Part shown: piece by piece, positions 1-64,000 of the stretch
Position numbering within the stretch: position 1 is the first letter of the stretch
How the letters are laid out: each line of letters opens with the position of its first letter
NCBI RefSeq assembly: GCF_022014595.1
Contig: NZ_CP091740.1
Coordinates: 3,708,200-3,772,199, forward strand
DNA: 64,000 bases
From: Solitalea lacus
GTDB taxonomy: Bacteria; Bacteroidota; Bacteroidia; Sphingobacteriales; Sphingobacteriaceae
Direction: 5' to 3'
The notes under the pieces: model-generated
The model's database searches: none
Seen by the model: only the letters and a program-made list of their open reading frames with translations
Told to the model about the DNA's origin: nothing
Position numbers and translations under genes: made by a program

Positions 1-1
1 T

Positions 2-442
2 CAATTCACCCAGCTCACCCGGAAATCGATCACTCAACATATCAATGATTTAATAACAGACAGGTTTAAATCGGCAATAAAAAACGAAGAAAAAGAAATG
101 AATGGTGAAAACACACCTTCGATTATTCCGCCAAATGAGGAAGGGAAAATTGTAACGACAGAAGAAGAATTGGAGGCATTTTTTATTGTAAAATCAATTG
201 TAAGATCAAAGATTGGCAGTCATCGGATTGTTCACAGAGATGCACAGTCGTACTTTGCAATTCTTCTAGATGACAATAACAGAAAACCGATATGTAGATT
301 GTATTTCAATGGAAAGAAAAAGTACATAACAACATTCAATGAAGAAAGAAAAGAAATTAAAAGTGAAATTGGTTCATTAGATGACATTTACAACTATTCG
401 GACTTAATTTTAAAATCCATTGATGTTTATTCAAAAAATTAA
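2..442 (+). CDS. HsdR_N-type restriction endonuclease, C-terminal part (cut by window edge)
   Basis: The reading frame is open from base 2, so the N-terminal part lies outside the window; the first internal ATG at 98 is not the real start. The visible 146 residues have a basic helix followed by a segment containing VTTEEELEAFFIVKSIV and then LLDDNNRKPICRLYFNG. This matches the conserved C-terminal domain of the roughly 350-residue Bacteroidota proteins that carry an N-terminal type I restriction HsdR_N-like nuclease domain. The nuclease domain itself cannot be checked here, so the function (DNA cleavage in restriction or defence) rests on family resemblance. A strong hairpin terminator follows within 15 bases of the stop. 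Confidence 0.7.
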   Translation, partial: QFTQLTRKSITQHINDLITDRFKSAIKNEEKEMNGENTPSIIPPNEEGKIVTTEEELEAFFIVKSIVRSKIGSHRIVHRDAQSYFAILLDDNNRKPICRLYFNGKKKYITTFNEERKEIKSEIGSLDDIYNYSDLILKSIDVYSKN

Positions 443-456
443 TTCATTCCTATGTG

Positions 457-495
457 AAAAGACCAGCATCATCGATTGATAATGCTGGTCTTTTT
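457..495 (+). terminator. Rho-independent terminator after restriction gene
   Basis: A 13-bp stem (AAAAGACCAGCAT with its complement ATGCTGGTCTTTT) and a 12-base loop end in a T run. It lies 15 bases after the stop at 442. The bases from 496 to 645 show no gene. Confidence 0.85.
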
Positions 496-645
496 ATGGA
501 GCCCAAAAACTCCTTTCTTTCAGATTCGCAGTCACCCGTCCTTGCCAATCGCTAGTACTTCCTGTCCTCTTGTCCTTCAAACGGGGGACTTTTGAATTTT
601 AACAGCTGCCTCTTATAACCGCAATTCATCCTTGCCGGCAATTGT

Positions 646-1995
646 TTATTTCAGCAGCTCATCAATAGCTTTTGTAACTTCTTTTTCTGAAGGCATTGGT
701 GCGTCCATATCAACAATCTTAAAATCCTTATCAATTAATAAAGTACGTGGGATGCCTACAATATTATAAGCCTGCAATTTAGACCTGTTAATGAGCCATT
801 GACAGCCATCTGCATTCCGGTTTTCCACACTTTTCTTCCACAGGTCTTCGCTATCATCAATTGATAAAGAAACGAAAACCACAGCTGGGTTATCTTTATA
901 TTGTGCTTTTAGGTTTTCAAAATGAGGCATTTCCTGCATACAGGGACCGCACCAGGTAGCCCATAAATCAACATAAATCACTTTTCCCTTCAAGCTGCTC
1001 AAATTCACTTTATTTCCAGCCAAATCAATAGCTGTAAAATCAACAGCTGTGTCTCCCTTTCCAAAAGCCATGAGCTGCCGCAGCATTTTATCGGCGGCAT
1101 TTTTATAGGCAGGGGTTGTAATTTCCGACAATTTGGTTTTGAAGGATGCCAGTTGTTGCTTATTACCTAGTTTTTGCATTTTCCCAACCATCTCACTGGC
1201 CAGGTACCAATCTTTAATTACCTGAACATCATATGGTTTCCCACCCTCCTTTACAATTTCTTCGGCAATATCACGATAAACCACCAGTTTCATAAGCGAG
1301 GCATCCGTAAACCCTTTGGCATACTCCTTTACCTTCGGTAAAATCGCCTTATTATAAGCCTCAGAGAATTTTTTTGCCTCTTCATTCTTCAATTTCAGTT
1401 TACCGATACTGTAGGATTCTCCGACATACAGACTATTGATCAAATCAGCCTTAATACGTGCATTTTCCAGTCGCCTGAATTCGGCAGATACACTGGTAAG
1501 TGATGCCAATTGTTGAGTACGCTGCAGGGCTTTTTCCTCAACAGCGGCTATGGTAGCAGCCGGGCTGTCCTTAACCTGCCTGCCTGCCTCTATAAAAGAT
1601 CCTCCTTTAGGAAAGGGCGTGTTTTTCATGTAATTATTTGCAGCAGCCCCCTTTCCTTCAAAAGAAGCTTTTCGGGGATCTCCCTTATCTATCAAAACGG
1701 TTAAATCATCGCCCGGAGAAAGATAAAGTGCATTTCGGCCCAACCTATAATAATTGGGTGCAGTTGCCTTAAACTTTAGGCTAAAATTACCATTTGCATC
1801 GGGCACTATCATCCGGTCTGAAGAGGGAGGCAACAGGTATTGAAACTCCGACATATCCTCAACTTCTACCTGATTGCTAAAGCCCTCCAACTGACCCTTC
1901 AACGTAATCCAACCTGCCTTTTGTTGTGCTGATGCACTAATGGTGGTTAGTACTCCAAAACAAAATAAAGCGATAAATATTCTAGTTATTTTCAT
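646..1995 (-). CDS. TlpA-family exported thioredoxin-like protein
   Basis: A secreted or membrane-anchored thiol-disulfide oxidoreductase. It has a signal peptide ending near SASAQQ, then a beta-rich DUF4369-like region, a helical middle, and a C-terminal thioredoxin domain with WCGPC (Cys 356 and 359 counted from the longer start) and a cis-Pro in GIPR (about 423). TlpA and ResA relatives reduce or rearrange disulfides outside the cytoplasm. An in-frame ATG at 2016 would add seven residues (MALKQLE); I chose 1995 because the signal peptide is then canonical. The start overlaps the upstream gene by 14 bases, so the two are translationally coupled. It is the last gene of the SusC/SusD locus. 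Its substrate is unknown. Confidence 0.85.
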   Translation of the reverse strand: MKITRIFIALFCFGVLTTISASAQQKAGWITLKGQLEGFSNQVEVEDMSEFQYLLPPSSDRMIVPDANGNFSLKFKATAPNYYRLGRNALYLSPGDDLTVLIDKGDPRKASFEGKGAAANNYMKNTPFPKGGSFIEAGRQVKDSPAATIAAVEEKALQRTQQLASLTSVSAEFRRLENARIKADLINSLYVGESYSIGKLKLKNEEAKKFSEAYNKAILPKVKEYAKGFTDASLMKLVVYRDIAEEIVKEGGKPYDVQVIKDWYLASEMVGKMQKLGNKQQLASFKTKLSEITTPAYKNAADKMLRQLMAFGKGDTAVDFTAIDLAGNKVNLSSLKGKVIYVDLWATWCGPCMQEMPHFENLKAQYKDNPAVVFVSLSIDDSEDLWKKSVENRNADGCQWLINRSKLQAYNIVGIPRTLLIDKDFKIVDMDAPMPSEKEVTKAIDELLK

Positions 1996-3541
1996 TTCCA
2001 GCTGTTTTAGTGCCATTTGACAATAGAGTATTGATCATTAACTCCAGTTCATCCTCATTGTCTCCATCCGTTCTGAAATTAGAGAAGATAAGTCGGCCAT
2101 CCTGGTCGATAAGGAAATTCACGGGTGCTGCTCTCCCGTTATCCAAATTCCCTTTTTCTCTGCCTTTTACATCCTCCAATGGTGTAAAGCTATAACCACT
2201 GCTTTTCATAAAGGGAACTACGTAGTCGTTTTGTTCGGATGCGATATTGATGCCGACATAAGCCAAATCCTGGCCTTTAAATTTTCTGACCACGTTTTCA
2301 AAATGAGGAAATTCACCACGGCATGGGCCGCATCCCGGAAACCAGTAGGTAAGCAATACCACTTTACCTTTGTAATCGGCCAGTGATTTATTACCGGTAT
2401 TAAGGTATTGTTTTAAGGTAAAAGGAGTGGCTGGTTTAGCTAAAGCACTTAAACGCTTCCAAATATCAGCATCAACCTGACCACTATTTTTACCCAGCTC
2501 GTTTCCATAAGTTGTTATTACCGATTTTAGTTTAGGGGAAGGGCTTTTGGCAAATGCCACGATCAGGCTATCATAGGCCGCGCTGGTTTTACCTGCAATA
2601 TGATCAGCCTCGGCTTTTAGCAAAAGTAGTTCTTTGTTAAAGCCACTGTATCTAGGAAGCTTAACCTGACTTAAAAGAGCCTGGGCCTCGTTTGCTTTTT
2701 TCTGACTCATTAATTTCCTTGCTTCAACCAGGTTTTGAGCCTGCACGGCAAGATTTGTCCATTCCTTGTCATCCTTTTTATCCTTTTTCATTTCCTGTGC
2801 CAACTCAACTGCCTTTTGAGGATTCTCAGAAAGGAGGATATTGAAATAAGAAGACATCCCGCTTGACGACCAATTGAATTTAGCAGGCGAATAACTGGTA
2901 CGTAAAAGCTCAAAATACTTCATTTTATCCTCAACATTCTTTGATCTGGCTCCAAGCCAGTATAAGGCCTGCGCTCCCCTTTCATGCTCAGGGAATTTTT
3001 TAGCAACAGCAAGGCTCAAGGCTACATATTTTGCCGGATCAATCTCACTGAACGAATAAGCATAGTAAAAAGCAAATCTGGGGTCTGACGGATCAGAAGC
3101 TACTGCCTTTGCCAGGTAATCTCTACCTGCAGCAAAATCGCCCCAACGTTCAGCATCAATCCATAAGCCTCCCCAGGCTTCTGTAAACTTCGGATTAAGT
3201 TCTACCGCCTTTAACAAATAAGGCTTGGCTTTGGGGCTCTCCTGATCTTCATAGGCTTTTCCCAGAGCGTAAGGAACCGCAGCAGATTTTGGATATTTCT
3301 TCATCCACTGGGCGTATTGCTTTTCAAGCTCCGTACTTTCAAACCCCACAGCATTGATATAAGCCTGATGTACCTTAAGGCTATCAGGAGTTTTCTCTAC
3401 TGCCGCACGGAGTATTGCTAATTCGGCCTTATCGGTAACAGTTGCAGATTTCGTATGCTGTGCAAATCCTTTAGATATATTGATCGAAAAAATGATGGCA
3501 AGGGTTAGGATCCCGCCAAGTTTTATTTTATTTAAGTTCAT
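1982..3541 (-). CDS. Exported TPR protein with C-terminal thioredoxin-like domain
   Basis: 519 residues: a signal peptide (to about GFAQH, residue 28), a long run of TPR-like helical repeats (about 35-345), then an AhpC/TSA-type redoxin domain with the active-site motif GCGPC (Cys 404 and 407) and an APVNFLID strand carrying the cis-Pro. The usual Trp before the first Cys is replaced by Gly. TPR arrays bind proteins, so a redox partner on an exported complex is plausible (inference). It sits between susD, from which it is separated by 86 bases with a hairpin, and the TlpA gene, which it overlaps. Pairs of thioredoxin-fold genes after susCD are common in Sphingobacteriales. Confidence 0.85.
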   Translation of the reverse strand: MNLNKIKLGGILTLAIIFSINISKGFAQHTKSATVTDKAELAILRAAVEKTPDSLKVHQAYINAVGFESTELEKQYAQWMKKYPKSAAVPYALGKAYEDQESPKAKPYLLKAVELNPKFTEAWGGLWIDAERWGDFAAGRDYLAKAVASDPSDPRFAFYYAYSFSEIDPAKYVALSLAVAKKFPEHERGAQALYWLGARSKNVEDKMKYFELLRTSYSPAKFNWSSSGMSSYFNILLSENPQKAVELAQEMKKDKKDDKEWTNLAVQAQNLVEARKLMSQKKANEAQALLSQVKLPRYSGFNKELLLLKAEADHIAGKTSAAYDSLIVAFAKSPSPKLKSVITTYGNELGKNSGQVDADIWKRLSALAKPATPFTLKQYLNTGNKSLADYKGKVVLLTYWFPGCGPCRGEFPHFENVVRKFKGQDLAYVGINIASEQNDYVVPFMKSSGYSFTPLEDVKGREKGNLDNGRAAPVNFLIDQDGRLIFSNFRTDGDNEDELELMINTLLSNGTKTAGNENN

Positions 3542-3561
3542 GATTATTTTTTAAAGGATAA

Positions 3562-3613
3562 AAGGAGGCTGCCACATAAGCCTAATGACTGGCATGTGCC
3601 TAGAGACAGCCTC
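3562..3613 (-). terminator. Hairpin between susD and the TPR-thioredoxin gene
   Basis: On the minus strand GAGGCTGTC pairs with GGCAGCCTC (one wobble) around a long loop, followed by CTTTTATCCTTT. It could be a weak terminator or attenuator that lowers expression of the two thioredoxin genes relative to susCD, or an mRNA 3'-end stabiliser after processing. The T tract is interrupted, so the role is uncertain. Confidence 0.5.
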
Positions 3614-3627
3614 TAAAACATTTTTAA

Positions 3628-5163
3628 TTAATAGCTATTTTGTTCAATAGCACTGTTACTCGAAATAATTTCGGTACGAGGAATTGGAGCCGCATAGCGT
3701 CTCGAGTTTTTAGGCAAGGTATAGGTTTTAGCTGTTTCACTAAACGACACCGAAGAAGCCGTAAAAGGATAAAACGATCTGGTTAAAACCACATCATCAT
3801 TCGGATCATCATTATTATTATACCTGCGGATATCAAACCAGCGCTGAACGAAGGGCATTTCACGCCTTCTCTCTTCAATCACCTTTTTAATAGCATCGTC
3901 TTTACCCGAAGCTACAAGGTTGACCCATGCACCCGGCTTCAGACGTTTGGCCCGTAATATATTAAGAGTAGCCATAGCCCCGCTCGGGTCATTTGACCTG
4001 GCTTGTGCTTCTGCTTTGGTTAACAATACTTCGGCTACGGTAGGACCGGAAGGAATTTTGTCTTTAAAAAAGAAAATGTATCCTGGGTAATCGTAAGAGG
4101 GCTTTGTCATACCTCTATCATATGAATAACCTTCAACCATATGATATTGATACCTTAGGTCATGGTCTTTATCATACAGGTTAAGCAAATCCTGACTAGG
4201 TATGTACCACCATGAACCATGGTTCAGCATCCTGAAATATAAAAACTCCTTCCATCCAACCATATCGGTCTGATCTGTTTGGTTATCATGAGTATATGGA
4301 TACTTTAGCACCACGGTTTGTGCTGTTGGCGTACCGGAGTTAATGGTGATAGACTGATCTTTCCCATACTTCATCTCCGTATTGTAATCCACCAGTGTGC
4401 TATACTCTGCCAGCGCCGCGTTAGCATGCTCAATAGCCTTAGCATTGTTGTTACGGTTTAAATAATAGCGTGCTGCAAAAGCATTTACTCCTGCTTTACT
4501 TGCCCTCCAATGGCGCCTGCCATTTTGAATTAAGCTTACTGGTGTTTTTAAGGCTTCAACCAAATCAGCTTCAATTAACTGATACACCTTCTCCAGGGGC
4601 TGTCTGGCTAATGGCTCCTCAAAACTGGTAGAGGTTTTTATAGGAAGCCCTGCCTCATTCTTATTCTGTTCGGTATAAGGTAGGCAATAGGTATTTGCCA
4701 GTTCCCAATAGCTGTATGCCCTTATAAAATGTGCATCCGCTTTAATAATGGCCTTTTCAGCATCCGTTCCGGTAACCTTATCAACATTGTTCAGCGCCAG
4801 GTTTGCCGTAAAAATCTTCTTGTATTCACCACTCCAAAAACTCTCCCTGGTATCATCAGGCAGGTATTGCGTATCCCAAAGCATAAATTGGAATGTTGCC
4901 ATGGATGAAAAAACTCCCCGGCCTGCATTGTACAGATCAGTGGTTAAACCATAATCATCGGTACTGTAAATATTCGTCCTACTCTCTTCTGTATAAAAAC
5001 TATTCTGGTTGTTTAGCAACGCATCTAACTGGGCTGTGGTCTTTACCACCAACGAGCTGGTTTTTGACGGAGGTTCCTCTAAAAATTTCTCACACGAAGG
5101 AAGTAAGAAGGTAATTGTCGCTAAACACAAATATTTTGCAATGAATTTATATGTATTATTCAT
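3628..5163 (-). CDS. SusD/RagB-family nutrient-binding outer membrane lipoprotein
   Basis: 511 residues with a lipoprotein signal: hydrophobic stretch, then LLPSC with the lipid-modified Cys near residue 24, followed by the EKFLEEPP segment typical of SusD proteins. The N-terminal TPR-like SusD domain and the C-terminal RagB/SusD region (RRREMPFVQRWFDIRRYN near the end) are both present. SusD proteins sit on the cell surface as a lid over the SusC channel and bind oligosaccharides or peptides. The gene begins 11 bases after susC stops, as usual for the pair. No glycoside hydrolase or peptidase lies next to it, so the ligand cannot be inferred. Confidence 0.93.
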   Translation of the reverse strand: MNNTYKFIAKYLCLATITFLLPSCEKFLEEPPSKTSSLVVKTTAQLDALLNNQNSFYTEESRTNIYSTDDYGLTTDLYNAGRGVFSSMATFQFMLWDTQYLPDDTRESFWSGEYKKIFTANLALNNVDKVTGTDAEKAIIKADAHFIRAYSYWELANTYCLPYTEQNKNEAGLPIKTSTSFEEPLARQPLEKVYQLIEADLVEALKTPVSLIQNGRRHWRASKAGVNAFAARYYLNRNNNAKAIEHANAALAEYSTLVDYNTEMKYGKDQSITINSGTPTAQTVVLKYPYTHDNQTDQTDMVGWKEFLYFRMLNHGSWWYIPSQDLLNLYDKDHDLRYQYHMVEGYSYDRGMTKPSYDYPGYIFFFKDKIPSGPTVAEVLLTKAEAQARSNDPSGAMATLNILRAKRLKPGAWVNLVASGKDDAIKKVIEERRREMPFVQRWFDIRRYNNNDDPNDDVVLTRSFYPFTASSVSFSETAKTYTLPKNSRRYAAPIPRTEIISSNSAIEQNSY

Positions 5164-5174
5164 GATCTTGCTAG

Positions 5175-8100
5175 TTAAAATTCACACTTTAAACCTAATG
5201 ATAACCTTGGTTGTGGCTTTAACGTCCCCATCGGATACTCAGGATCTTCACCTGCATTATTTGACACCAGGGTAAATAAATCGTTGCCTTGTGCAAACAC
5301 CTGTAAACGACTCATATTAAACCTGGTTAACAAACGGTTAGGTATGTTATAGCTTAAGCTCACCTCCTGCATCCTGATGTGCGAAGCACTTTCTATCAAA
5401 TAGCTTAAGCTTTGGTGAAAGCGATCCCAGAAATAATATCTTGGCTCTATTAAGTTTTGAGGAAGGGGCACAATATTCATCGCATCACTATTCATCACCT
5501 CCGTAATCTTCTTGTTTGGCAATACCCTTCCGGTCCAGGTTGGCGGATAGTTGAAGCCCATTCTCTGGAACTTATGTCCGAATTTACCAGTTATAATAAA
5601 CGATAAATCGAAATCATAGATTTTAAAAGAGTTGATGAATCCAAGGGTATATGGGGCCACTGCAGTTCCCATATTCAGCAGATAATTCCTTCCATCGCCG
5701 GGCGTAAAAGCGCCAAAATCATATAATGTACCATTTGCGCCATAAACCATAGGCTGCTTATTTTGCATACCGGCATATTTAAACCTCCAAAGGGAGTTTG
5801 CATCCATACCTTCAACATACGCCCCAGTTCCACCGGCGGTAAGTGTTGATGCGGCATAATTAGCTACAAACAGGTTGGTAATTCTGTTCCTGTTATAAGA
5901 GAAATTAAGGTTTCCTCGCCAAACAATGTCATTATTTTTAATGCTTTGAGAGGTTCCCAGCTCCAGCTCTATCCCCCTGTTATTCATTTCGGCATTGTTT
6001 AGTTTTTGACTGGTGGTTCCGTTTACTGCCGGAATAGACAATGTGGCAATCAGATCTTTGCCAGATTTGTTGTATACATCAACCTTTCCGTATAGTTTTC
6101 CCTGAAATAAGGAATAATCTAATCCTAAATTCCATGTACCCGTTTTTTCCCATCTTAAACTTGGGTTACCAAAGCTGGATACTGTTGCAGTAATGTCGCC
6201 GGTATAGGTATTAGGAATTGCACCCATGGCAATTAATGGACGGAAAGAGGTACTTCTGTCAACGTTCCCATTATAACCGTAGGTTGCTCTTACATTTAAC
6301 CTGTCTAACCATAAAATACCCTGCATAAAACTTTCCTTACCGAGCTGCCATCCTAAGCCTAACGACCAGAATGGTGCGTAACGGTACGATGGATCTTCTG
6401 TGATCAGATTGGACGCATCGGTACGGACACTTCCTGACAAGGTATATTTATCCTTAAAGGTATAAGCTGTATTAGCGAATAAAGAGAAATATCGCTCAGT
6501 GCCATAGCTGTAGCTATTGGAATAACCAAAGGTTTGGTTACTACCCAGCCAATTTTTGATAGGGAAAAATGTACCTCCCGGCCCATTGGGCAAAGTACCT
6601 ACGCTAAGTGTTTGCTCGTTGAAGCCGTAAGTAGTTGGGTTCCCAAATGTTTCAGCGATGATATTGTTGATTTCTGAGCCCCCTGCAAAATTCACTTCAT
6701 GTTTTTCTCCAAACCTTCGGTTAAAGTTTAACTGGTTCCTGAAGTTATAAGTCTCTGTTCTTACTCTGTTCTGGTTCAGCACTCCCCCTTTGGGCAAGTT
6801 TAAGGTAATCTTATTGGTTACCTGATCCCATGTAACCGCTGTATTCACCGCATTTCTTACCTGGAATGTATTATCATTAAAAATACTTTTATTAGAAGTA
6901 TTAAACAGCTCATACTGAACCTTGCTATCGAATGAAAGACCTTTAATAATTTTGAATCTCAAACCTGCTTGCAAACGCGTGTTCAGCTGTTCAGAAGTAA
7001 CTTTTCGATTGGCGATCTCCTGAATGGGGTTGTAAGTCCAGTCAGCATAAGGGAACCGAGTTGTTGGCACGAAACGGTTTAAAATAGGTTTATAATACCT
7101 GGAGATATCGGTAAGAGACCCGTCATCATTCCTTAGCATTTCGTAGGGAGCAATAGCTTGTATGTCACTCAGAGCAACGCCATTATTATTCACCTGATTA
7201 TAATTTGCTAAAGCAGCGAAATTAAACTCCATCCATTTGAAAACATCCGTTATACCTCTATAGTTAAAGGTGTATTTTTTGTTAGTTGTTCCCTTAAAGT
7301 TTGATTTGGTATCTTCATAAAGTAACGACATATTGTTACTCATTTTTCCAGAAGAGCCTGACAGGGTCAAATTGTATTGCTGGGTTAAGGGGTTTGTCAA
7401 TAACTCATCAGCAATCTGGTCCTTATTGCTTTGATTTCGGTATTTAGCTAAACTTGCATCGCGCTCATCGGCTGTAATAAAACCCAGCAAATATTCATTT
7501 AATGCCGTAGTACCCGGCGACCATTGATAACCAACATAAGAAAGCGAACCAGGGTTGGTCTGTGCACTCCAGTTTCCAAATGATTGCATTTCATAGTCAA
7601 TAGTTTGAGCAGAAGTAGCAAGAGGGTTTACATAATCAAGATTAAGTTTACTTGCAACTTTAACAAATGATGAAAAATCAACCTTAAGAGGCATCCCTCT
7701 TTTAGCTATCTTAGTTACCACTACAATCACTCCATTAGCTGATTTGGCCCCCCAAATGGATGCGGCAGCAGCATCTTTCAGAATGGTAACACTCTCAATA
7801 TCATTAGGATTTATGGTACTAAAATCTCCCTGTATAGGAAATCCATCAACCACTACCAGTGGTCTTGCATTTAATGGATTCAAACTGGTCTGCCCCCTGA
7901 TCTCAAATTTTGGATTACCATCAGCATCTAAAGTGGCCTGCATACCCGCCGTAGTTCCAATCAACCTTTGCGCAATATTGGTAGTTGGTTTATCAAGCTG
8001 ATCTTTTGAAACCACATTAAAGGCGCCTGTTGCCCTTTCTTTAGAAAGTGTTTGATAACCAGTGCTTACTATAGTTACTTTTTCTAATTCAGAAGGGGAA

Positions 8101-8714
8101 ATAGCCATAGTAATTGTAAAGTCACGTGTCTTTCCTACATTAACTTCTTTGGTTTTGTATCCAATGAAAGTGATCACCAAAACGGAACTTTCGTCAATAT
8201 TCTTGAGCGCAAATTCACCTTTAGCATCAGTGTTAGTCACTTTGCTACTACCTTTAACTAAAATTGTAGCACCGGTAAGAGGCTGGCCAGTTTCATCAAA
8301 TACGCGACCCTTTATATCCACAGTTTGAATAAGCTCTACCAGGTTTTCAGGCAAAGATTTTTCCTTTACAATAACTGTATTTTGCAGAATGGTATAGGTA
8401 AATGGTTGATCCTTGAAACAAAAATCAAGCACTTCTTCTAGTTCTGCATTTTTAACATTCACGGTTACCCGATTAGCATTTTTGAGAAGGTTAACATTAT
8501 AAATAAAATCGTAACCGCTTTGAGCTCGAATGTCTTTAATGATTAAGTTGAGGGCAACATTATTCTTATTAATGGTAATTTTTTGTGCAAATCCATTTGC
8601 ACTTACCTGAAGAAATGAAATAGTTAACAGTATAATAATCAGCCTCACAACCAACAATATTTTATTTAGCGCACAAGAATAATAAACACGCCGAATACTT
8701 GTATAAATATTCAT
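5175..8714 (-). CDS. SusC/RagA-family TonB-dependent outer membrane transporter with STN domain
   Basis: 1179 residues. Order: signal peptide (cleavage near NGFAQK, about 45), an STN domain (about 50-110) that talks to FecR-type anti-sigma factors, a CarboxypepD_reg-like beta-sandwich (about 128-210), a plug domain (about 230-340, with VVVDGFPI and ILKDAAAASIWG motifs) and a C-terminal beta-barrel ending in an aromatic residue (LGLKCEF). It imports its substrate across the outer membrane using TonB energy. The STN domain and the fecR gene upstream mark it as a self-regulated transducer: substrate binding is passed to FecR and then the sigma factor. The start ATG fits the usual long SusC leader. 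Confidence 0.95.
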   Translation of the reverse strand: MNIYTSIRRVYYSCALNKILLVVRLIIILLTISFLQVSANGFAQKITINKNNVALNLIIKDIRAQSGYDFIYNVNLLKNANRVTVNVKNAELEEVLDFCFKDQPFTYTILQNTVIVKEKSLPENLVELIQTVDIKGRVFDETGQPLTGATILVKGSSKVTNTDAKGEFALKNIDESSVLVITFIGYKTKEVNVGKTRDFTITMAISPSELEKVTIVSTGYQTLSKERATGAFNVVSKDQLDKPTTNIAQRLIGTTAGMQATLDADGNPKFEIRGQTSLNPLNARPLVVVDGFPIQGDFSTINPNDIESVTILKDAAAASIWGAKSANGVIVVVTKIAKRGMPLKVDFSSFVKVASKLNLDYVNPLATSAQTIDYEMQSFGNWSAQTNPGSLSYVGYQWSPGTTALNEYLLGFITADERDASLAKYRNQSNKDQIADELLTNPLTQQYNLTLSGSSGKMSNNMSLLYEDTKSNFKGTTNKKYTFNYRGITDVFKWMEFNFAALANYNQVNNNGVALSDIQAIAPYEMLRNDDGSLTDISRYYKPILNRFVPTTRFPYADWTYNPIQEIANRKVTSEQLNTRLQAGLRFKIIKGLSFDSKVQYELFNTSNKSIFNDNTFQVRNAVNTAVTWDQVTNKITLNLPKGGVLNQNRVRTETYNFRNQLNFNRRFGEKHEVNFAGGSEINNIIAETFGNPTTYGFNEQTLSVGTLPNGPGGTFFPIKNWLGSNQTFGYSNSYSYGTERYFSLFANTAYTFKDKYTLSGSVRTDASNLITEDPSYRYAPFWSLGLGWQLGKESFMQGILWLDRLNVRATYGYNGNVDRSTSFRPLIAMGAIPNTYTGDITATVSSFGNPSLRWEKTGTWNLGLDYSLFQGKLYGKVDVYNKSGKDLIATLSIPAVNGTTSQKLNNAEMNNRGIELELGTSQSIKNNDIVWRGNLNFSYNRNRITNLFVANYAASTLTAGGTGAYVEGMDANSLWRFKYAGMQNKQPMVYGANGTLYDFGAFTPGDGRNYLLNMGTAVAPYTLGFINSFKIYDFDLSFIITGKFGHKFQRMGFNYPPTWTGRVLPNKKITEVMNSDAMNIVPLPQNLIEPRYYFWDRFHQSLSYLIESASHIRMQEVSLSYNIPNRLLTRFNMSRLQVFAQGNDLFTLVSNNAGEDPEYPMGTLKPQPRLSLGLKCEF

Positions 8715-8729
8715 ACATTTACATGGATT

Positions 8730-8737
8730 GGGTTAGT
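8730..8737 (-). promoter_or_regulatory. ACTAACCC motif, copy 2 (before susC)
   Basis: ACTAACCC on the minus strand, 15 bases before the susC start codon. The following bases (CCAT, then TAAA, then TG) also match copy 1 in front of fecR. Its closeness to the start codon argues against a plain -35 element, and an operator or translation-related role is possible. Confidence 0.35.
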
Positions 8738-8794
8738 AAAATTTTGTTTAAATCATTATTTTTTCCCGAAAGTTTCAGGAATTAAGCCCATCAT

Positions 8795-8827
8795 TAGCCA
8801 GGAGTGGGTCGAAGCATTTCCTGGCTA
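8795..8827 (-). other. Stem-loop in fecR-susC intergenic region
   Basis: A perfect 9-bp stem (TAGCCAGGA with TCCTGGCTA) around a 15-base loop, between fecR and susC. No T run follows on the minus strand, so it is not a standard terminator. It may mark an RNA-processing or stability site between the weakly expressed regulator genes and the strongly expressed susCD pair (inference). Confidence 0.45.
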
Positions 8828-8848
8828 TTTAAGCTTATCGTTAAAGAA

Positions 8849-10027
8849 TTATTTCATAACGATAACCCTCCTTCCTTCAATTTTGAAATGAACATTACCA
8901 GCAGCCTCAATTACCTTCAACACATCACTAATGCTTTTTGAACGAGAGATTTCTGCAGCAAAGACTAGTTCAGGGGATATTTTGGTTTGGTAAATAATAT
9001 CTACATCATACCATCGAGAAAGCTTAGTAAGTATGCTTTCCAAACCTTCATTAAATTTAAAGTATCCGTTTTTCCAGGCAATTACTTCTTCAAGATCTAC
9101 ACCTTGATTGATTTGTATTGAATTGCCTATTATATTGATTTGCTCACCCGGCTTTAATATTTGTGTATTGCCAGTTGATTTTGCAATCACTCTAACCGAA
9201 CCCTCTAGCAAAGTAGTTTTAACAAACTTATCATCAGGATAATTGCTAATGTTAAAATGAGTGCCTAATACCTCTACTTCTTGACCTTCGCTTTCAACAA
9301 TAAAAGGATGGACCTTGTCTTTTGTTACTTCAAAATAACCTTCTCCTTTAAGCTTTACCTTACGCACCCCTCCTTCCATTAGAGATGCAGAATAAGTTAA
9401 ACTCGAAGCAGCGTTAATCCAAGCCTTGCTTTTATCGGGTAATATTAAGATATAGGTTTGACCATTAGCTGTGGTTAGCGTATTGACTCTGTTAATATCA
9501 TTTTCATCTGCTTTAACTTCATACACCAGCTGTCCTTCTGCATTCTTAGAGATACTAATACCTGCTTCCTTCGCTAATTCTCCTTTAATGGCATTTGTTA
9601 GATTAATCTTTTTGCCATTAGAAAGTGTTAAGGTTGCACCAACTTTACCTGGTACAATATCAACTTTACTAGCTGTCTGTAAAGTTGGATTGGTAAATTT
9701 GCTTTTATAGTAAATAAGCCCAACACCAACAATAATAGCAGCTGCTGCTGAAATGGCTGCAATGCGTAGCCAAAGAATATTATTTTTCTTTTGAACAGGT
9801 TTACTGCCTTCAAATATTTTATCAAGTATCAAATCCTTTTGAGCTGTAGTTATTCCTTTCTCATCCTGATAATCTTTTTTAAAGGCTTCAACAAGCAGTA
9901 TTTCCAAATCTGCAATGTAAATAGGATCATTTACATAATCCCAAAGCTCATCTTTTTCCAGCGTTGTGGCTTTGTCCTCAAAATACAGATCTAGCAAAAC
10001 TTGCAGTCTTGAATTGGTATCTTTCAT
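8849..10027 (-). CDS. FecR-family anti-sigma factor
   Basis: 392 residues: an N-terminal cytoplasmic sigma-binding region (about 1-85), one membrane segment (about 86-107, rich in Ile, Ala and Val), a periplasmic FecR domain (about 140-300, with ANGQTYILILPDKS and PFIVESEGQEVEVLGTHFN) and a C-terminal DUF4974 domain (about 310-392) typical of Bacteroidota FecR proteins. It holds the ECF sigma factor inactive until the SusC STN domain signals substrate. The neighbours fit: sigma gene 168 bases upstream, susC 134 bases downstream, all on one strand. A copy of the ACTAACCC motif lies about 67 bases before the start. Confidence 0.93.
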   Translation of the reverse strand: MKDTNSRLQVLLDLYFEDKATTLEKDELWDYVNDPIYIADLEILLVEAFKKDYQDEKGITTAQKDLILDKIFEGSKPVQKKNNILWLRIAAISAAAAIIVGVGLIYYKSKFTNPTLQTASKVDIVPGKVGATLTLSNGKKINLTNAIKGELAKEAGISISKNAEGQLVYEVKADENDINRVNTLTTANGQTYILILPDKSKAWINAASSLTYSASLMEGGVRKVKLKGEGYFEVTKDKVHPFIVESEGQEVEVLGTHFNISNYPDDKFVKTTLLEGSVRVIAKSTGNTQILKPGEQINIIGNSIQINQGVDLEEVIAWKNGYFKFNEGLESILTKLSRWYDVDIIYQTKISPELVFAAEISRSKSISDVLKVIEAAGNVHFKIEGRRVIVMK

Positions 10028-10093
10028 TCGTATTCAAACTAAACTAGAGTAATTTAACCCTATATTAATACAGACACCATTTTTAAATGGCTA

Positions 10094-10101
10094 GGGTTAG
10101 T
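10094..10101 (-). promoter_or_regulatory. ACTAACCC motif, copy 1 (before fecR)
   Basis: ACTAACCC on the minus strand about 67 bases before the fecR start codon, followed after 16 bases by GTGTC. GGGTACTAACCC is itself a short palindrome-like block. Similar motifs precede susC and the sigma gene. It is a candidate recognition site for the local ECF sigma factor (inference). Confidence 0.4.
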
Positions 10102-10195
10102 ACCCTTCAAAAAAAACATTCAACTAATTAATTATCAGTGATTTTAATTTAAAAAAAGAAAGTAATAAAGAGAGTCTTTATAAAGCAGCAGTCAC

Positions 10196-10807
10196 TTAAT
10201 TTGACTTAAAAAGAGTAATAATGAGAAGTGGGTAGAAAATGGCATTCTTTGCAAAATGTTCCCTTATCTTTTGAAGCGCCTTTTTCATATGTGCACGTAC
10301 TGTTTCAATAGAAATATTCATCTGATGGGCAGCTTCTTCATATTTTAATCCCTCAATATGACAAAGTTGATATACTTTTCGTTGTTGCGGAGCCAACAAA
10401 TCCAGAGCTTCATTTAGAATTTTCAAGGAATCGTTGTAATCTAGTTTTTGCTGAGTAATATCAAAGATTGTTGTGTCTACAAAATCATCTGAATTAATTG
10501 ATGAATTCAAAGAAGGTTTTTCTTTTCTGGCAATTTGCCGAATGACATTCAGAGAATGATTACGGACAATCCGTGTTAAGTATCCTCCAAAATTATCCAA
10601 CTCCGTTAACCTTTCCCTTAAAGTCCAAACTTTAAGAAATACATCCTGTACGATTTCCAAAGCGATTTCTTCGGACTTGGACAGTTTTTTACTAAATATA
10701 AAGAGGTGATGATGGTAGTGATTAAAAAGAATCGTAAAAGCACGCTGATCCCCTCCTGCAATTTTTGCAAGCAAATCGCTTTCATTAGGAAGGGGATTTA
10801 AAGCCAT
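10196..10807 (-). CDS. ECF-type RNA polymerase sigma-70 factor (FecI-like)
   Basis: 203 residues with sigma region 2 (about 22-90; EIALEIVQDVFLKVW and a following NFGGYLTRIVRN) and region 4 (about 130-185; helix-turn-helix SIETVRAHMKKALQKI). This is the Bacteroidota ECF group paired with FecR and SusC that activates uptake loci. It heads the leftward locus and is presumably held by the FecR encoded next. The C-terminal tail ends in a short hydrophobic stretch (FYPLLIITLF) seen in some of these sigma factors, which may help membrane association (inference). Confidence 0.92.
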   Translation of the reverse strand: MALNPLPNESDLLAKIAGGDQRAFTILFNHYHHHLFIFSKKLSKSEEIALEIVQDVFLKVWTLRERLTELDNFGGYLTRIVRNHSLNVIRQIARKEKPSLNSSINSDDFVDTTIFDITQQKLDYNDSLKILNEALDLLAPQQRKVYQLCHIEGLKYEEAAHQMNISIETVRAHMKKALQKIREHFAKNAIFYPLLIITLFKSN

Positions 10808-10908
10808 TAATGAAATAATTGATTGATTAGGTTATAATTAGATTGAGGACAATTATATACAATTAATTCGAAAATTGGCACTCTACTCATACTAACGTGC
10901 TTTAATAT

Positions 10909-10952
10909 CGTTTTTTTTAAAAAAAACCGGCAGCATTTATTGCATGCCGGCT
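10909..10952 (-). terminator. Minus-strand terminator-like hairpin without an obvious gene
   Basis: CCGGCA pairs with TGCCGG and the stem extends by GCA/TGC around a TTTAT loop. On the minus strand it is followed by eight T residues. No annotated minus-strand gene lies upstream up to 11383, so it may end an unrecognised short leftward transcript or block antisense transcription into the sigma gene. Confidence 0.55.
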
Positions 10953-11074
10953 GTTATGAAAGATTAGGTTAAAAAAACAATTTTATTTTGGTACGTTGAC
11001 TTTTATTGATATTGAAACTAACAGCTAAAAACAACATAGCCCTTTTTTAAACTGACAATATTTTTAAGAGAAAG

Positions 11075-11082
11075 GGTTAGTC
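11075..11082 (-). promoter_or_regulatory. ACTAACCC motif, copy 3 (before sigma gene)
   Basis: ACTAACCC on the minus strand 15 bases before TTGTC, about 270 bases upstream of the sigma start. The spacing to a TGTC-like element (15-16 bases) matches copy 1. The distance to the gene is long, so autoregulation is possible but unproven. Confidence 0.3.
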
Positions 11083-11383
11083 CGCTTCTAAATAAAATTT
11101 TAAAAAACTGATCATCAGGATTTTATTTTTAACATTAAGAAAGAGGGTTTATGAAAACATAAGTAGTTGAATTTTTATTTCTGATGAACTTAATAAAATT
11201 AAGCGATATGGAAGGAGAGGCAGAAGGGCACTTTAAAGCATCCTTTTTCATCAATCAGTGTTCAAATCTCCTATCCTTGTGTAAGGCCAGCAAACCTCTA
11301 TATTCAATTCTCAATACTCAATACTCTTCATTAATTCTTCATTACCATGCTTTTAATTTGGATAATAATCAACTCCGATTAAT

Positions 11384-14300
11384 ATGTCTGAATCGAAACT
11401 ACAGGTATTTCAGACCCCAAATTCCAAACGTTGGATACGTTTTCTGTGGGCCTTAAGGTTATCAATATTCTTCCTTCTCTTATTAGGAATTACCTTCGGA
11501 ATTGCTCTTTGGAGGAGTTCCGGAACAGTGTTACCAAGGCTGATCAATAAAAATCTGGCATATAAAAAAATTCTTAACCCCGATGATCCGATTATGTTCA
11601 GGAATGAACAAAATCAATCCTATAAAAAACTAAAAGACAAACTTTTCTATTCAAAACCACGAGAAATAAAGATGCACCCGCATTACAAAAATGCCCATGC
11701 ACAACCCATGGCCATTAGGGCTGCTTATTATGTCAACTGGGATGCCCAATCATTTGCCTCACTCAAAAATCACATTGAGCAAATGAATATGATCATGCCC
11801 GAATGGTTCTTTGTAACAGATACATCCGATGTGGTTCAAACGAATATTGATGATGCGGCACTGGCGCTGATGAAAAAACACAAAGTGTCTATTCTTCCCA
11901 TGATATCCAACTTCAGCAATGAAAAATGGAATGGAGCAAATGTGCACCGGATCATCAGCTCGCCCCAAAAACGACGCGTGTTTATTGCCAGTGTGGTTGA
12001 CGCTTTAAACAAGTATAAATTCCAGGGGGTAAACGTCGATTTTGAGGATTTAGTTGAAACAACAGACGCCAATTTAATTGCATTCCAGAAAGAACTTTAT
12101 AAAACATTACATGCCAAAGGTTTTTTAGTTACTCAAGATATTCCTGCTGATAATTCGGATTATAATCTCAAAGCAGTTGGCAATTATAACGATTACGTAT
12201 GCTTAATGGCCTACGACCAGCATTACTCAACCAGCAAACCGGGTCCTATCGCTCAGCAGCATTGGATTGAAACTGCAATCAGTGAAACAAAAGATAAAAT
12301 CCCGGAGGATAAAATCATCCTGTGCCTGGCGGCTTATGGTTATGATTGGGCCAAAGACAGTGAGGGCCAGGACATAACTTACCAGGAAGCCTTAACTACG
12401 GCGGCCGAGTCAGAAGGAAAGATTAAATACAACAATGATGATTACAACCTCTCCTACACGTATGCAGACGATGCAGATGTAGCGCACCAGGTTTTCTTTA
12501 CCGATGCCGCCACCGATTTTAATGACATGATCACCGCCCGTGATGCCGGTTTGGCTGGTGTTTCACTTTGGCGGCTGGGTTCAGAAGATCCCAGGATATG
12601 GTCCTTCTATAAAAAAGATTTCAACGACCCCAAAGTTCAACTTTTTGACCAGGACCAAATGCAGAATTTGAAGGGAGGAACATCCATCGATTATCTTGGT
12701 GAGGGTGAAGTGCTCGATATATTAAGCAGTCCGCAGAACGGGCATATAAAAGTAACTTTTGACAATAAAAACAACCTGATCTCCGAACAGCAATATGAAA
12801 AGCTGCCCACTTCTTATGTGGTAAAAAAATTCGGAATCGGCAATAAAAAGATACTCTTAACCTTTGATGACGGTCCGGACGAGAAATACACGCCGGCAAT
12901 TTTGGATATTTTAAAAAAGGAAAACGTCCCTGCTTCGTTTTTTATGATCGGCCAAAATGCCGAAAACAATATTCCGCTGGTCAAAAAGATTTATAAAGAA
13001 GGATACGAAATAGGCAATCATACCTTTACGCATCCCAATTTGGCGTTGATGCCTCCTGAGCGCCAGCGGTTGGAACTGAATGCAACCCGCAGGCTGATTG
13101 AATGCATTACCGGCCATTCAACTGTGTTATTTCGCCCTCCGTTTAATGCCGATGCCGAGCCCCAAAGCTTCGCCGAAATTGAACCGGTGGCGATGAGTAA
13201 AAAAGATCATTACATTACCGTGGGAGAATCTATTGACCCCCGGGACTGGGAACAAGGTGTTTCGGCCGATACCATTTACCAGCGTGTAATTGAGCAACAA
13301 AATCTGGGTAGCATCATCCTATTACATGATGCCGGCGGCGACCGGACGGCAACCATTCAAGCGCTGCCGCGAATTATCCATTACTTTAAAACCAAAGGAT
13401 ATAAGTTTATTACCATTGCTGATTTGCTAGGCAAAAAACGTGATGAATTAATGCCGCCTTTAAGCAATTCAAAAGATTTGATGCTGTCAAAAGTGAATTA
13501 TCTGCTTGCAGCGATTATGTTCTATTTTCATCATGCTGTGGAAGCCGTATTTGTCTTGGGAATCATTCTTTCAATAAGCAGGATGATCCTCATTGGAGTG
13601 CTGGCTTATCTGCAAAAAAGAAGAAAAACCACCAACAGTAGTTTGCAACCGGGGGTAAGTATTATTGTTCCGGCATACAACGAAGAAGTGACTGCGGTAA
13701 AAACCATTACCAATCTATTAAAAACGGATTATCCCGACTTTGAAATCATCTTCGTGGACGATGGCTCGAAAGATAACATGTACTCCATTGTCGACAGCCA
13801 CTTTTGCAATAACCAGCAAGTTACCCTGCTGACCAAACCCAATGGAGGCAAAGCCTCGGCATTGAACTTTGGTATTTCCTATGCCCAATACGACTATGTA
13901 ATATGTATTGATGCAGACACTCAGCTTAAACCCGATGCAGTTGCCCAACTGATGAAAAAATTCAGCAGCGAAGAAGTGGTGGGTGTTGCCGGTAATGTAA
14001 AAGTTGGCAACGAGTTTAACCTGCTTACCAAATGGCAATCGATTGAATATATTACGGCGCAGAACTTTGACCGCAGAGCCTTCGATCTCTTGAATTGCAT
14101 TACAGTAATCCCCGGCGCTAACGGTGCGTTTAAAAAGTCAGCTTTAATTAAAGCCGGTATGTTTACCCACGATACTTTGGCTGAAGACTGTGACCTAACC
14201 ATTCGCCTGTTAAAGAATGGCGGCAGGGTTGTATATGCGCCAAATGCCATTGCCGTTACCGAAGCGCCTGAAACGCTTAAAATGTTCTTGAAACAGCGCT

Positions 14301-14722
14301 TCCGCTGGAGCTTTGGAACTATGCAATCCTTTTGGAAACACCGCAATGTATGCTTCAATTTTAAGTATAAATCATTGGGAATGGTGGCCATGCCGAATCT
14401 GCTGATTTTCCAGATATTAATGCCCTTGATCTCCCCTCTTGCCGATTTATTGATGGTGTATGCCCTGCTCAGCGGAGGAGCCGCCTATGTATTGGGTTAT
14501 TATTTAATTTTCGTTCTGGTGGATGCTTTGGGAGCAGCAATTGCATTTTCTTTTGAAAAAGAACCAATTTTCAAGCTTTGGCTATTGATTCCGCAGCGAT
14601 TCTTTTACCGGCAACTGATGTATTTTGTTTTATTAAAAGCCTGGTTGAATGCCATCAAAGGTGAATTGATGAGTTGGGGTGTGTTAAAACGAAGCGGCAG
14701 TGTGGAACTGACTGTTGATTGA
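11384..14722 (+). CDS. Three-module membrane enzyme: GH18-like, NodB deacetylase and GT2 polysaccharide synthase
   Basis: 1112 residues. A membrane segment (21-42) precedes an extracytoplasmic GH18-like domain (about 108-415; GVNVDFED with the putative catalytic Glu 221), then a NodB polysaccharide deacetylase (about 485-685; TFDDGPD at 493-499, metal-binding HTFTH at 546-550, RPPF at 583-586, LLHDAG at 645-650). Two membrane helices (about 700-742) lead to a cytoplasmic GT2 synthase domain (DDG 791-793, DAD 842-844, EDCD 933-936, QRFRW 970-974) and further membrane helices to about 1090. This suggests synthesis, deacetylation and trimming of a beta-linked N-acetylglucosamine-type polymer by one chain, functionally parallel to PgaB plus PgaC. 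The polymer is inferred, not shown. The gene stands alone on the plus strand. Confidence 0.92.
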   Translation: MSESKLQVFQTPNSKRWIRFLWALRLSIFFLLLLGITFGIALWRSSGTVLPRLINKNLAYKKILNPDDPIMFRNEQNQSYKKLKDKLFYSKPREIKMHPHYKNAHAQPMAIRAAYYVNWDAQSFASLKNHIEQMNMIMPEWFFVTDTSDVVQTNIDDAALALMKKHKVSILPMISNFSNEKWNGANVHRIISSPQKRRVFIASVVDALNKYKFQGVNVDFEDLVETTDANLIAFQKELYKTLHAKGFLVTQDIPADNSDYNLKAVGNYNDYVCLMAYDQHYSTSKPGPIAQQHWIETAISETKDKIPEDKIILCLAAYGYDWAKDSEGQDITYQEALTTAAESEGKIKYNNDDYNLSYTYADDADVAHQVFFTDAATDFNDMITARDAGLAGVSLWRLGSEDPRIWSFYKKDFNDPKVQLFDQDQMQNLKGGTSIDYLGEGEVLDILSSPQNGHIKVTFDNKNNLISEQQYEKLPTSYVVKKFGIGNKKILLTFDDGPDEKYTPAILDILKKENVPASFFMIGQNAENNIPLVKKIYKEGYEIGNHTFTHPNLALMPPERQRLELNATRRLIECITGHSTVLFRPPFNADAEPQSFAEIEPVAMSKKDHYITVGESIDPRDWEQGVSADTIYQRVIEQQNLGSIILLHDAGGDRTATIQALPRIIHYFKTKGYKFITIADLLGKKRDELMPPLSNSKDLMLSKVNYLLAAIMFYFHHAVEAVFVLGIILSISRMILIGVLAYLQKRRKTTNSSLQPGVSIIVPAYNEEVTAVKTITNLLKTDYPDFEIIFVDDGSKDNMYSIVDSHFCNNQQVTLLTKPNGGKASALNFGISYAQYDYVICIDADTQLKPDAVAQLMKKFSSEEVVGVAGNVKVGNEFNLLTKWQSIEYITAQNFDRRAFDLLNCITVIPGANGAFKKSALIKAGMFTHDTLAEDCDLTIRLLKNGGRVVYAPNAIAVTEAPETLKMFLKQRFRWSFGTMQSFWKHRNVCFNFKYKSLGMVAMPNLLIFQILMPLISPLADLLMVYALLSGGAAYVLGYYLIFVLVDALGAAIAFSFEKEPIFKLWLLIPQRFFYRQLMYFVLLKAWLNAIKGELMSWGVLKRSGSVELTVD

Positions 14723-14859
14723 GTTATGGAAATTTCATCAAGTCATATTTTTTCACCACAATATCTCTTTTGTTTTGTCGATGGGTGTCGTCTTAGGTTA
14801 TTTGTCTTGGTTAGACACTTCACCTCCCATTGCGGAAATACTTTGTTAGCGATTCATCG

Positions 14860-15432
14860 TTATTGTCCGTCCACTGTGTAATTCAGTTCAGTTACCCCGC
14901 AAGTAAATTGCCGAGTAGTCAATAGATTTAATTTTATTTTGTCTTTGATGTCTACAAACAATGGAATGCCTCGTCCAAGAATAATTGGATTAACAAATAG
15001 CCAGTAGCCGTCAATTAAGTTCTGTTGAATAAGTGAATGTGTTGCTGTCGGGCTACCAAAAAGTAAGACGTCTTTACCTGCTTGTTGTTTTATTTCATTT
15101 ATTCTGTCGGAAAGGTTGTCGCTAATAATTTTTGTGTTAGTCAGACCCGCATCTTTCATTGTTTTTGATAAAACAACTTTGTGAACTTTATTATACCACT
15201 TTGAATGTTCAATGTCGTGCTTGGTCGCTGTAGGCTTGTCCCCTGCACTTGGCCAGTAATTTTCCATCATCTGATAAGTTACTCGACCATATAATGCAGT
15301 GTCACCTTCGCTTATCCGTTTACCGACATAATCAAACAGTTCTTCATCAACTTTAATCCAGTCCATTTCTCCGTTCGGTCCAGCTACAAAACCGTCAAGT
15401 GATATGTGCATAAATGAAATTATTTTTCTCAT
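14860..15432 (-). CDS. RibD C-terminal / dihydrofolate reductase-like family protein
   Basis: 190 residues with the start MRKIISFMHISLDGFVAGP, characteristic of the YwjB/YyaP-type DHFR-like family, then TALYGRVTYQMMENYW, and VLLFGSPTATHSLIQ plus the C-terminal NPIILGRGIPLF strand. These proteins have the NADPH-binding fold of RibD reductase and DHFR, but most have no proven substrate. It is a single gene; a CGCTAAC motif follows its stop codon, as in the attC-like elements of the next genes. Probably a cassette-type accessory gene (inference). Confidence 0.88.
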   Translation of the reverse strand: MRKIISFMHISLDGFVAGPNGEMDWIKVDEELFDYVGKRISEGDTALYGRVTYQMMENYWPSAGDKPTATKHDIEHSKWYNKVHKVVLSKTMKDAGLTNTKIISDNLSDRINEIKQQAGKDVLLFGSPTATHSLIQQNLIDGYWLFVNPIILGRGIPLFVDIKDKIKLNLLTTRQFTCGVTELNYTVDGQ

Positions 15433-15463
15433 AGGGTTCTATTTTTTATGGTTGTCTATGGTT

Positions 15464-15584
15464 TGTTACAACTTGCCGAAGGCGCAATGAAAACACCTGC
15501 GTTTTAGTCCGCCGTACGTAATTAATTAGTTGTAAGAACAACGTCACACGTCGCCCGCAGTGACGGCAAGCCTGTCTTAGCGGC
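15464..15584 (-). repeat. attC-like imperfect dyad after the NYN gene
   Basis: Read on the minus strand, it begins 7 bases after the stop with CCGCTAAGACAGG and ends with CTTCGGCAAGTTGTAACA. The arms CTTGCCG and CGGCAAG pair exactly, with GC-rich sequence and GGGCGACGTG between. It shares GGCGACGTG, an AATTAAT block and AAAACGCAGG with the element after the DUF6624 gene. Position after the stop, polarity and imperfect palindrome are as in integron attC sites. Confidence 0.5.
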
Positions 15585-15586
15585 AA

Positions 15587-16327
15587 TTATCTTTGTTTTA
15601 AGTATATGTGTCTAATATTATTTAATCCAGAATCTCTTTCATCAATGTCAAACTTATTGATATCTTTTATTAAAGGCAGTAATTTTGGAAATCCATAATT
15701 TCTTGGATCGAAGTCAGGTTTCTTTTTAAGAATGTAGTTTCCTAAACTTCCCAAAAATGCCCAACCTGTTTCGTCCGCCAAATCATTGACACTTTCTGTT
15801 ATAATTCTAATCGTTTCGGCATCTACTTTACTAATTGGCTCTTCCTTTTTGGTTTTTGTAGTCACCTTAGTAATACTTGCTGTTTCTGTACTTGCTGTCT
15901 TTAGGATTTCTATGTAGATAAATTTATCGCAAGCAGAAATGAAAGGCTGTGGTGTCTTCTTTTCTCCAAAACCAATTACTGTCATTCCTGCTTCTCTAAG
16001 TCTTGTAGCTAATCTAGTAAAATCACTATCACTTGAAACAATACAAAAACCATTTACTTTCCCAGAATAAAGAATGTCCATAGCATCAATTATCATTGCA
16101 CTGTCACTAGAATTCTTTCCTGTTGTATAGCTGTATTGTTGAATAGGAGTGATAGCATTTTCCAGAAGAACATTTTTCCAGCCAGCAACAGTCGGCTTGG
16201 TCCAATCAGCATAAATTCGCTTGATTGTTGGAGTTCCATTTTTAGCAATTTCTTCAAGCATTTCTTTTACAGTTGAATAAGGAACGTTGTCTGCATCAAT
16301 TAATACTGCTAATTTATCTTCTGTCAT
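15587..16327 (-). CDS. NYN-domain RNase-like protein with C-terminal OST-HTH/LOTUS domain
   Basis: 246 residues. The N-terminal NYN (LabA/DUF88-type PIN-like) domain spans about 1-150 and shows the acidic metal-binding residues in LIDADNVPY, NSSDSAMIIDAMD and IVSSDSDFTRLA. A Thr/Lys-rich linker follows, then a LOTUS/OST-HTH domain (about 165-245) with WAFLGSLGNYILKKKPDFD, RNYGFPKL and a terminal basic tail. The family is predicted to cleave RNA, with the LOTUS module binding RNA. It is common in accessory regions of many bacteria. A dyad-symmetric element follows its stop codon. Function in this host is unknown. Confidence 0.9.
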   Translation of the reverse strand: MTEDKLAVLIDADNVPYSTVKEMLEEIAKNGTPTIKRIYADWTKPTVAGWKNVLLENAITPIQQYSYTTGKNSSDSAMIIDAMDILYSGKVNGFCIVSSDSDFTRLATRLREAGMTVIGFGEKKTPQPFISACDKFIYIEILKTASTETASITKVTTKTKKEEPISKVDAETIRIITESVNDLADETGWAFLGSLGNYILKKKPDFDPRNYGFPKLLPLIKDINKFDIDERDSGLNNIRHIYLKQR

Positions 16328-16347
16328 TTTGATGATGGTTATTTTTA

Positions 16348-16430
16348 CGCTAACGTTTCATGGCTTGCCGAGCGGCGCGAAGAAAATCGCTCGTCGCCAG
16401 CGCGGTTTCTTGGGCCTAGATTTGTTAAGT
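16348..16430 (-). repeat. attC-like imperfect dyad overlapping the stop of the 194-residue hypothetical
   Basis: On the minus strand it starts with ACTTAAC, which overlaps the stop codon and fits the R'' consensus RYYYAAC. It contains GGCGACGAGCGA and TCGCGCCGCTCGG arms, and ends with AAACGTTAGCGT. The arms pair imperfectly and are far more GC-rich than the flanking genes. An attC-type recombination site is the best explanation I can offer. Confidence 0.5.
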
Positions 16431-17009
16431 TAGTAAATTTTTTAATTTTAAATTATTCAGCAATTCTTCAAATTCGTCATTTGTTACTGCCCCAATTTCT
16501 TGTAGCCATTTGTAATTATGTATTTGTGTTTCCTCGTTTAACGTTGGGTCTATAAGAGCATATTTTGTCTTGTAATAGCTTTTAATAGCCGTCTGTAAAG
16601 AGTTAATAAAATTATCTACAGTTTCCCTGTCGGGATTCGATCCATTTAATTGAAGAACTATTGCCCCTCCTTGAATAAACACCTTGTCTGTCTTTTGGAA
16701 AAATGAATAAACGGCACCTGTCCCAAACATTAGCGCTCCGAAAATCCAAAAAAGTAATTGAGGAAATCGAACGCCTTTTTGATATTCGTCAAAAAGCACA
16801 TAAGTTGCCAGGACTGTTAGGCCTATATAAAAAGGAATTAGAATTAAAATGCTTCTGGTCTGTCTACGGGATAAATCTAACCCTAGATTGTCAAGTTTAA
16901 TATAGAATTCTTCATATTTATTAATGTTCTTTGTCGTTACAACAATTCTGTCTTTTAAGATTTTGTAATGTTTATAGGAACCAAGTGATTTTTGTAATAG
17001 TTCGTCCAT
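16425..17009 (-). CDS. Membrane protein of unknown function
   Basis: 194 residues, no family recognised. It has a hydrophilic N-terminal region (about 1-50), two membrane helices (about 53-73 and 82-103), then a soluble C-terminal part that ends with a short amphipathic segment (WLQEIGAVTNDEFEELLNNL) resembling SHOCT-type oligomerisation motifs. It lies 31 bases downstream of another small membrane protein gene on the same strand and the two may be co-transcribed. The composition is ordinary for the genome. An attC-like dyad starts at its stop codon. Confidence 0.7.
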   Translation of the reverse strand: MDELLQKSLGSYKHYKILKDRIVVTTKNINKYEEFYIKLDNLGLDLSRRQTRSILILIPFYIGLTVLATYVLFDEYQKGVRFPQLLFWIFGALMFGTGAVYSFFQKTDKVFIQGGAIVLQLNGSNPDRETVDNFINSLQTAIKSYYKTKYALIDPTLNEETQIHNYKWLQEIGAVTNDEFEELLNNLKLKNLLT

Positions 17010-17040
17010 TTGAAGTGTTTTTTAATAGGCCCGAGGGTAT

Positions 17041-17577
17041 TTATCTCCGATTACTTAAATTTATAGCTCTTTCTATTCGTGGCCGATTATATCGTTGAAG
17101 GAAAATTGGATAAAGGTTTAGTAAGACATTTAATATCAGTAACCACAAAGATTTGAGAACTCCAAATTTGAATGCCACGAAAACATTAAATCCTAGTACT
17201 ATAAGCAAGATAATTAAGTGACCTAGTTCAGATTTTTTTGTTTGATAATGTAAATTCATCAAAGCTTTGGTGTTTTTTTCTATTGGATTAGATTTTTTAT
17301 TCAGTCTTTCCCAACCAGTCCAAACCAACAATTTTCTGAAAAAATTTATGCCAAGATATTCGTATATTTTTCCTCTCCGTTCCCACCCCTTTCCATTATA
17401 GTAAGAAGAAGTAAACTGGCTTTTTAGCGTTTCAGTAAAACCAAACACGAATGCCATCAACAGGAAGTTCAGAGCCCACGCGAACGAAAAACCATCCATT
17501 CCAATATAATGAACCAGAGCACTAATTGAGATAATTGTAATTATTGCAATTGAAATTAAAATTAAGTTTTTTTTCAT
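17041..17577 (-). CDS. Small multi-pass membrane protein of unknown function
   Basis: 178 residues, no family recognised. Two hydrophobic helices at the N-terminus (about 5-25 and 30-50) are followed by a charged, aromatic loop (YNGKGWERRGKIYEYLGINF) and two further helices near the C-terminus (about 118-160). It ends with a basic tail. The gene precedes the 194-residue membrane protein with a 31-base gap and probably forms a two-gene unit with it. Upstream lies the attC-like element at 17606-17740. Role unknown. Confidence 0.7.
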   Translation of the reverse strand: MKKNLILISIAIITIISISALVHYIGMDGFSFAWALNFLLMAFVFGFTETLKSQFTSSYYNGKGWERRGKIYEYLGINFFRKLLVWTGWERLNKKSNPIEKNTKALMNLHYQTKKSELGHLIILLIVLGFNVFVAFKFGVLKSLWLLILNVLLNLYPIFLQRYNRPRIERAINLSNRR

Positions 17578-17605
17578 TGATTACTTTTCGTTTAGGATTC
17601 TAAGA

Positions 17606-17740
17606 TGTTGTACAACGGGCGGCACTTGCCCATGAAAATCATCCTGCGTTTTTATCGACCGTTGTCTTAAAGTTATTAATTGGTTTGTGATTTCCAAGTT
17701 GCACGTCGCCCGTGCTCAAGGGTGTGTTATAAGCCGTGCT
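17606..17740 (-). repeat. attC-like imperfect dyad after the DUF6624 gene
   Basis: On the minus strand it runs from GCACGGCTTATAACACACCC to GCCGCCCGTTGTACAACATC. CGGGCG occurs in the left arm and its complement CGCCCG in the right arm. It shares GGGCGACGTG, AATTAAT and AAAACGCAGG with the element at 15464-15584, so the two are copies of one repeat family. The right end GTTGTACAAC resembles that of the GNAT-gene element (GTTGTGCACAAC). Confidence 0.5.
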
Positions 17741-17758
17741 GATAATTATATCCTTGAA

Positions 17759-18101
17759 TTATTTGCCGATTTTAATAGGTTCTAAGCCCAACTTCTTTCG
17801 CCTTTCATTTACATGTTCTTCGTCATGGATTGGAAAGAGTTTTTGCTTCTGGGTGGATGTATCATAAAATGACTTTGTTCCATATAATTGTTTTTCCCCA
17901 TTTGCAATTAATACCCTGTCTTTCAAAGTCACGTAATACATCATTGGAATTGTCTTTTTCATTGCTTCAGCTTCAAAAAGAGGGAGATATCTTTCTCTGT
18001 ACTCCATATCAGCATGCCATGTTATTAAATATGCAGCCATAGCTTCCTCTTCTCCGTATTCTTCTTGTGTTGGCAATCCTATCTTAGCTATTATTTTGGC
18101 A
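17759..18101 (-). pseudogene. DUF6624 lipoprotein gene, 3' fragment (split by IS66)
   Basis: The frame encodes the conserved C-terminal part of DUF6624: KIGLPTQEEYG, WHADMEYRERYLPLFEA, an invariant-looking KDRVLIANGEKQLYGTKS segment and a terminal NERRKKLGLEPI. A GTG at 18109 gives an apparent 116-residue gene, but bases beyond 18101 belong to the IS66 left end. The missing N-terminal half is at 20383-20755. Removing the element and one 8-bp target copy restores one 235-codon frame. DUF6624 function is unknown. Confidence 0.88.
18094..18101. repeat. Left 8-bp target site duplication of IS66
   Basis: TTTTGGCA directly before the left terminal inverted repeat, identical to 20383-20390. Eight-base duplications are typical of IS66. 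Confidence 0.92.
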
Positions 18102-18127
18102 GTAAGCACCCGACCAACCCCATCTTT
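18102..18127 (+). repeat. IS66 left terminal inverted repeat
   Basis: Begins GTAAGCACCCGACC. It pairs with the right repeat at 21 of 26 positions. The 58 bases from here to the tnpA start codon recur almost unchanged at 22526-22584. Confidence 0.92.
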
Positions 18128-18159
18128 ACAGTTTCCTCCTGGTATCTTTTCTTTGTTGG

Positions 18160-18435
18160 ATGAAAAAAATAGAGCAAATGCGCCTAGCCGTGCAGCAATG
18201 GAAAGAAAGCGGGTTAACCCAGCAAGCTTATTGTGAAATGATCGGGGTAAAGCGAACTACGTTTGCCAACTGGGTGGCACGATGTAAAGCAAGGACTGAA
18301 ACAGGTTTTATTGCCATCACTCCCCCAACTGAAGCGGTCTCAGCAACCCTTGAGATCATCTATCCTAATGGCGTACGGCTTAACGCAAGTTCCGCTCCTG
18401 TGCATCTCCTTGCTGAACTGATCCGCCTCTACTGA
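18160..18435 (+). CDS. tnpA: IS66 accessory protein TnpA (helix-turn-helix)
   Basis: 91 residues with an N-terminal helix-turn-helix of the IS66 OrfA type (QWKESGLTQQAYCEMIGV then TFANWVARCK) and a short C-terminal domain (EIIYPNGVRLNAS). It is the first of the three IS66 genes and is thought to be a DNA-binding accessory factor needed for transposition. Its stop codon overlaps the tnpB start (TGATG), indicating translational coupling. Confidence 0.92.
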   Translation: MKKIEQMRLAVQQWKESGLTQQAYCEMIGVKRTTFANWVARCKARTETGFIAITPPTEAVSATLEIIYPNGVRLNASSAPVHLLAELIRLY

Positions 18436-18764
18436 TGTTTAGCCTGAACTCTTCTCATCGGTATTTGCTGTACCAGGGACACTGCGATATGCGCAAATCA
18501 TTCGACGGCTTGTGTGGCTTGGTTGCTTCGGAGCTCAAGGGGAATGCTACCAGTGGGGACGTCTTCGTCTTTCTAAACCGGCAGCGCACCCATATCAAGC
18601 TGCTGCATTGGGAACACGGAGGCTTTGTGTTGTACTATAAGCGCCTGGAAGAGGGGACCTTCCCGGCATCGTCCAAAGGGCAGCTGAGCTGGGCGGATCT
18701 GGTGCTGATGATCGAAGGGGTCGAGGTGCAAAAGAGTCGACAGTTACGCCGCTACCAAGTATAA
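18435..18764 (+). CDS. tnpB: IS66 Orf2-family accessory protein TnpB
   Basis: 109 residues with the family signature: YLYQGHCDMRKSFDGLCGL at the N-terminus, DVFVFLNRQRTHIKLLHWE in the middle and a C-terminal FPASSKGQLSWADLVLMIEG. Its length is normal for IS66 TnpB. The protein is required for IS66 transposition in studied elements, but its biochemical role is not established. It starts inside the tnpA stop codon and ends 51 bases before tnpC. Confidence 0.95.
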   Translation: MFSLNSSHRYLLYQGHCDMRKSFDGLCGLVASELKGNATSGDVFVFLNRQRTHIKLLHWEHGGFVLYYKRLEEGTFPASSKGQLSWADLVLMIEGVEVQKSRQLRRYQV

Positions 18765-18815
18765 AAAAGTGCCTTTTTATTTGCCTAAACGCGGTTTTTT
18801 GCTTATTTTCACGTC

Positions 18816-20357
18816 ATGGATATGGCACTGGAAAACCTCTCAAAAGAGAACCTGATTGCTCTTTTGAAGGAGAAAGATACCTCCATTGAAAGGAGAGATG
18901 CCGCCATTGAATCCTACCAAAAAATCAACTCTTCCCTTCAGGAAGAGGTCGACTACCTTAAACAGCAGGTTGAGCTTTTCAAGCGAATGCAATTCGGTCA
19001 GAAGCGTGAACGCTTCGAAGGCGATCCCGCACAAGGTGTGTTGCCATTTGAAGCTCCGGCAGAAGAAGTGGCCCTTCAGGAAGAAACCATCAAAGAACAG
19101 ATTACCTATACCCGTAAAAGACAGTCTGCCCATAAAGGCCGCGCCGCCCTTCCGGCTCATTTACCGGTAGAGGAAGTGGAGATCTATCCCCAGGGTGATC
19201 TGTCGGAAATGGTATGCATCGGCAAAGAAGTTACTGAAGAGCTGGAGTGTGAACCTGCCCGGTTCTTCATCCGCCGTTATATCCGCTATAAATATGCTGC
19301 CAAAAGCGGTGAAGGGGTCACCACCGGAGAGCTTCCCGAACGAGTAATCGACAAGGGCATTCCGGGCGCAGGCCTGCTGGCCATGATCCTGACCGATAAA
19401 TATGTGGATCACTTGCCGCTGTACCGACAAAAGCAGCGGTTTGCCCGGGAAAACATCCCCATTGCCTCCTCTACGCTCGAAGGCTGGGTCAAACAAGGGC
19501 TGGAACGACTCGAACCGCTCTTTGAGCAACTCAAGTTCGACATCAAAGCCAAGGGTTATTTGCAGGTCGATGAAACGACCATCAAGGTGCTAGAAAGTGA
19601 TAAGAAAGGAGCTTGTCACCTGGGCTGGTATTGGGTGTATCATGCTCCACTGGACGGACTGGTCCTGATGGACTATCAGCCTACTCGCGGTGCAGTAGCT
19701 ACCAAAGAAATGCTGGCGCACTTTAAGGGGTATCTCCAAAGTGATGGCTACGGCGTATACGAAAAAATAGGCCAGCGGCCCGAGGTCATCCCGGTAGCCT
19801 GCTGGGCGCATGCCCGAAGGGAATTTGAACGGGCACTGGAAAACGATAAGGTCAGGGCCGCTAAAGCACTCGAGTTGATCCAGCAGCTCTACGCGGTGGA
19901 GCGCAAAGCTAAAGAAGCACAGCTGCCGGCCGATCAACGCAAGCAATTACGTCTGGATGAAGCACTTCCGGTACTCAACGAGCTCGGTAAATGGATCTTC
20001 GCCGAGGTAAAAAACACCTTGCCCAAAAGCCAGATTGGAAAGGCGATGCGCTATGCCATGGCACGATGGGATAAGCTCAGCGTGTATCTCCAGGATGGCA
20101 GCCTGCAGATCGACAATAATGCCATCGAGAATGCCATACGCCCCATCGCTTTGGGACGCAAAAACTTTTTGTTTGCAGGAACGCATGAGGCTGCTGCGCG
20201 GGCGGGGATGATCTATTCGTTCTTTGCCATCTGCAAGAAAAATGAGGTCAATCCTTTCGGGTGGTTAAAATACGCACTGGAAAACATCATGACCATCAAC
20301 CACAAGAATATCCGGGACCTCTATCCCCAGAACTTTAAGAAATTAACTGAACTTTAA
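18816..20357 (+). CDS. tnpC: IS66-family DDE transposase TnpC
   Basis: 513 residues: an N-terminal leucine-rich coiled coil (about 1-60), a central helical region, and the DDE transposase core. Visible motifs are LQVDETTIKVLE (first Asp), LQSDGYGVYEK (second Asp), the CWAHARREFE segment and the IDNNAIENAIRPIALGRKN region with the catalytic Glu. The IS66 C-terminal element (NPFGWLKYALENI) is complete. The stop codon touches the right inverted repeat. The gene appears intact, so the element could be active. Confidence 0.95.
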   Translation: MDMALENLSKENLIALLKEKDTSIERRDAAIESYQKINSSLQEEVDYLKQQVELFKRMQFGQKRERFEGDPAQGVLPFEAPAEEVALQEETIKEQITYTRKRQSAHKGRAALPAHLPVEEVEIYPQGDLSEMVCIGKEVTEELECEPARFFIRRYIRYKYAAKSGEGVTTGELPERVIDKGIPGAGLLAMILTDKYVDHLPLYRQKQRFARENIPIASSTLEGWVKQGLERLEPLFEQLKFDIKAKGYLQVDETTIKVLESDKKGACHLGWYWVYHAPLDGLVLMDYQPTRGAVATKEMLAHFKGYLQSDGYGVYEKIGQRPEVIPVACWAHARREFERALENDKVRAAKALELIQQLYAVERKAKEAQLPADQRKQLRLDEALPVLNELGKWIFAEVKNTLPKSQIGKAMRYAMARWDKLSVYLQDGSLQIDNNAIENAIRPIALGRKNFLFAGTHEAAARAGMIYSFFAICKKNEVNPFGWLKYALENIMTINHKNIRDLYPQNFKKLTEL

Positions 20358-20382
20358 AAGACGGGGTTCGTCGGGCGGATAC
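20357..20382 (-). repeat. IS66 right terminal inverted repeat
   Basis: Its complement begins GTATCCGCCCGACGAACCCC and matches the left repeat at 21 of 26 bases. It starts at the last base of the tnpC stop codon. Confidence 0.92.
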
Positions 20383-20390
20383 TTTTGGCA
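20383..20390. repeat. Right 8-bp target site duplication of IS66
   Basis: TTTTGGCA, identical to 18094-18101, directly after the right inverted repeat. Confidence 0.92.
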
Positions 20391-20755
20391 AGAACAATTT
20401 GATTTATCCTATCAGTAAAACCGATATATTTCCGAAAATAAGAGTCGGAACTTTTATGCCAATTCTTGTTTAGAGACATCAGGCTATCTCTATACATCTG
20501 GTCATTCCTATAGAGATCTTGAAGGAGTTTTTTTATATCACTTTTTGAGTAATTGCTGATATCCATATTCGGCTTAACAATACTGATGGCTGAATCGATC
20601 ATATCAGTCTTAGTTTGGACAGTGTTAAAATATGGAAATAGTGAAACTGATTCTTTACTTGCTTGAGTGTTACTATTACTCGCATTCTTGGTTTGTCCTT
20701 TTGAACATGAGTTAAGAAACAATAATGCTGCTAATAATGAGATTTTATATGTCAT
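20383..20755 (-). pseudogene. DUF6624 lipoprotein gene, 5' fragment (split by IS66)
   Basis: Encodes a lipoprotein signal (LLAALLFLNSCSKG, lipidated Cys at residue 17), a Ser/Asn-rich linker and the N-terminal DUF6624 helices (KLLQDLYRNDQMYRDSLM). The native frame runs to residue 124 (NQIVLAK), where IS66 begins; the frame then reads nine IS-encoded residues (SIRPTNPVF) to a stop at 20354. Joined to 17759-18101 it would give a 235-residue lipoprotein of normal family length, so the insertion caused the break. The truncated product might still be made, but would lack the conserved C-terminal half. Confidence 0.9.
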
Positions 20756-20783
20756 AAAAATTTAGTTTCCTGACTTGGGTTTG

Positions 20784-21593
20784 TTAGTTGTCCAGATCAG
20801 CCATGGATTTGTCACAAAAGGGAGCAGGGTGAACTAAGGCATCGATGCCGGCATCAATCGCTTCCCGCCAGGTGGAAGCGCCCATATGACCGATTACTTT
20901 CTTTTTGTACTTGTGTGCTTCCTCAATAATTGCTTTTAAGATTTGTGGCGGAACTGTTGCATATATTTTTATGAAATCCACCTTTGCATTCACCTGGCGC
21001 CTTACCTCAGCACGGGCTTCCTCCGGAGTATTGACAAGTACTGACATTGTCTTAAATTCAGGGGTAGAAGATTCTATGAGTGGCCCACAGGTAAAAATTC
21101 TGGGACCGATCAATCTGTCTGAATCAATAATCTTTTTTAATAAAAGGCCTTCTTCCAGGAAATCTCCTGTTTCTCTTACCGAGGTAATCCCGTAATAAAG
21201 CAAACTCCGCACACCCCATTCTGAAGCCTGTTGGTTATATTCCACAGAAGCCTGAGGTACCCCATCTGTCACTTTTATTGTCCGGTAGCTCATGGTAAGA
21301 TGTCCATGCATATCATAAAGGCCGGGAATAACGAATTTATCATGCGCATCGATTAAAGTAGTAAAATGGTAATTATTTTTCTCACTGGTGTCTTTTATTG
21401 CTTCGATCCTGCCGTCATTTATAAGTATGAGTTTGTTCGTTTGAGGCGTGTCACCATTTCCATCAATGAGCGTACCTGCAACAATTCCCATATCATACCT
21501 TGAACAAGCGGCAACAAACAACAGTATAGGTGTAAAAGAAATAAAAAGTAGGAATTTATGTTTTAGCATGTGGGCAAGTCTAATCAATTTCAT
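20784..21593 (-). pseudogene. Amidohydrolase-family lipoprotein, C-terminally truncated
   Basis: 269 residues. A lipoprotein-type signal (LLFVAACS) precedes an amidohydrolase domain with the metal-binding DMHGH, a likely carbamylated Lys in VDFIKIYAT, and the next His ligands in KVIGHMG and ALVHPAPF. The family normally runs to about 430-450 residues and needs a further Asp near the end; here the frame stops just after ALVHPAPF. No remnant of the C-terminal half follows: the DUF6624 gene starts 28 bases later. The junction TAACAAACC resembles the right end of the attC-like site at 15464. Probably inactive. Confidence 0.75.
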
Positions 21594-21625
21594 ATTTATT
21601 AGTCTTGGTTATGAGTGTTATCAGG

Positions 21626-21764
21626 ATGTTGTGCACAACGGTTTTCGGCTTGACGATGTGGCGTTTTTTTTGAACAAAAATTCAATAGAACTCCTAATGT
21701 TGAACCTTGCATAAATATTTCACAGAAGCACTTCAGCCGCCATATTTCCAAACCGATGTTAGCG
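21626..21764 (-). repeat. attC-like imperfect dyad after the GNAT gene
   Basis: On the minus strand it begins CGCTAACATCGG, overlapping the stop codon of the GNAT gene, and ends CCGTTGTGCACAACATCC. The arms share CGGTTT and GGCTTGA in inverted orientation, with extra unpaired bases in one arm, a pattern seen in attC sites. The same CGCTAAC motif follows the stop of the DHFR-like gene. Confidence 0.5.
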
Positions 21765-22307
21765 GTTCGACTTTTTTGTTTCCCAATATTCTTTTTTTAA
21801 TTTAAACCAATCTGTCAAGTCTCCCTCATAGTCAAACGTCTCTTGAAAGTCAAAACCTAATTTAGTTAGGACTTTTTTTGAGTTCGCATTTTTGGGGTCA
21901 GTTATTGCAAATATTGAATCAACATTCAAGTTTTTAAATCCATAATCTAAAATTGCAATTGAAGATTCTGTCGCAAAGCCTTTCCCCCAATGCTTTTTCT
22001 TAAACCGATAACCAAGCTCATAAAAATTAATGTGATTGTTTAGAGGCTCTCTAAAATATTTTAATCCTGACCAACCCACACATTCGTTTGTTACTTTGTC
22101 AACTACTGCCCAACGAGCAATTCCATTTTCCACGTATTGCTTTTTAAGCATTTCAATCACTTTTTTTATTTCGTCAATTGATTTTACAGGATTGTTTTCA
22201 ATATACAAATGCACTTCTGGGTCAGAGTCCATTTCGAATAAGTCATTTTCGTCTGTATATTCTAACTCTCTTAAAATTAGGCGTTCTGTTTCAATAATTG
22301 TTTTCAT
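21759..22307 (-). CDS. GNAT-family N-acetyltransferase (RimJ/RimL type)
   Basis: 182 residues with the RimJ/RimL-like start (TERLILRELEYTDENDLFEM), a central NFYELGYRFKKKHWGKGFATES segment that forms the acetyl-CoA pyrophosphate-binding loop (Gly-Lys-Gly-Phe-Ala-Thr), and the final IFAITDPKNANSKKVLTKLGF motif. It is predicted to transfer acetyl groups from acetyl-CoA to an N-terminus or small molecule; the substrate is unknown. It is a single gene in the leftward array with the attC-like element at its stop. No signal peptide. Confidence 0.92.
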   Translation of the reverse strand: MKTIIETERLILRELEYTDENDLFEMDSDPEVHLYIENNPVKSIDEIKKVIEMLKKQYVENGIARWAVVDKVTNECVGWSGLKYFREPLNNHINFYELGYRFKKKHWGKGFATESSIAILDYGFKNLNVDSIFAITDPKNANSKKVLTKLGFDFQETFDYEGDLTDWFKLKKEYWETKKSNR

Positions 22308-22525
22308 TCAGTCTATGGTGAGATTCTTTTAAACTTCTGACTAACATACAAAAAAGCTGCTTTTAAAAGGCATTAAAACCCAGCGCCTGATTAGTCAGAC
22401 CGAATTTATCGATTTGTTTCCGGATCCGTTTGACCAAACCCAGTTTTCATTTCTGATCCAAGAACAAGTATCCTTCAGGGTTAATGTAGGTTGCACCAAG
22501 CAGGTTCCAAATAATTACCGCTAAT

Positions 22526-22584
22526 TCCAACAAAGAAAAGATACCACGAGGAAACTGTAAAGATGGGGTTGGTCGGGTGCTTAC
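22526..22584 (-). mobile_element. Solo IS66 left end (59-bp relic)
   Basis: Matches the complement of 18102-18160 at 58 of 59 positions. It covers exactly the untranslated end of the intact IS66, from the terminal GTAAGCACCC to the base where tnpA starts, and nothing further inside. The outer end faces 22585. Either a deletion left only the end, or it is a minimal non-coding derivative. Confidence 0.88.
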
Positions 22585-22644
22585 GGACAAGCCGGTAAAC
22601 AGCCTGCTGAAAAGATGCCCCTGCTGTAAAAGGGGCAATTTGGT

Positions 22645-22681
22645 TACCATCGCCGTTTTCTACCGGCGTGGCCCGCCGGAA
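22645..22681 (-). repeat. 37-bp GC-rich repeat, copy A (downstream of doc)
   Basis: Same sequence and orientation as 23434-23470 with one mismatch. It contains CCGGCG-TGGCC-CGCCGG, a 6-bp perfect stem. The copies lie either side of the Doc toxin-antitoxin pair. Confidence 0.75.
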
Positions 22682-22793
22682 TGGTACATAGGCACGGGCC
22701 AAAATTTGCTTTCCTATAAAAACTAATCTTTACGGGTAAGGGTACTTATGCCCCTGTGCGAACGAAAACGGCCTTTTTTACCCGAAAAACATA

Positions 22794-23180
22794 TTATAGC
22801 TCGTTTTTCTGTTTCAGTCTTGCAGTTAGCCAATGTTTTATGTGATCAAATCTGAATTCTCCCTTACTTGCAGCAATGACCATATCGTATTTTTCCTCTT
22901 GAGTTGCGACGATGTCCATGCCATTTTCAAGTAGGATAAGTCGCATTAAAACGTAAGCAGTTCGTTTATTTCCGTCAATAAAAGGATGATTAATGACTGT
23001 ACTTTCCAAAATGGCTGCAGCTTTATCAACCACTGTTGGATATAGATCCTGTTTGTCAAACGTTGTAAATGGTCTGGAAATAGCAGCTTGTAAAGCTCCT
23101 AAATCTCGAATGCCTTTACTGCCTCCAAACTTGTCAATGAGAATATTGTGAATGTTTTCAACGTCTTTCAGGTCAATCAT
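22794..23180 (-). CDS. doc: Doc-type (Fic fold) toxin of a toxin-antitoxin pair
   Basis: 128 residues, the normal size for death-on-curing toxins. The Fic motif HPFIDGNKR is at 65-73 and is complete, with the helix before it (DKAAAILESTVIN). Doc phosphorylates elongation factor Tu, while other Fic enzymes add AMP; the short length favours the Doc type. The ATG overlaps the antitoxin stop (ATGA), so the pair is translationally coupled with the antitoxin first. Copies of a 37-bp GC-rich repeat lie on both sides of the pair. Confidence 0.92.
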   Translation of the reverse strand: MIDLKDVENIHNILIDKFGGSKGIRDLGALQAAISRPFTTFDKQDLYPTVVDKAAAILESTVINHPFIDGNKRTAYVLMRLILLENGMDIVATQEEKYDMVIAASKGEFRFDHIKHWLTARLKQKNEL

Positions 23181-23365
23181 TGAGCAAGTTTTTCAAGCAA
23201 TTCTTTATCTTCTGAAAGGATTTGTCGGAGGTTGTTTGTCAATTTGATTTTGTCGGTCGATTGACCTTGAAGTTCTTTAAGAAAATCAAGAATGTCCTGC
23301 AATACATTTTCAGGAACGTTGTCTAGCACTTTTTGAATTTCAGTTTTTATTTGTGTCTTGGTCAT
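23177..23365 (-). CDS. Antitoxin partner of Doc
   Basis: 62 residues (MTKTQIKTEIQKVLDNVPEN...), starting at the internal ATG at 23365; a longer frame upstream reads through repeat sequence and is not plausible. The sequence is acidic and helical, with a segment (VLQDILDFLKELQ) like the DUF2281-type antitoxins found with Doc and PIN toxins. It lies directly before doc and overlaps it by four bases. It should neutralise Doc and may autoregulate the operon, although no clear DNA-binding domain is visible. Confidence 0.82.
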   Translation of the reverse strand: MTKTQIKTEIQKVLDNVPENVLQDILDFLKELQGQSTDKIKLTNNLRQILSEDKELLEKLAQ

Positions 23366-23433
23366 AATCAAATTTAAGAAAAAGTAACAATTTTGCACGT
23401 CAAAAAATGAGCCATAACGTTTCGGGCTTTGGT

Positions 23434-23470
23434 GACCATCGCCGTTTTCGACCGGCGTGGCCCGCCGGAA
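23434..23470 (-). repeat. 37-bp GC-rich repeat, copy B (upstream of antitoxin)
   Basis: Direct copy of 22645-22681 with one mismatch, including the CCGGCG/CGCCGG stem. On the minus strand it is followed by CCCGAAACGTTATGG, which resembles the GAAACGTTAGCG end of the element at 16348. It lies between the YdeI-like gene and the toxin-antitoxin pair. Confidence 0.75.
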
Positions 23471-23577
23471 ATAAAAATATCCAACTTGTCCAACGGACTT
23501 AAATTTTTGAAATAGTTCATCGGCATAAAGTAGTTGAGTAATATGAGAATTGGAACTACAGAAACCATTCCCATTGC

Positions 23578-24099
23578 TCACTTTTCTCGGCTTTGTTTAA
23601 ACTCTGGTTTTGGTCTGCCTACAAAACTTGCTTCACCTAATAAAAATTTGATGGCTTTAGCAACGTTCTTATCAATACTCTGTTCTGTTTTTAAAAAAGA
23701 AATGTATTTTATTATCTCACTTCTGAGAGAAGGACGTAATTGATTAAATACCTCATTTGCATCAGGATTCTCTTCTAATACTTTGAGCAACTTTGGATGT
23801 GGAAGAATCGACCTGTCTTCTTCATCAATTTCTAAACTTATAGTCAACAGTTCCCCAATTCTTTTTGGTGAGTTTTCTAACATGTTGGTGTTTACATACA
23901 ACCGCCATTCACCGGAATACTTAACCAGGGTTTGCTTATAGTTTTTGCCATTAAGAGTTCCTTTTATGGGAATTTTCCCTTTGTATTTTTTAGATAATGT
24001 TAATACCGATTCTAAAACAGTTTCAGGTAAAAACACAAATGGGTTAATCCCAATTATTTCAAGTTTAGCAGAAAAGGTATGCTTTTCACCAGGTGTCAT
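23578..24099 (-). CDS. DUF1905 / YdeI-like bacteriocin-protection family protein
   Basis: 173 residues. The N-terminal DUF1905 beta-barrel (about 5-95) shows FSAKLEIIG, IPIKGTLNGKNYKQTLVK and WRLYVNTNML. The C-terminal YdeI/OmpD-associated helical region (about 110-170) shows LRPSLRSEIIKYISFLKTE, AKAIKFLLGEASF and a basic end. The family has been linked to protection from antimicrobial peptides in some bacteria, but the mechanism is unknown. It is a small soluble protein without a signal peptide, in line with the other single-gene units here. Confidence 0.85.
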   Translation of the reverse strand: MTPGEKHTFSAKLEIIGINPFVFLPETVLESVLTLSKKYKGKIPIKGTLNGKNYKQTLVKYSGEWRLYVNTNMLENSPKRIGELLTISLEIDEEDRSILPHPKLLKVLEENPDANEVFNQLRPSLRSEIIKYISFLKTEQSIDKNVAKAIKFLLGEASFVGRPKPEFKQSREK

Positions 24100-24137
24100 T
24101 TTATTTAATATAGTTTTGGTTCAGCAGCTCAAAACAA

Positions 24138-24821
24138 TCATTTTTTTCCACTTGCTTTTTTAGGATAGTTCGGAATATTCAGCCCTAGTATAATGTCATG
24201 TTCTGCAATTTGCAAGCTATCTTTTAATACCACCCGAACAATACCACTACCGCCACGAGGTTTCTCTGAAGGTCTTTTTTTGATGTAAGGCAATAAGAGC
24301 CTGTCATCATCAAAATTTATATCCTCAATCCAATATTCGTTGGCAATATCAGGTTCTTTAATAAGCAAATGAATGTGAGCAGGTAGTTGTGTATTAGGAT
24401 AAGGAGCAGGGCGTATAGTGAAAAGAGTATACTTCCCTTTTTTGTCTGTTTTTAACCATCCCCGAATATGGCCATGACGGGTTTGGTTTTCTTGCTTGTC
24501 ATTTCTTGGTGAATAATAGCCGTCATTATCGGTATGATGGTAATAGATTATGGTGTTGGGCGCAGGAGTTTTTCCATCAATTTGAAACACTGTACCGCTT
24601 ACTATCAACTTTTGTCCCCTCTCAAACCAACCTGGACTAGTATCCACAGAATTAATTTCTTTAGGCATTCCTAAGTACAGTAAGTCGCAATAACCTTTCT
24701 CGCAGTCGCCACCTACCCGCTTGGTTTTGTCATACGAGTTATTGTTCTGAGTTTGCCCGTTACAGCTCGTTATAAGCAGCAAAACTAATCCCGTTAGCGA
24801 AAATATTCTCAACAGAAACAT
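24138..24821 (-). CDS. Intradiol dioxygenase-like lipoprotein
   Basis: 227 residues. A lipoprotein signal (LLLITSC, Cys 20) is followed by a protocatechuate 3,4-dioxygenase-beta-like sandwich. Expected non-haem iron ligands are in place: Tyr 102 or 103 in DGYYSP, Tyr 141 in RPAPYPN, and His 149 and His 151 in PAHIHL. Known intradiol enzymes are cytoplasmic, but Bacteroidota have many exported members of unproven substrate, so catechol cleavage should not be assumed. It lies at the upstream edge of the leftward accessory region; no attC-like dyad is evident after it. Confidence 0.87.
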   Translation of the reverse strand: MFLLRIFSLTGLVLLLITSCNGQTQNNNSYDKTKRVGGDCEKGYCDLLYLGMPKEINSVDTSPGWFERGQKLIVSGTVFQIDGKTPAPNTIIYYHHTDNDGYYSPRNDKQENQTRHGHIRGWLKTDKKGKYTLFTIRPAPYPNTQLPAHIHLLIKEPDIANEYWIEDINFDDDRLLLPYIKKRPSEKPRGGSGIVRVVLKDSLQIAEHDIILGLNIPNYPKKASGKK

Positions 24822-24922
24822 ACTAGTTCAACCCAAAATAATACAACCGACTATTAACTCATTACAAAAAGTATATAAAATTAGAAAAAGTCAACTAAAG
24901 CACTTATAGAATAAGCTACTTT

Positions 24923-26200
24923 TTAATTTACGCGTTGCTTGGCCAAGTAAAAATCGTAACTATAAACATTATAAGGAAGCAGTTTTTGGGCAAAGAAACG
25001 AGCAATGATACAAGCGGTCATAATTGGAAAAAACAAATCGTAACCATTAGGCAATAATTCACATACCAATACCAATGACATGCAAGGTGCGTATAGTGAA
25101 CCCGAAAGGGTTGCCCCCATACCTACCAAAGCAAAATTTAGGGGGATCAAATCAGTACCTAAAAACTTATTACATAAAAGCGAAAACAATAACCCTAAAA
25201 ACGCACCGGCAACAATACTTGGAGCGAACACTCCGCCATCCCCCCCGGCGCCCAAGGTTAACGATGAGGCCAATGGCTTTAATAGCACAATACCTAATAA
25301 AAACAGTAATGAAATATTTTGAGAATGTTCTAGATCATTCAATGATTCATTTAAACCATGATAACTATCACCAAATAAAGCCGGATAAAACAAAATCATT
25401 ACTCCAACGCTAATGGCTCCTAAATTTACTCGTATAAAATTATTGGAGATCTTGGCAAACAGCCCCTTCAATTTGGTTACCAAAACAGTAAAATACACAG
25501 ATAGTAACCCACCTAACAAACTCAATAGAATGAAATACGGCACCGCCTGCCAATGCCACCCATTAACTTTATAATGTAATAAGGGCTCATTGTCAAATTT
25601 CAGAATGAATCCCCAGGCAATTAGTGCTGCCACCGAACAACTAAGTAGTACCGTTTTTTTTGCTTTTTTAGCAATAACTTCAATTGCAAACAACCAACCC
25701 GCCAACGGACTAGAGAATAAGACGGCAACGCCTGCCGTAATGCCTGCGCACATTATCTCACGTTTATATCTTCGCGCCGAAATTCTTCTGGAGTAAATTG
25801 TATTACCTGTTGTTGCCGTAGCCACAACTGTAGACACTTCAATACCTGTCGATCCTCCGAAAATAACAGTCAAAAAACCGTTAAGGTAATGGGCCGGTAT
25901 CCTGAACAACGGCAAATGTTCTTTTCGTTGGTCAATTGTATGATAAATTTCAGTAATGCCTTTACTTTTTCGATTTTGAAAAATGTATTTTCTTAAAAAG
26001 TAAATGGCTGTAATTCCGATGGTTGGAAAAAAGATAAACGCAAGGGGGGCAAAAGAAAAAACGCTTTTAAAAATAGCATGCTCCATAAACTCTGTAAGGT
26101 GCTTTAAGGAAAAAGCCAACAAAATACTCGATATGGTAACTAAAACCGATGAAACGATAAGTTTAATGTAGTTAAGGGTAATTACTCTATTTCTTTTCAC
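24923..26200 (-). CDS. CLC-family chloride channel or transporter
   Basis: 425 residues, ten or more membrane helices, no C-terminal CBS domains. The anion-selectivity loops are visible as GSTGIEVS (116-123, the position of the family GREGP motif with the gating Glu as Glu 121) and GGDGGVFAPS (about 317). The family moves chloride, often in exchange for protons. The start codon is GTG. It stands alone, with an AT-rich 100-base gap to the accessory region and a 283-base divergent spacer to murI. Confidence 0.92.
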   Translation of the reverse strand: MKRNRVITLNYIKLIVSSVLVTISSILLAFSLKHLTEFMEHAIFKSVFSFAPLAFIFFPTIGITAIYFLRKYIFQNRKSKGITEIYHTIDQRKEHLPLFRIPAHYLNGFLTVIFGGSTGIEVSTVVATATTGNTIYSRRISARRYKREIMCAGITAGVAVLFSSPLAGWLFAIEVIAKKAKKTVLLSCSVAALIAWGFILKFDNEPLLHYKVNGWHWQAVPYFILLSLLGGLLSVYFTVLVTKLKGLFAKISNNFIRVNLGAISVGVMILFYPALFGDSYHGLNESLNDLEHSQNISLLFLLGIVLLKPLASSLTLGAGGDGGVFAPSIVAGAFLGLLFSLLCNKFLGTDLIPLNFALVGMGATLSGSLYAPCMSLVLVCELLPNGYDLFFPIMTACIIARFFAQKLLPYNVYSYDFYLAKQRVN

Positions 26201-26483
26201 TAGTACTTCTTTATATTATTATTTCCGAGGGCAAAAATAATGTTATTTTATTTTTTACTTGCTTTGGCGTTTTCGCGACACCATTTGGGTAGTTAAATTT
26301 AATCGTTCACTTCCACAATTATGTGTTTTCAAATAGTAAAAGCCATTGTTTTAAGGACAATTATTCTCTTGTAAAACAGATTTTATACTTAGACAAACAG
26401 CCTCAAACTGTTAATAAGAATTTTAATTGAAAGGACTGTATAAATTCAGTTTTTTTCACACTTTTGAACTTCAATCAGTATAC

Positions 26484-27308
26484 ATGCAACAGGGACCTAT
26501 TGGAGTTTTTGATTCAGGCTACGGAGGATTAACAGTGTTAAAAGAGGTTGTTCGTCAACTACCTGATTATGACTATCTGTACCTGGGGGATAATGCCCGC
26601 GCTCCTTATGGAACGAGATCATTTGAAACAGTTTACCACTACACTTTAGAATGTGTTAATTACTTATTCAGCCAGGGTTGTTCTTTAATAATTTTAGCTT
26701 GTAATACGGCTTCTGCCAAAGCACTACGCAGTATTCAACAGAATGATTTACCTAAAATGACAGGTAATAAACGAGTTTTAGGGGTGATAAGACCAACAGC
26801 AGAAATTGTTGGAAACATGACTCGGTCAAAGCAAATAGGCATTTTGGGAACTGCCGGCACAGTTGCTTCAGGTTCCTATCCAATTGAGATTCAAAAATAT
26901 TTCCCCCAAGTCGGAGTTCACCAGGAAGCCTGTCCAATGTGGGTGCCATTGGTTGAAAATGATGAATATGATAGTCCTGGAGCTGACTATTTTGTTAAGC
27001 AGCATCTTGAAAGACTACTTAACAAGTCCTCAGAAATTGATACAATTGTTCTTGGGTGTACTCATTACCCATTGCTTGCGGGAAAGATTTTAAAGTATCT
27101 TTCTCCAGATATTAAATTACTTTCACAAGGTGAAATAGTGGCCCACAGTCTATCTGATTACCTAAATCGCCATCCCGAAATTGAAGCCTTGTGTAGCAGA
27201 CATGGCCAAAGACATTTCTTAACCACTGATTCTATTGAGGTGTTTGAAAAGCATGCAAGCCGTTTTTTTGGTAAGCCTGTAAGGGCCGAACATATAGACC
27301 TAGTGTAA
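26484..27308 (+). CDS. murI: Glutamate racemase
   Basis: 274 residues from the ATG at 26484; a TTG at 26427 would add 19 residues with no family match. It makes D-glutamate for peptidoglycan. The start GPIGVFDSGYGGLTVL, catalytic Cys 73 in LACNTASA and Cys 192 in LGCTHYPLL, with the preceding Asp-Ser pair, are all present. It is the only cell-wall precursor gene in this neighbourhood and is followed by its own terminator. Confidence 0.96.
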   Translation: MQQGPIGVFDSGYGGLTVLKEVVRQLPDYDYLYLGDNARAPYGTRSFETVYHYTLECVNYLFSQGCSLIILACNTASAKALRSIQQNDLPKMTGNKRVLGVIRPTAEIVGNMTRSKQIGILGTAGTVASGSYPIEIQKYFPQVGVHQEACPMWVPLVENDEYDSPGADYFVKQHLERLLNKSSEIDTIVLGCTHYPLLAGKILKYLSPDIKLLSQGEIVAHSLSDYLNRHPEIEALCSRHGQRHFLTTDSIEVFEKHASRFFGKPVRAEHIDLV

Positions 27309-27335
27309 TAAACCTAAAATGTTAACAATATTTAA

Positions 27336-27367
27336 ACGAGCTAAAAATATGCTTTTAGCTCGTTTTT
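27336..27367 (+). terminator. Terminator after murI
   Basis: ACGAGCTAAAA pairs with TTTTAGCTCGT around ATATGC, followed by TTTT. Confidence 0.85.
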
Positions 27368-27520
27368 CTTTATTAAACTTATTGATAAGAAAGAACCATC
27401 AACTTTTACGTAACTTTATCCGGCCTGAAAAAACCAGACAATCTTATAGAATTTCAGGTCAAATGAACTTATCCAGAGAATAGCAAATCTTATCGCACTT
27501 CTCAAAATCCTTTTTACAAA

Positions 27521-28825
27521 ATGACTTTTAACGATTTAAACTTAATAGAACCTATTACCAAAGCGCTTCAAGGCGAAGGCTATACTAACCCCACTCCTAT
27601 TCAGGAACAAGCTATTCCAGTAATTTTGCAGGGAAAAGACCTACTTGGCTGCGCACAAACCGGCACCGGTAAAACTGCTGCCTTTGCAATTCCAACACTA
27701 CAGTTACTCAGCCAAAATAGCCGCCATGAACAGGGCCCTAAAGCCATTAAAGCCTTAATTCTTACACCAACTCGAGAATTAGCCATCCAAATTGGCGATA
27801 GCTTTGCTGCATATGGAAAATATTTAAAGCTAAATCACCTGGTGATTTATGGAGGAGTTTCTCAATTGGCACAAACTGCCGCTCTGAGCAAAGGAGTTGA
27901 TATTTTAATTGCCACCCCGGGGCGCCTACTCGACCTAATGAACCAAAAGTTCGTCCATCTGCATAAAATTCAATTTTTCGTTTTGGATGAAGCAGATAGA
28001 ATGCTCGACATGGGCTTTGTGAATGATGTTAAAAGAGTAATTAGTAAACTCCCTGAAAAAAGACAAACATTATTCTTTTCGGCTACCATGCCACCTGTTA
28101 TTCAACAATTGGCCGACAGTATCTTAACGCAACCTGTAAAAGTAGAAGTGACCCCTGTTTCATCTACTGCCGAGACCATTAACCAATCGGTTTACATGGT
28201 TGACAGAAGTAGTAAAAAAGCTTTACTCAACCATATACTGGAAGACCAATCGATTGAAACAGCGCTGGTTTTTAGCCGTACCAAACATGGAGCCGACCGC
28301 ATAGCCCGTGATCTGAATAAGGGGAAAATTAAAGCAGAAGCCATACACGGCGATAAATCACAAAATGCTCGACAACGTGCCTTAAGCAATTTTAAATCAA
28401 AGGAAATTCGTGTTCTGGTAGCCACTGATATTGCTGCCAGAGGAATTGATATAGATGAGCTTACCCATGTGATCAACTTCGACGTGCCATACGAGGCAGA
28501 AACTTACGTTCACCGAATCGGCCGTACAGGAAGAGCGGGAGCTAATGGCTCGGCATTTACATTTTGTGATGCCGAGGAAATGACTTATTTGAAAGATATT
28601 ACCAAACTGATAGGCAAAGCCATTCCAACTGTTGAGGATCATCCCTTTCCATTAACAATACAACGAATACTGGAAGTTCAAAATCAGCAAACTCAGAAGA
28701 AAAACGACAACCGTCAAAACAAACGCGGCAATTCTCATAATAAGAACAAAGGAGCCACCCAGCATAGTAAGAAAAAACAACACCGAAAAGGCACTCCTAA
28801 TAAGCAAGCCAGGCAACAACCATAA
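27521..28825 (+). CDS. DEAD-box ATP-dependent RNA helicase (RhlE type)
   Basis: 434 residues with the full set of DEAD-box motifs: a Q motif ([10 protein letters not shown]), AQTGTGKTA (Walker A), [31 protein letters not shown], and in the second RecA domain [12 protein letters not shown] and HRIGRTGR. The C-terminal tail is rich in Gln, Asn, Lys and Arg, giving a basic, flexible RNA-binding extension. It unwinds RNA duplexes in ribosome assembly or mRNA decay. The long AT-rich leader (27368-27520) may relate to cold-shock-type control, but nothing specific is visible. Confidence 0.94.
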
Positions 28826-28907
28826 CTAACAGTTGATTGATTTTAAACACTTTAATTCGTAACTTCAATTAATTTCTAAGGGCAAATCTTTATTCAAAAA
28901 AACAATC

Positions 28908-28921
28908 AGAAAGGAGGTGAT
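28908..28921 (+). promoter_or_regulatory. Exceptionally long Shine-Dalgarno sequence before the YbaK gene
   Basis: AGAAAGGAGGTGAT is a 14-base perfect complement of the usual bacterial 16S rRNA 3' end and directly abuts the ATG. Most genes in this window have no such site, as is usual in Bacteroidota. Confidence 0.75.
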
Positions 28922-29383
28922 ATGCTTAGCAAGAAATTAGAAGACTATCTGAATAGTCAACAAATTCAGTTTACGGTTATTGACCATATGGCAACCGCAA
29001 CCGCCCAGCGTACTGCAGCTGCGGCACATATCCCAGGGAATGAAATGGCCAAAACGGTGATGGTTAAAATTGATGATAAAATGATGATGGCCGTTTTACC
29101 TTCCCATAACCGAATTGACTTGGGTAAATTGAAAGAACTTACCGGGGCCAGAATGATTTCATTGGCAAATGAAGGTGAATTCAGAACCTACTTCCCTGAT
29201 TGTGAGACCGGAGCAATGCCTCCTTTTGGAAATTTATACGGCATGGACGTTTATTGTGAAGAACAACTAAGCCGCGACCGACAAATTGCATTTAATGCTG
29301 GCTCGCATAAAGAACTGATTCAAATGCCTTTTAAATCATTTGAAAATTTGGTACACCCCCGAATTACGCACTTTTCGGCCTAA
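28922..29383 (+). CDS. YbaK/EbsC-family aminoacyl-tRNA deacylase
   Basis: 153 residues covering one YbaK/ProX editing domain. The conserved Lys for tRNA editing lies in EMAKTVMVKID, and the Gly-Ala-Met-Pro-Pro-Phe-Gly segment (CETGAMPPFGN) and FNAGSHKELIQM are typical. Such proteins hydrolyse wrongly charged tRNA (for example Cys- or Ala-tRNAPro), but the precise substrate cannot be read from sequence. The gene has an unusually strong Shine-Dalgarno site and its own terminator. Confidence 0.88.
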   Translation: MLSKKLEDYLNSQQIQFTVIDHMATATAQRTAAAAHIPGNEMAKTVMVKIDDKMMMAVLPSHNRIDLGKLKELTGARMISLANEGEFRTYFPDCETGAMPPFGNLYGMDVYCEEQLSRDRQIAFNAGSHKELIQMPFKSFENLVHPRITHFSA

Positions 29384-29387
29384 GGCA

Positions 29388-29424
29388 TAAAAAAATACTC
29401 TGCAGTGTCAGAGTATTTTTTTTT
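29388..29424 (+). terminator. Terminator after the YbaK gene
   Basis: AAATACTCTG and CAGAGTATTT form a 10-bp stem closed by a TGT-containing loop, followed by a long T run. Confidence 0.88.
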
Positions 29425-29772
29425 ACAATTCTTCTTTTGATGACTAAAAAATACACTTCGGAAATTGAAGTAATCGCCACATTTCTCTATTACACAAGAA
29501 CTTAATTTCAAGCTGTTTTTCCTTATTCTGATAGCAGAAAATCAACTGCTTATTAAAAAGGACATGTTTGCCAAAAGCCTTTAAAATCAGTATGTAAAAA
29601 CACTTTTACACTACCCTAATTCAATACAACAAAGCTCTAACTAACAACAACTTAGAAACAAAACCATATATACCATTTAAGTTTTTGTTCTTTCGCAGCG
29701 TTTTACAATCACAATCAATAAGGGCTGGAACAGGATTTGAACTTTGCATATCGTTCCCAAAAATTACTCGTT

Positions 29773-29943
29773 ATGAAAGCAGTTACTTCTACATCCGCAG
29801 CAAATATGAAAAGTACCAAACTCAGCAAATCAAACAAGTATGCTCAAATAACCTTTGATTATTTAAAGCATTTATTTGGAAAAAAACATCAAAAATACGG
29901 CCCTAGTGCTGCAATAGTATATGTTGATACTTGTAATTCTTAG
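29773..29943 (+). CDS. Possible small basic protein (56 residues)
   Basis: Low-confidence call. The frame from ATG 29773 encodes a Ser/Lys-rich start, a helical segment (QITFDYLKHLFGKKHQKYG) and a short hydrophobic end (AAIVYVDTCNS). No family is recognised. It lies in a 680-base gap and is followed 65 bases later by a strong terminator, so a short transcript from this gap is likely. The alternative upstream ATG at 29737 adds 12 residues. The rest of the gap (29425-29772) is AT-rich, without structure I can assign. Confidence 0.35.
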   Translation: MKAVTSTSAANMKSTKLSKSNKYAQITFDYLKHLFGKKHQKYGPSAAIVYVDTCNS

Positions 29944-30007
29944 ATTAAGAAGATTTAAAGCTATTCAGGCACAAGAATATTTATATTAAAACGAGAATTG
30001 TATTAGC

Positions 30008-30042
30008 AAAAACAGCGCAGATGATTAACCTGCGCTGTTTTC
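30008..30042. terminator. Bidirectional terminator between the small ORF and leuS
   Basis: AAAACAGCGCAG and CTGCGCTGTTTT form a perfect 12-bp stem with a 9-base loop, A-rich on the left and T-rich on the right, so it can act for both the rightward transcript and leuS on the minus strand. Confidence 0.88.
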
Positions 30043-30067
30043 TATTTTATGAATACTTAGCCTTAGC

Positions 30068-32836
30068 CTAAATAACCACGTTTACAATACGGCCTTTCAC
30101 CACAATTACTTTTTTAGGAGTTTTTCCATCAAGGAATTTGGCAACATCAGCACTCTCCAATACCTGCTTTTCAACATCAGCAGGCTCAAGAGTTAAGGAA
30201 AGGTTGATTTTGGTTCTCACCTTACCATTGATTGAAATTGGGTAATCAAAGGCATCTTCAACCAAGTATTCAGCTTTAAACTCCGGATATGCCGCCGTAA
30301 TCACGCTGCCTTTTCCTGGGTTCAATAATGACCATAGTTCTTCTGAAATATGAGGAGCATAAGGCGAAAGTGTAATCACTAAAGGCTCCAAGATTGCCCG
30401 CTTATTACATTTCAAAGCAGTTAACTCATTTACACAAATCATATAGCTTGATACCGAGGTGTTGAATGAGAAGCGATCAACATCTTCCTGTACCTTTTGT
30501 ATAATCTTGTGCAAAGCCTTTAACTCCGCCTTTGTAGGTTCTTCATTTGAAACATGGAAGTTACCTTTTTCATCCAGGAATAAATTCCAGAACTTACGTA
30601 AGAAGTTATAAACACCTGAAATACCATTAGTGTTCCATGGTTTAGCTTGCTCCAATGGACCTAGGAACATTTCATACATCCGCAAGGTATCAGCTCCGTA
30701 TTGGTCAATAATATCGTCAGGGTTTACAACATTAAACTTCGATTTCGACATTTTCTCCACTTCATGCCCGCAGAAATACTTTCCATCTTCCAGAATGAAT
30801 TCAGCATTAGCATAATCCGGCAATGAATTTTTAAACTTATCTAAATCAAGGATGTCATTGGTTACAATATTTACATCAACATGCAGTGGATGCGTATCAT
30901 AGTCTTTACGCAAGCCATATGAAACAAACTTATTCGTCCCGATAATTCTGTATACAAAGTTCGATCGACCTTGAATCATACCCTGGTTAATCAGCTTTTT
31001 AAACGGCTCCTCTTCCTGGGTATATCCCAAATCTTTTAACACTTTATTCCAAAAACGTGAGTATAGCAAGTGACCCGTTGCGTGCTCTGAACCACCAATG
31101 TATAAGTCTACATCCTTCCAATATGCTGTAGCCTCTTTAGACGCAAACTCACTATCGTTTTTGGCATCCATGTAGCGATACCAGTACCAGCTGCTGCCGG
31201 CCCAACCTGGCATAGTACTTAATTCATAATCATATTCGCCTTTGTACTTCCAGTTTTCAGCGCGTCCTAATGGCGGTTCGCCGGTTTCGGTTGGCAAATA
31301 TTTATCAATTTCAGGCAACACCAGAGGTAAATCGCCTTCATCAATTAAGTATGGTAAATCATTTTTAAAGTATACAGGAACAGGCTCCCCCCAGTAACGT
31401 TGACGGGCAAAAATAGCGTCACGCATACGATAATTGATTTTGGCCTTTCCTGTACCTTCTGCTTCAATTTTCGCAACTAACGCTTTCATCGCCTCGGTAT
31501 AATTCATACCATTGATCATACCTGAATTAACATACTTACCTTCTTTAGTAGGATCAGCAGTTTCATCAATCACCTGGCTGTCCAAAATCTGAACAATTGG
31601 TAAGTTGTAGAACTGGGCAAAGCGATAGTCACGTTCATCACCAGAAGGAACTGCCATAACAGCTCCGGTTCCGTAACCAGCCAGTACATAATCAGCGATC
31701 CACACAGGAACTTTTTCTCCACTTAATGGATTAATGGCATAAGCACCGGTAAATGCACCTGAAACGGTTTTTACATCCGACATACGGTCGCGTTCACTTT
31801 TTTGCTTGGTTTTTGCAATGTAAGTGTCAATTTCGGTCTTTTGCTCTGCCGTGGTGATCTGCTGCACTAATTCATGTTCAGGCGCTAAAACAAGGAAGGT
31901 AACCCCGTAAACTGTATCCAAGCGAGTTGTGAAAACTTCTATCTTTTCTTCAAACTTCTCTAATTGGAAACGTAAAAGTGCTCCTTCTGATTTACCAATC
32001 CAGTTGCGCTGCATTTCGCGCACCGGCTCTGGCCAGTCAATAGTATCTAATCCTTGCAGCAAGCGCTCAGCATAAGCTGAAATACGCATGCTCCATTGTT
32101 TCATTTTCTTTTGCTCAACCGGGTGACCACCTCGCTCAGAAAAGCCGCCAATTACCTCATCATTGGCTAAAACGGTACCCAAGGCAGGGCACCAGTTTAC
32201 CACCGATTCCGATAAGTACGTTAAACGGTATTTCAACAATTCTTTTTGTTGTTCTTCTTCACTCATCGCTTTCCACTCAGCAGCAGAAAACTTACGAGCA
32301 TCTTCATCACAAACAGCATTCACTCCATCAGTGCCATTGTTTTCAAATTTTGCAACTAAGAGGCTAATGGCTTCTGCTTTATCTGTTTCGTTATTATACC
32401 ATGCATTGAACAATTGCATGAATATCCATTGTGTCCATTTGTAATAATCAGCATCACAAGTACGTATTTGGCGACTCCAATCGTAAGCAAAGCCGATACG
32501 ATCTAACTGCTGGCGGTAACGTTTGGTATTTTGATCAGTAGTAATGGCAGGATGTTGTCCGGTTTGAATAGCGTATTGCTCCGCCGGCAAACCAAAAGCA
32601 TCGTACCCCATTGGGTGTAACACGTTGAAACCTTTCAAACGCTTAAAGCGGGTGAAAATATCTGAAGCTATATACCCCAGCGGGTGACCTACGTGCAAAC
32701 CTGCCCCTGACGGGTAGGGAAACATGTCAAGCACGTAATATTTAGGCTTGTTTAAGTCGATATCGACCTTATACGTTTGATTTTCGGCCCAGTACTTTTG
32801 CCATTTCAGCTCAATGTCGCGAAACTTATATTCCAT
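30068..32836 (-). CDS. leuS: Leucyl-tRNA synthetase
   Basis: 922 residues, class I aminoacyl-tRNA synthetase charging tRNALeu. The HIGH-type motif is HVGH (48-51 in [12 protein letters not shown]), and KMSKS lies at 695-699. The editing domain (CP1) between them contains [12 protein letters not shown] and [15 protein letters not shown] with the Asp that discriminates mischarged tRNA. The protein is longer than the E. coli enzyme (about 860 residues), mainly through insertions usual in Bacteroidota. It is monocistronic, and the divergent ftsX gene starts 198 bases away. Confidence 0.97.
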
Positions 32837-33034
32837 AAAAGAAGTATGAAAAATGAAACCGGAAGTAGGACTCTTACTAAATTATTTCAAAGCCTTACCA
32901 CGTTTCAATGTTAAACTTTTTACCAATTTTGTATTTAGAACGCGAAAATATGAATTTACCTGCGGAAATAATTGTTTGAAGTTTACGTTTGTAAATTGAA
33001 TTAGTATTTTCGCAACACCTATAACGTAATTCGT

Positions 33035-33913
33035 ATGCAGGAATTTGAAGAAAGCAACGTTTCAAGAAAAACCAAAAGAGTGTATATCACTACGGTAATT
33101 AGTATTGCCATGGTATTGTTAATGGTTGGCCTGGCCGGGCTTATTGTTTTACATGCCCGCAAACTGTCTGATTATGTGAAAGAAAATATTGTTGTTAACG
33201 TTTATTTAAACGAAGATGCCAAAGAAGTGGATATTTTGGCACTACAAAAGGAAATTGAAAAAAATCCTGCTGTAAAATCAACAGTATATGTTAGCAAAGA
33301 ACTGGCAGCAGAAAACCTATCAAAGGATTTAGGCGAAGACTTCATTAAGTTTTTAGGCTATAACCCGCTGCTGTACTCTATTGATGTGTACATGAAAGCC
33401 GATTACGCCGACAATGCCAACATCGACCGAATTATCAAAGATCTTAGCGGAAAGGCTTTGGTAAAAGAAGTTAAGTATCAACAATCACTGGTTGATAGCA
33501 TGAATCGCAATATTCAAACCATCAGTTTGATTATTTTATGTTTTGGAGGACTGTTGCTTTTCATAGCACTTGCGTTAATTAATAACACTATCCGCTTAGC
33601 CATTTATTCTCAACGCTTCATTATTAAAAGTATGCAGCTGGTAGGTGCTACCAAAAACTTTATTCGCAAACCGTTTTTGGGAATGGCCATTTTACATGGG
33701 GTTTTGGCTGGCTTATTGGCAACATTAATGGTAATGGGGGTATTATACTTAGCTCGCCAAGAGATACCAGAACTTGTTGTATTACAAGATTATACTGAGT
33801 TCGGCATTTTATTTATCGGAATGATTTTGCTGGGTATCGTTATTTCGGTGTTCAGTACCTACTTTGCTGTAACCCGCTACTTACGCTTAAAAATTGACGC
33901 ACTTTACGTGTAA
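33035..33913 (+). CDS. ftsX: Cell division protein FtsX
   Basis: 292 residues: a cytoplasmic N-terminus, membrane helix 1 (about 20-42), an extracytoplasmic domain (about 45-165) and three C-terminal helices (about 170-190, 212-235, 262-283), the FtsX topology. With the ATPase FtsE (not in the window) it couples division to activation of peptidoglycan hydrolases. The gene heads a rightward group with a DUF3098 gene and uppP, an arrangement common in Bacteroidota. TATTTTCG near 33010 may be the -7 promoter element. Confidence 0.93.
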   Translation: MQEFEESNVSRKTKRVYITTVISIAMVLLMVGLAGLIVLHARKLSDYVKENIVVNVYLNEDAKEVDILALQKEIEKNPAVKSTVYVSKELAAENLSKDLGEDFIKFLGYNPLLYSIDVYMKADYADNANIDRIIKDLSGKALVKEVKYQQSLVDSMNRNIQTISLIILCFGGLLLFIALALINNTIRLAIYSQRFIIKSMQLVGATKNFIRKPFLGMAILHGVLAGLLATLMVMGVLYLARQEIPELVVLQDYTEFGILFIGMILLGIVISVFSTYFAVTRYLRLKIDALYV

Positions 33914-33967
33914 TATAAGAATAGGATATTGGGTTACTAACCTCAATATCAATAAGACAAAAAACTA

Positions 33968-34204
33968 ATGAGTACAAACATTAAATCAACAGAAAATACC
34001 ACCGCTAAGAAGACGCACTTACTTTTCGGCAAAACTAACTATACCATAATGCTAATTGGTCTTGCAGTTATTGTTTTAGGCTTCTTTTGCATGAGTGGGA
34101 CAACAGACATCTACAACAACACCAAACTGGTTGTTGCTCCTATATTGGTTCTTGTCGGTTTCGTTATCGAGTTTTTTGCGATATTCAAGAAACCCTCTGA
34201 ATAA
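33968..34204 (+). CDS. DUF3098 membrane protein
   Basis: 78 residues with a charged N-terminus, two membrane helices (about 27-46 and 54-73) and a short loop with the conserved Thr-Asp-Ile-Tyr (TTDIYNNTKLVVAPILVL). DUF3098 is a Bacteroidota family almost always found between ftsX and uppP, so a link to cell-envelope growth is likely, but its function is unknown. It begins 54 bases after ftsX. Confidence 0.9.
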   Translation: MSTNIKSTENTTAKKTHLLFGKTNYTIMLIGLAVIVLGFFCMSGTTDIYNNTKLVVAPILVLVGFVIEFFAIFKKPSE

Positions 34205-34304
34205 TTTAGCTAGGGACCATAATCCATTAATCGGAACTCTTTCCTAACTATGGATTATGGCTCCCCCACTTAGCTCCCATATTTTCACATTTTTCACCAA
34301 CCAA

Positions 34305-35099
34305 ATGACCCTCATTCAAGCAATTGTCCTTGCTATAGTAGAAGGACTGACTGAGTTTTTACCTGTTTCCTCAACCGGACACATGATTATCACCTCATGG
34401 TTAATGAAAGTCCCGAATAATGATTTCACTAAGTTTTTTACAGTTGGCATTCAATTCGGAACTATACTTTCTGTGGTAATCCTGTATTTCAATAGATTCT
34501 TCCAAAGTTTTGAATTTTACCTTAAGCTTTTTATAGCCTTCATCCCTGCCGCGATATTCGGTGTTTTATTTTCAGATCAGATTGACGCATTATTAGAGAG
34601 TGTATTAACAGTTGGTATAATGCTGCTAGTTGGCGGTATAGTTTTCCTTTTACTTGACGAATGGTTTAAAGCCACTGAAAACAACCCTGATAAAGAAATT
34701 AAATACAACAATGCACTTATCATTGGTTTGTTCCAATGTATAGCCATGATTCCGGGTGTGTCACGATCGGCATCAACAATTATTGGAGGCTTAACTCAAA
34801 AGTTGAACAGGAAACAGGCGGCTGAATTTTCATTTTTCTTGGCCGTTCCAACTATGTTCGCCGCTACAGCAAAAAAAACGTATGATTTCTATAAGAGTGG
34901 TATATCTTTAAGCAACGACGAGTGGCAGCTATTTGGAATTGGTAATTTGGTAGGATTTATTGTTGCCATAATTGCTATAAGGGCGTTCATTGGCTATTTA
35001 ACCAAGCACGGGTTCAAAATTTTTGGCTGGTACCGTATTATTGTAGGCATTATTATCCTTGTCTTCTATTTCATGGGGCATGATTTGCAAATAATTTAA
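34305..35099 (+). CDS. uppP: Undecaprenyl-diphosphate phosphatase
   Basis: 264 residues from the ATG at 34305; an upstream ATG at 34257 adds 16 residues not seen in the family. An integral membrane enzyme that recycles the lipid carrier for peptidoglycan and other glycans. The two catalytic regions are intact: [15 protein letters not shown] at the N-terminus and [10 protein letters not shown] (with the catalytic Arg-Ser) in the middle. Seven or eight membrane helices. It sits after ftsX and the DUF3098 gene and is followed by a terminator. Confidence 0.96.
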
Positions 35100-35109
35100 A
35101 AACACTTTA

Positions 35110-35141
35110 AAAAGCCTGGGGAGATATCCTTAGGCTTTTTT
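35110..35141 (+). terminator. Terminator after uppP
   Basis: AAAAGCCT pairs with AGGCTTTT, followed by further T residues. It separates uppP from the MFS gene. Confidence 0.75.
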
Positions 35142-35221
35142 AAAATCCCGACACTCCTACTTTCCAAAAAATTCTGGTTACTTTTACGTGCTCGCTCACA
35201 AATCCACTGGGTAAGCCTACT

Positions 35222-36406
35222 ATGTCTGAAGAATCCGAATCTATTTACTCGTTACAATTTGTGCTGGTCTGCCTGAGCTCATTTTTATTCTCGGCAAGCT
35301 TTAACATGCTAATCCCCGAGCTTCCTTCTTATTTAACATCACTGGGAGGAGCGGAATACAAGGGATTAATTATCGCCTTATTCACCCTCACTGCAGGTAT
35401 TTCAAGACCCTTTAGCGGCAAATTAACCGATACTGTTGGGCGAATACCTGTGATGGCAATTGGTTCATTGGTTTGTTTTTTTTGCGGATTTCTATACCCT
35501 ATTTTAACTACAATTGCAGGATTCTTGTTCTTAAGACTGATACATGGTTTTTCCACAGGATTTAAACCCACTGCTACCGCTGCTTACGTAGCCGATTTAA
35601 TTCCCCTCAACCGTTGGGGTGAAGCCATGGGTATACACGGGATATTTTTCAGTACAGGTATGGCTATTGGCCCGGCAATAGGCAGCTGGATAACATCGCA
35701 TTTTTCAATAAATATTCTCTTTTATTGTTCCTCCTTTTTTGCACTATTATCCATAGTAATTCTGATGAACATGAAAGAGACCCTCAGCGCTAAGGAGCGA
35801 TTTCAATTTGGTCACCTTAAATTAAATCGTAAAGACATCATTGATCCAAGAGCACTTCCCGCTGCCATTGTTACTTTTTTAACCTATATCAGCTATGGCT
35901 CCATTCTGACTGTTATATCTGACTGGAGCAAACATTTAGGTGTAACGAACAAGGGCCTGTTCTTTATGGTATTTACCCTTGCTTCATTAATTATTCGTTT
36001 TCTGGCAGGTAAAGCGTCCGACCGCTATGGCAGAGTCATAATTTTAAAAGTTTCCATTGTCTTGTTATCGCTTTCTTTACTTTTCATCGCCTTTGCAAAT
36101 TCTGCCTTTAGTCTGATGATGGCATCAGCCCTTTATGGTGTTTCAACGGGCATGTTATCGCCGGGTATTTCTGCCTGGACAGTTGACCTGAGTCACCCCA
36201 AAGAGCGAGGCAAAGCAATGGCAACCATGTACATTGCCCTTGAGGCAGGAATTGGCCTTGGAGCTTTACTGGCAGGATGGCTGTTTATAAATGATTTACA
36301 AATGATTCCACTCATTTTTTATTGTTGTGCAGCTTTTGCAATTACGGCTTTACTGTATCTGCAGTTCATTTATCCCAATCGAAAACTGCTAACAGAAAAC
36401 CTTTAA
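35222..36406 (+). CDS. Major facilitator superfamily transporter
   Basis: 394 residues with twelve predicted membrane helices and MFS signatures: GKLTDTVGRIPVM in the loop between helices 2 and 3, the RLIHGFSTGF segment, and the repeated loop RFLAGKASDRYGRV in the second half. The substrate is not predictable; multidrug- or sugar-type exporters share this layout. It lies between uppP and truB, with terminators or promoters on both sides, and probably forms a separate unit. No frameshift is seen. Confidence 0.9.
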   Translation: MSEESESIYSLQFVLVCLSSFLFSASFNMLIPELPSYLTSLGGAEYKGLIIALFTLTAGISRPFSGKLTDTVGRIPVMAIGSLVCFFCGFLYPILTTIAGFLFLRLIHGFSTGFKPTATAAYVADLIPLNRWGEAMGIHGIFFSTGMAIGPAIGSWITSHFSINILFYCSSFFALLSIVILMNMKETLSAKERFQFGHLKLNRKDIIDPRALPAAIVTFLTYISYGSILTVISDWSKHLGVTNKGLFFMVFTLASLIIRFLAGKASDRYGRVIILKVSIVLLSLSLLFIAFANSAFSLMMASALYGVSTGMLSPGISAWTVDLSHPKERGKAMATMYIALEAGIGLGALLAGWLFINDLQMIPLIFYCCAAFAITALLYLQFIYPNRKLLTENL

Positions 36407-36428
36407 ACCATTTTTTGAAATCAGTTAT

Positions 36429-36436
36429 TATCTTTG
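36429..36436 (+). promoter_or_regulatory. Putative Bacteroidota -7 element before truB
   Basis: TATCTTTG matches the TAnnTTTG consensus and lies 19 bases before the truB start. A matching -33 TTG at the usual distance is not clear. Confidence 0.45.
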
Positions 36437-36454
36437 CCGCTGGAGTAAAAGCTA

Positions 36455-37219
36455 ATGAGTAACGAAATCACCAATCAAAGTATACCTACTGAAAACATTG
36501 ATCAGCAACTGCAAGACAAAGTTGTCCCTGATTTTTCAAGATTTCAGGAAGGACAAGTGCTGCTTATTAATAAACCTTACAAGTGGACTTCCTTTGATGT
36601 GGTTGGCAAAATCAGAAATGCTTTTAAGCCTGTAAAACTCAAAGTTGGCCATGCAGGCACCCTTGATCCTCTAGCCAAAGGCCTGTTGATAATCTGTACA
36701 GGTAAATTCACAAAGAGAATTGACGAGTACCAGGCGCAGGAAAAAGAATATACCGGCACCATGATTTTAGGGGCCACAACACCTTCGTACGATATGGAAA
36801 CTGAAGTTGATGTTCAGTACGATTTCAGGCACATTACACAAGAACAGATTTTAGCAAACACCCAACATTTTATTGGAGAAATTGAACAGGTTGCTCCGGC
36901 ACATTCAGCTCTCAAAATTAATGGTGAACGTGCCTACGAGAAAGCACGTCGCGGTGAAGAAGTAATACTGAAATCACGTAAGATTACCATCACGGAGTTT
37001 GAAATCACCCGGATTGAATTGCCGGAAATTGATTTCAGGGTAGTTTGCTCAAAAGGAACATATATTCGCTCTTTGGCACACGACTTTGGCAAAAAACTCG
37101 ACAATGGAGCCTATTTGTCGGCATTACGTCGTACGCGCATAGGCAATTTCAGAATTGAAGATGCCAAAGAAGTAATGGAAACTGTGGAAGAGATCCGGGA
37201 ATTGAAAACAGGAATTTAA
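36455..37219 (+). CDS. truB: tRNA pseudouridine(55) synthase
   Basis: 254 residues. TruB converts U55 of tRNA to pseudouridine. The catalytic motif HAGTLDPLA (Asp 71) is complete, as is the following GLLIICTGK, and KGTYIRSLAHDFG closes the catalytic domain. There is no PUA domain, as usual in short Bacteroidota members. The N-terminal 30 residues are a variable extension. ribF follows after 74 bases, and the truB-ribF order is conserved in the phylum. Confidence 0.96.
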   Translation: MSNEITNQSIPTENIDQQLQDKVVPDFSRFQEGQVLLINKPYKWTSFDVVGKIRNAFKPVKLKVGHAGTLDPLAKGLLIICTGKFTKRIDEYQAQEKEYTGTMILGATTPSYDMETEVDVQYDFRHITQEQILANTQHFIGEIEQVAPAHSALKINGERAYEKARRGEEVILKSRKITITEFEITRIELPEIDFRVVCSKGTYIRSLAHDFGKKLDNGAYLSALRRTRIGNFRIEDAKEVMETVEEIRELKTGI

Positions 37220-37293
37220 TAAAAATCGGTCATGAAACTTGTCTGCATCCATTAGACTAGTAATATGATCTATTTTCAATAGCAAAATAAAGA

Positions 37294-38226
37294 ATGAATA
37301 TATACAGAAGTCTTGATGAATTTAAAGCGCTTGAACGTCCGGTTGTAACCTTGGGCACATTTGACGGGGTACATTTCGGCCATCGTAAAATCATTCAACG
37401 ACTTTTGGAAGTTGCTAAATCTATCAATGGAGAAACGGTAGTGCTGACCTTTTTTCCTCATCCCCGCATGATTCTTCATCCCGAGGCTAATCACCCTAAA
37501 ATGATCAATACTCTGGATGAAAAAATCGATTTGCTAAAAAAAGCCGGCGTACAGCATCTTATTATAATTCCTTTTACCAGAGATTTTTCTAACCTGAACT
37601 CCTCAGAGTTCATTGAAGATATTTTGGTAAAGAAAATAGGCACCAAAAAACTGGTCATTGGTTACGATCACCGATTTGGAAAAGACCGGGAAGGAAGTTT
37701 TGAACACTTGAAAATGTACGGCCCGCAATATGGCTTTGAAGTTGAAGAAATACCGGAACAGGATGTAAACGATGTTGCAGTGAGCTCAACTAAAATTCGT
37801 GAAGCTTTACTGAAAGGTAATGTAAAAGTGGCCGACCAGTTTCTGGGTTATAACTTCATCCTAAGCGGAAAGGTTGTTAAAGGCGATCAGATTGGTCGAA
37901 CGCTTGGATTTCCAACGGCTAATTTATTTGTAGAAGAAAGCTATAAGTTGATTCCTGCCGATGGCATTTATGCTGTAAATGTGCACATTGAAGATGATGT
38001 TTTTGGAGGCATGTTGTACATTGGCAATCGGCCAACGATAAACGGGATGACTCATAATATTGAAGTAAACATCTTCAACTTTGACCAAGATATTTACAAC
38101 CAAACTATTACCCTTGAGTTTATTGATTACTTAAGGGGAGATGAAAAGTTTGATGGTTTAAAAGAGCTTACCGCCCAACTGAAACAAGATGAGGTTAATG
38201 CCCGAAAAATACTCTACGGCAACTAA
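37294..38226 (+). CDS. ribF: Bifunctional riboflavin kinase / FAD synthetase
   Basis: 310 residues. The N-terminal FAD synthetase half (about 1-155) has the nucleotidyltransferase motif GTFDGVHFGH and the VSSTKIRE segment. The C-terminal flavokinase half (about 180-308) has GRTLGFPTANL with the PTAN motif and the GMLYIGNRPTI strand. It makes FMN and FAD from riboflavin. It probably shares transcription with truB. It converges with a small lipoprotein gene only 15 bases away, and no terminator fits between them. Confidence 0.96.
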   Translation: MNIYRSLDEFKALERPVVTLGTFDGVHFGHRKIIQRLLEVAKSINGETVVLTFFPHPRMILHPEANHPKMINTLDEKIDLLKKAGVQHLIIIPFTRDFSNLNSSEFIEDILVKKIGTKKLVIGYDHRFGKDREGSFEHLKMYGPQYGFEVEEIPEQDVNDVAVSSTKIREALLKGNVKVADQFLGYNFILSGKVVKGDQIGRTLGFPTANLFVEESYKLIPADGIYAVNVHIEDDVFGGMLYIGNRPTINGMTHNIEVNIFNFDQDIYNQTITLEFIDYLRGDEKFDGLKELTAQLKQDEVNARKILYGN

Positions 38227-38241
38227 CCTCACCCTTAAATT

Positions 38242-38724
38242 TTAACGTCTGTTTTCAGCTAACTTTTTTGTGCTAACATAATAAGTTTGGGTTTGCTTAA
38301 CGATTAAACCTTTTTCGCCTGAAACAACTTTTTTATACTCCAAAAAATTTCCCTGACCATCCAGAAAGCCAACCAAACATGAATAAGGCTCTCTCCCCTT
38401 TTTAAGTGCAGGCTGCATTTCCATGCCTAAATTAGGAAACACCACCGTATCCCTTATTTCAAGTGCACGATCAACAATTTCCATTCTGTACCAAAATGTT
38501 TTGGGCGTTTCATACAACTTTACAGAAAAGTGCCAATTGTTAAGATCATTGCTGTGAGTTGAGGAAGCATATTTCTGATCATACGTTGCAACTGGCTTTG
38601 GCGAGACAACTTTTCTAACATCAGAAACTACAACTTCCTTTTTTTCATTTTTGGTTTGCGTAGGCTGATTACAAGCCGATAATAAAACAACCGCACTAAT
38701 TGCCCCTAGTAGATGATTCTTCAT
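38242..38724 (-). CDS. Small lipoprotein of unknown function
   Basis: 160 residues from the ATG at 38724 (a TTG nine bases earlier is also possible). The signal ends in LLSAC with the lipidated Cys near residue 19, followed by a Lys/Glu-rich linker and a beta-rich domain (WHFSVKLYETPKTFWYRMEI). No family recognised. The domain has about 115 residues and ends in a basic tail. It converges with ribF; the GH92 gene lies upstream on the same strand beyond a terminator. Confidence 0.75.
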   Translation of the reverse strand: MKNHLLGAISAVVLLSACNQPTQTKNEKKEVVVSDVRKVVSPKPVATYDQKYASSTHSNDLNNWHFSVKLYETPKTFWYRMEIVDRALEIRDTVVFPNLGMEMQPALKKGREPYSCLVGFLDGQGNFLEYKKVVSGEKGLIVKQTQTYYVSTKKLAENRR

Positions 38725-38786
38725 TTTTGCCAACTAATTTTGAGCGCAAATATACTTGATCAATTTTCTTTTATAAATCTCCAGAA

Positions 38787-38820
38787 AACAAAAAAGCACC
38801 ACTAAAGGTGCTTTTTTGTT
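38787..38820 (-). terminator. Terminator after the GH92 gene
   Basis: AACAAAAAAGCACC and GGTGCTTTTTTGTT form a 14-bp stem with a short loop. It lies 14 bases past the GH92 stop and can act on both strands. Confidence 0.88.
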
Positions 38821-38833
38821 GTTCATTACAGCT

Positions 38834-41083
38834 TTATTTAGCCACACTCATTGACGGAGGAGCAGCTGTTGCCATACTGCCAAATTTTGTATTGGGTTGT
38901 TTACCCATTGTAAACACTAACGATCCGCCCTTAATAATATCATTGTGCGTAATATAAGTTTTGGCGTAAGGCTTACCATTGAGCGTAACAGACTGAATGT
39001 AAATATTCTCTTTTGAATTATTCTCAGCCTTTATAACAAAGGATTTGCCTCCCTGAAGATTTATTTTGGCCTCATTCAATATCGGACTACCAAACACATA
39101 ATATCCGCTGGCAGGATTTACCGGATAGATCCCCATAGCGCTCATAACATACCATGCACTCATCTGACCACAGTCTTCATTACCTGAAAGCCCATCTGGT
39201 TTATTACTGTACATGGTTGTCAAAATTTCACGAACACGTTTTTGAGCCTTCCAGGGTTCACCTGCATAATTATATAGATAAGCAATATGATGGCTTGGCT
39301 CATTTCCGTGCGCATATTGGCCAATAAAGCCTGAAACATCCGGCGATTTGTTTTTGCCGGTCATTTCTGAGCTAACACTAAAGAGAGAGTCCAGTTTGTT
39401 AACAAATGCTTTTTTACCCCCAAACAAGTTTATCAAACCTTGAGGATCATGCGGTACAAACCAGCTATGCTGCCAGGCATTTCCTTCTGTATACTGAGCT
39501 TTAGAGCCATGTTCTGAATAATAAGGATCGAAGTTAGGAATCCACTGCCCATCAGAATTTTTGGCGCGCATAAAACCGGTTGATTTATCGAATAAGTTGG
39601 CGTAATAACTGGCACGCTCCATAAACAATTTGTAATCAGCTTCTTTACCGAGCTTTTTTGCTACCTGGGCAATACACCAATCGTCATAAGAATATTCAAG
39701 TGTTATGGTCACACTCTCATCCTTTTTATCCTGTGGTAAATACTTATACTGACGGTAAGCATCTGTTCCGCGAACATTTTGCATTGCACTCTTCTTCATG
39801 GCTTCAAATGCCTTTTCCTGGTCAAAACCTTTAAAGCCTTTTAAAATAGCATCGGCAATAACCGGAATTGCATGATTGCCAGTCATACAATTTGTTTCGC
39901 TTCCAACCAGCGGCCAAATTGGCAATAAACTATACTCATCATAAAAAGCCAAAAATGAGTTAATGAAATCCGGAACGCGCTCAGGCTGAGTAATGGTATA
40001 AAGCGGATTAGCAGCTCTAAAAGTATCCCACAACGAGAATACAGTATAATTGTTAAAACCTTTTGCCTGATTTACCTTACCATTAGGGCCTTTATAATTT
40101 CCGTTCAAATCACTGAAAATGTTAGGCGCTACAAAAGCATGATACATGGCTGTGTAAAATATGATTTTATCATTTTCAGAACCCTTTGCATCAATCTTAT
40201 TCAGCTCATGCTCCCATTTTTGCTCGGCATTTTTACGTGTTTGATCAAAATCCCATCCTTTTTCGGCATCTAACGCTTTTAATGCACCTTCAATGTTAGC
40301 TGAAGAAATGGCCACTTTCATCAATACTTCTTCACCAGCATTAGTGCTGAAAATCAAAGAAGCTTTAACGTCTTTACCTTTTTCGGTTTTATACCCTGAA
40401 GATTGGCCATCTTTTACCATTGAAAAGCCTTCTACCTTTTTATTTAAACGGGCCGCAAAAAACACCCATTGCTCCTCAGACCACCCTTTTGATTTGCGGT
40501 AGCCAACAACCGTTGAATCATTTTCTATTTTGATAAATGTTTCAACCGGTGCATCCCAGTTAATTGCAAAACCTAAATCGAAACGAATCGATGCAATCTG
40601 GGCTTTAGGAAACGTATATCGATGCCAGCCTACATTTTGACTTGCAGATAATTCCACTTTTATTTTTGAGTCGAGCAGGTCAACTGAATAATACCCGGGA
40701 CTAGCTTTTTCATGCTGATGAGAGAATCTTTCTTTAATTTTAGCTGATTCAACCAGTTTTACGGTTGGCATCACAGAGATATCTGCTAAATCCCCTATAC
40801 CCGTTCCACTTAAATGAGTATGACTAAAACCTGCTATTACAGAATCAGAATAGTGATAACCCGAACACCAATCCCATCCTTGTGTACCATTATCGGGGCT
40901 TAGTTGCACCATTCCAAACGGCACCGTTGCCCCCGGGTAAGTATGTCCGTGCCCTCCAGTGCCGATAAACGGATTTACATAATCTATTTTTTTGCTTTTT
41001 TGTTGCGCCATGACCTGTGTGCTCATAAAAGCAACACCAGCGGCAACTATGCATTTTAAGGTAAAGGAAAAAGTAAGTTTCAC
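38834..41083 (-). CDS. GH92-family alpha-mannosidase, exported
   Basis: 749 residues from a GTG start at 41083, which gives a clean signal peptide (KLTFSFTLKCIVAAGV..., cleavage near QVMAQQ); the frame extends to a TTG at 41116. GH92 enzymes are calcium-dependent exo-alpha-mannosidases, mostly alpha-1,2, used by Bacteroidota on N-glycans or mannans. Signatures: VNPFIGTGGHGHTYPGA, GMVQLSPDNG, the GFSHTHLSGTG loop, a C-terminal QMSAWYVMSAMGIYPV and HGNEPSHHIAYLY, which holds catalytic acidic residues. No susCD pair adjoins it. Confidence 0.95.
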   Translation of the reverse strand: MKLTFSFTLKCIVAAGVAFMSTQVMAQQKSKKIDYVNPFIGTGGHGHTYPGATVPFGMVQLSPDNGTQGWDWCSGYHYSDSVIAGFSHTHLSGTGIGDLADISVMPTVKLVESAKIKERFSHQHEKASPGYYSVDLLDSKIKVELSASQNVGWHRYTFPKAQIASIRFDLGFAINWDAPVETFIKIENDSTVVGYRKSKGWSEEQWVFFAARLNKKVEGFSMVKDGQSSGYKTEKGKDVKASLIFSTNAGEEVLMKVAISSANIEGALKALDAEKGWDFDQTRKNAEQKWEHELNKIDAKGSENDKIIFYTAMYHAFVAPNIFSDLNGNYKGPNGKVNQAKGFNNYTVFSLWDTFRAANPLYTITQPERVPDFINSFLAFYDEYSLLPIWPLVGSETNCMTGNHAIPVIADAILKGFKGFDQEKAFEAMKKSAMQNVRGTDAYRQYKYLPQDKKDESVTITLEYSYDDWCIAQVAKKLGKEADYKLFMERASYYANLFDKSTGFMRAKNSDGQWIPNFDPYYSEHGSKAQYTEGNAWQHSWFVPHDPQGLINLFGGKKAFVNKLDSLFSVSSEMTGKNKSPDVSGFIGQYAHGNEPSHHIAYLYNYAGEPWKAQKRVREILTTMYSNKPDGLSGNEDCGQMSAWYVMSAMGIYPVNPASGYYVFGSPILNEAKINLQGGKSFVIKAENNSKENIYIQSVTLNGKPYAKTYITHNDIIKGGSLVFTMGKQPNTKFGSMATAAPPSMSVAK

Positions 41084-41180
41084 AGCAATTGTTTTTATTA
41101 TAGTTTGATCGCCCAATTTACAAACTAAATTGTTTTAGCAAAGCTAATAAAGCGATTTTTACAAATTCGCAAAAACTGAT

Positions 41181-44018
41181 TTATAAGACTTTCCGATGGT
41201 TTAACCGTTCATTCAGGAACTTGCCCGTATATGAATTTTCACACTTGATCAAATCTTCCGGCAAACCGGCAAACACTAAACTACCGCCCTTTTCGCCTCC
41301 TTCAGGACCAATATCGATTACCCAATCAGCACATTTAATTACATCCAAATTATGTTCAATAACAATGATGGTGTTTCCCTGATTGATCAGCGCATCGAAA
41401 GATTTCATCAGTTTGTTAATATCATCAAAGTGCAAACCGGTAGTTGGCTCATCAAAGATAAACAGGGTATGATGCGGGTTGTGCCCCTTCACCAAAAATG
41501 AAGCAAGTTTGATACGCTGGGCCTCTCCTCCTGAAAGTGTATTAGACGATTGCCCTAATTTCACGTAGCCTAAACCAACATCCTGCAAGGGTTGGATTTT
41601 GTTTATAATCTTTTTCTCTTCAGCAAAAAACTCCAGTGCTTCGTCAATACTTAAATCAAGCACTTCTGAAATATCTTTCTCTTTGTATTTTACATCGAGC
41701 ACATGCTGCTTAAAGCGTTTTCCACCGCAGGTTTCACAAGGCAAATAGATATCAGCCATGAACTGCATTTCAATTTTCACCTCGCCTTCACCCTGACAAG
41801 TATCACAACGCCCACCTTCAACATTAAATGAAAACGCCGATGGCTTTAAACCAGATGCTTTTGCAGCTGGCTGAGATGAAAACAAATTCCTGATTTCGTC
41901 ATATGCTTTTACATAAGTTACCGGGTTTGAACGCGACGAGCGGCCAATAGGATTCTGGTCAATCATTTCAATTTGAGCAACTTTTGAGATGTCACCCGAA
42001 ATGTTATTGAATGCTCCGCTTTGCTCTCCCGTAAAATTGCCAATACCTTTTTGCAAAGCAGGATATAAAATACGTTTCACCAAACTGGTTTTTCCTGAAC
42101 CGCTCACTCCTGTAACACAGGTTAAGGTGTGCAGAGGAAACTTTACATCGATGTTCTTAAGGTTATTTTCCCGGGCTCCTTCTATTTCAATATAATCAGC
42201 CCATTTTCGGCGCTGCTCGGGAATAGCAATTTCCTTTTTTCCCGACAAATACTTTCCGGTCAGGCTCTGCTCATCGTTAATAATCTGATTAAAATCGCCC
42301 TCAAAAACCAATTCTCCTCCGTTTATACCTGCACGAGGACCTATGTCTATCAAATGATCAGCAGCATGCATAATTTCTTCCTCATGCTCTACCACTAGTA
42401 CAGAGTTTCCGGCATTACGCAGTGATTTTAACACGCCGATTAAACGGTGCGTATCGCGCGGGTGCAAACCGATACTTGGCTCATCCAATACATAAACAGA
42501 CCCTACCAGGCTGCTGCCTAACGAAGTCGCCAAATTAATCCGCTGTGACTCCCCACCAGAAAGAGTATTCGACAAACGGTTTAAGGTTAAATACCCTAAT
42601 CCAACATCATTCAAAAAGCGAAGCCGGTTCTGAATTTCGATCAACAAACGCTTGGCAACCTGGGCATCATATTCGTTTAATTGAATATCATTAAAAAAGG
42701 CAGAAGCCTTTTCTAATGGCATAAGCACAATATCGGTGATGGATTTACCGGCAACTTTAACATAGCTGGCATCTTTACGCAAACGGCTTCCCTTACAATC
42801 AGGACAAACCGTTTTACCTCTGTAACGAGAAAGTATTACACGGTACTGAATCTTATACGTTTGCGATTCAAGGTCTTTAAAGAAATCGTTTAAGCCCCCA
42901 AAATAACGATTACCTGTCCATAGCAGCTCTTTTTGCTCTTCAGTTAGATCGATATAAGAACGATGAATTGGAAAATCGAACTTGCCGGCTGCTCTGATAA
43001 GAGCTTCATTCCACTCCTTCATCTTTTCGCCTCTCCAAGGGGCAATGACACCGTCGTAAATTGATTTTGATTTATCCGGAATTACCAAATCCGGGTCAAT
43101 TCCGATAACGCTTCCGTAGCCTTCACAAGTTTTACAGGCTCCGTAAGGATTATTAAAACTAAAAAATTGGGAAGTCGGTTCATCAAAAGTTAAACCATCC
43201 AGTTCAAAACGATCACAAAAATGACGTTCAGTTTGCGCATCGGTTTCTTCATTTCTGAATTGCAGGTAGGCATCACCTTTACCTTCAAAAAATGCGGTTT
43301 GAACCGAATCTGAAATTCTGTTCAGCGTATCTTCCTGGCGATCAACAACAATACGATCGACTAATATTCGCAGTTCACCTTCCTTTAAAGGATGAATGGC
43401 ATCAATCTTTTTATCATCAAGAATATCTTCAATTTTAGAAACATTGCCATGATAAGCAACGCGTCTAAAGCCTTTTTGCAAAAGCACCGCAAGTTCTTCT
43501 TTTAAAGAACGATTATTATGAGGGTGCAAAGGGCAAAAGATGTTTACAGCAGTATCATCGGTTAGAGAAAGGATAAAATCAGTAACAGACGTTACGCTGT
43601 CTTTTTTTACCTCTAGTCCTGAAATTGGCGAATAGGTTCTGCCAATTCGCGCAAAGAGCAGTTTTAAGTAATCGTAGATTTCTGTGGATGTTCCAACCGT
43701 TGAGCGAGGATTGGTAGCATTTACCTTTTGCTCAATGGCAATGGCCGGAGCAATACCCTTAATGTAGTCAACATCGGGTTTATTCATGCGCCCCATAAAC
43801 TGCCGTGCATAGGCCGATAAACTTTCAACGTAACGACGTTGACCTTCGGCATACAAAGTATCAAATGCCAAGCTTGATTTACCCGAACCCGACAACCCCG
43901 TAATAACTACCAGTTTGTTTTTAGGTATGGCCACGTCCACATTTTTCAGGTTATGTACTCTGGCCCCTTTTATAACAATGTGCGTTTTCGCACTTACTTC
44001 GTCAATATTTATACTCAT
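41181..44018 (-). CDS. uvrA: Excinuclease ABC subunit A
   Basis: 945 residues from the ATG at 44018; a TTG at 44051 would add 11 residues. It is the damage-recognition ATPase of nucleotide excision repair. Two ABC-type ATPase halves are visible, with Walker A motifs GLSGSGKSS and GVSGSGKTS and signatures LSGGESQRINL and LSGGEAQRIKL. Zinc-binding cysteine pairs occur in CPDCKGSRL and in CDTCQGEG with the later CETCGG. The length is standard. It is monocistronic, and the divergent ECF sigma gene begins 256 bases away. Confidence 0.97.
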   Translation of the reverse strand: MSINIDEVSAKTHIVIKGARVHNLKNVDVAIPKNKLVVITGLSGSGKSSLAFDTLYAEGQRRYVESLSAYARQFMGRMNKPDVDYIKGIAPAIAIEQKVNATNPRSTVGTSTEIYDYLKLLFARIGRTYSPISGLEVKKDSVTSVTDFILSLTDDTAVNIFCPLHPHNNRSLKEELAVLLQKGFRRVAYHGNVSKIEDILDDKKIDAIHPLKEGELRILVDRIVVDRQEDTLNRISDSVQTAFFEGKGDAYLQFRNEETDAQTERHFCDRFELDGLTFDEPTSQFFSFNNPYGACKTCEGYGSVIGIDPDLVIPDKSKSIYDGVIAPWRGEKMKEWNEALIRAAGKFDFPIHRSYIDLTEEQKELLWTGNRYFGGLNDFFKDLESQTYKIQYRVILSRYRGKTVCPDCKGSRLRKDASYVKVAGKSITDIVLMPLEKASAFFNDIQLNEYDAQVAKRLLIEIQNRLRFLNDVGLGYLTLNRLSNTLSGGESQRINLATSLGSSLVGSVYVLDEPSIGLHPRDTHRLIGVLKSLRNAGNSVLVVEHEEEIMHAADHLIDIGPRAGINGGELVFEGDFNQIINDEQSLTGKYLSGKKEIAIPEQRRKWADYIEIEGARENNLKNIDVKFPLHTLTCVTGVSGSGKTSLVKRILYPALQKGIGNFTGEQSGAFNNISGDISKVAQIEMIDQNPIGRSSRSNPVTYVKAYDEIRNLFSSQPAAKASGLKPSAFSFNVEGGRCDTCQGEGEVKIEMQFMADIYLPCETCGGKRFKQHVLDVKYKEKDISEVLDLSIDEALEFFAEEKKIINKIQPLQDVGLGYVKLGQSSNTLSGGEAQRIKLASFLVKGHNPHHTLFIFDEPTTGLHFDDINKLMKSFDALINQGNTIIVIEHNLDVIKCADWVIDIGPEGGEKGGSLVFAGLPEDLIKCENSYTGKFLNERLNHRKVL

Positions 44019-44273
44019 TAAAACCGCTTGATAGGTATGTTGAATGAACAAATTCCTGGTGAGAAAAGTTTAGCAAAACTGCACAATTTCAACACTTAAT
44101 AAAAGTAATTTTGATCTGAAAAATAGTTCTTGTAACAAAAATATATTTTTGATTCTTTGAAAATAGTTGTTTATTTGTGAAGTAACCCAAATATAACAGG
44201 AGGAAATTATAGGCTAAAAATCTACACGACTTAAACATTTTTATTAATTAAGAGTTAAATTAGATAAAGGCCC

Positions 44274-44855
44274 ATGAACCGCCATCAAGAAAGCGACCAA
44301 TCCCTTATACACTCGTACCTTCGAGGAGACGAGAATGCGCTCGAAATTCTTATCAATCGTCATAAAACTAAAATTTATACCACTATCTATTTATTGGTTA
44401 AAGACAGTTATTTAGCCGAAGATATTTTCCAGGATGCATTTATTAAAATAATTAACACCCTAAGGGCTGGCAAATACAATGAAGAAGGTAAGTTTTTACC
44501 TTGGGCATTACGAATTGCTCACAATTTGGTTATTGATCATTTCCGCAAAGAGAAACGCACCCCTGTTGTAACTACCATTGATGGCCAGGACATTTTCAAT
44601 ATTTTACATTTTGTTGATGAGAATGCCGAGGACAGGATAGTGCGCGAGCAAACCGTTGCCGATTTACGTAAATTAATTATGATGCTTCCTGAAGAACAAC
44701 GCGAAGTGTTGATTATGCGCCATTATGCCGATTTGAGCTTCAAAGAAATAGCCGATATTACAGAAGTAAGCATAAATACTGCACTGGGCCGCATGCGCTA
44801 TGCGCTTAACAACTTGCGAAAAATGATGAATATTAAAGAAGAAAGCCTTAAGTAA
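44274..44855 (+). CDS. ECF-type RNA polymerase sigma factor
   Basis: 193 residues with region 2 (about 20-90; DSYLAEDIFQDAFIKI and FLPWALRIAHNLVIDHFR) and region 4 (about 125-185; PEEQREVLIMRHYADLSFKEIA and the helix-turn-helix SINTALGRMRYALNNL). Unlike the sigma factor at 10196 it has no FecR or SusC gene nearby and no adjacent anti-sigma gene. Such solitary ECF factors are conserved in Bacteroidota, but the regulon cannot be inferred. A perfect terminator follows. Confidence 0.92.
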   Translation: MNRHQESDQSLIHSYLRGDENALEILINRHKTKIYTTIYLLVKDSYLAEDIFQDAFIKIINTLRAGKYNEEGKFLPWALRIAHNLVIDHFRKEKRTPVVTTIDGQDIFNILHFVDENAEDRIVREQTVADLRKLIMMLPEEQREVLIMRHYADLSFKEIADITEVSINTALGRMRYALNNLRKMMNIKEESLK

Positions 44856-44885
44856 AATTTGACCCTTTATTTATTGCTGATAATC

Positions 44886-44916
44886 AAACGTCCGAAATAG
44901 AAATTCGGACGTTTTT
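44886..44916 (+). terminator. Terminator after the ECF sigma gene
   Basis: AAACGTCCGAA and TTCGGACGTTT form an 11-bp perfect stem, followed by TT. Confidence 0.88.
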
Positions 44917-45051
44917 ATTTGAATGAGTTAAACAAGTTTCATATCAATCGACTAATATTACATAATATTAACTTTTGGTTGAATTTACATTTGTTCTACA
45001 TGAATTGAATAGATATTTTTGAGTTCAATTCGACTTAGACAACAACCAAAC

Positions 45052-45765
45052 ATGACAAAAAAATCTATGATAAGATCACTTCAATTAGTTTTTGCATTTT
45101 CCTTAGGGGCTATATCTATTCTTTCGTGTAAAGGCGGAAAAAACAATCAAAATACAATGGGCGCTGATACTGTTTTGGTAAAAGGTCTTTACATCCATTC
45201 AGACAAGATTGACAGCTTACGGGATTGTGCAGATACTACGGTGGTCTATTTTGTAAAAGATCAAACCGGTAAACTTGGTACCCGTTATGATAGCTTACCT
45301 GGTATCCAGCACACTAATGAAGCTGTACTAGTTGAGCTGAAAGGGGTTGTGGTAAAAACAACAAATGACAGTACTGCCAAAACACTACCGAGAACACTTA
45401 ACGTTTACTCAATTAACCGCATTGAGCGCAAAAACTTCCAGAACGTTTGCATTCAATATGATTTTTGGGCCCTTGGTAGTGAGCCGAATTGGAATCTGCA
45501 AATCTCTCAATCAGAAAACCTGATCTCTTTTGAAGATTTTAACACACAAAAAGGATATCGTTTTAACTATAAAACTCCCAGAATTAACAGCGACACAACG
45601 TCTTGGACATATGAAAGCCGCAACCGGGAAGAACGTTCCAACATTCGGGTGATCATCCGCAAGCAGGACTGCAATGACACTATGTCGGATCATGTTTATA
45701 AATACAGCGCCGAAGTTTCAATTAATGGCCGTAATTACAAAGGCTGCGCTGTAGCATGGAAGTAA
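45052..45765 (+). CDS. NlpE/COG3650-like lipoprotein
   Basis: 237 residues from the ATG at 45052. The lipoprotein signal ends in AISILSC (Cys about 26). A first domain (about 45-120; TVLVKGLYIHSDKI) resembles NlpE- and copper-resistance-like beta barrels. The second domain (about 130-237) starts with IQYDFWALGSEPNWNLQIS, the COG3650 signature, and contains two Cys residues (DCNDT and GCAVAWK) that could pair. Probably an outer-membrane stress or metal-related lipoprotein; the function is not established. Confidence 0.75.
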   Translation: MTKKSMIRSLQLVFAFSLGAISILSCKGGKNNQNTMGADTVLVKGLYIHSDKIDSLRDCADTTVVYFVKDQTGKLGTRYDSLPGIQHTNEAVLVELKGVVVKTTNDSTAKTLPRTLNVYSINRIERKNFQNVCIQYDFWALGSEPNWNLQISQSENLISFEDFNTQKGYRFNYKTPRINSDTTSWTYESRNREERSNIRVIIRKQDCNDTMSDHVYKYSAEVSINGRNYKGCAVAWK

Positions 45766-45790
45766 GGTAAACGCATTAAAATCACTTATC

Positions 45791-45841
45791 GGGTTGTCTG
45801 GACAAGTTTATAGAAACATGTAACAGACAACCCTTTTTTTT
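45791..45841 (+). terminator. Terminator after the lipoprotein gene
   Basis: GGGTTGTCTG pairs with CAGACAACCC around a 23-base loop, followed by eight T residues. Confidence 0.8.
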
Positions 45842-45941
45842 GATAAACATCTGTATTTCCCTGCCTGCTATTTAGAACCTTTACAAATAAGGAAAACCCT
45901 CTATAAAGGATATTTATAATTCGAATTTTCGTAAATTCGCA

Positions 45942-46026
45942 ATGCTTAAATTGTGAATATCACAAAAGTTTGAAAAACTTTTCATGATTCCTCCAAGCCA
46001 AGAAACACTTCTGCCCAAACAGAAGT
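45942..46026 (+). promoter_or_regulatory. Leader region of the aconitase gene with two inverted repeats
   Basis: Two perfect inverted repeats precede acn: AAAAGTTT-GAA-AAACTTTT (45964-45982) and ACTTCTG-CCCAAA-CAGAAGT (46007-46026). A possible -7 element (TAAATTCG) lies near 45932. The first repeat looks like an operator, the second could form an mRNA hairpin. Roles are inferred. The rest of the 303-base gap holds the previous terminator. Confidence 0.4.
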
Positions 46027-46068
46027 TACAATTATGTCCATTATTTAAAAACATAAAATACTCATAAA

Positions 46069-48336
46069 ATGGCGTTTGACATAGAAATGATTAAGAAGGT
46101 TTATGAGCGCATGCCAGCCCGTGTAGAGGCTGCCCGTAAGCTCGTAGGCCGTCCGTTAACTCTTACTGAAAAAATTCTTTATTCACACTTATGGGATGGC
46201 ACTGCTGCTACCACTTTTGAGCGTGGCAAATCATACGTTGATTTCGCCCCTGACCGTGTAGCTATGCAGGATGCAACCGCTCAGATGGCATTGTTGCAAT
46301 TTATGCAGGCCGGCCGTCCTAAAGTTGCAGTACCGTCAACTGTACATTGCGATCACTTAATTACTGCAAAAGTAGGTTCGGCAGAGGATTTACATACTGC
46401 TGAAGTGTCAAATAAAGAGGTTTACGACTTCTTATCATCTGTTTCTAACAAATATGGCATTGGTTTCTGGAAACCAGGTGCAGGTATCATTCACCAGGTG
46501 GTTTTAGAAAACTATGCATTTCCTGGTGGTATGATGATCGGTACCGACTCACACACAGTAAACGCTGGCGGTTTAGGTATGATTGCTATTGGAGTTGGAG
46601 GCGCTGATGCTTGTGACGTAATGGCCGGTTTACCATGGGAACTTAAATTCCCTAAATTGATAGGCGTTAAATTAACCGGTAAGCTAAGTGGCTGGACAGC
46701 TCCTAAGGATGTTATCCTAAAGGTTGCAGGCATATTAACTGTAAAGGGCGGAACTGGCTGCATCGTTGAATACTTTGGCGAAGGTGTAACCTCTATGTCT
46801 TGTACCGGAAAAGGCACCATTGCAAACATGGGCGCTGAAATCGGTGCTACCACTTCAACATTTGGCTATGATGAGTCTATGGAGCGTTACTTACGTTCAA
46901 CCGGCCGCGCTGATGTTGCAGACTTAGCCAACGGAATTAAAGAACACTTAACTGCCGATGCAGAAGTGTATGCTAATCCTGAAAAATACTTCGATCAAAT
47001 AGTCGAAATCAATTTAGATGAATTGGAACCGCACTTAAACGGTCCATTCACTCCAGACTTAGCTACTCCTATTTCAAAGATGAAAGAAGAAGCTGAGAAG
47101 CATGGCTGGCCAACCAAAATTGAAGTTGGTTTGATCGGTTCATGTACTAACTCTTCTTATGAAGATATTTCTCGTGCGGCATCATTAGCTAAACAAGTTG
47201 CTGCTAAAAATCTTAAAACCAAAGCTGAGTTTACCATTACTCCTGGTTCTGAGCAAGTACGTTATACCATTGAGCGTGATGGCTTCTTAGATACTTTCGA
47301 TAAAATTGGCGCAAAAGTATTTGCCAATGCTTGTGGTCCTTGTATTGGTATGTGGGCACGTGTAGGAGCTGAGAAGGCTGAAAAGAACACTATCGTACAC
47401 TCTTTCAACCGTAACTTTGCTAAACGCGCCGATGGCAACCCGAATACCTTTGCATTTGTAGGTTCTCCTGAACTGGTTACAGCGTTGGCTATTGCCGGAG
47501 ATCTTACTTTCAATCCATCTACAGATTATTTGACTAATGAAAATGGTGAGAAAGTAAAATTAGATGCTCCTACAGGCGATGAATTACCAGTAAAAGGTTT
47601 TGCTGTTGAAGATGCCGGTTATCAGGCACCAGCAGAAGACGGCAGCAGTTTACAAGTAGCGGTATCTCCTACTTCTGACCGTTTACAACTGTTGGATCCA
47701 TTTGCAGCCTGGGAAGGCACCGACCTTAAAGGCTTAAAGCTTTTGATCAAAGCAAAAGGAAAATGTACCACTGACCATATTTCAATGGCAGGTCCATGGT
47801 TGAAATATCGTGGCCACTTGGATAACATTTCAAATAACATGTTAATTGGTGCAGTTAACTATTTCAACGAAAAAACTGACAACGTTAAAAACCAGTTAAC
47901 AGGTGAATACGGTGCGGTTCCGGCTACTCAGCGTGCGTATAAAGCTGCTGGCATCGGTTCAATTGTTGTTGGTGATGAAAACTATGGTGAAGGTTCATCG
48001 CGTGAACACGCTGCTATGGAACCTCGTCACTTAGGTGTTCGTGTGGTATTAACGAAATCTTTTGCTCGTATCCACGAAACTAACCTGAAAAAACAAGGAA
48101 TGTTAGGCTTAACGTTTGCCAGTCCTAGTGATTATGATAAGATCCAGGAAAATGATACTATCGACATTCTTGGCTTAACAGAGTTTGTTCCAGGCAAACA
48201 ATTAACCATTGTTTTACACCATGCAGATGGCACAACAGAACAGTTCCCTGTAAACCATACGTACAATGAACAACAAATTGAATGGTTTAAGGCTGGTGGT
48301 GCGTTGAATATCATCCGTAAACAAGCTGCTAAATAA
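46069..48336 (+). CDS. Aconitate hydratase (mitochondrial-type)
   Basis: 755 residues, a citric acid cycle enzyme interconverting citrate and isocitrate. The three [4Fe-4S] cysteines are Cys 359 (GSCTNSS), Cys 422 and Cys 425 (ACGPCIG). DSHTVNAGG near 160, [13 protein letters not shown] and the C-terminal swivel domain (about 560-750) are intact. The length and motif spelling fit the mitochondrial aconitase branch usual in Bacteroidota, not AcnB. Codon use is that of a highly expressed gene. It is monocistronic with a strong terminator. Confidence 0.96.
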
Positions 48337-48358
48337 AAACATATTTAAGCATAAATAA

Positions 48359-48387
48359 AAAACCGGGACTGGATCCCGGTTTTTTTA
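48359..48387 (+). terminator. Terminator after aconitase
   Basis: AAAACCGGGA and TCCCGGTTTT form a 10-bp stem, followed by more T residues. It ends two bases before the stop codon of the convergent gene. Confidence 0.88.
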
Positions 48388-48389
48388 TT

Positions 48390-48830
48390 TTATTGAAATT
48401 TCAGTTCCCGCATCAGTTTTGCACCCATTATCTCTCTCATTTCCATTCGTGACATCATTATTTTCTTTTGCACATCTTCATTGCCTATCGCCTTCATTTC
48501 AATAACGTCCATTTTATCATTTAAACCGTCTAAAGCAGCCATGTTCTTGTATTCAGCCATAATCAGCATGTTCCAGTCCTGTGGTGAACTGGCTGAACCT
48601 GACAACACCTTGTAGGACAACACTAATCCTTGCTTCATTGCTTCATCATACACCTTCCGCAAGCCCGTATTCAAACTCTTCATATAATCTTCGCCCATAC
48701 CCGGTTTCACTTTAATCATTGTAACATTCCATACCGAGCCTTCTGTATAAGACTTGGCAGATTGAGCTTGCGCAGTAAAGGCCAAACAAACCAAGCCTGC
48801 AATAACTGCATAGGTTTTAATAAATTTCAT
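48390..48830 (-). CDS. Small exported protein with a dimeric alpha/beta-barrel-like core
   Basis: 146 residues: a signal peptide (MKFIKTYAVIAGLVCLAFTAQAQ, cleavage after AQA), then SVWNVTMIKVKPGMGEDYMKSL, a segment like the ferredoxin-like dimeric alpha/beta barrels (NIPSNAP or Dabb type), with a second WNMLIMAEYKNM strand and a Met-rich helical end. No enzyme function can be named. It has a clear Shine-Dalgarno sequence (AAAGGAGG) and converges with aconitase. Confidence 0.7.
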   Translation of the reverse strand: MKFIKTYAVIAGLVCLAFTAQAQSAKSYTEGSVWNVTMIKVKPGMGEDYMKSLNTGLRKVYDEAMKQGLVLSYKVLSGSASSPQDWNMLIMAEYKNMAALDGLNDKMDVIEMKAIGNEDVQKKIMMSRMEMREIMGAKLMRELKFQ

Positions 48831-49177
48831 AAATCCTCCTTTTTAAGTTGAATAAATTATTGGAATTAATTTTAAATGAGATGGATAGCAGCTGTTTTAA
48901 TGGAAGTGAACTAAATTTAAGTATAAAATTCAATAAATTAAACAGATGCTTTAGGCATCTGCCGCTCCTATAACTACATGACTGTGTTATAAACAATTAG
49001 CTATACCTCCTAAAGGTAAGATCCGATTGTTATCAAATCTTACAGTTAGTTTATAAATCAAAACAATAGTTTACAAAACACCCTTACCTAAAAATATTTA
49101 TCCACAAAATTCATTTTTTCCATTGTTTTATTAGGTAAATATCCTATTATCGCTGTTACAAATTAAACTTAACGGCT
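48831..49177. other. 347-base divergent AT-rich spacer
   Basis: No gene seen. Two small hairpins occur: CAGATGC/GCATCTG (48943-48961) and GTAAGAT/ATCTTAC (49016-49043). Neither has a following T run. It must hold the promoters for the flanking divergent genes, but I cannot place them with confidence. Confidence 0.5.
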
Positions 49178-49498
49178 ATGAATAAATTCGTTCAATTATT
49201 TCAGTACCTAACAGGATTAACCAAAAAAGGGTACAATTATACATTTGAATTAGCGGGCAATGGAATTAAATTAATTGAAGAGAATTTATTCTTTACTCCT
49301 GAAAACTTTACAATTAAAGAATACTATAAACTGGAAGGTCTTAAAGATCCAAAAGATGCTTCCTTGGTTTTCGCTATTGAATCAAACGATGGATTGTTTA
49401 AAGGAGCATTAATTACTGCATATTCTGCATTCAATGAGATCATGTCGGCTGATTTGGCTAAAAAACTAGCCTTGCATCCTAGCCCGATTTACAACTAG
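49178..49498 (+). CDS. Hypothetical protein (106 residues)
   Basis: No family recognised. The protein is small, soluble and mildly basic at the N-terminus (MNKFVQLFQYLTGLTKKGYN), with a central beta-helix-beta pattern (FTIKEYYKLEGLKDPKDASL, VFAIESNDGLFKGALITAYS) and a helical C-terminus. Normal codon use and a good start suggest a real gene. It is separated from the next feature by a GC-rich spacer (49530-49620) with small palindromes such as TGCGC-T-GCGCA and TTGCACAA. Confidence 0.65.
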   Translation: MNKFVQLFQYLTGLTKKGYNYTFELAGNGIKLIEENLFFTPENFTIKEYYKLEGLKDPKDASLVFAIESNDGLFKGALITAYSAFNEIMSADLAKKLALHPSPIYN

Positions 49499-49632
49499 AT
49501 AAGCCTTTGCTCTTCTATAAGAAGTGCGTATATCGATTCGGCGCGATGCAAACTGCGACGTCCAGTTTGTTGTGATGTAAAAATATTAGTTGTCTGCGCT
49601 GCGCAAATGTGTGCTGTTGCACAACCTCTAAA

Positions 49633-49675
49633 AAAAACCTCTGAAAATTGGATGAACAATTTTCAGAGGTTTTTT
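49633..49675. terminator. Strong bidirectional terminator
   Basis: AAAAACCTCTGAAAATT and AATTTTCAGAGGTTTTT form a 17-bp perfect stem with an 8-base loop. It can serve the plus-strand gene ending at 49498 and the decayed GNAT gene on the minus strand, whose stop codon it touches. Confidence 0.88.
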
Positions 49676-50040
49676 ACTTATCAAGGAGTTCATTGAAAAC
49701 TTTAGAGGAAGAGTGTCCTACTACATTTCGAAAATCCTTATGCACACCCAAAAGTCCTATTAAAACAGCAGTTTTAACTGCATATTCTTTGGCCTCGAAA
49801 TATCTTTAATTACTTTTTCTTGCTGGCGCAGGAAAATTAATGGATTTATACTATCGTTCTGAATAGTAAAAGCGCAGAGATGATTTCATGGTTTTCGTCT
49901 AAAGCAAAGCAATAACTTTCACCTAGAAGCTCAGAGGAATAGTTGATTGAGTCATCAGCAAAAAAATCATTTAAATCTAGATTATCACAGTCAAATGGTT
50001 GACATGATTCTAAAATAGCTTGATTATATACTTATAAAGT
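49674..50040 (-). pseudogene. Decayed GNAT-family acetyltransferase gene
   Basis: Two minus-strand frames together read as one GNAT protein. The first encodes ILESCQPFDCDNLDLNDFF then LLGESYCFALDENHEII and stops at ALLLFRTIV. After a gap the other frame encodes AVLIGLLGVHKDFRNVVGHS, the acetyl-CoA-binding strand and loop, and ends at NELLDK. At least one frameshift and one stop separate them, and no start codon fits the beginning. Members of this subfamily are often paired with a small antitoxin-like partner; a possible remnant lies upstream (50068-50245). Confidence 0.65.
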
Positions 50041-50067
50041 ACACTTGTCAAATAAAAAGCCCAATAT

Positions 50068-50245
50068 CTAAATTTTTGCTTTAGCCAAAATTTTAGCAGA
50101 GATAGATGTCTGTTGAGAAAAATTTACAGAATATTTTTTGGCACTATTTATCGCTATCTTTTTTGCAAAAGAAGCAGCTGCCTTATCTTTTAAAACTGGA
50201 ATTGATTGATAGCTATTGCCATTATACTTTTTGCTTAAAGTACAA
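50068..50245 (-). pseudogene. Possible remnant of a small antitoxin-like gene
   Basis: A minus-strand frame without a start codon encodes NSYQSIPVLKDKAAASF, then SAKKYSVNFSQQTSIS and AKILAKAKI before a TAG stop. It looks like the C-terminal part of small Bacteroidota proteins encoded next to GNAT toxins, but I cannot name the family with certainty. An in-frame stop precedes it by eight codons. Together with the decayed GNAT gene it suggests a lost two-gene module. Confidence 0.35.
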
Positions 50246-50317
50246 GATTATATAATTCATATTACAACATCAACTAATTTCAAATTATATTCGATGTCAG
50301 GGCTTTATTGCTTGCTG

Positions 50318-50448
50318 CTAACGGGTGAGTGTTGCCGAAGTGGGGGATTTATAGCACAAAACCATAAAAAGCACTCACGTTGAACAACTGTAGAATATTC
50401 ATTAAATGCACGTTCGCTTCCCCATTTTGGCCACATTATGTTACTGGC
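50318..50448 (-). repeat. attC-like imperfect dyad downstream of the RloB gene
   Basis: On the minus strand the left arm TAACATAATGTGGCC...TGGGG and the right arm CCCCACTTCGGCAACACTC plus ACCCGTTAGCA are complementary with a few extra bases on one side. It lies 42 bases after the rloB stop. The shape (imperfect stem with extrahelical bases, TAAC at one end, GTTAGC at the other) is that of attC sites and resembles the elements at 16348 and 21626. A 69-codon frame across it is fortuitous. Confidence 0.5.
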
Positions 50449-50489
50449 TCGACTACATTTATGTTGAGATTGTGTTGTTATAATCACAG

Positions 50490-51200
50490 TCATTCTGGTG
50501 AATAAGAATACCAATCAATAAGATCTCTTAATCGCTTAACTAAAATATGTGTTGTCGTGCTTGGGTTAGCTTCGATAGGTAGTTTGCTTTTTTGTTCGGC
50601 TAAAAGTTTCTCTGCTCGTTCAATTGCTTTTGTTTCACTTCCCAATTCAATAAGCGCATCTATTATTTCTGCTTTTCCATGTTCGTAAACAAACAGCTTA
50701 TGAGATTCAAAAGATTTTATTGCTGTTTCCAAACTTAAATAAATATCAGCACGTGGAATTGGTTTAGCTGAACTTACATCACTAAAATGAAGCAATAACC
50801 ACAACTCAAAGACTTCGTTGCTATAAGCAACTCTCATTTTTTCTTCTTGTGCTATTTTAAATGCGTCAACAAACCGAAGAGTATTTGCAGGAACTTTTTC
50901 TGCATCATCTTTATCAAATACCACCCAAACTTCATCAACATTTTTGTTCGCTTCCTCTGCTAATTTTGCACGTTCAAGGATTGCTTGTTCAACAACTCCC
51001 TTAGCACTTCTACCAGTTCCAACTGCTCTAAGAAAAATTGTTTCTTCGGGAATATGCTTTTCAAATGTTCGGAAGTAAGTTGGTTCAGTGTTACCGTCTT
51101 CACATACTATGAGAAATAAATGAGGATACTTTCGCCAACGAATTGGTCGTTTCTCTCTTTCTTTAAGTTTAGTTTTATTTAATACTCCTCGCTTTGCCAT
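50490..51200 (-). CDS. rloB: RloB-like TOPRIM-fold protein (AbiLii-type)
   Basis: 236 residues. A basic N-terminus leads to FLIVCEDGNTEPTYFRTF, the RloB motif with the first TOPRIM Glu, then VDEVWVVFDKDDAE with the TOPRIM Asp pair, and YSNEVFELWLLLHF, a family hallmark. RloB partners the ATPase RloA; AbiLii of the lactococcal AbiL abortive-infection system belongs here. It is probably a nuclease effector acting on nucleic acid (inference from the TOPRIM fold). Its ATG lies 22 bases inside the end of the ATPase gene, so the pair is translationally coupled. Confidence 0.9.
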   Translation of the reverse strand: MAKRGVLNKTKLKEREKRPIRWRKYPHLFLIVCEDGNTEPTYFRTFEKHIPEETIFLRAVGTGRSAKGVVEQAILERAKLAEEANKNVDEVWVVFDKDDAEKVPANTLRFVDAFKIAQEEKMRVAYSNEVFELWLLLHFSDVSSAKPIPRADIYLSLETAIKSFESHKLFVYEHGKAEIIDALIELGSETKAIERAEKLLAEQKSKLPIEANPSTTTHILVKRLRDLIDWYSYSPE

Positions 51201-52522
51201 TGGGTATTACGAATAAATTTTTGAAAATTACCCAATGCTGGAATTGCACCATACCTACCTTCAAAATAGCGTTTTTCTTTATCAGTGTCAGGTCTTTCTT
51301 TTTCTGATTTGAACTCACCATTTTTCTCTCCGAAATAAACGAAGTCAGAAAGAGAGTATATTTCGGTGCTTTCCCATTGATTTTTTTCTGCAAAACAAAT
51401 TTGGTCGCGTCTAAGATTTGAATAACTTAAAAGGTTTGTATCATGAGTTGCAAAAATCAATTGTGCATTATTAGGATTACTTTTTTTGTCTAAGAATACA
51501 TCAATTGTGTTCAAAGTCATAACTGGATGTAATTTGGCTTCAATTTCATCAATGATAAGAACACCACCGTTAGCCAATGCCCATAAGATAGGTCCACTTA
51601 AGTGAAATGCCTTTTTTGCCCCCGATGATTCTCTATCTTCCCATTTCCAACTATGTGTTTTGTTTGTTGGCAAAGCGTTATCATCATACATGCGATGTTT
51701 TGCAAAAACCGTATAACTCTGTTTGCCTTTCAGTGACTTTGCTAATTGGGACTTCATACTCTTAGGCATGTCGTCTGGCAATTCAGATTCTTCAAAATCT
51801 TTTGTTGCTACGTCTACATCAACGATATTTAAACTTAATAATGCCAAGTATTGCTTTATTTTTTCTCTGTAATCCTTTTCTTCCCAAAGTTCAACTGTTT
51901 TGATTTCTTCAAATTCAGTATTAAGTCCGTCAATCATACTAAAGTGTCTAAACCATTGCATGATACTTTTGGCTTCTTCAACATTTAGAATGTCACAAGT
52001 AGAAAGAAACAATGCATTAATTCTTGTTGCTTCAATCGCTGCATCAATAATTTTTTTTGAGCCATTATAACCCGAACTGGCATCAATAATTTCTCCATCG
52101 CGTTCAAATAAATTAACTTCTCTTCCTGCCGATTTGCGAAACAACCATTCTTTTTTAATTTCACTTGCTGTAAACTCCAATCCATAACGATAACGGTTTT
52201 CTTCAATGACGAAAGAGATTTCAAATCCTGTTGGTTTGTCTTCCCAACCTTCCCGCAAAAGAAAAGGATCATATGGCAAGCGAGTCGTTGATGATGTCCT
52301 GGCGGAAACATGAACCAATCTGTCCAAAAGACTCATGGCTTTTAAAATGTTTGATTTACCTCCACCATTTGGTCCATAAAGTGATATAGCGTTTAACGCT
52401 TGGTATCGCCCTTTTGTGATAATGTTTTGGAGATGGTCTTTTTGTTTTGGCGCAGGGATTAAACTTATCGTCTGCTCCTCGCCGATTGATCTATAGTTGG
52501 AGACTTTAAATTCAAGCAACAT
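51179..52522 (-). CDS. rloA: RloA-like ABC/SMC-type ATPase (AbiLi-type)
   Basis: 447 residues, an overcoming-lysogenisation-like AAA ATPase. The start MLLEFKVSNYRSIGEEQTISL is the typical N-terminal strand, Walker A is LYGPNGGGKSNILKAM (about 50-65), and the late Walker B is GGVLIIDEIEAKLHPV with the ATHDTNLL switch segment. No TOPRIM domain is fused; that role falls to the overlapping rloB gene. ATPase-TOPRIM pairs such as AbiL and PARIS are anti-phage systems in which the ATPase senses infection. The promoter region holds a perfect 16-bp palindrome. Confidence 0.9.
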   Translation of the reverse strand: MLLEFKVSNYRSIGEEQTISLIPAPKQKDHLQNIITKGRYQALNAISLYGPNGGGKSNILKAMSLLDRLVHVSARTSSTTRLPYDPFLLREGWEDKPTGFEISFVIEENRYRYGLEFTASEIKKEWLFRKSAGREVNLFERDGEIIDASSGYNGSKKIIDAAIEATRINALFLSTCDILNVEEAKSIMQWFRHFSMIDGLNTEFEEIKTVELWEEKDYREKIKQYLALLSLNIVDVDVATKDFEESELPDDMPKSMKSQLAKSLKGKQSYTVFAKHRMYDDNALPTNKTHSWKWEDRESSGAKKAFHLSGPILWALANGGVLIIDEIEAKLHPVMTLNTIDVFLDKKSNPNNAQLIFATHDTNLLSYSNLRRDQICFAEKNQWESTEIYSLSDFVYFGEKNGEFKSEKERPDTDKEKRYFEGRYGAIPALGNFQKFIRNTQWQSEEY

Positions 52523-52536
52523 GGCTTATTTCGTAT

Positions 52537-52552
52537 TTATTTTGCAAAATAA
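52537..52552. promoter_or_regulatory. Perfect 16-bp palindrome before rloA
   Basis: TTATTTTGCAAAATAA is self-complementary and lies 14 bases before the rloA start codon, where a dimeric repressor could block transcription or initiation. No regulator gene is next to it, so this is a positional inference. Confidence 0.4.
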
Positions 52553-52767
52553 GTAAACTTCATTCAAAATACAAGCCCCAAGTTTTTTTTATTGTCAATA
52601 ACAATCAGATTAATTTGGAATTTTATGGCCATTAAGTCTGTGTATCAAAACTCAAATAGCACCAAAAAAGCAAACCAATTTATTTAATTGAAGGTGTAAA
52701 TTTGCTCTACAAACCGCTAAAAAGGCCGGTGATATTATTGTGATTTATTAGCATTCTGAAAATATAA

Positions 52768-53241
52768 ATGAAAATAACGCTGATTCAACTTGGAAAGACA
52801 GAAGACAGTTACCTTATTGAGGGTATTGATAAATATGAGAAACGATTGAAACATTATATCAATTTTAACATTATCACAATTCCAGCATTGAAAAATACGA
52901 AACACTTCTCTGCTGAAGAGCAAAAAAAGAAAGAAAGTGATTTGATTTTCAAGCACCTAATTCCTAGTGACCATGTAGTGCTATTAGATGAAAGAGGTAA
53001 AGATTTTTCATCAGTTCAGTTTGCCGATCAACTTAACAAGTATATGAATAGGGCCGTACAAAACCTTGTTTTTATTATCGGAGGGCCATATGGTTTCGAC
53101 AAAACCGTTTATGAAAGGGCAAATGAAAAGATCAGTTTATCCAAAATGACTTTTTCTCATCAAATGGTACGTTTGTTCTTTGTCGAGCAAATTTACAGAG
53201 CATATACCATTTTAAAAGGGGAGCCTTATCATCATGAATAA
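52768..53241 (+). CDS. rlmH: 23S rRNA (pseudouridine1915-N3)-methyltransferase RlmH
   Basis: 157 residues, the standard length. RlmH methylates pseudouridine 1915 in helix 69 of 23S rRNA. The SPOUT fold signatures are clear: VVLLDERGKDFSS, NLVFIIGGPYGFD (SAM-binding knot) and the C-terminal KMTFSHQMVRLFFVEQIYRAY with GEPYHHE. The gene marks the return to core genes after the RloAB accessory pair. The upstream gap (52553-52767) has no gene. Confidence 0.96.
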   Translation: MKITLIQLGKTEDSYLIEGIDKYEKRLKHYINFNIITIPALKNTKHFSAEEQKKKESDLIFKHLIPSDHVVLLDERGKDFSSVQFADQLNKYMNRAVQNLVFIIGGPYGFDKTVYERANEKISLSKMTFSHQMVRLFFVEQIYRAYTILKGEPYHHE

Positions 53242-53356
53242 TTTGTATACTATTTTATATTCTTTTTGTTTAGATAACTTGACTATAACAATTATTTTAT
53301 ATTAATTAGGCTATTCAACTTAACTAATAACTAACTAAACAAACAATTATTTTGAA

Positions 53357-53521
53357 ATGGAACCAATATGCCTTAACATGGAAAGGAAAAAAACAGTAAG
53401 TTTTACACTGTTTGTTGTATTATTGGTTTTAACCATTGCAATTAACTTTGTTCAAAGATGGGAAAACACGCAACACAAAAACATTCCATTGAACGTAACA
53501 AAGTGTATCGGCGCTATTTGA
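53357..53521 (+). CDS. Possible small membrane protein (54 residues)
   Basis: Low-confidence gene. The frame starts at ATG 53357 and encodes a short charged N-terminus (MERKKT after a second Met at residue 8), one strong membrane helix (about 15-32; SFTLFVVLLVLTIAIN), and a polar tail with a Cys (NVTKCIGAI). No family recognised. A terminator follows 20 bases after the stop, which supports a short transcript between rlmH and the convergent DUF5606 gene. Confidence 0.4.
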   Translation: MEPICLNMERKKTVSFTLFVVLLVLTIAINFVQRWENTQHKNIPLNVTKCIGAI

Positions 53522-53539
53522 GCCAAAGTCAGGACATTA

Positions 53540-53566
53540 AAAAAGCAGAGTTTTACTCTGCTTTTT
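53540..53566. terminator. Bidirectional terminator between small ORF and DUF5606 gene
   Basis: AAAAAGCAGAG and CTCTGCTTTTT form an 11-bp stem. The right arm overlaps the last codons and stop of the minus-strand DUF5606 gene. Confidence 0.8.
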
Positions 53567-54038
53567 TTGTTTTTTTAGCTTTCTTTGGAGCTTCTTCAGG
53601 GGTAGCAGTCTCCTCAGCTTTAACCTCTTCATCAGAAGCAGCTTCAGCATCTGGATCCGCTTCATTCCACAATGGCAAAGCCGACAAAATTTTCACCCAG
53701 CTTACAATTTTCTTAATATCTGATGCGTAAACACGTTCAGTATCATGATCAGGTGCTACTACAGCAAAGTAATCTTTCAATACTTTTCCATCTGCCTTGG
53801 CATCAGGAACACCTGCAAGATTCTCGCCCATTTTAGCAATTATTTCTTTTAACTGAAGATCTTCAGCTTGTCCGTAAACAGTAATTTCCTGCAAAGCAGC
53901 TACCTTGGCATTACCATTAATTACGGTTTTATTTTTTGCTTCGTCTAACGATTCTAGTACAAAACCGGCCTTATTCTGCCCAATTACCTTGTACAATCCG
54001 GGCTTTCCCGAAACAGCAACAATTCCTCTTAAGTTCAT
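53553..54038 (-). CDS. DUF5606 protein
   Basis: 161 residues. The N-terminal domain (MNLRGIVAVSGKPGLYKVIG, then NKAGFVLESLDEAKNKTV) is the Bacteroidota-specific DUF5606 fold, followed by a helical segment (DIKKIVSWVKILSALPLW) and an acidic-then-basic low-complexity tail (Glu/Ala-rich, ending in KKAKKTKKAE). The family is widely conserved, but its function is unknown. It lies 76 bases downstream of the cyclophilin gene on the same strand and may be co-transcribed with it. Confidence 0.9.
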   Translation of the reverse strand: MNLRGIVAVSGKPGLYKVIGQNKAGFVLESLDEAKNKTVINGNAKVAALQEITVYGQAEDLQLKEIIAKMGENLAGVPDAKADGKVLKDYFAVVAPDHDTERVYASDIKKIVSWVKILSALPLWNEADPDAEAASDEEVKAEETATPEEAPKKAKKTKKAE

Positions 54039-54114
54039 AATTCTGTTATATGAAGTTTAAAGCCTGAAATCTGGAAACAAATTGTAATCAAATTTCAGAC
54101 TTCCGACATCGGTT

Positions 54115-54576
54115 TTATTCTTCAATTATTTCTATCGATAAAATTTTGTCTCCTTGGCGAATATCATCCACCATATCAACATTCTCTACCACTTTACCAA
54201 AACAAGTGTGATTACGATCTAAATGAGCGGTATTGGTTCTGCTGTGGCAAATGAAGAATTGAGATCCACCGGTATTACGGCCAGCGTGCGCCATTGATAA
54301 CACACCACGGTCGTGGTATTGATTATCCCCATCTAATTCACAATCAATATGGTAGCCTGGACCTCCTGTACCTGCACGGAATGCCGTAGCCGGATCTTTA
54401 GAGAATGGACATCCCCCTTGAACAACGAAATTAGGAATAACACGGTGGAATGTTACTCCGTCATAGAAACCTTCTTTGGCTAATTTTACAAAGTTGGCAA
54501 CAGTTTTTGGAGCATCTTTCTCAAAAAACTCCACCTTCATATCACCCTTTTCGGTTTTAATTATTGCTTTAACCAT
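54115..54576 (-). CDS. Cyclophilin-type peptidyl-prolyl isomerase
   Basis: 153 residues, one cyclophilin domain with no signal peptide, so cytoplasmic. Signatures: FHRVIPNFVVQGG with the catalytic Arg, AGTGGPGYHIDCE, LSMAHAGRNTGGSQFFI and FGKVVENVDMVD. It catalyses cis-trans isomerisation of prolyl bonds in folding proteins. A DUF5606 gene follows. The start is the only ATG and lies at the family's usual N-terminus. Confidence 0.94.
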   Translation of the reverse strand: MVKAIIKTEKGDMKVEFFEKDAPKTVANFVKLAKEGFYDGVTFHRVIPNFVVQGGCPFSKDPATAFRAGTGGPGYHIDCELDGDNQYHDRGVLSMAHAGRNTGGSQFFICHSRTNTAHLDRNHTCFGKVVENVDMVDDIRQGDKILSIEIIEE

Positions 54577-54737
54577 TTTTTACGTCAGTTAATAAATAAG
54601 GTCGCAAAAATACGAAAAAGTTCCCTCATATATTAGCCATTCAACCAATGAAATATGCTTCCGTTTTAATCAATTAAATTTATTGCATTAACCTCCATTG
54701 AACTATTGATAATCAATTCCAATAATTAAATTTGAGC

Positions 54738-55994
54738 ATGAAGAAGTCATTGCTAACCTTGCTGTTTGTTTTTTGGGGCTATTGCTCAATAGCCTCATCC
54801 ATATTAATTCCGATGGATGAAAACCAAAAGAACCATTTAAAAGCATACGGCGTTGCCTACTGGATACTCAGCAAGCAAATTACCGTAGACTGGCTGCTTA
54901 ATTACCGAGGCGGCAGTTTCCTGGTGGAGAACAGTCAGCAAATTCAAAATGAATGCAGGATTAGAGGAGTTTCTTTTGAGTTATTGCCAGATTTGCAGGT
55001 GTCTTCTATTTTAAAGGAAATAGCAGATCCTGAATCCAATACTGATGTAGTAAAGCTGGAGAAAATGCCCAAAATTGCCGTCTATTCTCCCAAAAACAAA
55101 TTACCCTGGGACGATGCTGTAACCTTGGTGCTTACCTATGCAGAAATTCCGTATACAACACTTTACGATGAGGATGTTTTAAAAGGAGAACTTCCTAAAT
55201 ACGATTGGTTACACATGCACCACGAAGACTTCACCGGGCAGTATGGTCGTTTTTATGCCCAGTTCAGAATGATGGCATGGTACCAGCAGGATGTAGCCCT
55301 TCAGGAAAAGACGGCACAAGCCCTAGGCTTTAAAAAAGTGTCGGAGATGAAACTGGCTGTCGCCAAGACCATCCGTGATTTTACCACCGGTGGAGGGTTC
55401 CTGTTTTCCATGTGCTCCGGAACCGACAGTTTCGATATTGCACTAGCGGCCGAGGGTATCGACATTTGCGAGTCGATGTTTGACGGAGACCCTGCCGACC
55501 CTGCAGCGAACAATAAACTTGATTTCAGCAAAACTTTTGCTTTTAAAAATTTCAGGGTTGATATGAACCCATACAATTATGAATTCGCTGACATTGACGT
55601 GCCTCCTCTGCGAACAACCGACGAAGCAAATGATTTATTTACCTTGTTTGAGTTCTCGGCAAAATGGGATGTGGTACCAACCATGTTAACTCAAAACCAT
55701 ACCCGAATCATTAAAGGGTTTATGGGGCAAACTACAGCATTCCGAAAGCAAGTGATTAAACCGGAGGTACTGATTATGGGAGAAAACAAAGGATTAAATG
55801 AAGCGAGATACATTCACGGCGAATATGGTCAAGGAACCTGGACGTTCTATGGAGGACATGACCCTGAAGATTATCGTCATCAGGTAGGCGATCCCCCCAC
55901 CGATTTGAATCTTTACCCAAACTCTCCCGGATATCGTTTAATCTTAAATAACGTACTATTCCCGGCAGCGAAAAAGAAAAAACAGAAAACCTGA
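54738..55994 (+). CDS. Exported protein often annotated as 'asparagine synthetase B'
   Basis: 418 residues from the ATG at 54738. A signal peptide (LLTLLFVFWGYCSIASS) argues against cytoplasmic asparagine synthesis. There is no N-terminal catalytic Cys of a class II amidotransferase and no AsnB PPi loop. The central part resembles a class I glutamine amidotransferase-like or ThuA-like fold (KIAVYSPKN, YDWLHMHHEDF, GGGFLFSMCSGTDSFDIAL, with Cys in the nucleophile-elbow position; YGGHDPEDYRH near the end). Conserved in Bacteroidota; the real function is unknown. Confidence 0.8.
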   Translation: MKKSLLTLLFVFWGYCSIASSILIPMDENQKNHLKAYGVAYWILSKQITVDWLLNYRGGSFLVENSQQIQNECRIRGVSFELLPDLQVSSILKEIADPESNTDVVKLEKMPKIAVYSPKNKLPWDDAVTLVLTYAEIPYTTLYDEDVLKGELPKYDWLHMHHEDFTGQYGRFYAQFRMMAWYQQDVALQEKTAQALGFKKVSEMKLAVAKTIRDFTTGGGFLFSMCSGTDSFDIALAAEGIDICESMFDGDPADPAANNKLDFSKTFAFKNFRVDMNPYNYEFADIDVPPLRTTDEANDLFTLFEFSAKWDVVPTMLTQNHTRIIKGFMGQTTAFRKQVIKPEVLIMGENKGLNEARYIHGEYGQGTWTFYGGHDPEDYRHQVGDPPTDLNLYPNSPGYRLILNNVLFPAAKKKKQKT

Positions 55995-56020
55995 TGCTTA
56001 TCTTAAAAGAATAATAATAA

Positions 56021-56070
56021 AAAAGAACCAAGGGTAGCACTAAAGAATGTATAGCTACTCTTGGTTCTTT
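56021..56070. terminator. Bidirectional terminator between the secreted protein and porin genes
   Basis: AAAGAACCAAGGGTAGC and GCTACTCTTGGTTCTTT pair along 17 positions with one mismatch around a 15-base loop. It separates convergent genes. Confidence 0.85.
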
Positions 56071-56092
56071 GCAATTAATGCATTAATACGTT

Positions 56093-58168
56093 CTAATCAT
56101 AAAATCTCCAGCTCAATCCAAACTTAAACTGAGCGTCTGGCATGGCATACTTATCAACGGTATAATAACCTTTTTTATTCAAGCCCTGATTCCAATAATC
56201 ATATTTTATAAGGAATCGGGTCCTGCGCAGGCCTGCTGTCAAAAACACATCCACAATCGGATAATTTCCAACCTCACGCGTTCCCTCAGCGACATAAAAC
56301 TGCCCAAGTTCCGGAGCATACCCCATAGATTTAAACTTGGTATAATAACGAGCATCAAACCCTATCTGGAAATCTAAAACTTTGAATAATTTATTTTGAT
56401 AATAGAAGCTCTGATAAGTGTAAAAATCCGGAGCAGGAATAATTTCCTGTGCATTATTGGCCTGATAGGTGAAATGACTTGCCAACCTGAACATTCCAAA
56501 CTTGAAGAGCTGATCAGCCGATAGACGTAAAATATTTATCAACTTTCCACTTTGCTGAGGTATTATTTCGTTACCAACCTTACCAAAATATGCGTAGTTA
56601 TTAATAAGATTATACTGAGCCGACAAGCGTGTTCTGGTAACTGAATTAGAATAGGTAAACGAAAGCAAGTTGCTGTTTATTTTTGAAAAGCTATTGGACC
56701 ACCTATGAAAGTTTGAACTGTACTGATTGTAAATAGTGGGTGTCTCCGAATTCTGAATAACCGCTTTCAATATTATCTTACCAACTTTTTCGCTTAAAGA
56801 AACTGTTGCCGTACCATCTAACAACACATCTCCGGAGTTAAAACCTGCAAATACATACTGACCTCTAATATCAAGATCAATGTTTGCTGCAAGTGAAAAA
56901 CCAACCCGTCCTTTTAACAGAGCATTGTTAATGGATTTACTTAAATACACTGAGTCTTGGAATCCTGTCTGCGTATTATTAGAAAAGACAGAATCAAGAG
57001 CATGCTGATTATAGTTAACACTTTCAAATGCTATACCTCCTCCCAGGTTAAAACGTTCATTCCGACCACGTCCAAACAAACTGATATCCAGATCCGTTCT
57101 GAAACGTTTCTCCTTTACCCTATCCCTGGCTTGTAATGAATCAATATAAATATGAGAAAAGTATTGCGATGGCGTTAAAACATCTCCCTGCAAAGAGGAT
57201 TCATTATAAGGAACATAGTTGTAATCAAATTTATATTCCCTTTGATCAAACTGAATTGAATTGGTAATTTTTGAAAAAGGCGATTTAAAAACTTTTGCCT
57301 GGGTTACTGCATTAGTATCACGGGCACCAATTACATATGATTGTTTTAAATAAACCGATGAATTGTTCCACGTTGTCAAGGCATCATTCAAATAAATGCT
57401 TTCAAACTCGTGCTGCTTATTTGTAGGTACCGTAAAAATACTATCATTAGACAAACCTCCGTTTTCCGGGGCCTTCAAACTGTTAAAAATAACGTTGCCT
57501 AAAATATTGTATTTCAAATTGCGCGACTGATACCATGACCATGCCGAAAACAAGTTATGTTTTGGCCTCTGGCGGGGATAATAACCCTCAGATCCAATTG
57601 AGCTATACTGAAAACCAATATTTAAGTTGGGTTTTATATTTTGAGTATGAATAAAATCAATTAAGCTTTCACTACCAAATCCGCTGACCCAGGTTACTTC
57701 GGTATAAGGAGAGTACACGCGGTAATAATTCACACGTTCAGGCTTGAATTCGTATAAACTCAATGCACTTTGTCCTGTTGCAAACCCAAGTTTACTACCA
57801 AACTGCTGATACATGTTTTTGCTGGCCAACCCTAAATTACCTACATTAAGATAATAGTTATTATTGCTGTAAAACAGACTGTAGTTTTGGTAATCAGTAA
57901 TAGAGGTATCTAAGCGTGAATAAGCAATAGTATCTAAATCAAACTGGCGAGGCTCAGCAAAACGAATAGACTTTGCGTAAAACTTCTTTACAGAATCTTT
58001 CCGAGAATAAAAATCTTTTAGCCCACCCTCTCCTTGTTCGGGAGTTTTTTTAACTGTGTCTTGGCGTCCAAATGGGGGGCGCGAAGGATCATTGGGATTA
58101 ACTATTTGTGCATTAGTTAAAACCGGAAACAATAAACAAGCGAAAAAAAGGCGTATAAAGTTCTTCAA
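56093..58168 (-). CDS. 'Putative porin' family outer membrane beta-barrel protein
   Basis: 691 residues with a signal peptide (RLFFACLLFPVLTNAQ) and a long beta-barrel of alternating aromatic strands ending in LSWRFYD. It fits the Bacteroidota family simply named putative porin. The start codon is TTG at 58168, three bases after the purine nucleoside phosphorylase stop; no ATG fits as well. The N-terminal region is rich in Asp, Pro and Lys (NPNDPSRPPFGRQDT). The function is unproven. Probably co-transcribed with lpxK and the phosphorylase gene. Confidence 0.85.
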   Translation of the reverse strand: MKNFIRLFFACLLFPVLTNAQIVNPNDPSRPPFGRQDTVKKTPEQGEGGLKDFYSRKDSVKKFYAKSIRFAEPRQFDLDTIAYSRLDTSITDYQNYSLFYSNNNYYLNVGNLGLASKNMYQQFGSKLGFATGQSALSLYEFKPERVNYYRVYSPYTEVTWVSGFGSESLIDFIHTQNIKPNLNIGFQYSSIGSEGYYPRQRPKHNLFSAWSWYQSRNLKYNILGNVIFNSLKAPENGGLSNDSIFTVPTNKQHEFESIYLNDALTTWNNSSVYLKQSYVIGARDTNAVTQAKVFKSPFSKITNSIQFDQREYKFDYNYVPYNESSLQGDVLTPSQYFSHIYIDSLQARDRVKEKRFRTDLDISLFGRGRNERFNLGGGIAFESVNYNQHALDSVFSNNTQTGFQDSVYLSKSINNALLKGRVGFSLAANIDLDIRGQYVFAGFNSGDVLLDGTATVSLSEKVGKIILKAVIQNSETPTIYNQYSSNFHRWSNSFSKINSNLLSFTYSNSVTRTRLSAQYNLINNYAYFGKVGNEIIPQQSGKLINILRLSADQLFKFGMFRLASHFTYQANNAQEIIPAPDFYTYQSFYYQNKLFKVLDFQIGFDARYYTKFKSMGYAPELGQFYVAEGTREVGNYPIVDVFLTAGLRRTRFLIKYDYWNQGLNKKGYYTVDKYAMPDAQFKFGLSWRFYD

Positions 58169-58171
58169 AGC

Positions 58172-58987
58172 TTAAAATGATGATATCAGCTCTTTTAAAA
58201 TTAAGGTCATTTTAGGTTCTGCCTCCTGGGCTACTTTTACGATTTCGTCTAACGAAACTTTACCCAATGCATCAGGGAAACCTTCATCTGTAATAACCGA
58301 AATAGCAAAAACCGGCACCTGCATATGATTGGCAACAATAATTTCAGGTACTGTTGACATACCAACAACATCTCCCCCGATTATACGAAGGTAACGGTAT
58401 TCGGCACGCGTTTCCAGGTTTGGCCCAGGAACGCTCACATAAACTCCGGTATGAGCTACAATATTATTGGCAGCGGCAATCTCCTCCGCCTTTTTTATCA
58501 TTGCTTTATCATATGGGGCAGACATATCAGGAAAACGAGACCCCAGCGTATCGTAGTTATGCCCTCGCAAGGGGTTATCAGGCAAAAGGTTGATATGATC
58601 GTCGATAATCATCAAATCACCCTTTCTGTAATCAGGGTTCAAGCATCCGCAAGCATTGGAAATCAACAAACGCTCAACCCCCAGGAACTTCATTACCCGC
58701 ACCGGAAAAGTGATTTGTTGCATCGAATAACCTTCATAATAATGCAGCCTGCCCTGCATGGCAACCACATTTTTACCATTTAAGGTTCCAAATATCAGTT
58801 TACCGGCATGAAACTCAACTGTTGAAATGGGGAAATTAGGGATATTGGAGTACATCAACTCATATTTAATGTCGATATCCTCAACCAGCTTGCCTAATCC
58901 GGTTCCTAAAACAATTCCGATTTCAGGTTTAAAGCCTTCAATACGTTTTTCAATATGCTCAACGGTAGTACGTAACTTATCCAACAT
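58172..58987 (-). CDS. Purine nucleoside phosphorylase (trimeric type)
   Basis: 271 residues, family 2 (trimeric) PNP, which splits inosine or guanosine with phosphate in purine salvage. Signatures: IVLGTGLGKLV, GRLHYYEGYSMQQITFPVRV (phosphate-binding), ISNACGCLNPDYRKGDLM and VVGMSTVPEIIVANHM. It starts inside the end of lpxK (11-base overlap), and the porin gene follows after three bases, a tightly packed operon of unrelated functions often conserved in the phylum. Confidence 0.95.
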   Translation of the reverse strand: MLDKLRTTVEHIEKRIEGFKPEIGIVLGTGLGKLVEDIDIKYELMYSNIPNFPISTVEFHAGKLIFGTLNGKNVVAMQGRLHYYEGYSMQQITFPVRVMKFLGVERLLISNACGCLNPDYRKGDLMIIDDHINLLPDNPLRGHNYDTLGSRFPDMSAPYDKAMIKKAEEIAAANNIVAHTGVYVSVPGPNLETRAEYRYLRIIGGDVVGMSTVPEIIVANHMQVPVFAISVITDEGFPDALGKVSLDEIVKVAQEAEPKMTLILKELISSF

Positions 58988-60029
58988 AGTTTAAAATCTT
59001 GTTATCAAAATCCTGCTTAAAGCGATCGCAAATTTCGGCTTTAATCGGGATATAATGAATAGGCAATTGCTCAACTTCTTGCTGCAGCGATGGTGAAAGC
59101 AATCGCATCGCATCTTTTTCAGTTGTAATAATTACTTTTTGCAGCGATGAATTAGCATTATATACTTCAGCCAATTTTGCAACATCCTTAAGTCCAAACT
59201 TATAGTGGTCTGAATAGTGAAGATGCGTAATTTTTTTGGTTTTAAGTTCAAGAAAGTCCAGCAAAGGCCGTGTTTTGGCAATACCTGTTAAAAGAATAAT
59301 CTCCGTTTTACGATTAATGTCACTCAGTTGATACTCTTTAACATTTTCCTTCGGATGCAGGAGTTTTAATTCTCCGTAACTAATGTAGGAGTAAAAGATT
59401 TCCTTATCAAAGTATGGCCTGATCTTCGCCTCTACAATGCGCTGATCAAGTGGGGAGAATATTTTGGGAGCCTTGGTGACCACAATCACATCAGCCCGCT
59501 TCATTTCTGTTTTCCCCTCCCGCATGTTACCCGCCGGCAGCATAAATGATCGCTCACCAATGCGGTTATAATCTAAAAGCAAAATGGTGAATCCTGCCTT
59601 TACTTTACGGTGCTGAAAAGCATCATCCAGTAATATTACCTGATGTTCAGCTTTTATAGCGTTAATGGCCTTTACCCTGTTTTCACTGGCAATTACGCTT
59701 ACTGCAGAAAACTTTTGCTTAAACTGCATTGGCTCATCGCCAATTTGCTCGGCAGTGGAAGTTCCATCTGCTATGATCATGCCTTTGGTACGCCTTCCAT
59801 ATCCCCTGCTTATGGTTGCAATTTTCTTCTTATCTCCCAACAACCTAATCAAATATTCAATCATTGGCGTTTTCCCTGCACCACCGGCTTCCAAATTGCC
59901 CACAGCAATAATAGGCAAATCAAAGCTGTGTGATTTAAACCAGCCTTTATCGTAAAACAGGTTTCGCAGTTTTATAATTAAACCGTAAACTAATGAAAAT
60001 GGAAGTAGAATTAAACGTAATCCGGACAT
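58977..60029 (-). CDS. lpxK: Tetraacyldisaccharide 4'-kinase LpxK
   Basis: 350 residues from the ATG at 60029 (a TTG six bases earlier is possible). LpxK phosphorylates the lipid A precursor, so the organism makes a phosphorylated lipid A at this step. The Walker A motif is GNLEAGGAGKTPMIEYL (about 46-62), followed by SRGYGRRTKG, then ILLDDAFQHRKV, a family signature, and TTEKDAMRL near the end. An N-terminal membrane-associated helix is present. It is the first gene of the lpxK-PNP-porin operon. Confidence 0.95.
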   Translation of the reverse strand: MSGLRLILLPFSLVYGLIIKLRNLFYDKGWFKSHSFDLPIIAVGNLEAGGAGKTPMIEYLIRLLGDKKKIATISRGYGRRTKGMIIADGTSTAEQIGDEPMQFKQKFSAVSVIASENRVKAINAIKAEHQVILLDDAFQHRKVKAGFTILLLDYNRIGERSFMLPAGNMREGKTEMKRADVIVVTKAPKIFSPLDQRIVEAKIRPYFDKEIFYSYISYGELKLLHPKENVKEYQLSDINRKTEIILLTGIAKTRPLLDFLELKTKKITHLHYSDHYKFGLKDVAKLAEVYNANSSLQKVIITTEKDAMRLLSPSLQQEVEQLPIHYIPIKAEICDRFKQDFDNKILNYVG

Positions 60030-60065
60030 AAGCAAACCCTGAATCCTGGCGGAACAAGAATGAAA

Positions 60066-60099
60066 ACAGTCGGCATTAACAGTTGTTTCTGCCGACTGT
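60066..60099. terminator. Terminator between FKBP gene and lpxK
   Basis: ACAGTCGGCA and TGCCGACTGT form a perfect 10-bp stem with a 14-base loop. On the minus strand it is followed by TTTTCATT, a modest T tract after the FKBP gene. Confidence 0.75.
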
Positions 60100-60119
60100 C
60101 ATTATTTTTTATCAATTGA

Positions 60120-60605
60120 TTAATGGTGGTGATGACCAGGGCCATGTACGTGACCGTGATCCATTTCTTCCTGAGAAGCATCACGCAGCGATTCAACTTT
60201 AACATCAAAATGCAATGTTTCACCAGCCAGTGGATGGTTACCATCAACTGTTACAGTGTCGCCTTCAATGTTAACAATACGAATAACCATTGGACCGCTT
60301 TCTCCATTTGCCTGGAACTGCATTCCTACTTCAAGGGGAGCATCAGGCGGGAAGTTTTGACGCTGAGCATCAAAAATTAAATCATTATTCAACTCTCCAT
60401 AACCTTCAGCTGGTGAAACAGTAACTTTTTTAGCATCACCAACTTTCAAACCTTCAAGTTCTTTCTCTAAACCTGGAATAATATTATAGCTTCCATGAAG
60501 ATATTCTAAAGGAAGATTAGGCTGCGACTGATCAAGCACTTCGTTTTTATCATTAGTAAGTGTGTAAGAAATACTAACAACTTTACCATTTTTAATTGTT
60601 TCCAT
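60120..60605 (-). CDS. SlyD-like FKBP-type peptidyl-prolyl isomerase
   Basis: 161 residues. An FKBP domain split by an insert-in-flap chaperone domain, as in SlyD: VSISYTLTNDKNEVLDQSQ, PLEYLHGSYNIIPGLEKELEG at the start, then the flap region with EGYGELNNDLIFD, and VTVDGNHPLAGETLHFDVKV. The C-terminus is His-rich (HGHVHGPGHHHH), suggesting nickel or other metal binding. It acts as a cytoplasmic folding helper. It is monocistronic, and its stop is close to a terminator. Confidence 0.94.
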   Translation of the reverse strand: METIKNGKVVSISYTLTNDKNEVLDQSQPNLPLEYLHGSYNIIPGLEKELEGLKVGDAKKVTVSPAEGYGELNNDLIFDAQRQNFPPDAPLEVGMQFQANGESGPMVIRIVNIEGDTVTVDGNHPLAGETLHFDVKVESLRDASQEEMDHGHVHGPGHHHH

Positions 60606-60805
60606 TTAATACCGATTTATAAAATGCGAAAATAATACAATAACCCGATAATGCAGTCGATTAATATAAATTACACCTAAGGCCAACTATTGTTAACTAA
60701 AAGGAAATAATATTGCAACCAATTTCATAAAGCATTCGTAATAAGTAATTACAGCAGGCTTTTTCCTAAAGCTGATAATAATAATTAAAACCAAATCATC
60801 ATTTC

Positions 60806-61465
60806 ATGAAAAAAAGATTTCTAGCAATAGCAATTGCGCTGATAAGTTTAACGGCATGTGAAGACAAATGGGAGTACATGGAGGGCAGAGAACCTGCAAC
60901 TGGAGGAGGAGAAACCCCTATAGAGAGTACCGGCAGTTATCAGCCTTTGACACCAGGCTCTAAATGGGTGTACACCGGCACAGAAAATTACATTGTTACT
61001 TCTTTGAATGAAGAAACCTCTATTGGAGGAAAATCTTTCCATGCATTCAACAACAGCGTTTCGGGTAATTTCTACATAAACGTTAACAATGGCCAGTACA
61101 CAGGAAATGGAATGTTTGACGATGACATTCAAAGCTTAAACCCTTTTTCACTGATTTTTTTAAAAGACAACCAACCTGTTAATCACACATGGAGCTCAAC
61201 TATAAAGTTACAACCTGAAGGATCACCGGTTGAGTTAAATGCCGAATACAAATTCACTATCAAAGAAAAAGGCATAGATTTTAAAATAGATAATAAAATC
61301 TATAAGAATGTGATTAGGGTATCAATGGTTCTTTCATTGCCTGGCTATGGTGAGATTAGCAATGGTTCATATTATTATGCCAAGAACATAGGATTTATCT
61401 ATTCCGACATTTCTGCCAATGCTGAAAAGCACATTGTAAAACTCAGCAGTTACGAAATTAAATAA
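60806..61465 (+). CDS. Lipoprotein of unknown function
   Basis: 219 residues with a lipoprotein signal (ALISLTAC, Cys 18) and a Gly/Glu/Thr linker. The rest is beta-rich: YQPLTPGSKWVYTGTENYIV near 48-67 resembles the start of secreted domains annotated only as hypothetical. No Cys remains outside the signal. It is single, bounded by a terminator downstream. Not essential by context; no function can be offered. Confidence 0.75.
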   Translation: MKKRFLAIAIALISLTACEDKWEYMEGREPATGGGETPIESTGSYQPLTPGSKWVYTGTENYIVTSLNEETSIGGKSFHAFNNSVSGNFYINVNNGQYTGNGMFDDDIQSLNPFSLIFLKDNQPVNHTWSSTIKLQPEGSPVELNAEYKFTIKEKGIDFKIDNKIYKNVIRVSMVLSLPGYGEISNGSYYYAKNIGFIYSDISANAEKHIVKLSSYEIK

Positions 61466-61487
61466 GTTAATCCTCAAAACATTTATC

Positions 61488-61521
61488 ATAAAGCCATTGC
61501 AAATAAACGCAATGGCTTTAT
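61488..61521 (+). terminator. Terminator after the lipoprotein gene
   Basis: ATAAAGCCATTGC and GCAATGGCTTTAT form a 13-bp perfect stem with an 8-base loop. The T tract is short. Confidence 0.8.
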
Positions 61522-61566
61522 CTATTTAATTAATAGAGTATCTTTCTGGTCTTGTGTTCTTTTTCT

Positions 61567-61574
61567 ATCTTTGC
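61567..61574 (+). promoter_or_regulatory. Putative Bacteroidota -7 element before pruA
   Basis: TATCTTTG matches the TAnnTTTG consensus and lies 45 bases before the pruA start. The -33 TTG is not clear. Confidence 0.5.
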
Positions 61575-61619
61575 ACCGCAAAACAAACCTTAGTCTCAAA
61601 TACTTAATCATAATTATTT

Positions 61620-63251
61620 ATGTCAAAAGGCTTTTATCAAGTTCCTAAACCAATCAATGAGCCCGTTTTAACTTATGCTCCAGGTACTGCCGAGCGTAAA
61701 TCATTAAAAGCAGCACTAGAAGATGCACGTTCAATACAACTTGATATTCCGATGTATATCGGTGGAGAAAAGGTATTTACCGATAAGAAGGTAGCCTTAC
61801 GTCCTCCTCATGATCATCAGCATATTTTAGGGTACTTTTCTCAAGGCAGCAAAGAGCATGTAAAACAAGCTATTGATGCAGCCTTGAAAGCAAAAGCGCA
61901 ATGGGAAGATTTGGCGTGGGAACACCGTGCTAAAATTTTCTTAAAAGCAGCTGACTTATTAGCAGGTCCATACCGTGCTAAAATCAATGCGGCAACTATG
62001 TTGGGCCAGTCGAAAAGTGCATTCCAGGCTGAAATTGATTCGGCATGTGAGATCATTGATTTCCTGCGTTTCAATGTGTACTTCATGTCGCAGATCTATG
62101 CTCAGCAACCTGAGTCAGGAAAGGGTATGTGGAACCGTACTGAGCAACGCGCTTTGGAAGGTTTCGTATTCGCATTAACACCATTCAACTTCACAGCTAT
62201 TGCTGGTAACCTGCCTACTTCGGCAGCCATGATGGGTAACGTTGTGGTTTGGAAACCTGCCAATACGCAAATTTATGCGGCTAACGTATTAATGGAAGTA
62301 TTCCGCGAAGCTGGTGTTCCAGATGGTGTAATCAACTTAGTATACGTTTCAGGACCTGACGCAGGTGATGTTATATTCAAACATCCTGATTTTGCAGGTA
62401 TCCACTTCACCGGCTCTACCGAAGTATTCCAAAATATTTGGAAAGAAATTGGTAACAACATTCACATTTATAAAACATATCCTCGCATTGTAGGCGAAAC
62501 CGGTGGTAAAGACTTCGTTTTAGCGCATAAATCAGCTGATCCGGAAGTGGTTGCAACGGCCTTAATTCGCGGTGCGTTTGAATACCAGGGACAAAAATGT
62601 TCAGCGGCTTCTCGCGCGTATGTTTCTAAGTCAATTTGGCCAAAAGTTAAAGAATTAATGCAGCGCGATATCGCTTCAATTAAAATTGGCGGTGTTGAAG
62701 ACTTCTCCAACTTCTTTAATGCAGTTATTGACGAGAAATCTTTCGATAAACTGGCAAAATACATTGATAACGCTAAGAATGATTCATCAGTAGAAATTGT
62801 AGCGGGTGGTACGTATGATAAATCCAAAGGATACTTCGTTCATCCTACTGTAATTCAAGTTCAGGATCCACGCTATGTGACCATGAGCGAAGAGTTGTTC
62901 GGCCCGGTATTAAGTGTTTATGCTTACGATGATGACAAGTTTGAAGAAACACTTGAGTTGATCGACACGACTTCAATATATGCTTTAACTGGTGCTGTTA
63001 TTGCAAGCGATCGTTATGTAATTGAGCATGCTGCTAAAAAATTGCGTAATGCTGCAGGTAACTTCTACATCAATGATAAACCTACCGGAGCGGTTGTTGG
63101 TCAACAGCCTTTCGGTGGTGCAAGAGGTTCAGGAACAAACGACAAAGCCGGTTCAATGATTAACTTATTACGTTGGGTTTCTCCACGTACAATTAAGGAA
63201 ACATTCGATCCTCCTAAAGATTATCGCTATCCTTTTATGGATAAGGAATAA
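61620..63251 (+). CDS. pruA: L-glutamate gamma-semialdehyde dehydrogenase (1-pyrroline-5-carboxylate dehydrogenase)
   Basis: 543 residues, an aldehyde dehydrogenase of the P5CDH type without the proline dehydrogenase domain. It completes proline breakdown to glutamate using NAD. Catalytic Cys 327 lies in GQKCSAASR and the general base Glu 293 in VGETGGKDF; the oxyanion Asn 190 is in LTPFNFTAI, and the C-terminal PFGGARGSGTNDKAG is diagnostic. Codon use suggests strong expression. A proline dehydrogenase gene is not adjacent. A terminator follows. Confidence 0.96.
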   Translation: MSKGFYQVPKPINEPVLTYAPGTAERKSLKAALEDARSIQLDIPMYIGGEKVFTDKKVALRPPHDHQHILGYFSQGSKEHVKQAIDAALKAKAQWEDLAWEHRAKIFLKAADLLAGPYRAKINAATMLGQSKSAFQAEIDSACEIIDFLRFNVYFMSQIYAQQPESGKGMWNRTEQRALEGFVFALTPFNFTAIAGNLPTSAAMMGNVVVWKPANTQIYAANVLMEVFREAGVPDGVINLVYVSGPDAGDVIFKHPDFAGIHFTGSTEVFQNIWKEIGNNIHIYKTYPRIVGETGGKDFVLAHKSADPEVVATALIRGAFEYQGQKCSAASRAYVSKSIWPKVKELMQRDIASIKIGGVEDFSNFFNAVIDEKSFDKLAKYIDNAKNDSSVEIVAGGTYDKSKGYFVHPTVIQVQDPRYVTMSEELFGPVLSVYAYDDDKFEETLELIDTTSIYALTGAVIASDRYVIEHAAKKLRNAAGNFYINDKPTGAVVGQQPFGGARGSGTNDKAGSMINLLRWVSPRTIKETFDPPKDYRYPFMDKE

Positions 63252-63274
63252 TCTTAACATAACTTTTAATTAAC

Positions 63275-63310
63275 AAAAGGGTCTTCCTCAATAACAGGAA
63301 GGCCCTTTTT
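63275..63310 (+). terminator. Terminator after pruA
   Basis: AAAAGGGTCTTCCT and AGGAAGGCCCTTTT pair along 14 positions with one wobble, followed by T residues. Confidence 0.88.
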
Positions 63311-63583
63311 GTTAACAATTCCATACGATCTTCTACGTTAAATAATTGTAAATCTGCTATTTCAGAAATCCACACCTACTTAACTAATATTCATTTACTT
63401 ATCCTGCCCATTTACCGAATATTCATAATTGCTTAACATTAGCTTAACCTATCATTTCAATTCACATAATATTTTTGCAGCGTTAACTTAACAACCAGTA
63501 AACATATATTTAACAAGTTGTTAAGCTATGGATAAAATATAATTAACAACAAACAACTAAATTTTATTACAGAGCGCAAACTC
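63311..63583 (+). promoter_or_regulatory. Upstream region of the terminal porin gene with Pho-box-like repeats
   Basis: CTTAAC at 63432-63437 and 63443-63448 lie 11 bases apart, like PhoP/PhoB direct repeats (TTAACA-N5-TTAACC). Another CTTAAC is at 63379. TATTTTTG at 63470-63477 fits the -7 consensus and lies 21 bases after the second repeat. The rest of the region is AT-rich without a gene. Confidence 0.4.
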
Positions 63584-64000
63584 ATGAAAAGTTTAAAGAC
63601 ATTATCAACAGTATTTATTTTATTGCTTCTCTCAGCTTATTCAACCAAAGCACAGATAACTGTCTACAAAGACTCTGTTCGGAATGTATTTCTAACTGGC
63701 TATATACAGGCTCAATATGAAAAAGCCGATTCAGCAGGTATTCCTTCTTTTGACGGCGGTGACTTCCCTCCTAATGTTGACTCACGTTTTATGCTTCGCA
63801 GAACTCGTTTTGCCGTTGGGTATGCTGAGAAATTTTTCTCGGCCAATTTTGAAGTTGACTATATACAAAACAATGTTCGACTGGCAAACGCATTCGTGCA
63901 ATTTACCGAGCAAAAATTTAAAGCACTTTCATTGGGTCTTGGCTTAGGAACTGTGCCTTTTGGTTTAGAAACACCATATTCATCATTTGCCCTAGAGTCA
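63584..64000 (+). CDS. Porin, N-terminal part (cut by window edge)
   Basis: 139 codons visible, running off the right edge. A signal peptide (FILLLLSAYSTKAQ) is followed by beta-strand sequence: NVFLTGYIQAQYEKAD, an acidic loop, RFMLRRTRFAVGYAEKFFSA, NFEVDYIQNNVRLANAFVQF and LGLGTVPFGLETPYSS. The order of strands is that of the phosphate-selective porin O/P-type barrels. The rest of the barrel is not seen, so the substrate class is only suggested. A Pho-box-like repeat lies upstream, which would fit phosphate control. Confidence 0.8.
   Translation, partial: MKSLKTLSTVFILLLLSAYSTKAQITVYKDSVRNVFLTGYIQAQYEKADSAGIPSFDGGDFPPNVDSRFMLRRTRFAVGYAEKFFSANFEVDYIQNNVRLANAFVQFTEQKFKALSLGLGLGTVPFGLETPYSSFALES

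Follow-up and report, generated by a model that had tools for sequence, protein, structure and literature searches.

The array of small genes in the window, that is, the whole 64-kb stretch of Solitalea lacus DNA that was analyzed, is best read as a decayed, IS-interrupted, integrase-less (CALIN-like) part of an integron-like system built on a tyrosine recombinase with HARP-like N-terminal domains. We consider it very probable that the window holds such a part, and that the system consists of the HARP recombinase, an attI-like site, and cassettes with attC-like sites of about 122-127 nt, which would be inserted as folded circles. The sites, their box pairing and boundaries, and the linkage and distribution of the HARP-type system described below were all read from DNA sequence.

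The sites were searched for using a covariance model (R1) built from 30 Solitalea sites, which came from the sister species (S. longa HR-AV and S. agri MAHUQ-68) and, in two cases, from about 80 kb away from the window in S. lacus; none came from the window itself, which lies in a single 4.40-Mb contig. The attC-like dyads that the initial annotation had placed after the NYN, DUF6624, and GNAT genes were confirmed by this model as a single family of attC-like sites of about 115-125 nt on the minus strand. The site after NYN lies at 15458..15578 (E 1.1e-12), that after DUF6624 at 17614..17728 (E 5.5e-10), and that after GNAT at 21637..21760 (E 4.1e-4). The first two are 2 kb apart, and an IS66 element lies in the 3.9 kb that separate the second from the third; these three significant sites make the window a CALIN in the usual sense (at least two attC within 4 kb and no integrase nearby). 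Relatives of the sites after NYN and DUF6624 are present elsewhere in the S. lacus genome. On the same minus strand, the array holds a RibD_C/DHFR-like gene (14860..15432; Pfam RibD_C, E 3e-22), a NYN/OST-HTH gene (15587..16327; Pfam NYN, E 3e-40), and a GNAT acetyltransferase gene (21759..22307; Pfam Acetyltransf_3, E 5e-32), all three probable cassette genes, together with a gene for a 194-aa hypothetical protein (16425..17009; an ORF with no Pfam match), a CrtO-like membrane protein gene (17041..17577; Pfam CrtO, E 5e-29), and a DUF6624 gene (17759..18109), the 5' part of which is cut by the IS66 element and whose Pfam DUF6624 match runs from profile position 50.

Other features of the array only partly agreed with its first description. 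The genes had been said to all point left, but an IS66-type insertion with three ORFs (18160-20357), recognized from these ORFs and from its genome copies, lies on the plus strand at 18102..20382 and splits the array; five other near-identical copies are present in the S. lacus genome. An IS110-type remnant (22330..22521, minus strand) abuts the GTTAGTC before the GNAT cassette and matches the terminal part of the IS110-type element at L054:1238-1436 with 80% identity. The dyad reported at the end of the 194-residue ORF (approximately 16345..16435, minus strand, overlapping the ORF end) looks on sequence reading like the same kind of site and resembles the intact S. longa site L097:540-663, but its middle is deleted and it falls below the R1 threshold. 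Similarly, the CGCTAAC after the DHFR-like gene does start an attC-like left half-site (14810..14851, minus strand, by sequence reading), but the right half is missing and R1 did not detect it. The check proposed for 50.2-50.5 kb gave a possible lone site at 50320..50442 (minus strand), with a marginal R1 E value of 0.14. From 21760 up to the ClC gene at 24923 no further attC-like site was found, and therefore the Doc pair, which had been counted as lying inside the array, is unsupported as a cassette. The flanking ClC gene has no orthologue in the sister species, and close relatives of the window's cassette genes were absent from the other arrays compared, which gave weak RibD_C matches only.

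Intact arrays were found in the relatives. At E<=0.01, R1 matched 16 sites in S. lacus, 36 in S. longa, 27 in S. agri, and 1 marginal site in a fourth Solitalea species, and S. longa contigs 20 and 21 carry textbook arrays, with a site every 400-900 nt and the genes forward. RNAalifold found almost nothing on the site alignment; a hand-written structure was counted on the Solitalea alignment in its place, which showed that 92.6% of the structure cells pair and that compensatory cells exceed those of every shuffle, as expected of covariation. Because of their noise, a generic stem-plus-box detector and matching at 9/10 were given up in favour of exact 10/10 pairs and of sites defined by their core or bounded by boxes. 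The window's own sites are degenerate and their boxes pair poorly, and therefore the membership of the window rests on the site model.

In the three array-bearing Solitalea genomes, a tyrosine recombinase of 536-541 aa was found directly before an array, and the fourth species, the one with the single marginal site, gave no match of this kind. No tyrosine recombinase was found within the 64-kb window, so that the absence of an integrase holds for the window, but it does not hold for the genome, which has two intI genes and a HARP-type recombinase; the latter, the candidate integrase, heads a related array about 80 kb from the window. The catalytic residues are conserved in the HARP-type recombinase. 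It matched the integron-integrase family over profile positions 5-178 and 240-315, with 178-240 between them skipped, and the spacing from the Lys motif to HxLRH is 64-70 residues, as against 106 in IntI_A of the same genome; the IntI-specific additional domain was tested for and is absent. In the phylogenetic tree, the IntI clade (100/99) and the Xer clade of the genus (100/98) are separate, and the HARP type falls outside both, with its own unity weakly supported (57/70). The N-terminal domain is present as one unit of about 60 residues in relatives of 345-400 aa and as three units in Solitalea, and AlphaFold predicts the order beta-beta-alpha-beta-beta-alpha. Its profile found the HARP domain of SMARCAL1 (PDB 4o66) first among solved structures (E 4.2e-5), and Pfam HARP (PF07443) was matched by 7 of 20 members, weakly as single sequences (best E 0.004). 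The HARP assignment was reached through the sequence profile only, as Foldseek and VIA searches with both full models gave lists filled by tyrosine recombinases, which masked the N-terminal part; the top Foldseek match of the Solitalea protein was IntI4 (2a3v), and XerA (5hxy, 4a8e) was among the top structural matches of the models. Other SNF2 proteins gain annealing-helicase activity on fusion with a HARP domain (PMC4035279), and the HARP-like domain may help to bind, anneal, or fold the attC hairpin. However, two relatives without the domain (L192 and L193) still show box pairs, and therefore HARP may not be needed.

The two intI genes could instead move the cassettes in trans, with the HARP recombinase as a bystander, and the fact that the cassette logic is that of integrons would fit such an arrangement. 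The genome search for IntI did find two true IntI genes above the cut-off in the genome of S. lacus itself, but both are orphans, with no array beside either when the flanks were read, and no gene of the sister species, whose arrays are the richest, passes the cut-off. Canonical IntI was above the cut-off in 58 of 198 genomes of the phylum and, within the same class, only in S. lacus and one other genome (G096), while arrays follow the HARP recombinase. Because its genes are orphan and not co-distributed with the arrays, canonical IntI was rejected as the driver, and its action in trans is very unlikely.

In integrons, the 5' box of attC is complementary to the 5' end of its own cassette because both are joined in the circle. 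The cassettes of the HARP-type system showed the same property: they are bounded by 10-nt boxes, and the 3' box is the reverse complement of the cassette's own 5' box (G|TT), not of that of its neighbour, as would follow from the insertion of circular cassettes. When the Solitalea sites were placed by nothing but their core, the own-cassette match had a mean of 5.57 of 7 variable positions and was perfect in 18 of 28 cases, in comparison with 3.33 for the same-site match and 3.56 for permuted pairing (maximum 4.39 in 20,000 shuffles). Downstream of 31 recombinases, chains of box pairs had a mean of 3.6, in comparison with 1.2 when shuffled and 1.1 upstream. Among 34 further loci, which were chosen by hand out of a ranking that spans the class, on the ground that downstream sequence was present, and are not strictly random, an exact pair started within 200 nt after the stop codon in 14 (0.7 expected, p about 3e-15), and the other 20 had no exact first pair. 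When 72 sites in 29 loci were bounded solely by exact pairs, their modal length was 122-127 nt, and their inner stems had a mean of 6.4 as against 4.1 when permuted. The cassettes had a median size of 645 bp (64 cassettes) and mostly carried one small gene on the same strand, the longest ORF being forward in 62 of the 64.

The first box, the attI-like site, lies 33-153 nt downstream of the stop codon of the integrase. The same first cassette is carried by two congeneric species (G135 and G168), behind integrases from different branches of the tree; at its start 100/100 nt are identical after the GTT and 35/100 before it, and at its far end 46/50 are identical before the next GTT and 32/100 after it. 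In two Chryseobacterium plasmids with the same integrase type, the attI region was 93/100 identical up to the GTT and 28/100 after it, and between S. longa and S. agri the values were 78/100 and 37/100. Insertion at G|TT would be expected to leave such patterns. An IS110-type element, or an IS91-like element with a Xer-like recombinase, might also move the genes, the sites being its targets or ends, and both IS110-type and IS91-like elements with a tyrosine recombinase do occur inside the arrays of S. lacus, one IS110-type element even inside a site. However, the clean arrays in S. longa, in Flavisolibacter, and at loci of the Flavobacterium type directly follow the recombinase with no IS at the boundaries read, and an attI-like boundary heads the arrays in several families, so that movement by such elements is highly improbable. 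Least probable of all is that the repeats form terminator-like or REP-like hairpins which separate ordinary genes of one strand, with no site-specific recombination: GC-rich hairpins are common after stop codons and the evidence for recombination comes from sequence, but box pairing is a property of the cassette and not of the hairpin, homologous cassettes begin and stop exactly at GTT within unrelated flanks, and site length is constant when boxes alone set the bounds. The proposal of a divergent Bacteroidota-type cassette array without a local integrase, made in the initial annotation, is supported, because the sites are structured and covarying, the R'' and R' boxes of the same cassette are complementary in intact relatives, the G|TT boundaries are exact, and the genes are small and on the same strand.

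The HARP-type system resembles chromosomal integrons, such as the Vibrio superintegrons, in having a tyrosine recombinase, an attI-like insertion point, small same-strand cassettes, and attC-like sites, predicted to fold, with the R''/L''/L'/R' layout, own-cassette box complementarity, and a G|TT junction. It differs from them in the HARP-like N-terminal domains, in the lack of the IntI-specific insertion, in its place outside the IntI clade, in boxes that pair over about 10 nt, and in sites that are almost all about 123 nt long. Moreover, the integrase is usually divergent from the array in integrons, whereas in the HARP type the two share a strand, with the array 3' of the integrase. The window is like a CALIN in having sites and no integrase nearby, but a candidate integrase is present about 80 kb away in the genome, and the sites are those of the HARP-recombinase system. 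With the archaeal and bacterial Xer recombinases (XerA) the HARP type shares the catalytic fold and a spacing without the IntI insertion, whereas the HARP-like domain and the cassette array belong to the HARP type only. The likeness to SMARCAL1 lies in the profile match and the predicted order of strands and helices, but HARP is fused to an SNF2 ATPase there and to a tyrosine recombinase here, where its role is a prediction. In pdif/Xer modules, genes are flanked by 28-bp XerC/XerD dif-like sites, a different design from the putatively folded sites of the HARP type.

We propose that the system has three components: a tyrosine recombinase with at least one N-terminal HARP-like domain and no IntI insertion, an attI-like site shortly after the integrase stop codon, and a downstream same-strand array of small cassettes, each ending in an attC-like hairpin of about 122-127 nt. 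The cassette would exist as a circle, and its attC would fold as a single strand, in which the 10-nt R'' box pairs with the cassette's own R' box (GTTNNNNNNN) and the L'' and L' arms pair as well. The recombinase would then cleave at the G|TT of the R' box and so link the cassette with attI or with a further attC, and therefore an inserted cassette would have matching boxes at both ends. Recombination, strand cleavage, circular intermediates, and single-strand folding are all parts of this proposed model. The HARP-type system is one that works like an integron and lies outside the current definition of an integron, because the IntI-specific domain is absent.

A member of the HARP-recombinase family (E<=1e-70) was found in 148 of the 295 class Bacteroidia genomes sampled, and most matches cover the HARP-like part. 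Carriers include Flavisolibacter ginsengisoli, Lacibacter luteus, Ferruginibacter MAGs, and a Bacteroidales MAG. The IntegronFinder 2.0 survey reports hardly any integrons for Bacteroidetes, where previous finds were limited to In0, besides a single complete integron, in Salinibacter (PMC9024848). Integron integrases are recognized via the IntI-specific domain (PMC9668308), also in such surveys. Standard integron tools should miss the HARP-type system, since its recombinase is different from that of known integrons. No description of a HARP-recombinase cassette system was found in the open literature, preprints being outside the scope of the search, and an earlier description is possible.

The system looks like a widespread, previously unrecognized kind of integron in Bacteroidota. 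More tentatively, and with the balance slightly against so broad a claim, Bacteroidota may have evolved, apart from IntI, a structure-specific recombinase for cassettes, in which HARP-type annealing domains recognize or load the folded single-strand attC; this would be a second integron lineage, independent of IntI and present in perhaps half of Bacteroidia. If the reading of the HARP-type system as integron-like is right, a large reservoir of mobile cassettes would have been overlooked in a major phylum, part of it behind plasmid-borne integrases such as those of Chryseobacterium, and the system would offer a way to test how folded single-strand sites are used without the IntI insertion, and whether HARP supplies that ability.

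Two canonical IntI genes were found in the S. lacus genome, one on the minus strand (L017:10255-11211, at 2095.3 kb of the contig) and one on the plus strand (L020:9550-10503, at 2766.6 kb), with scores of 346 and 301 bits, respectively. No cassette array was seen adjoining either gene, both being orphans, and neither had a counterpart in the three sister species.

The HARP-type integrase was also found on two Chryseobacterium plasmids, L261 (NZ_CP041688.1) and L262 (NZ_CP094530.1), each of which bears the integrase gene plus an attI region; one of these two integrases is already annotated as 'site-specific tyrosine recombinase/integron integrase'. Another relative, matching query residues 10-539, was present on a MAG contig binned as archaeal (L127, Candidatus Alkanophagales archaeon), which may represent contamination.

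Pairs of an IS91-like transposase and an Xer-like tyrosine recombinase adjoined or lay within arrays at three loci (L053:18385-19997, L054:6983-8932, and L262:10969-12911), both in the chromosome and on one Chryseobacterium plasmid. IS110-type elements (L054:5208-6839; window 22330-22521) lay either within an attC-like site or at its end, a position that recalls the IS1111-attC elements, which target attC in other bacteria. The murI gene was near a cassette array both in the window (26451-27282) and in S. agri (L104:3658-4490), but in S. agri the array was on the opposite side of murI.

Two integrase relatives, at L192 and L193, lacked the HARP-like domain. Because exact own-complementary box pairs were nevertheless present downstream of both, the HARP-like domain may be dispensable or secondarily lost.
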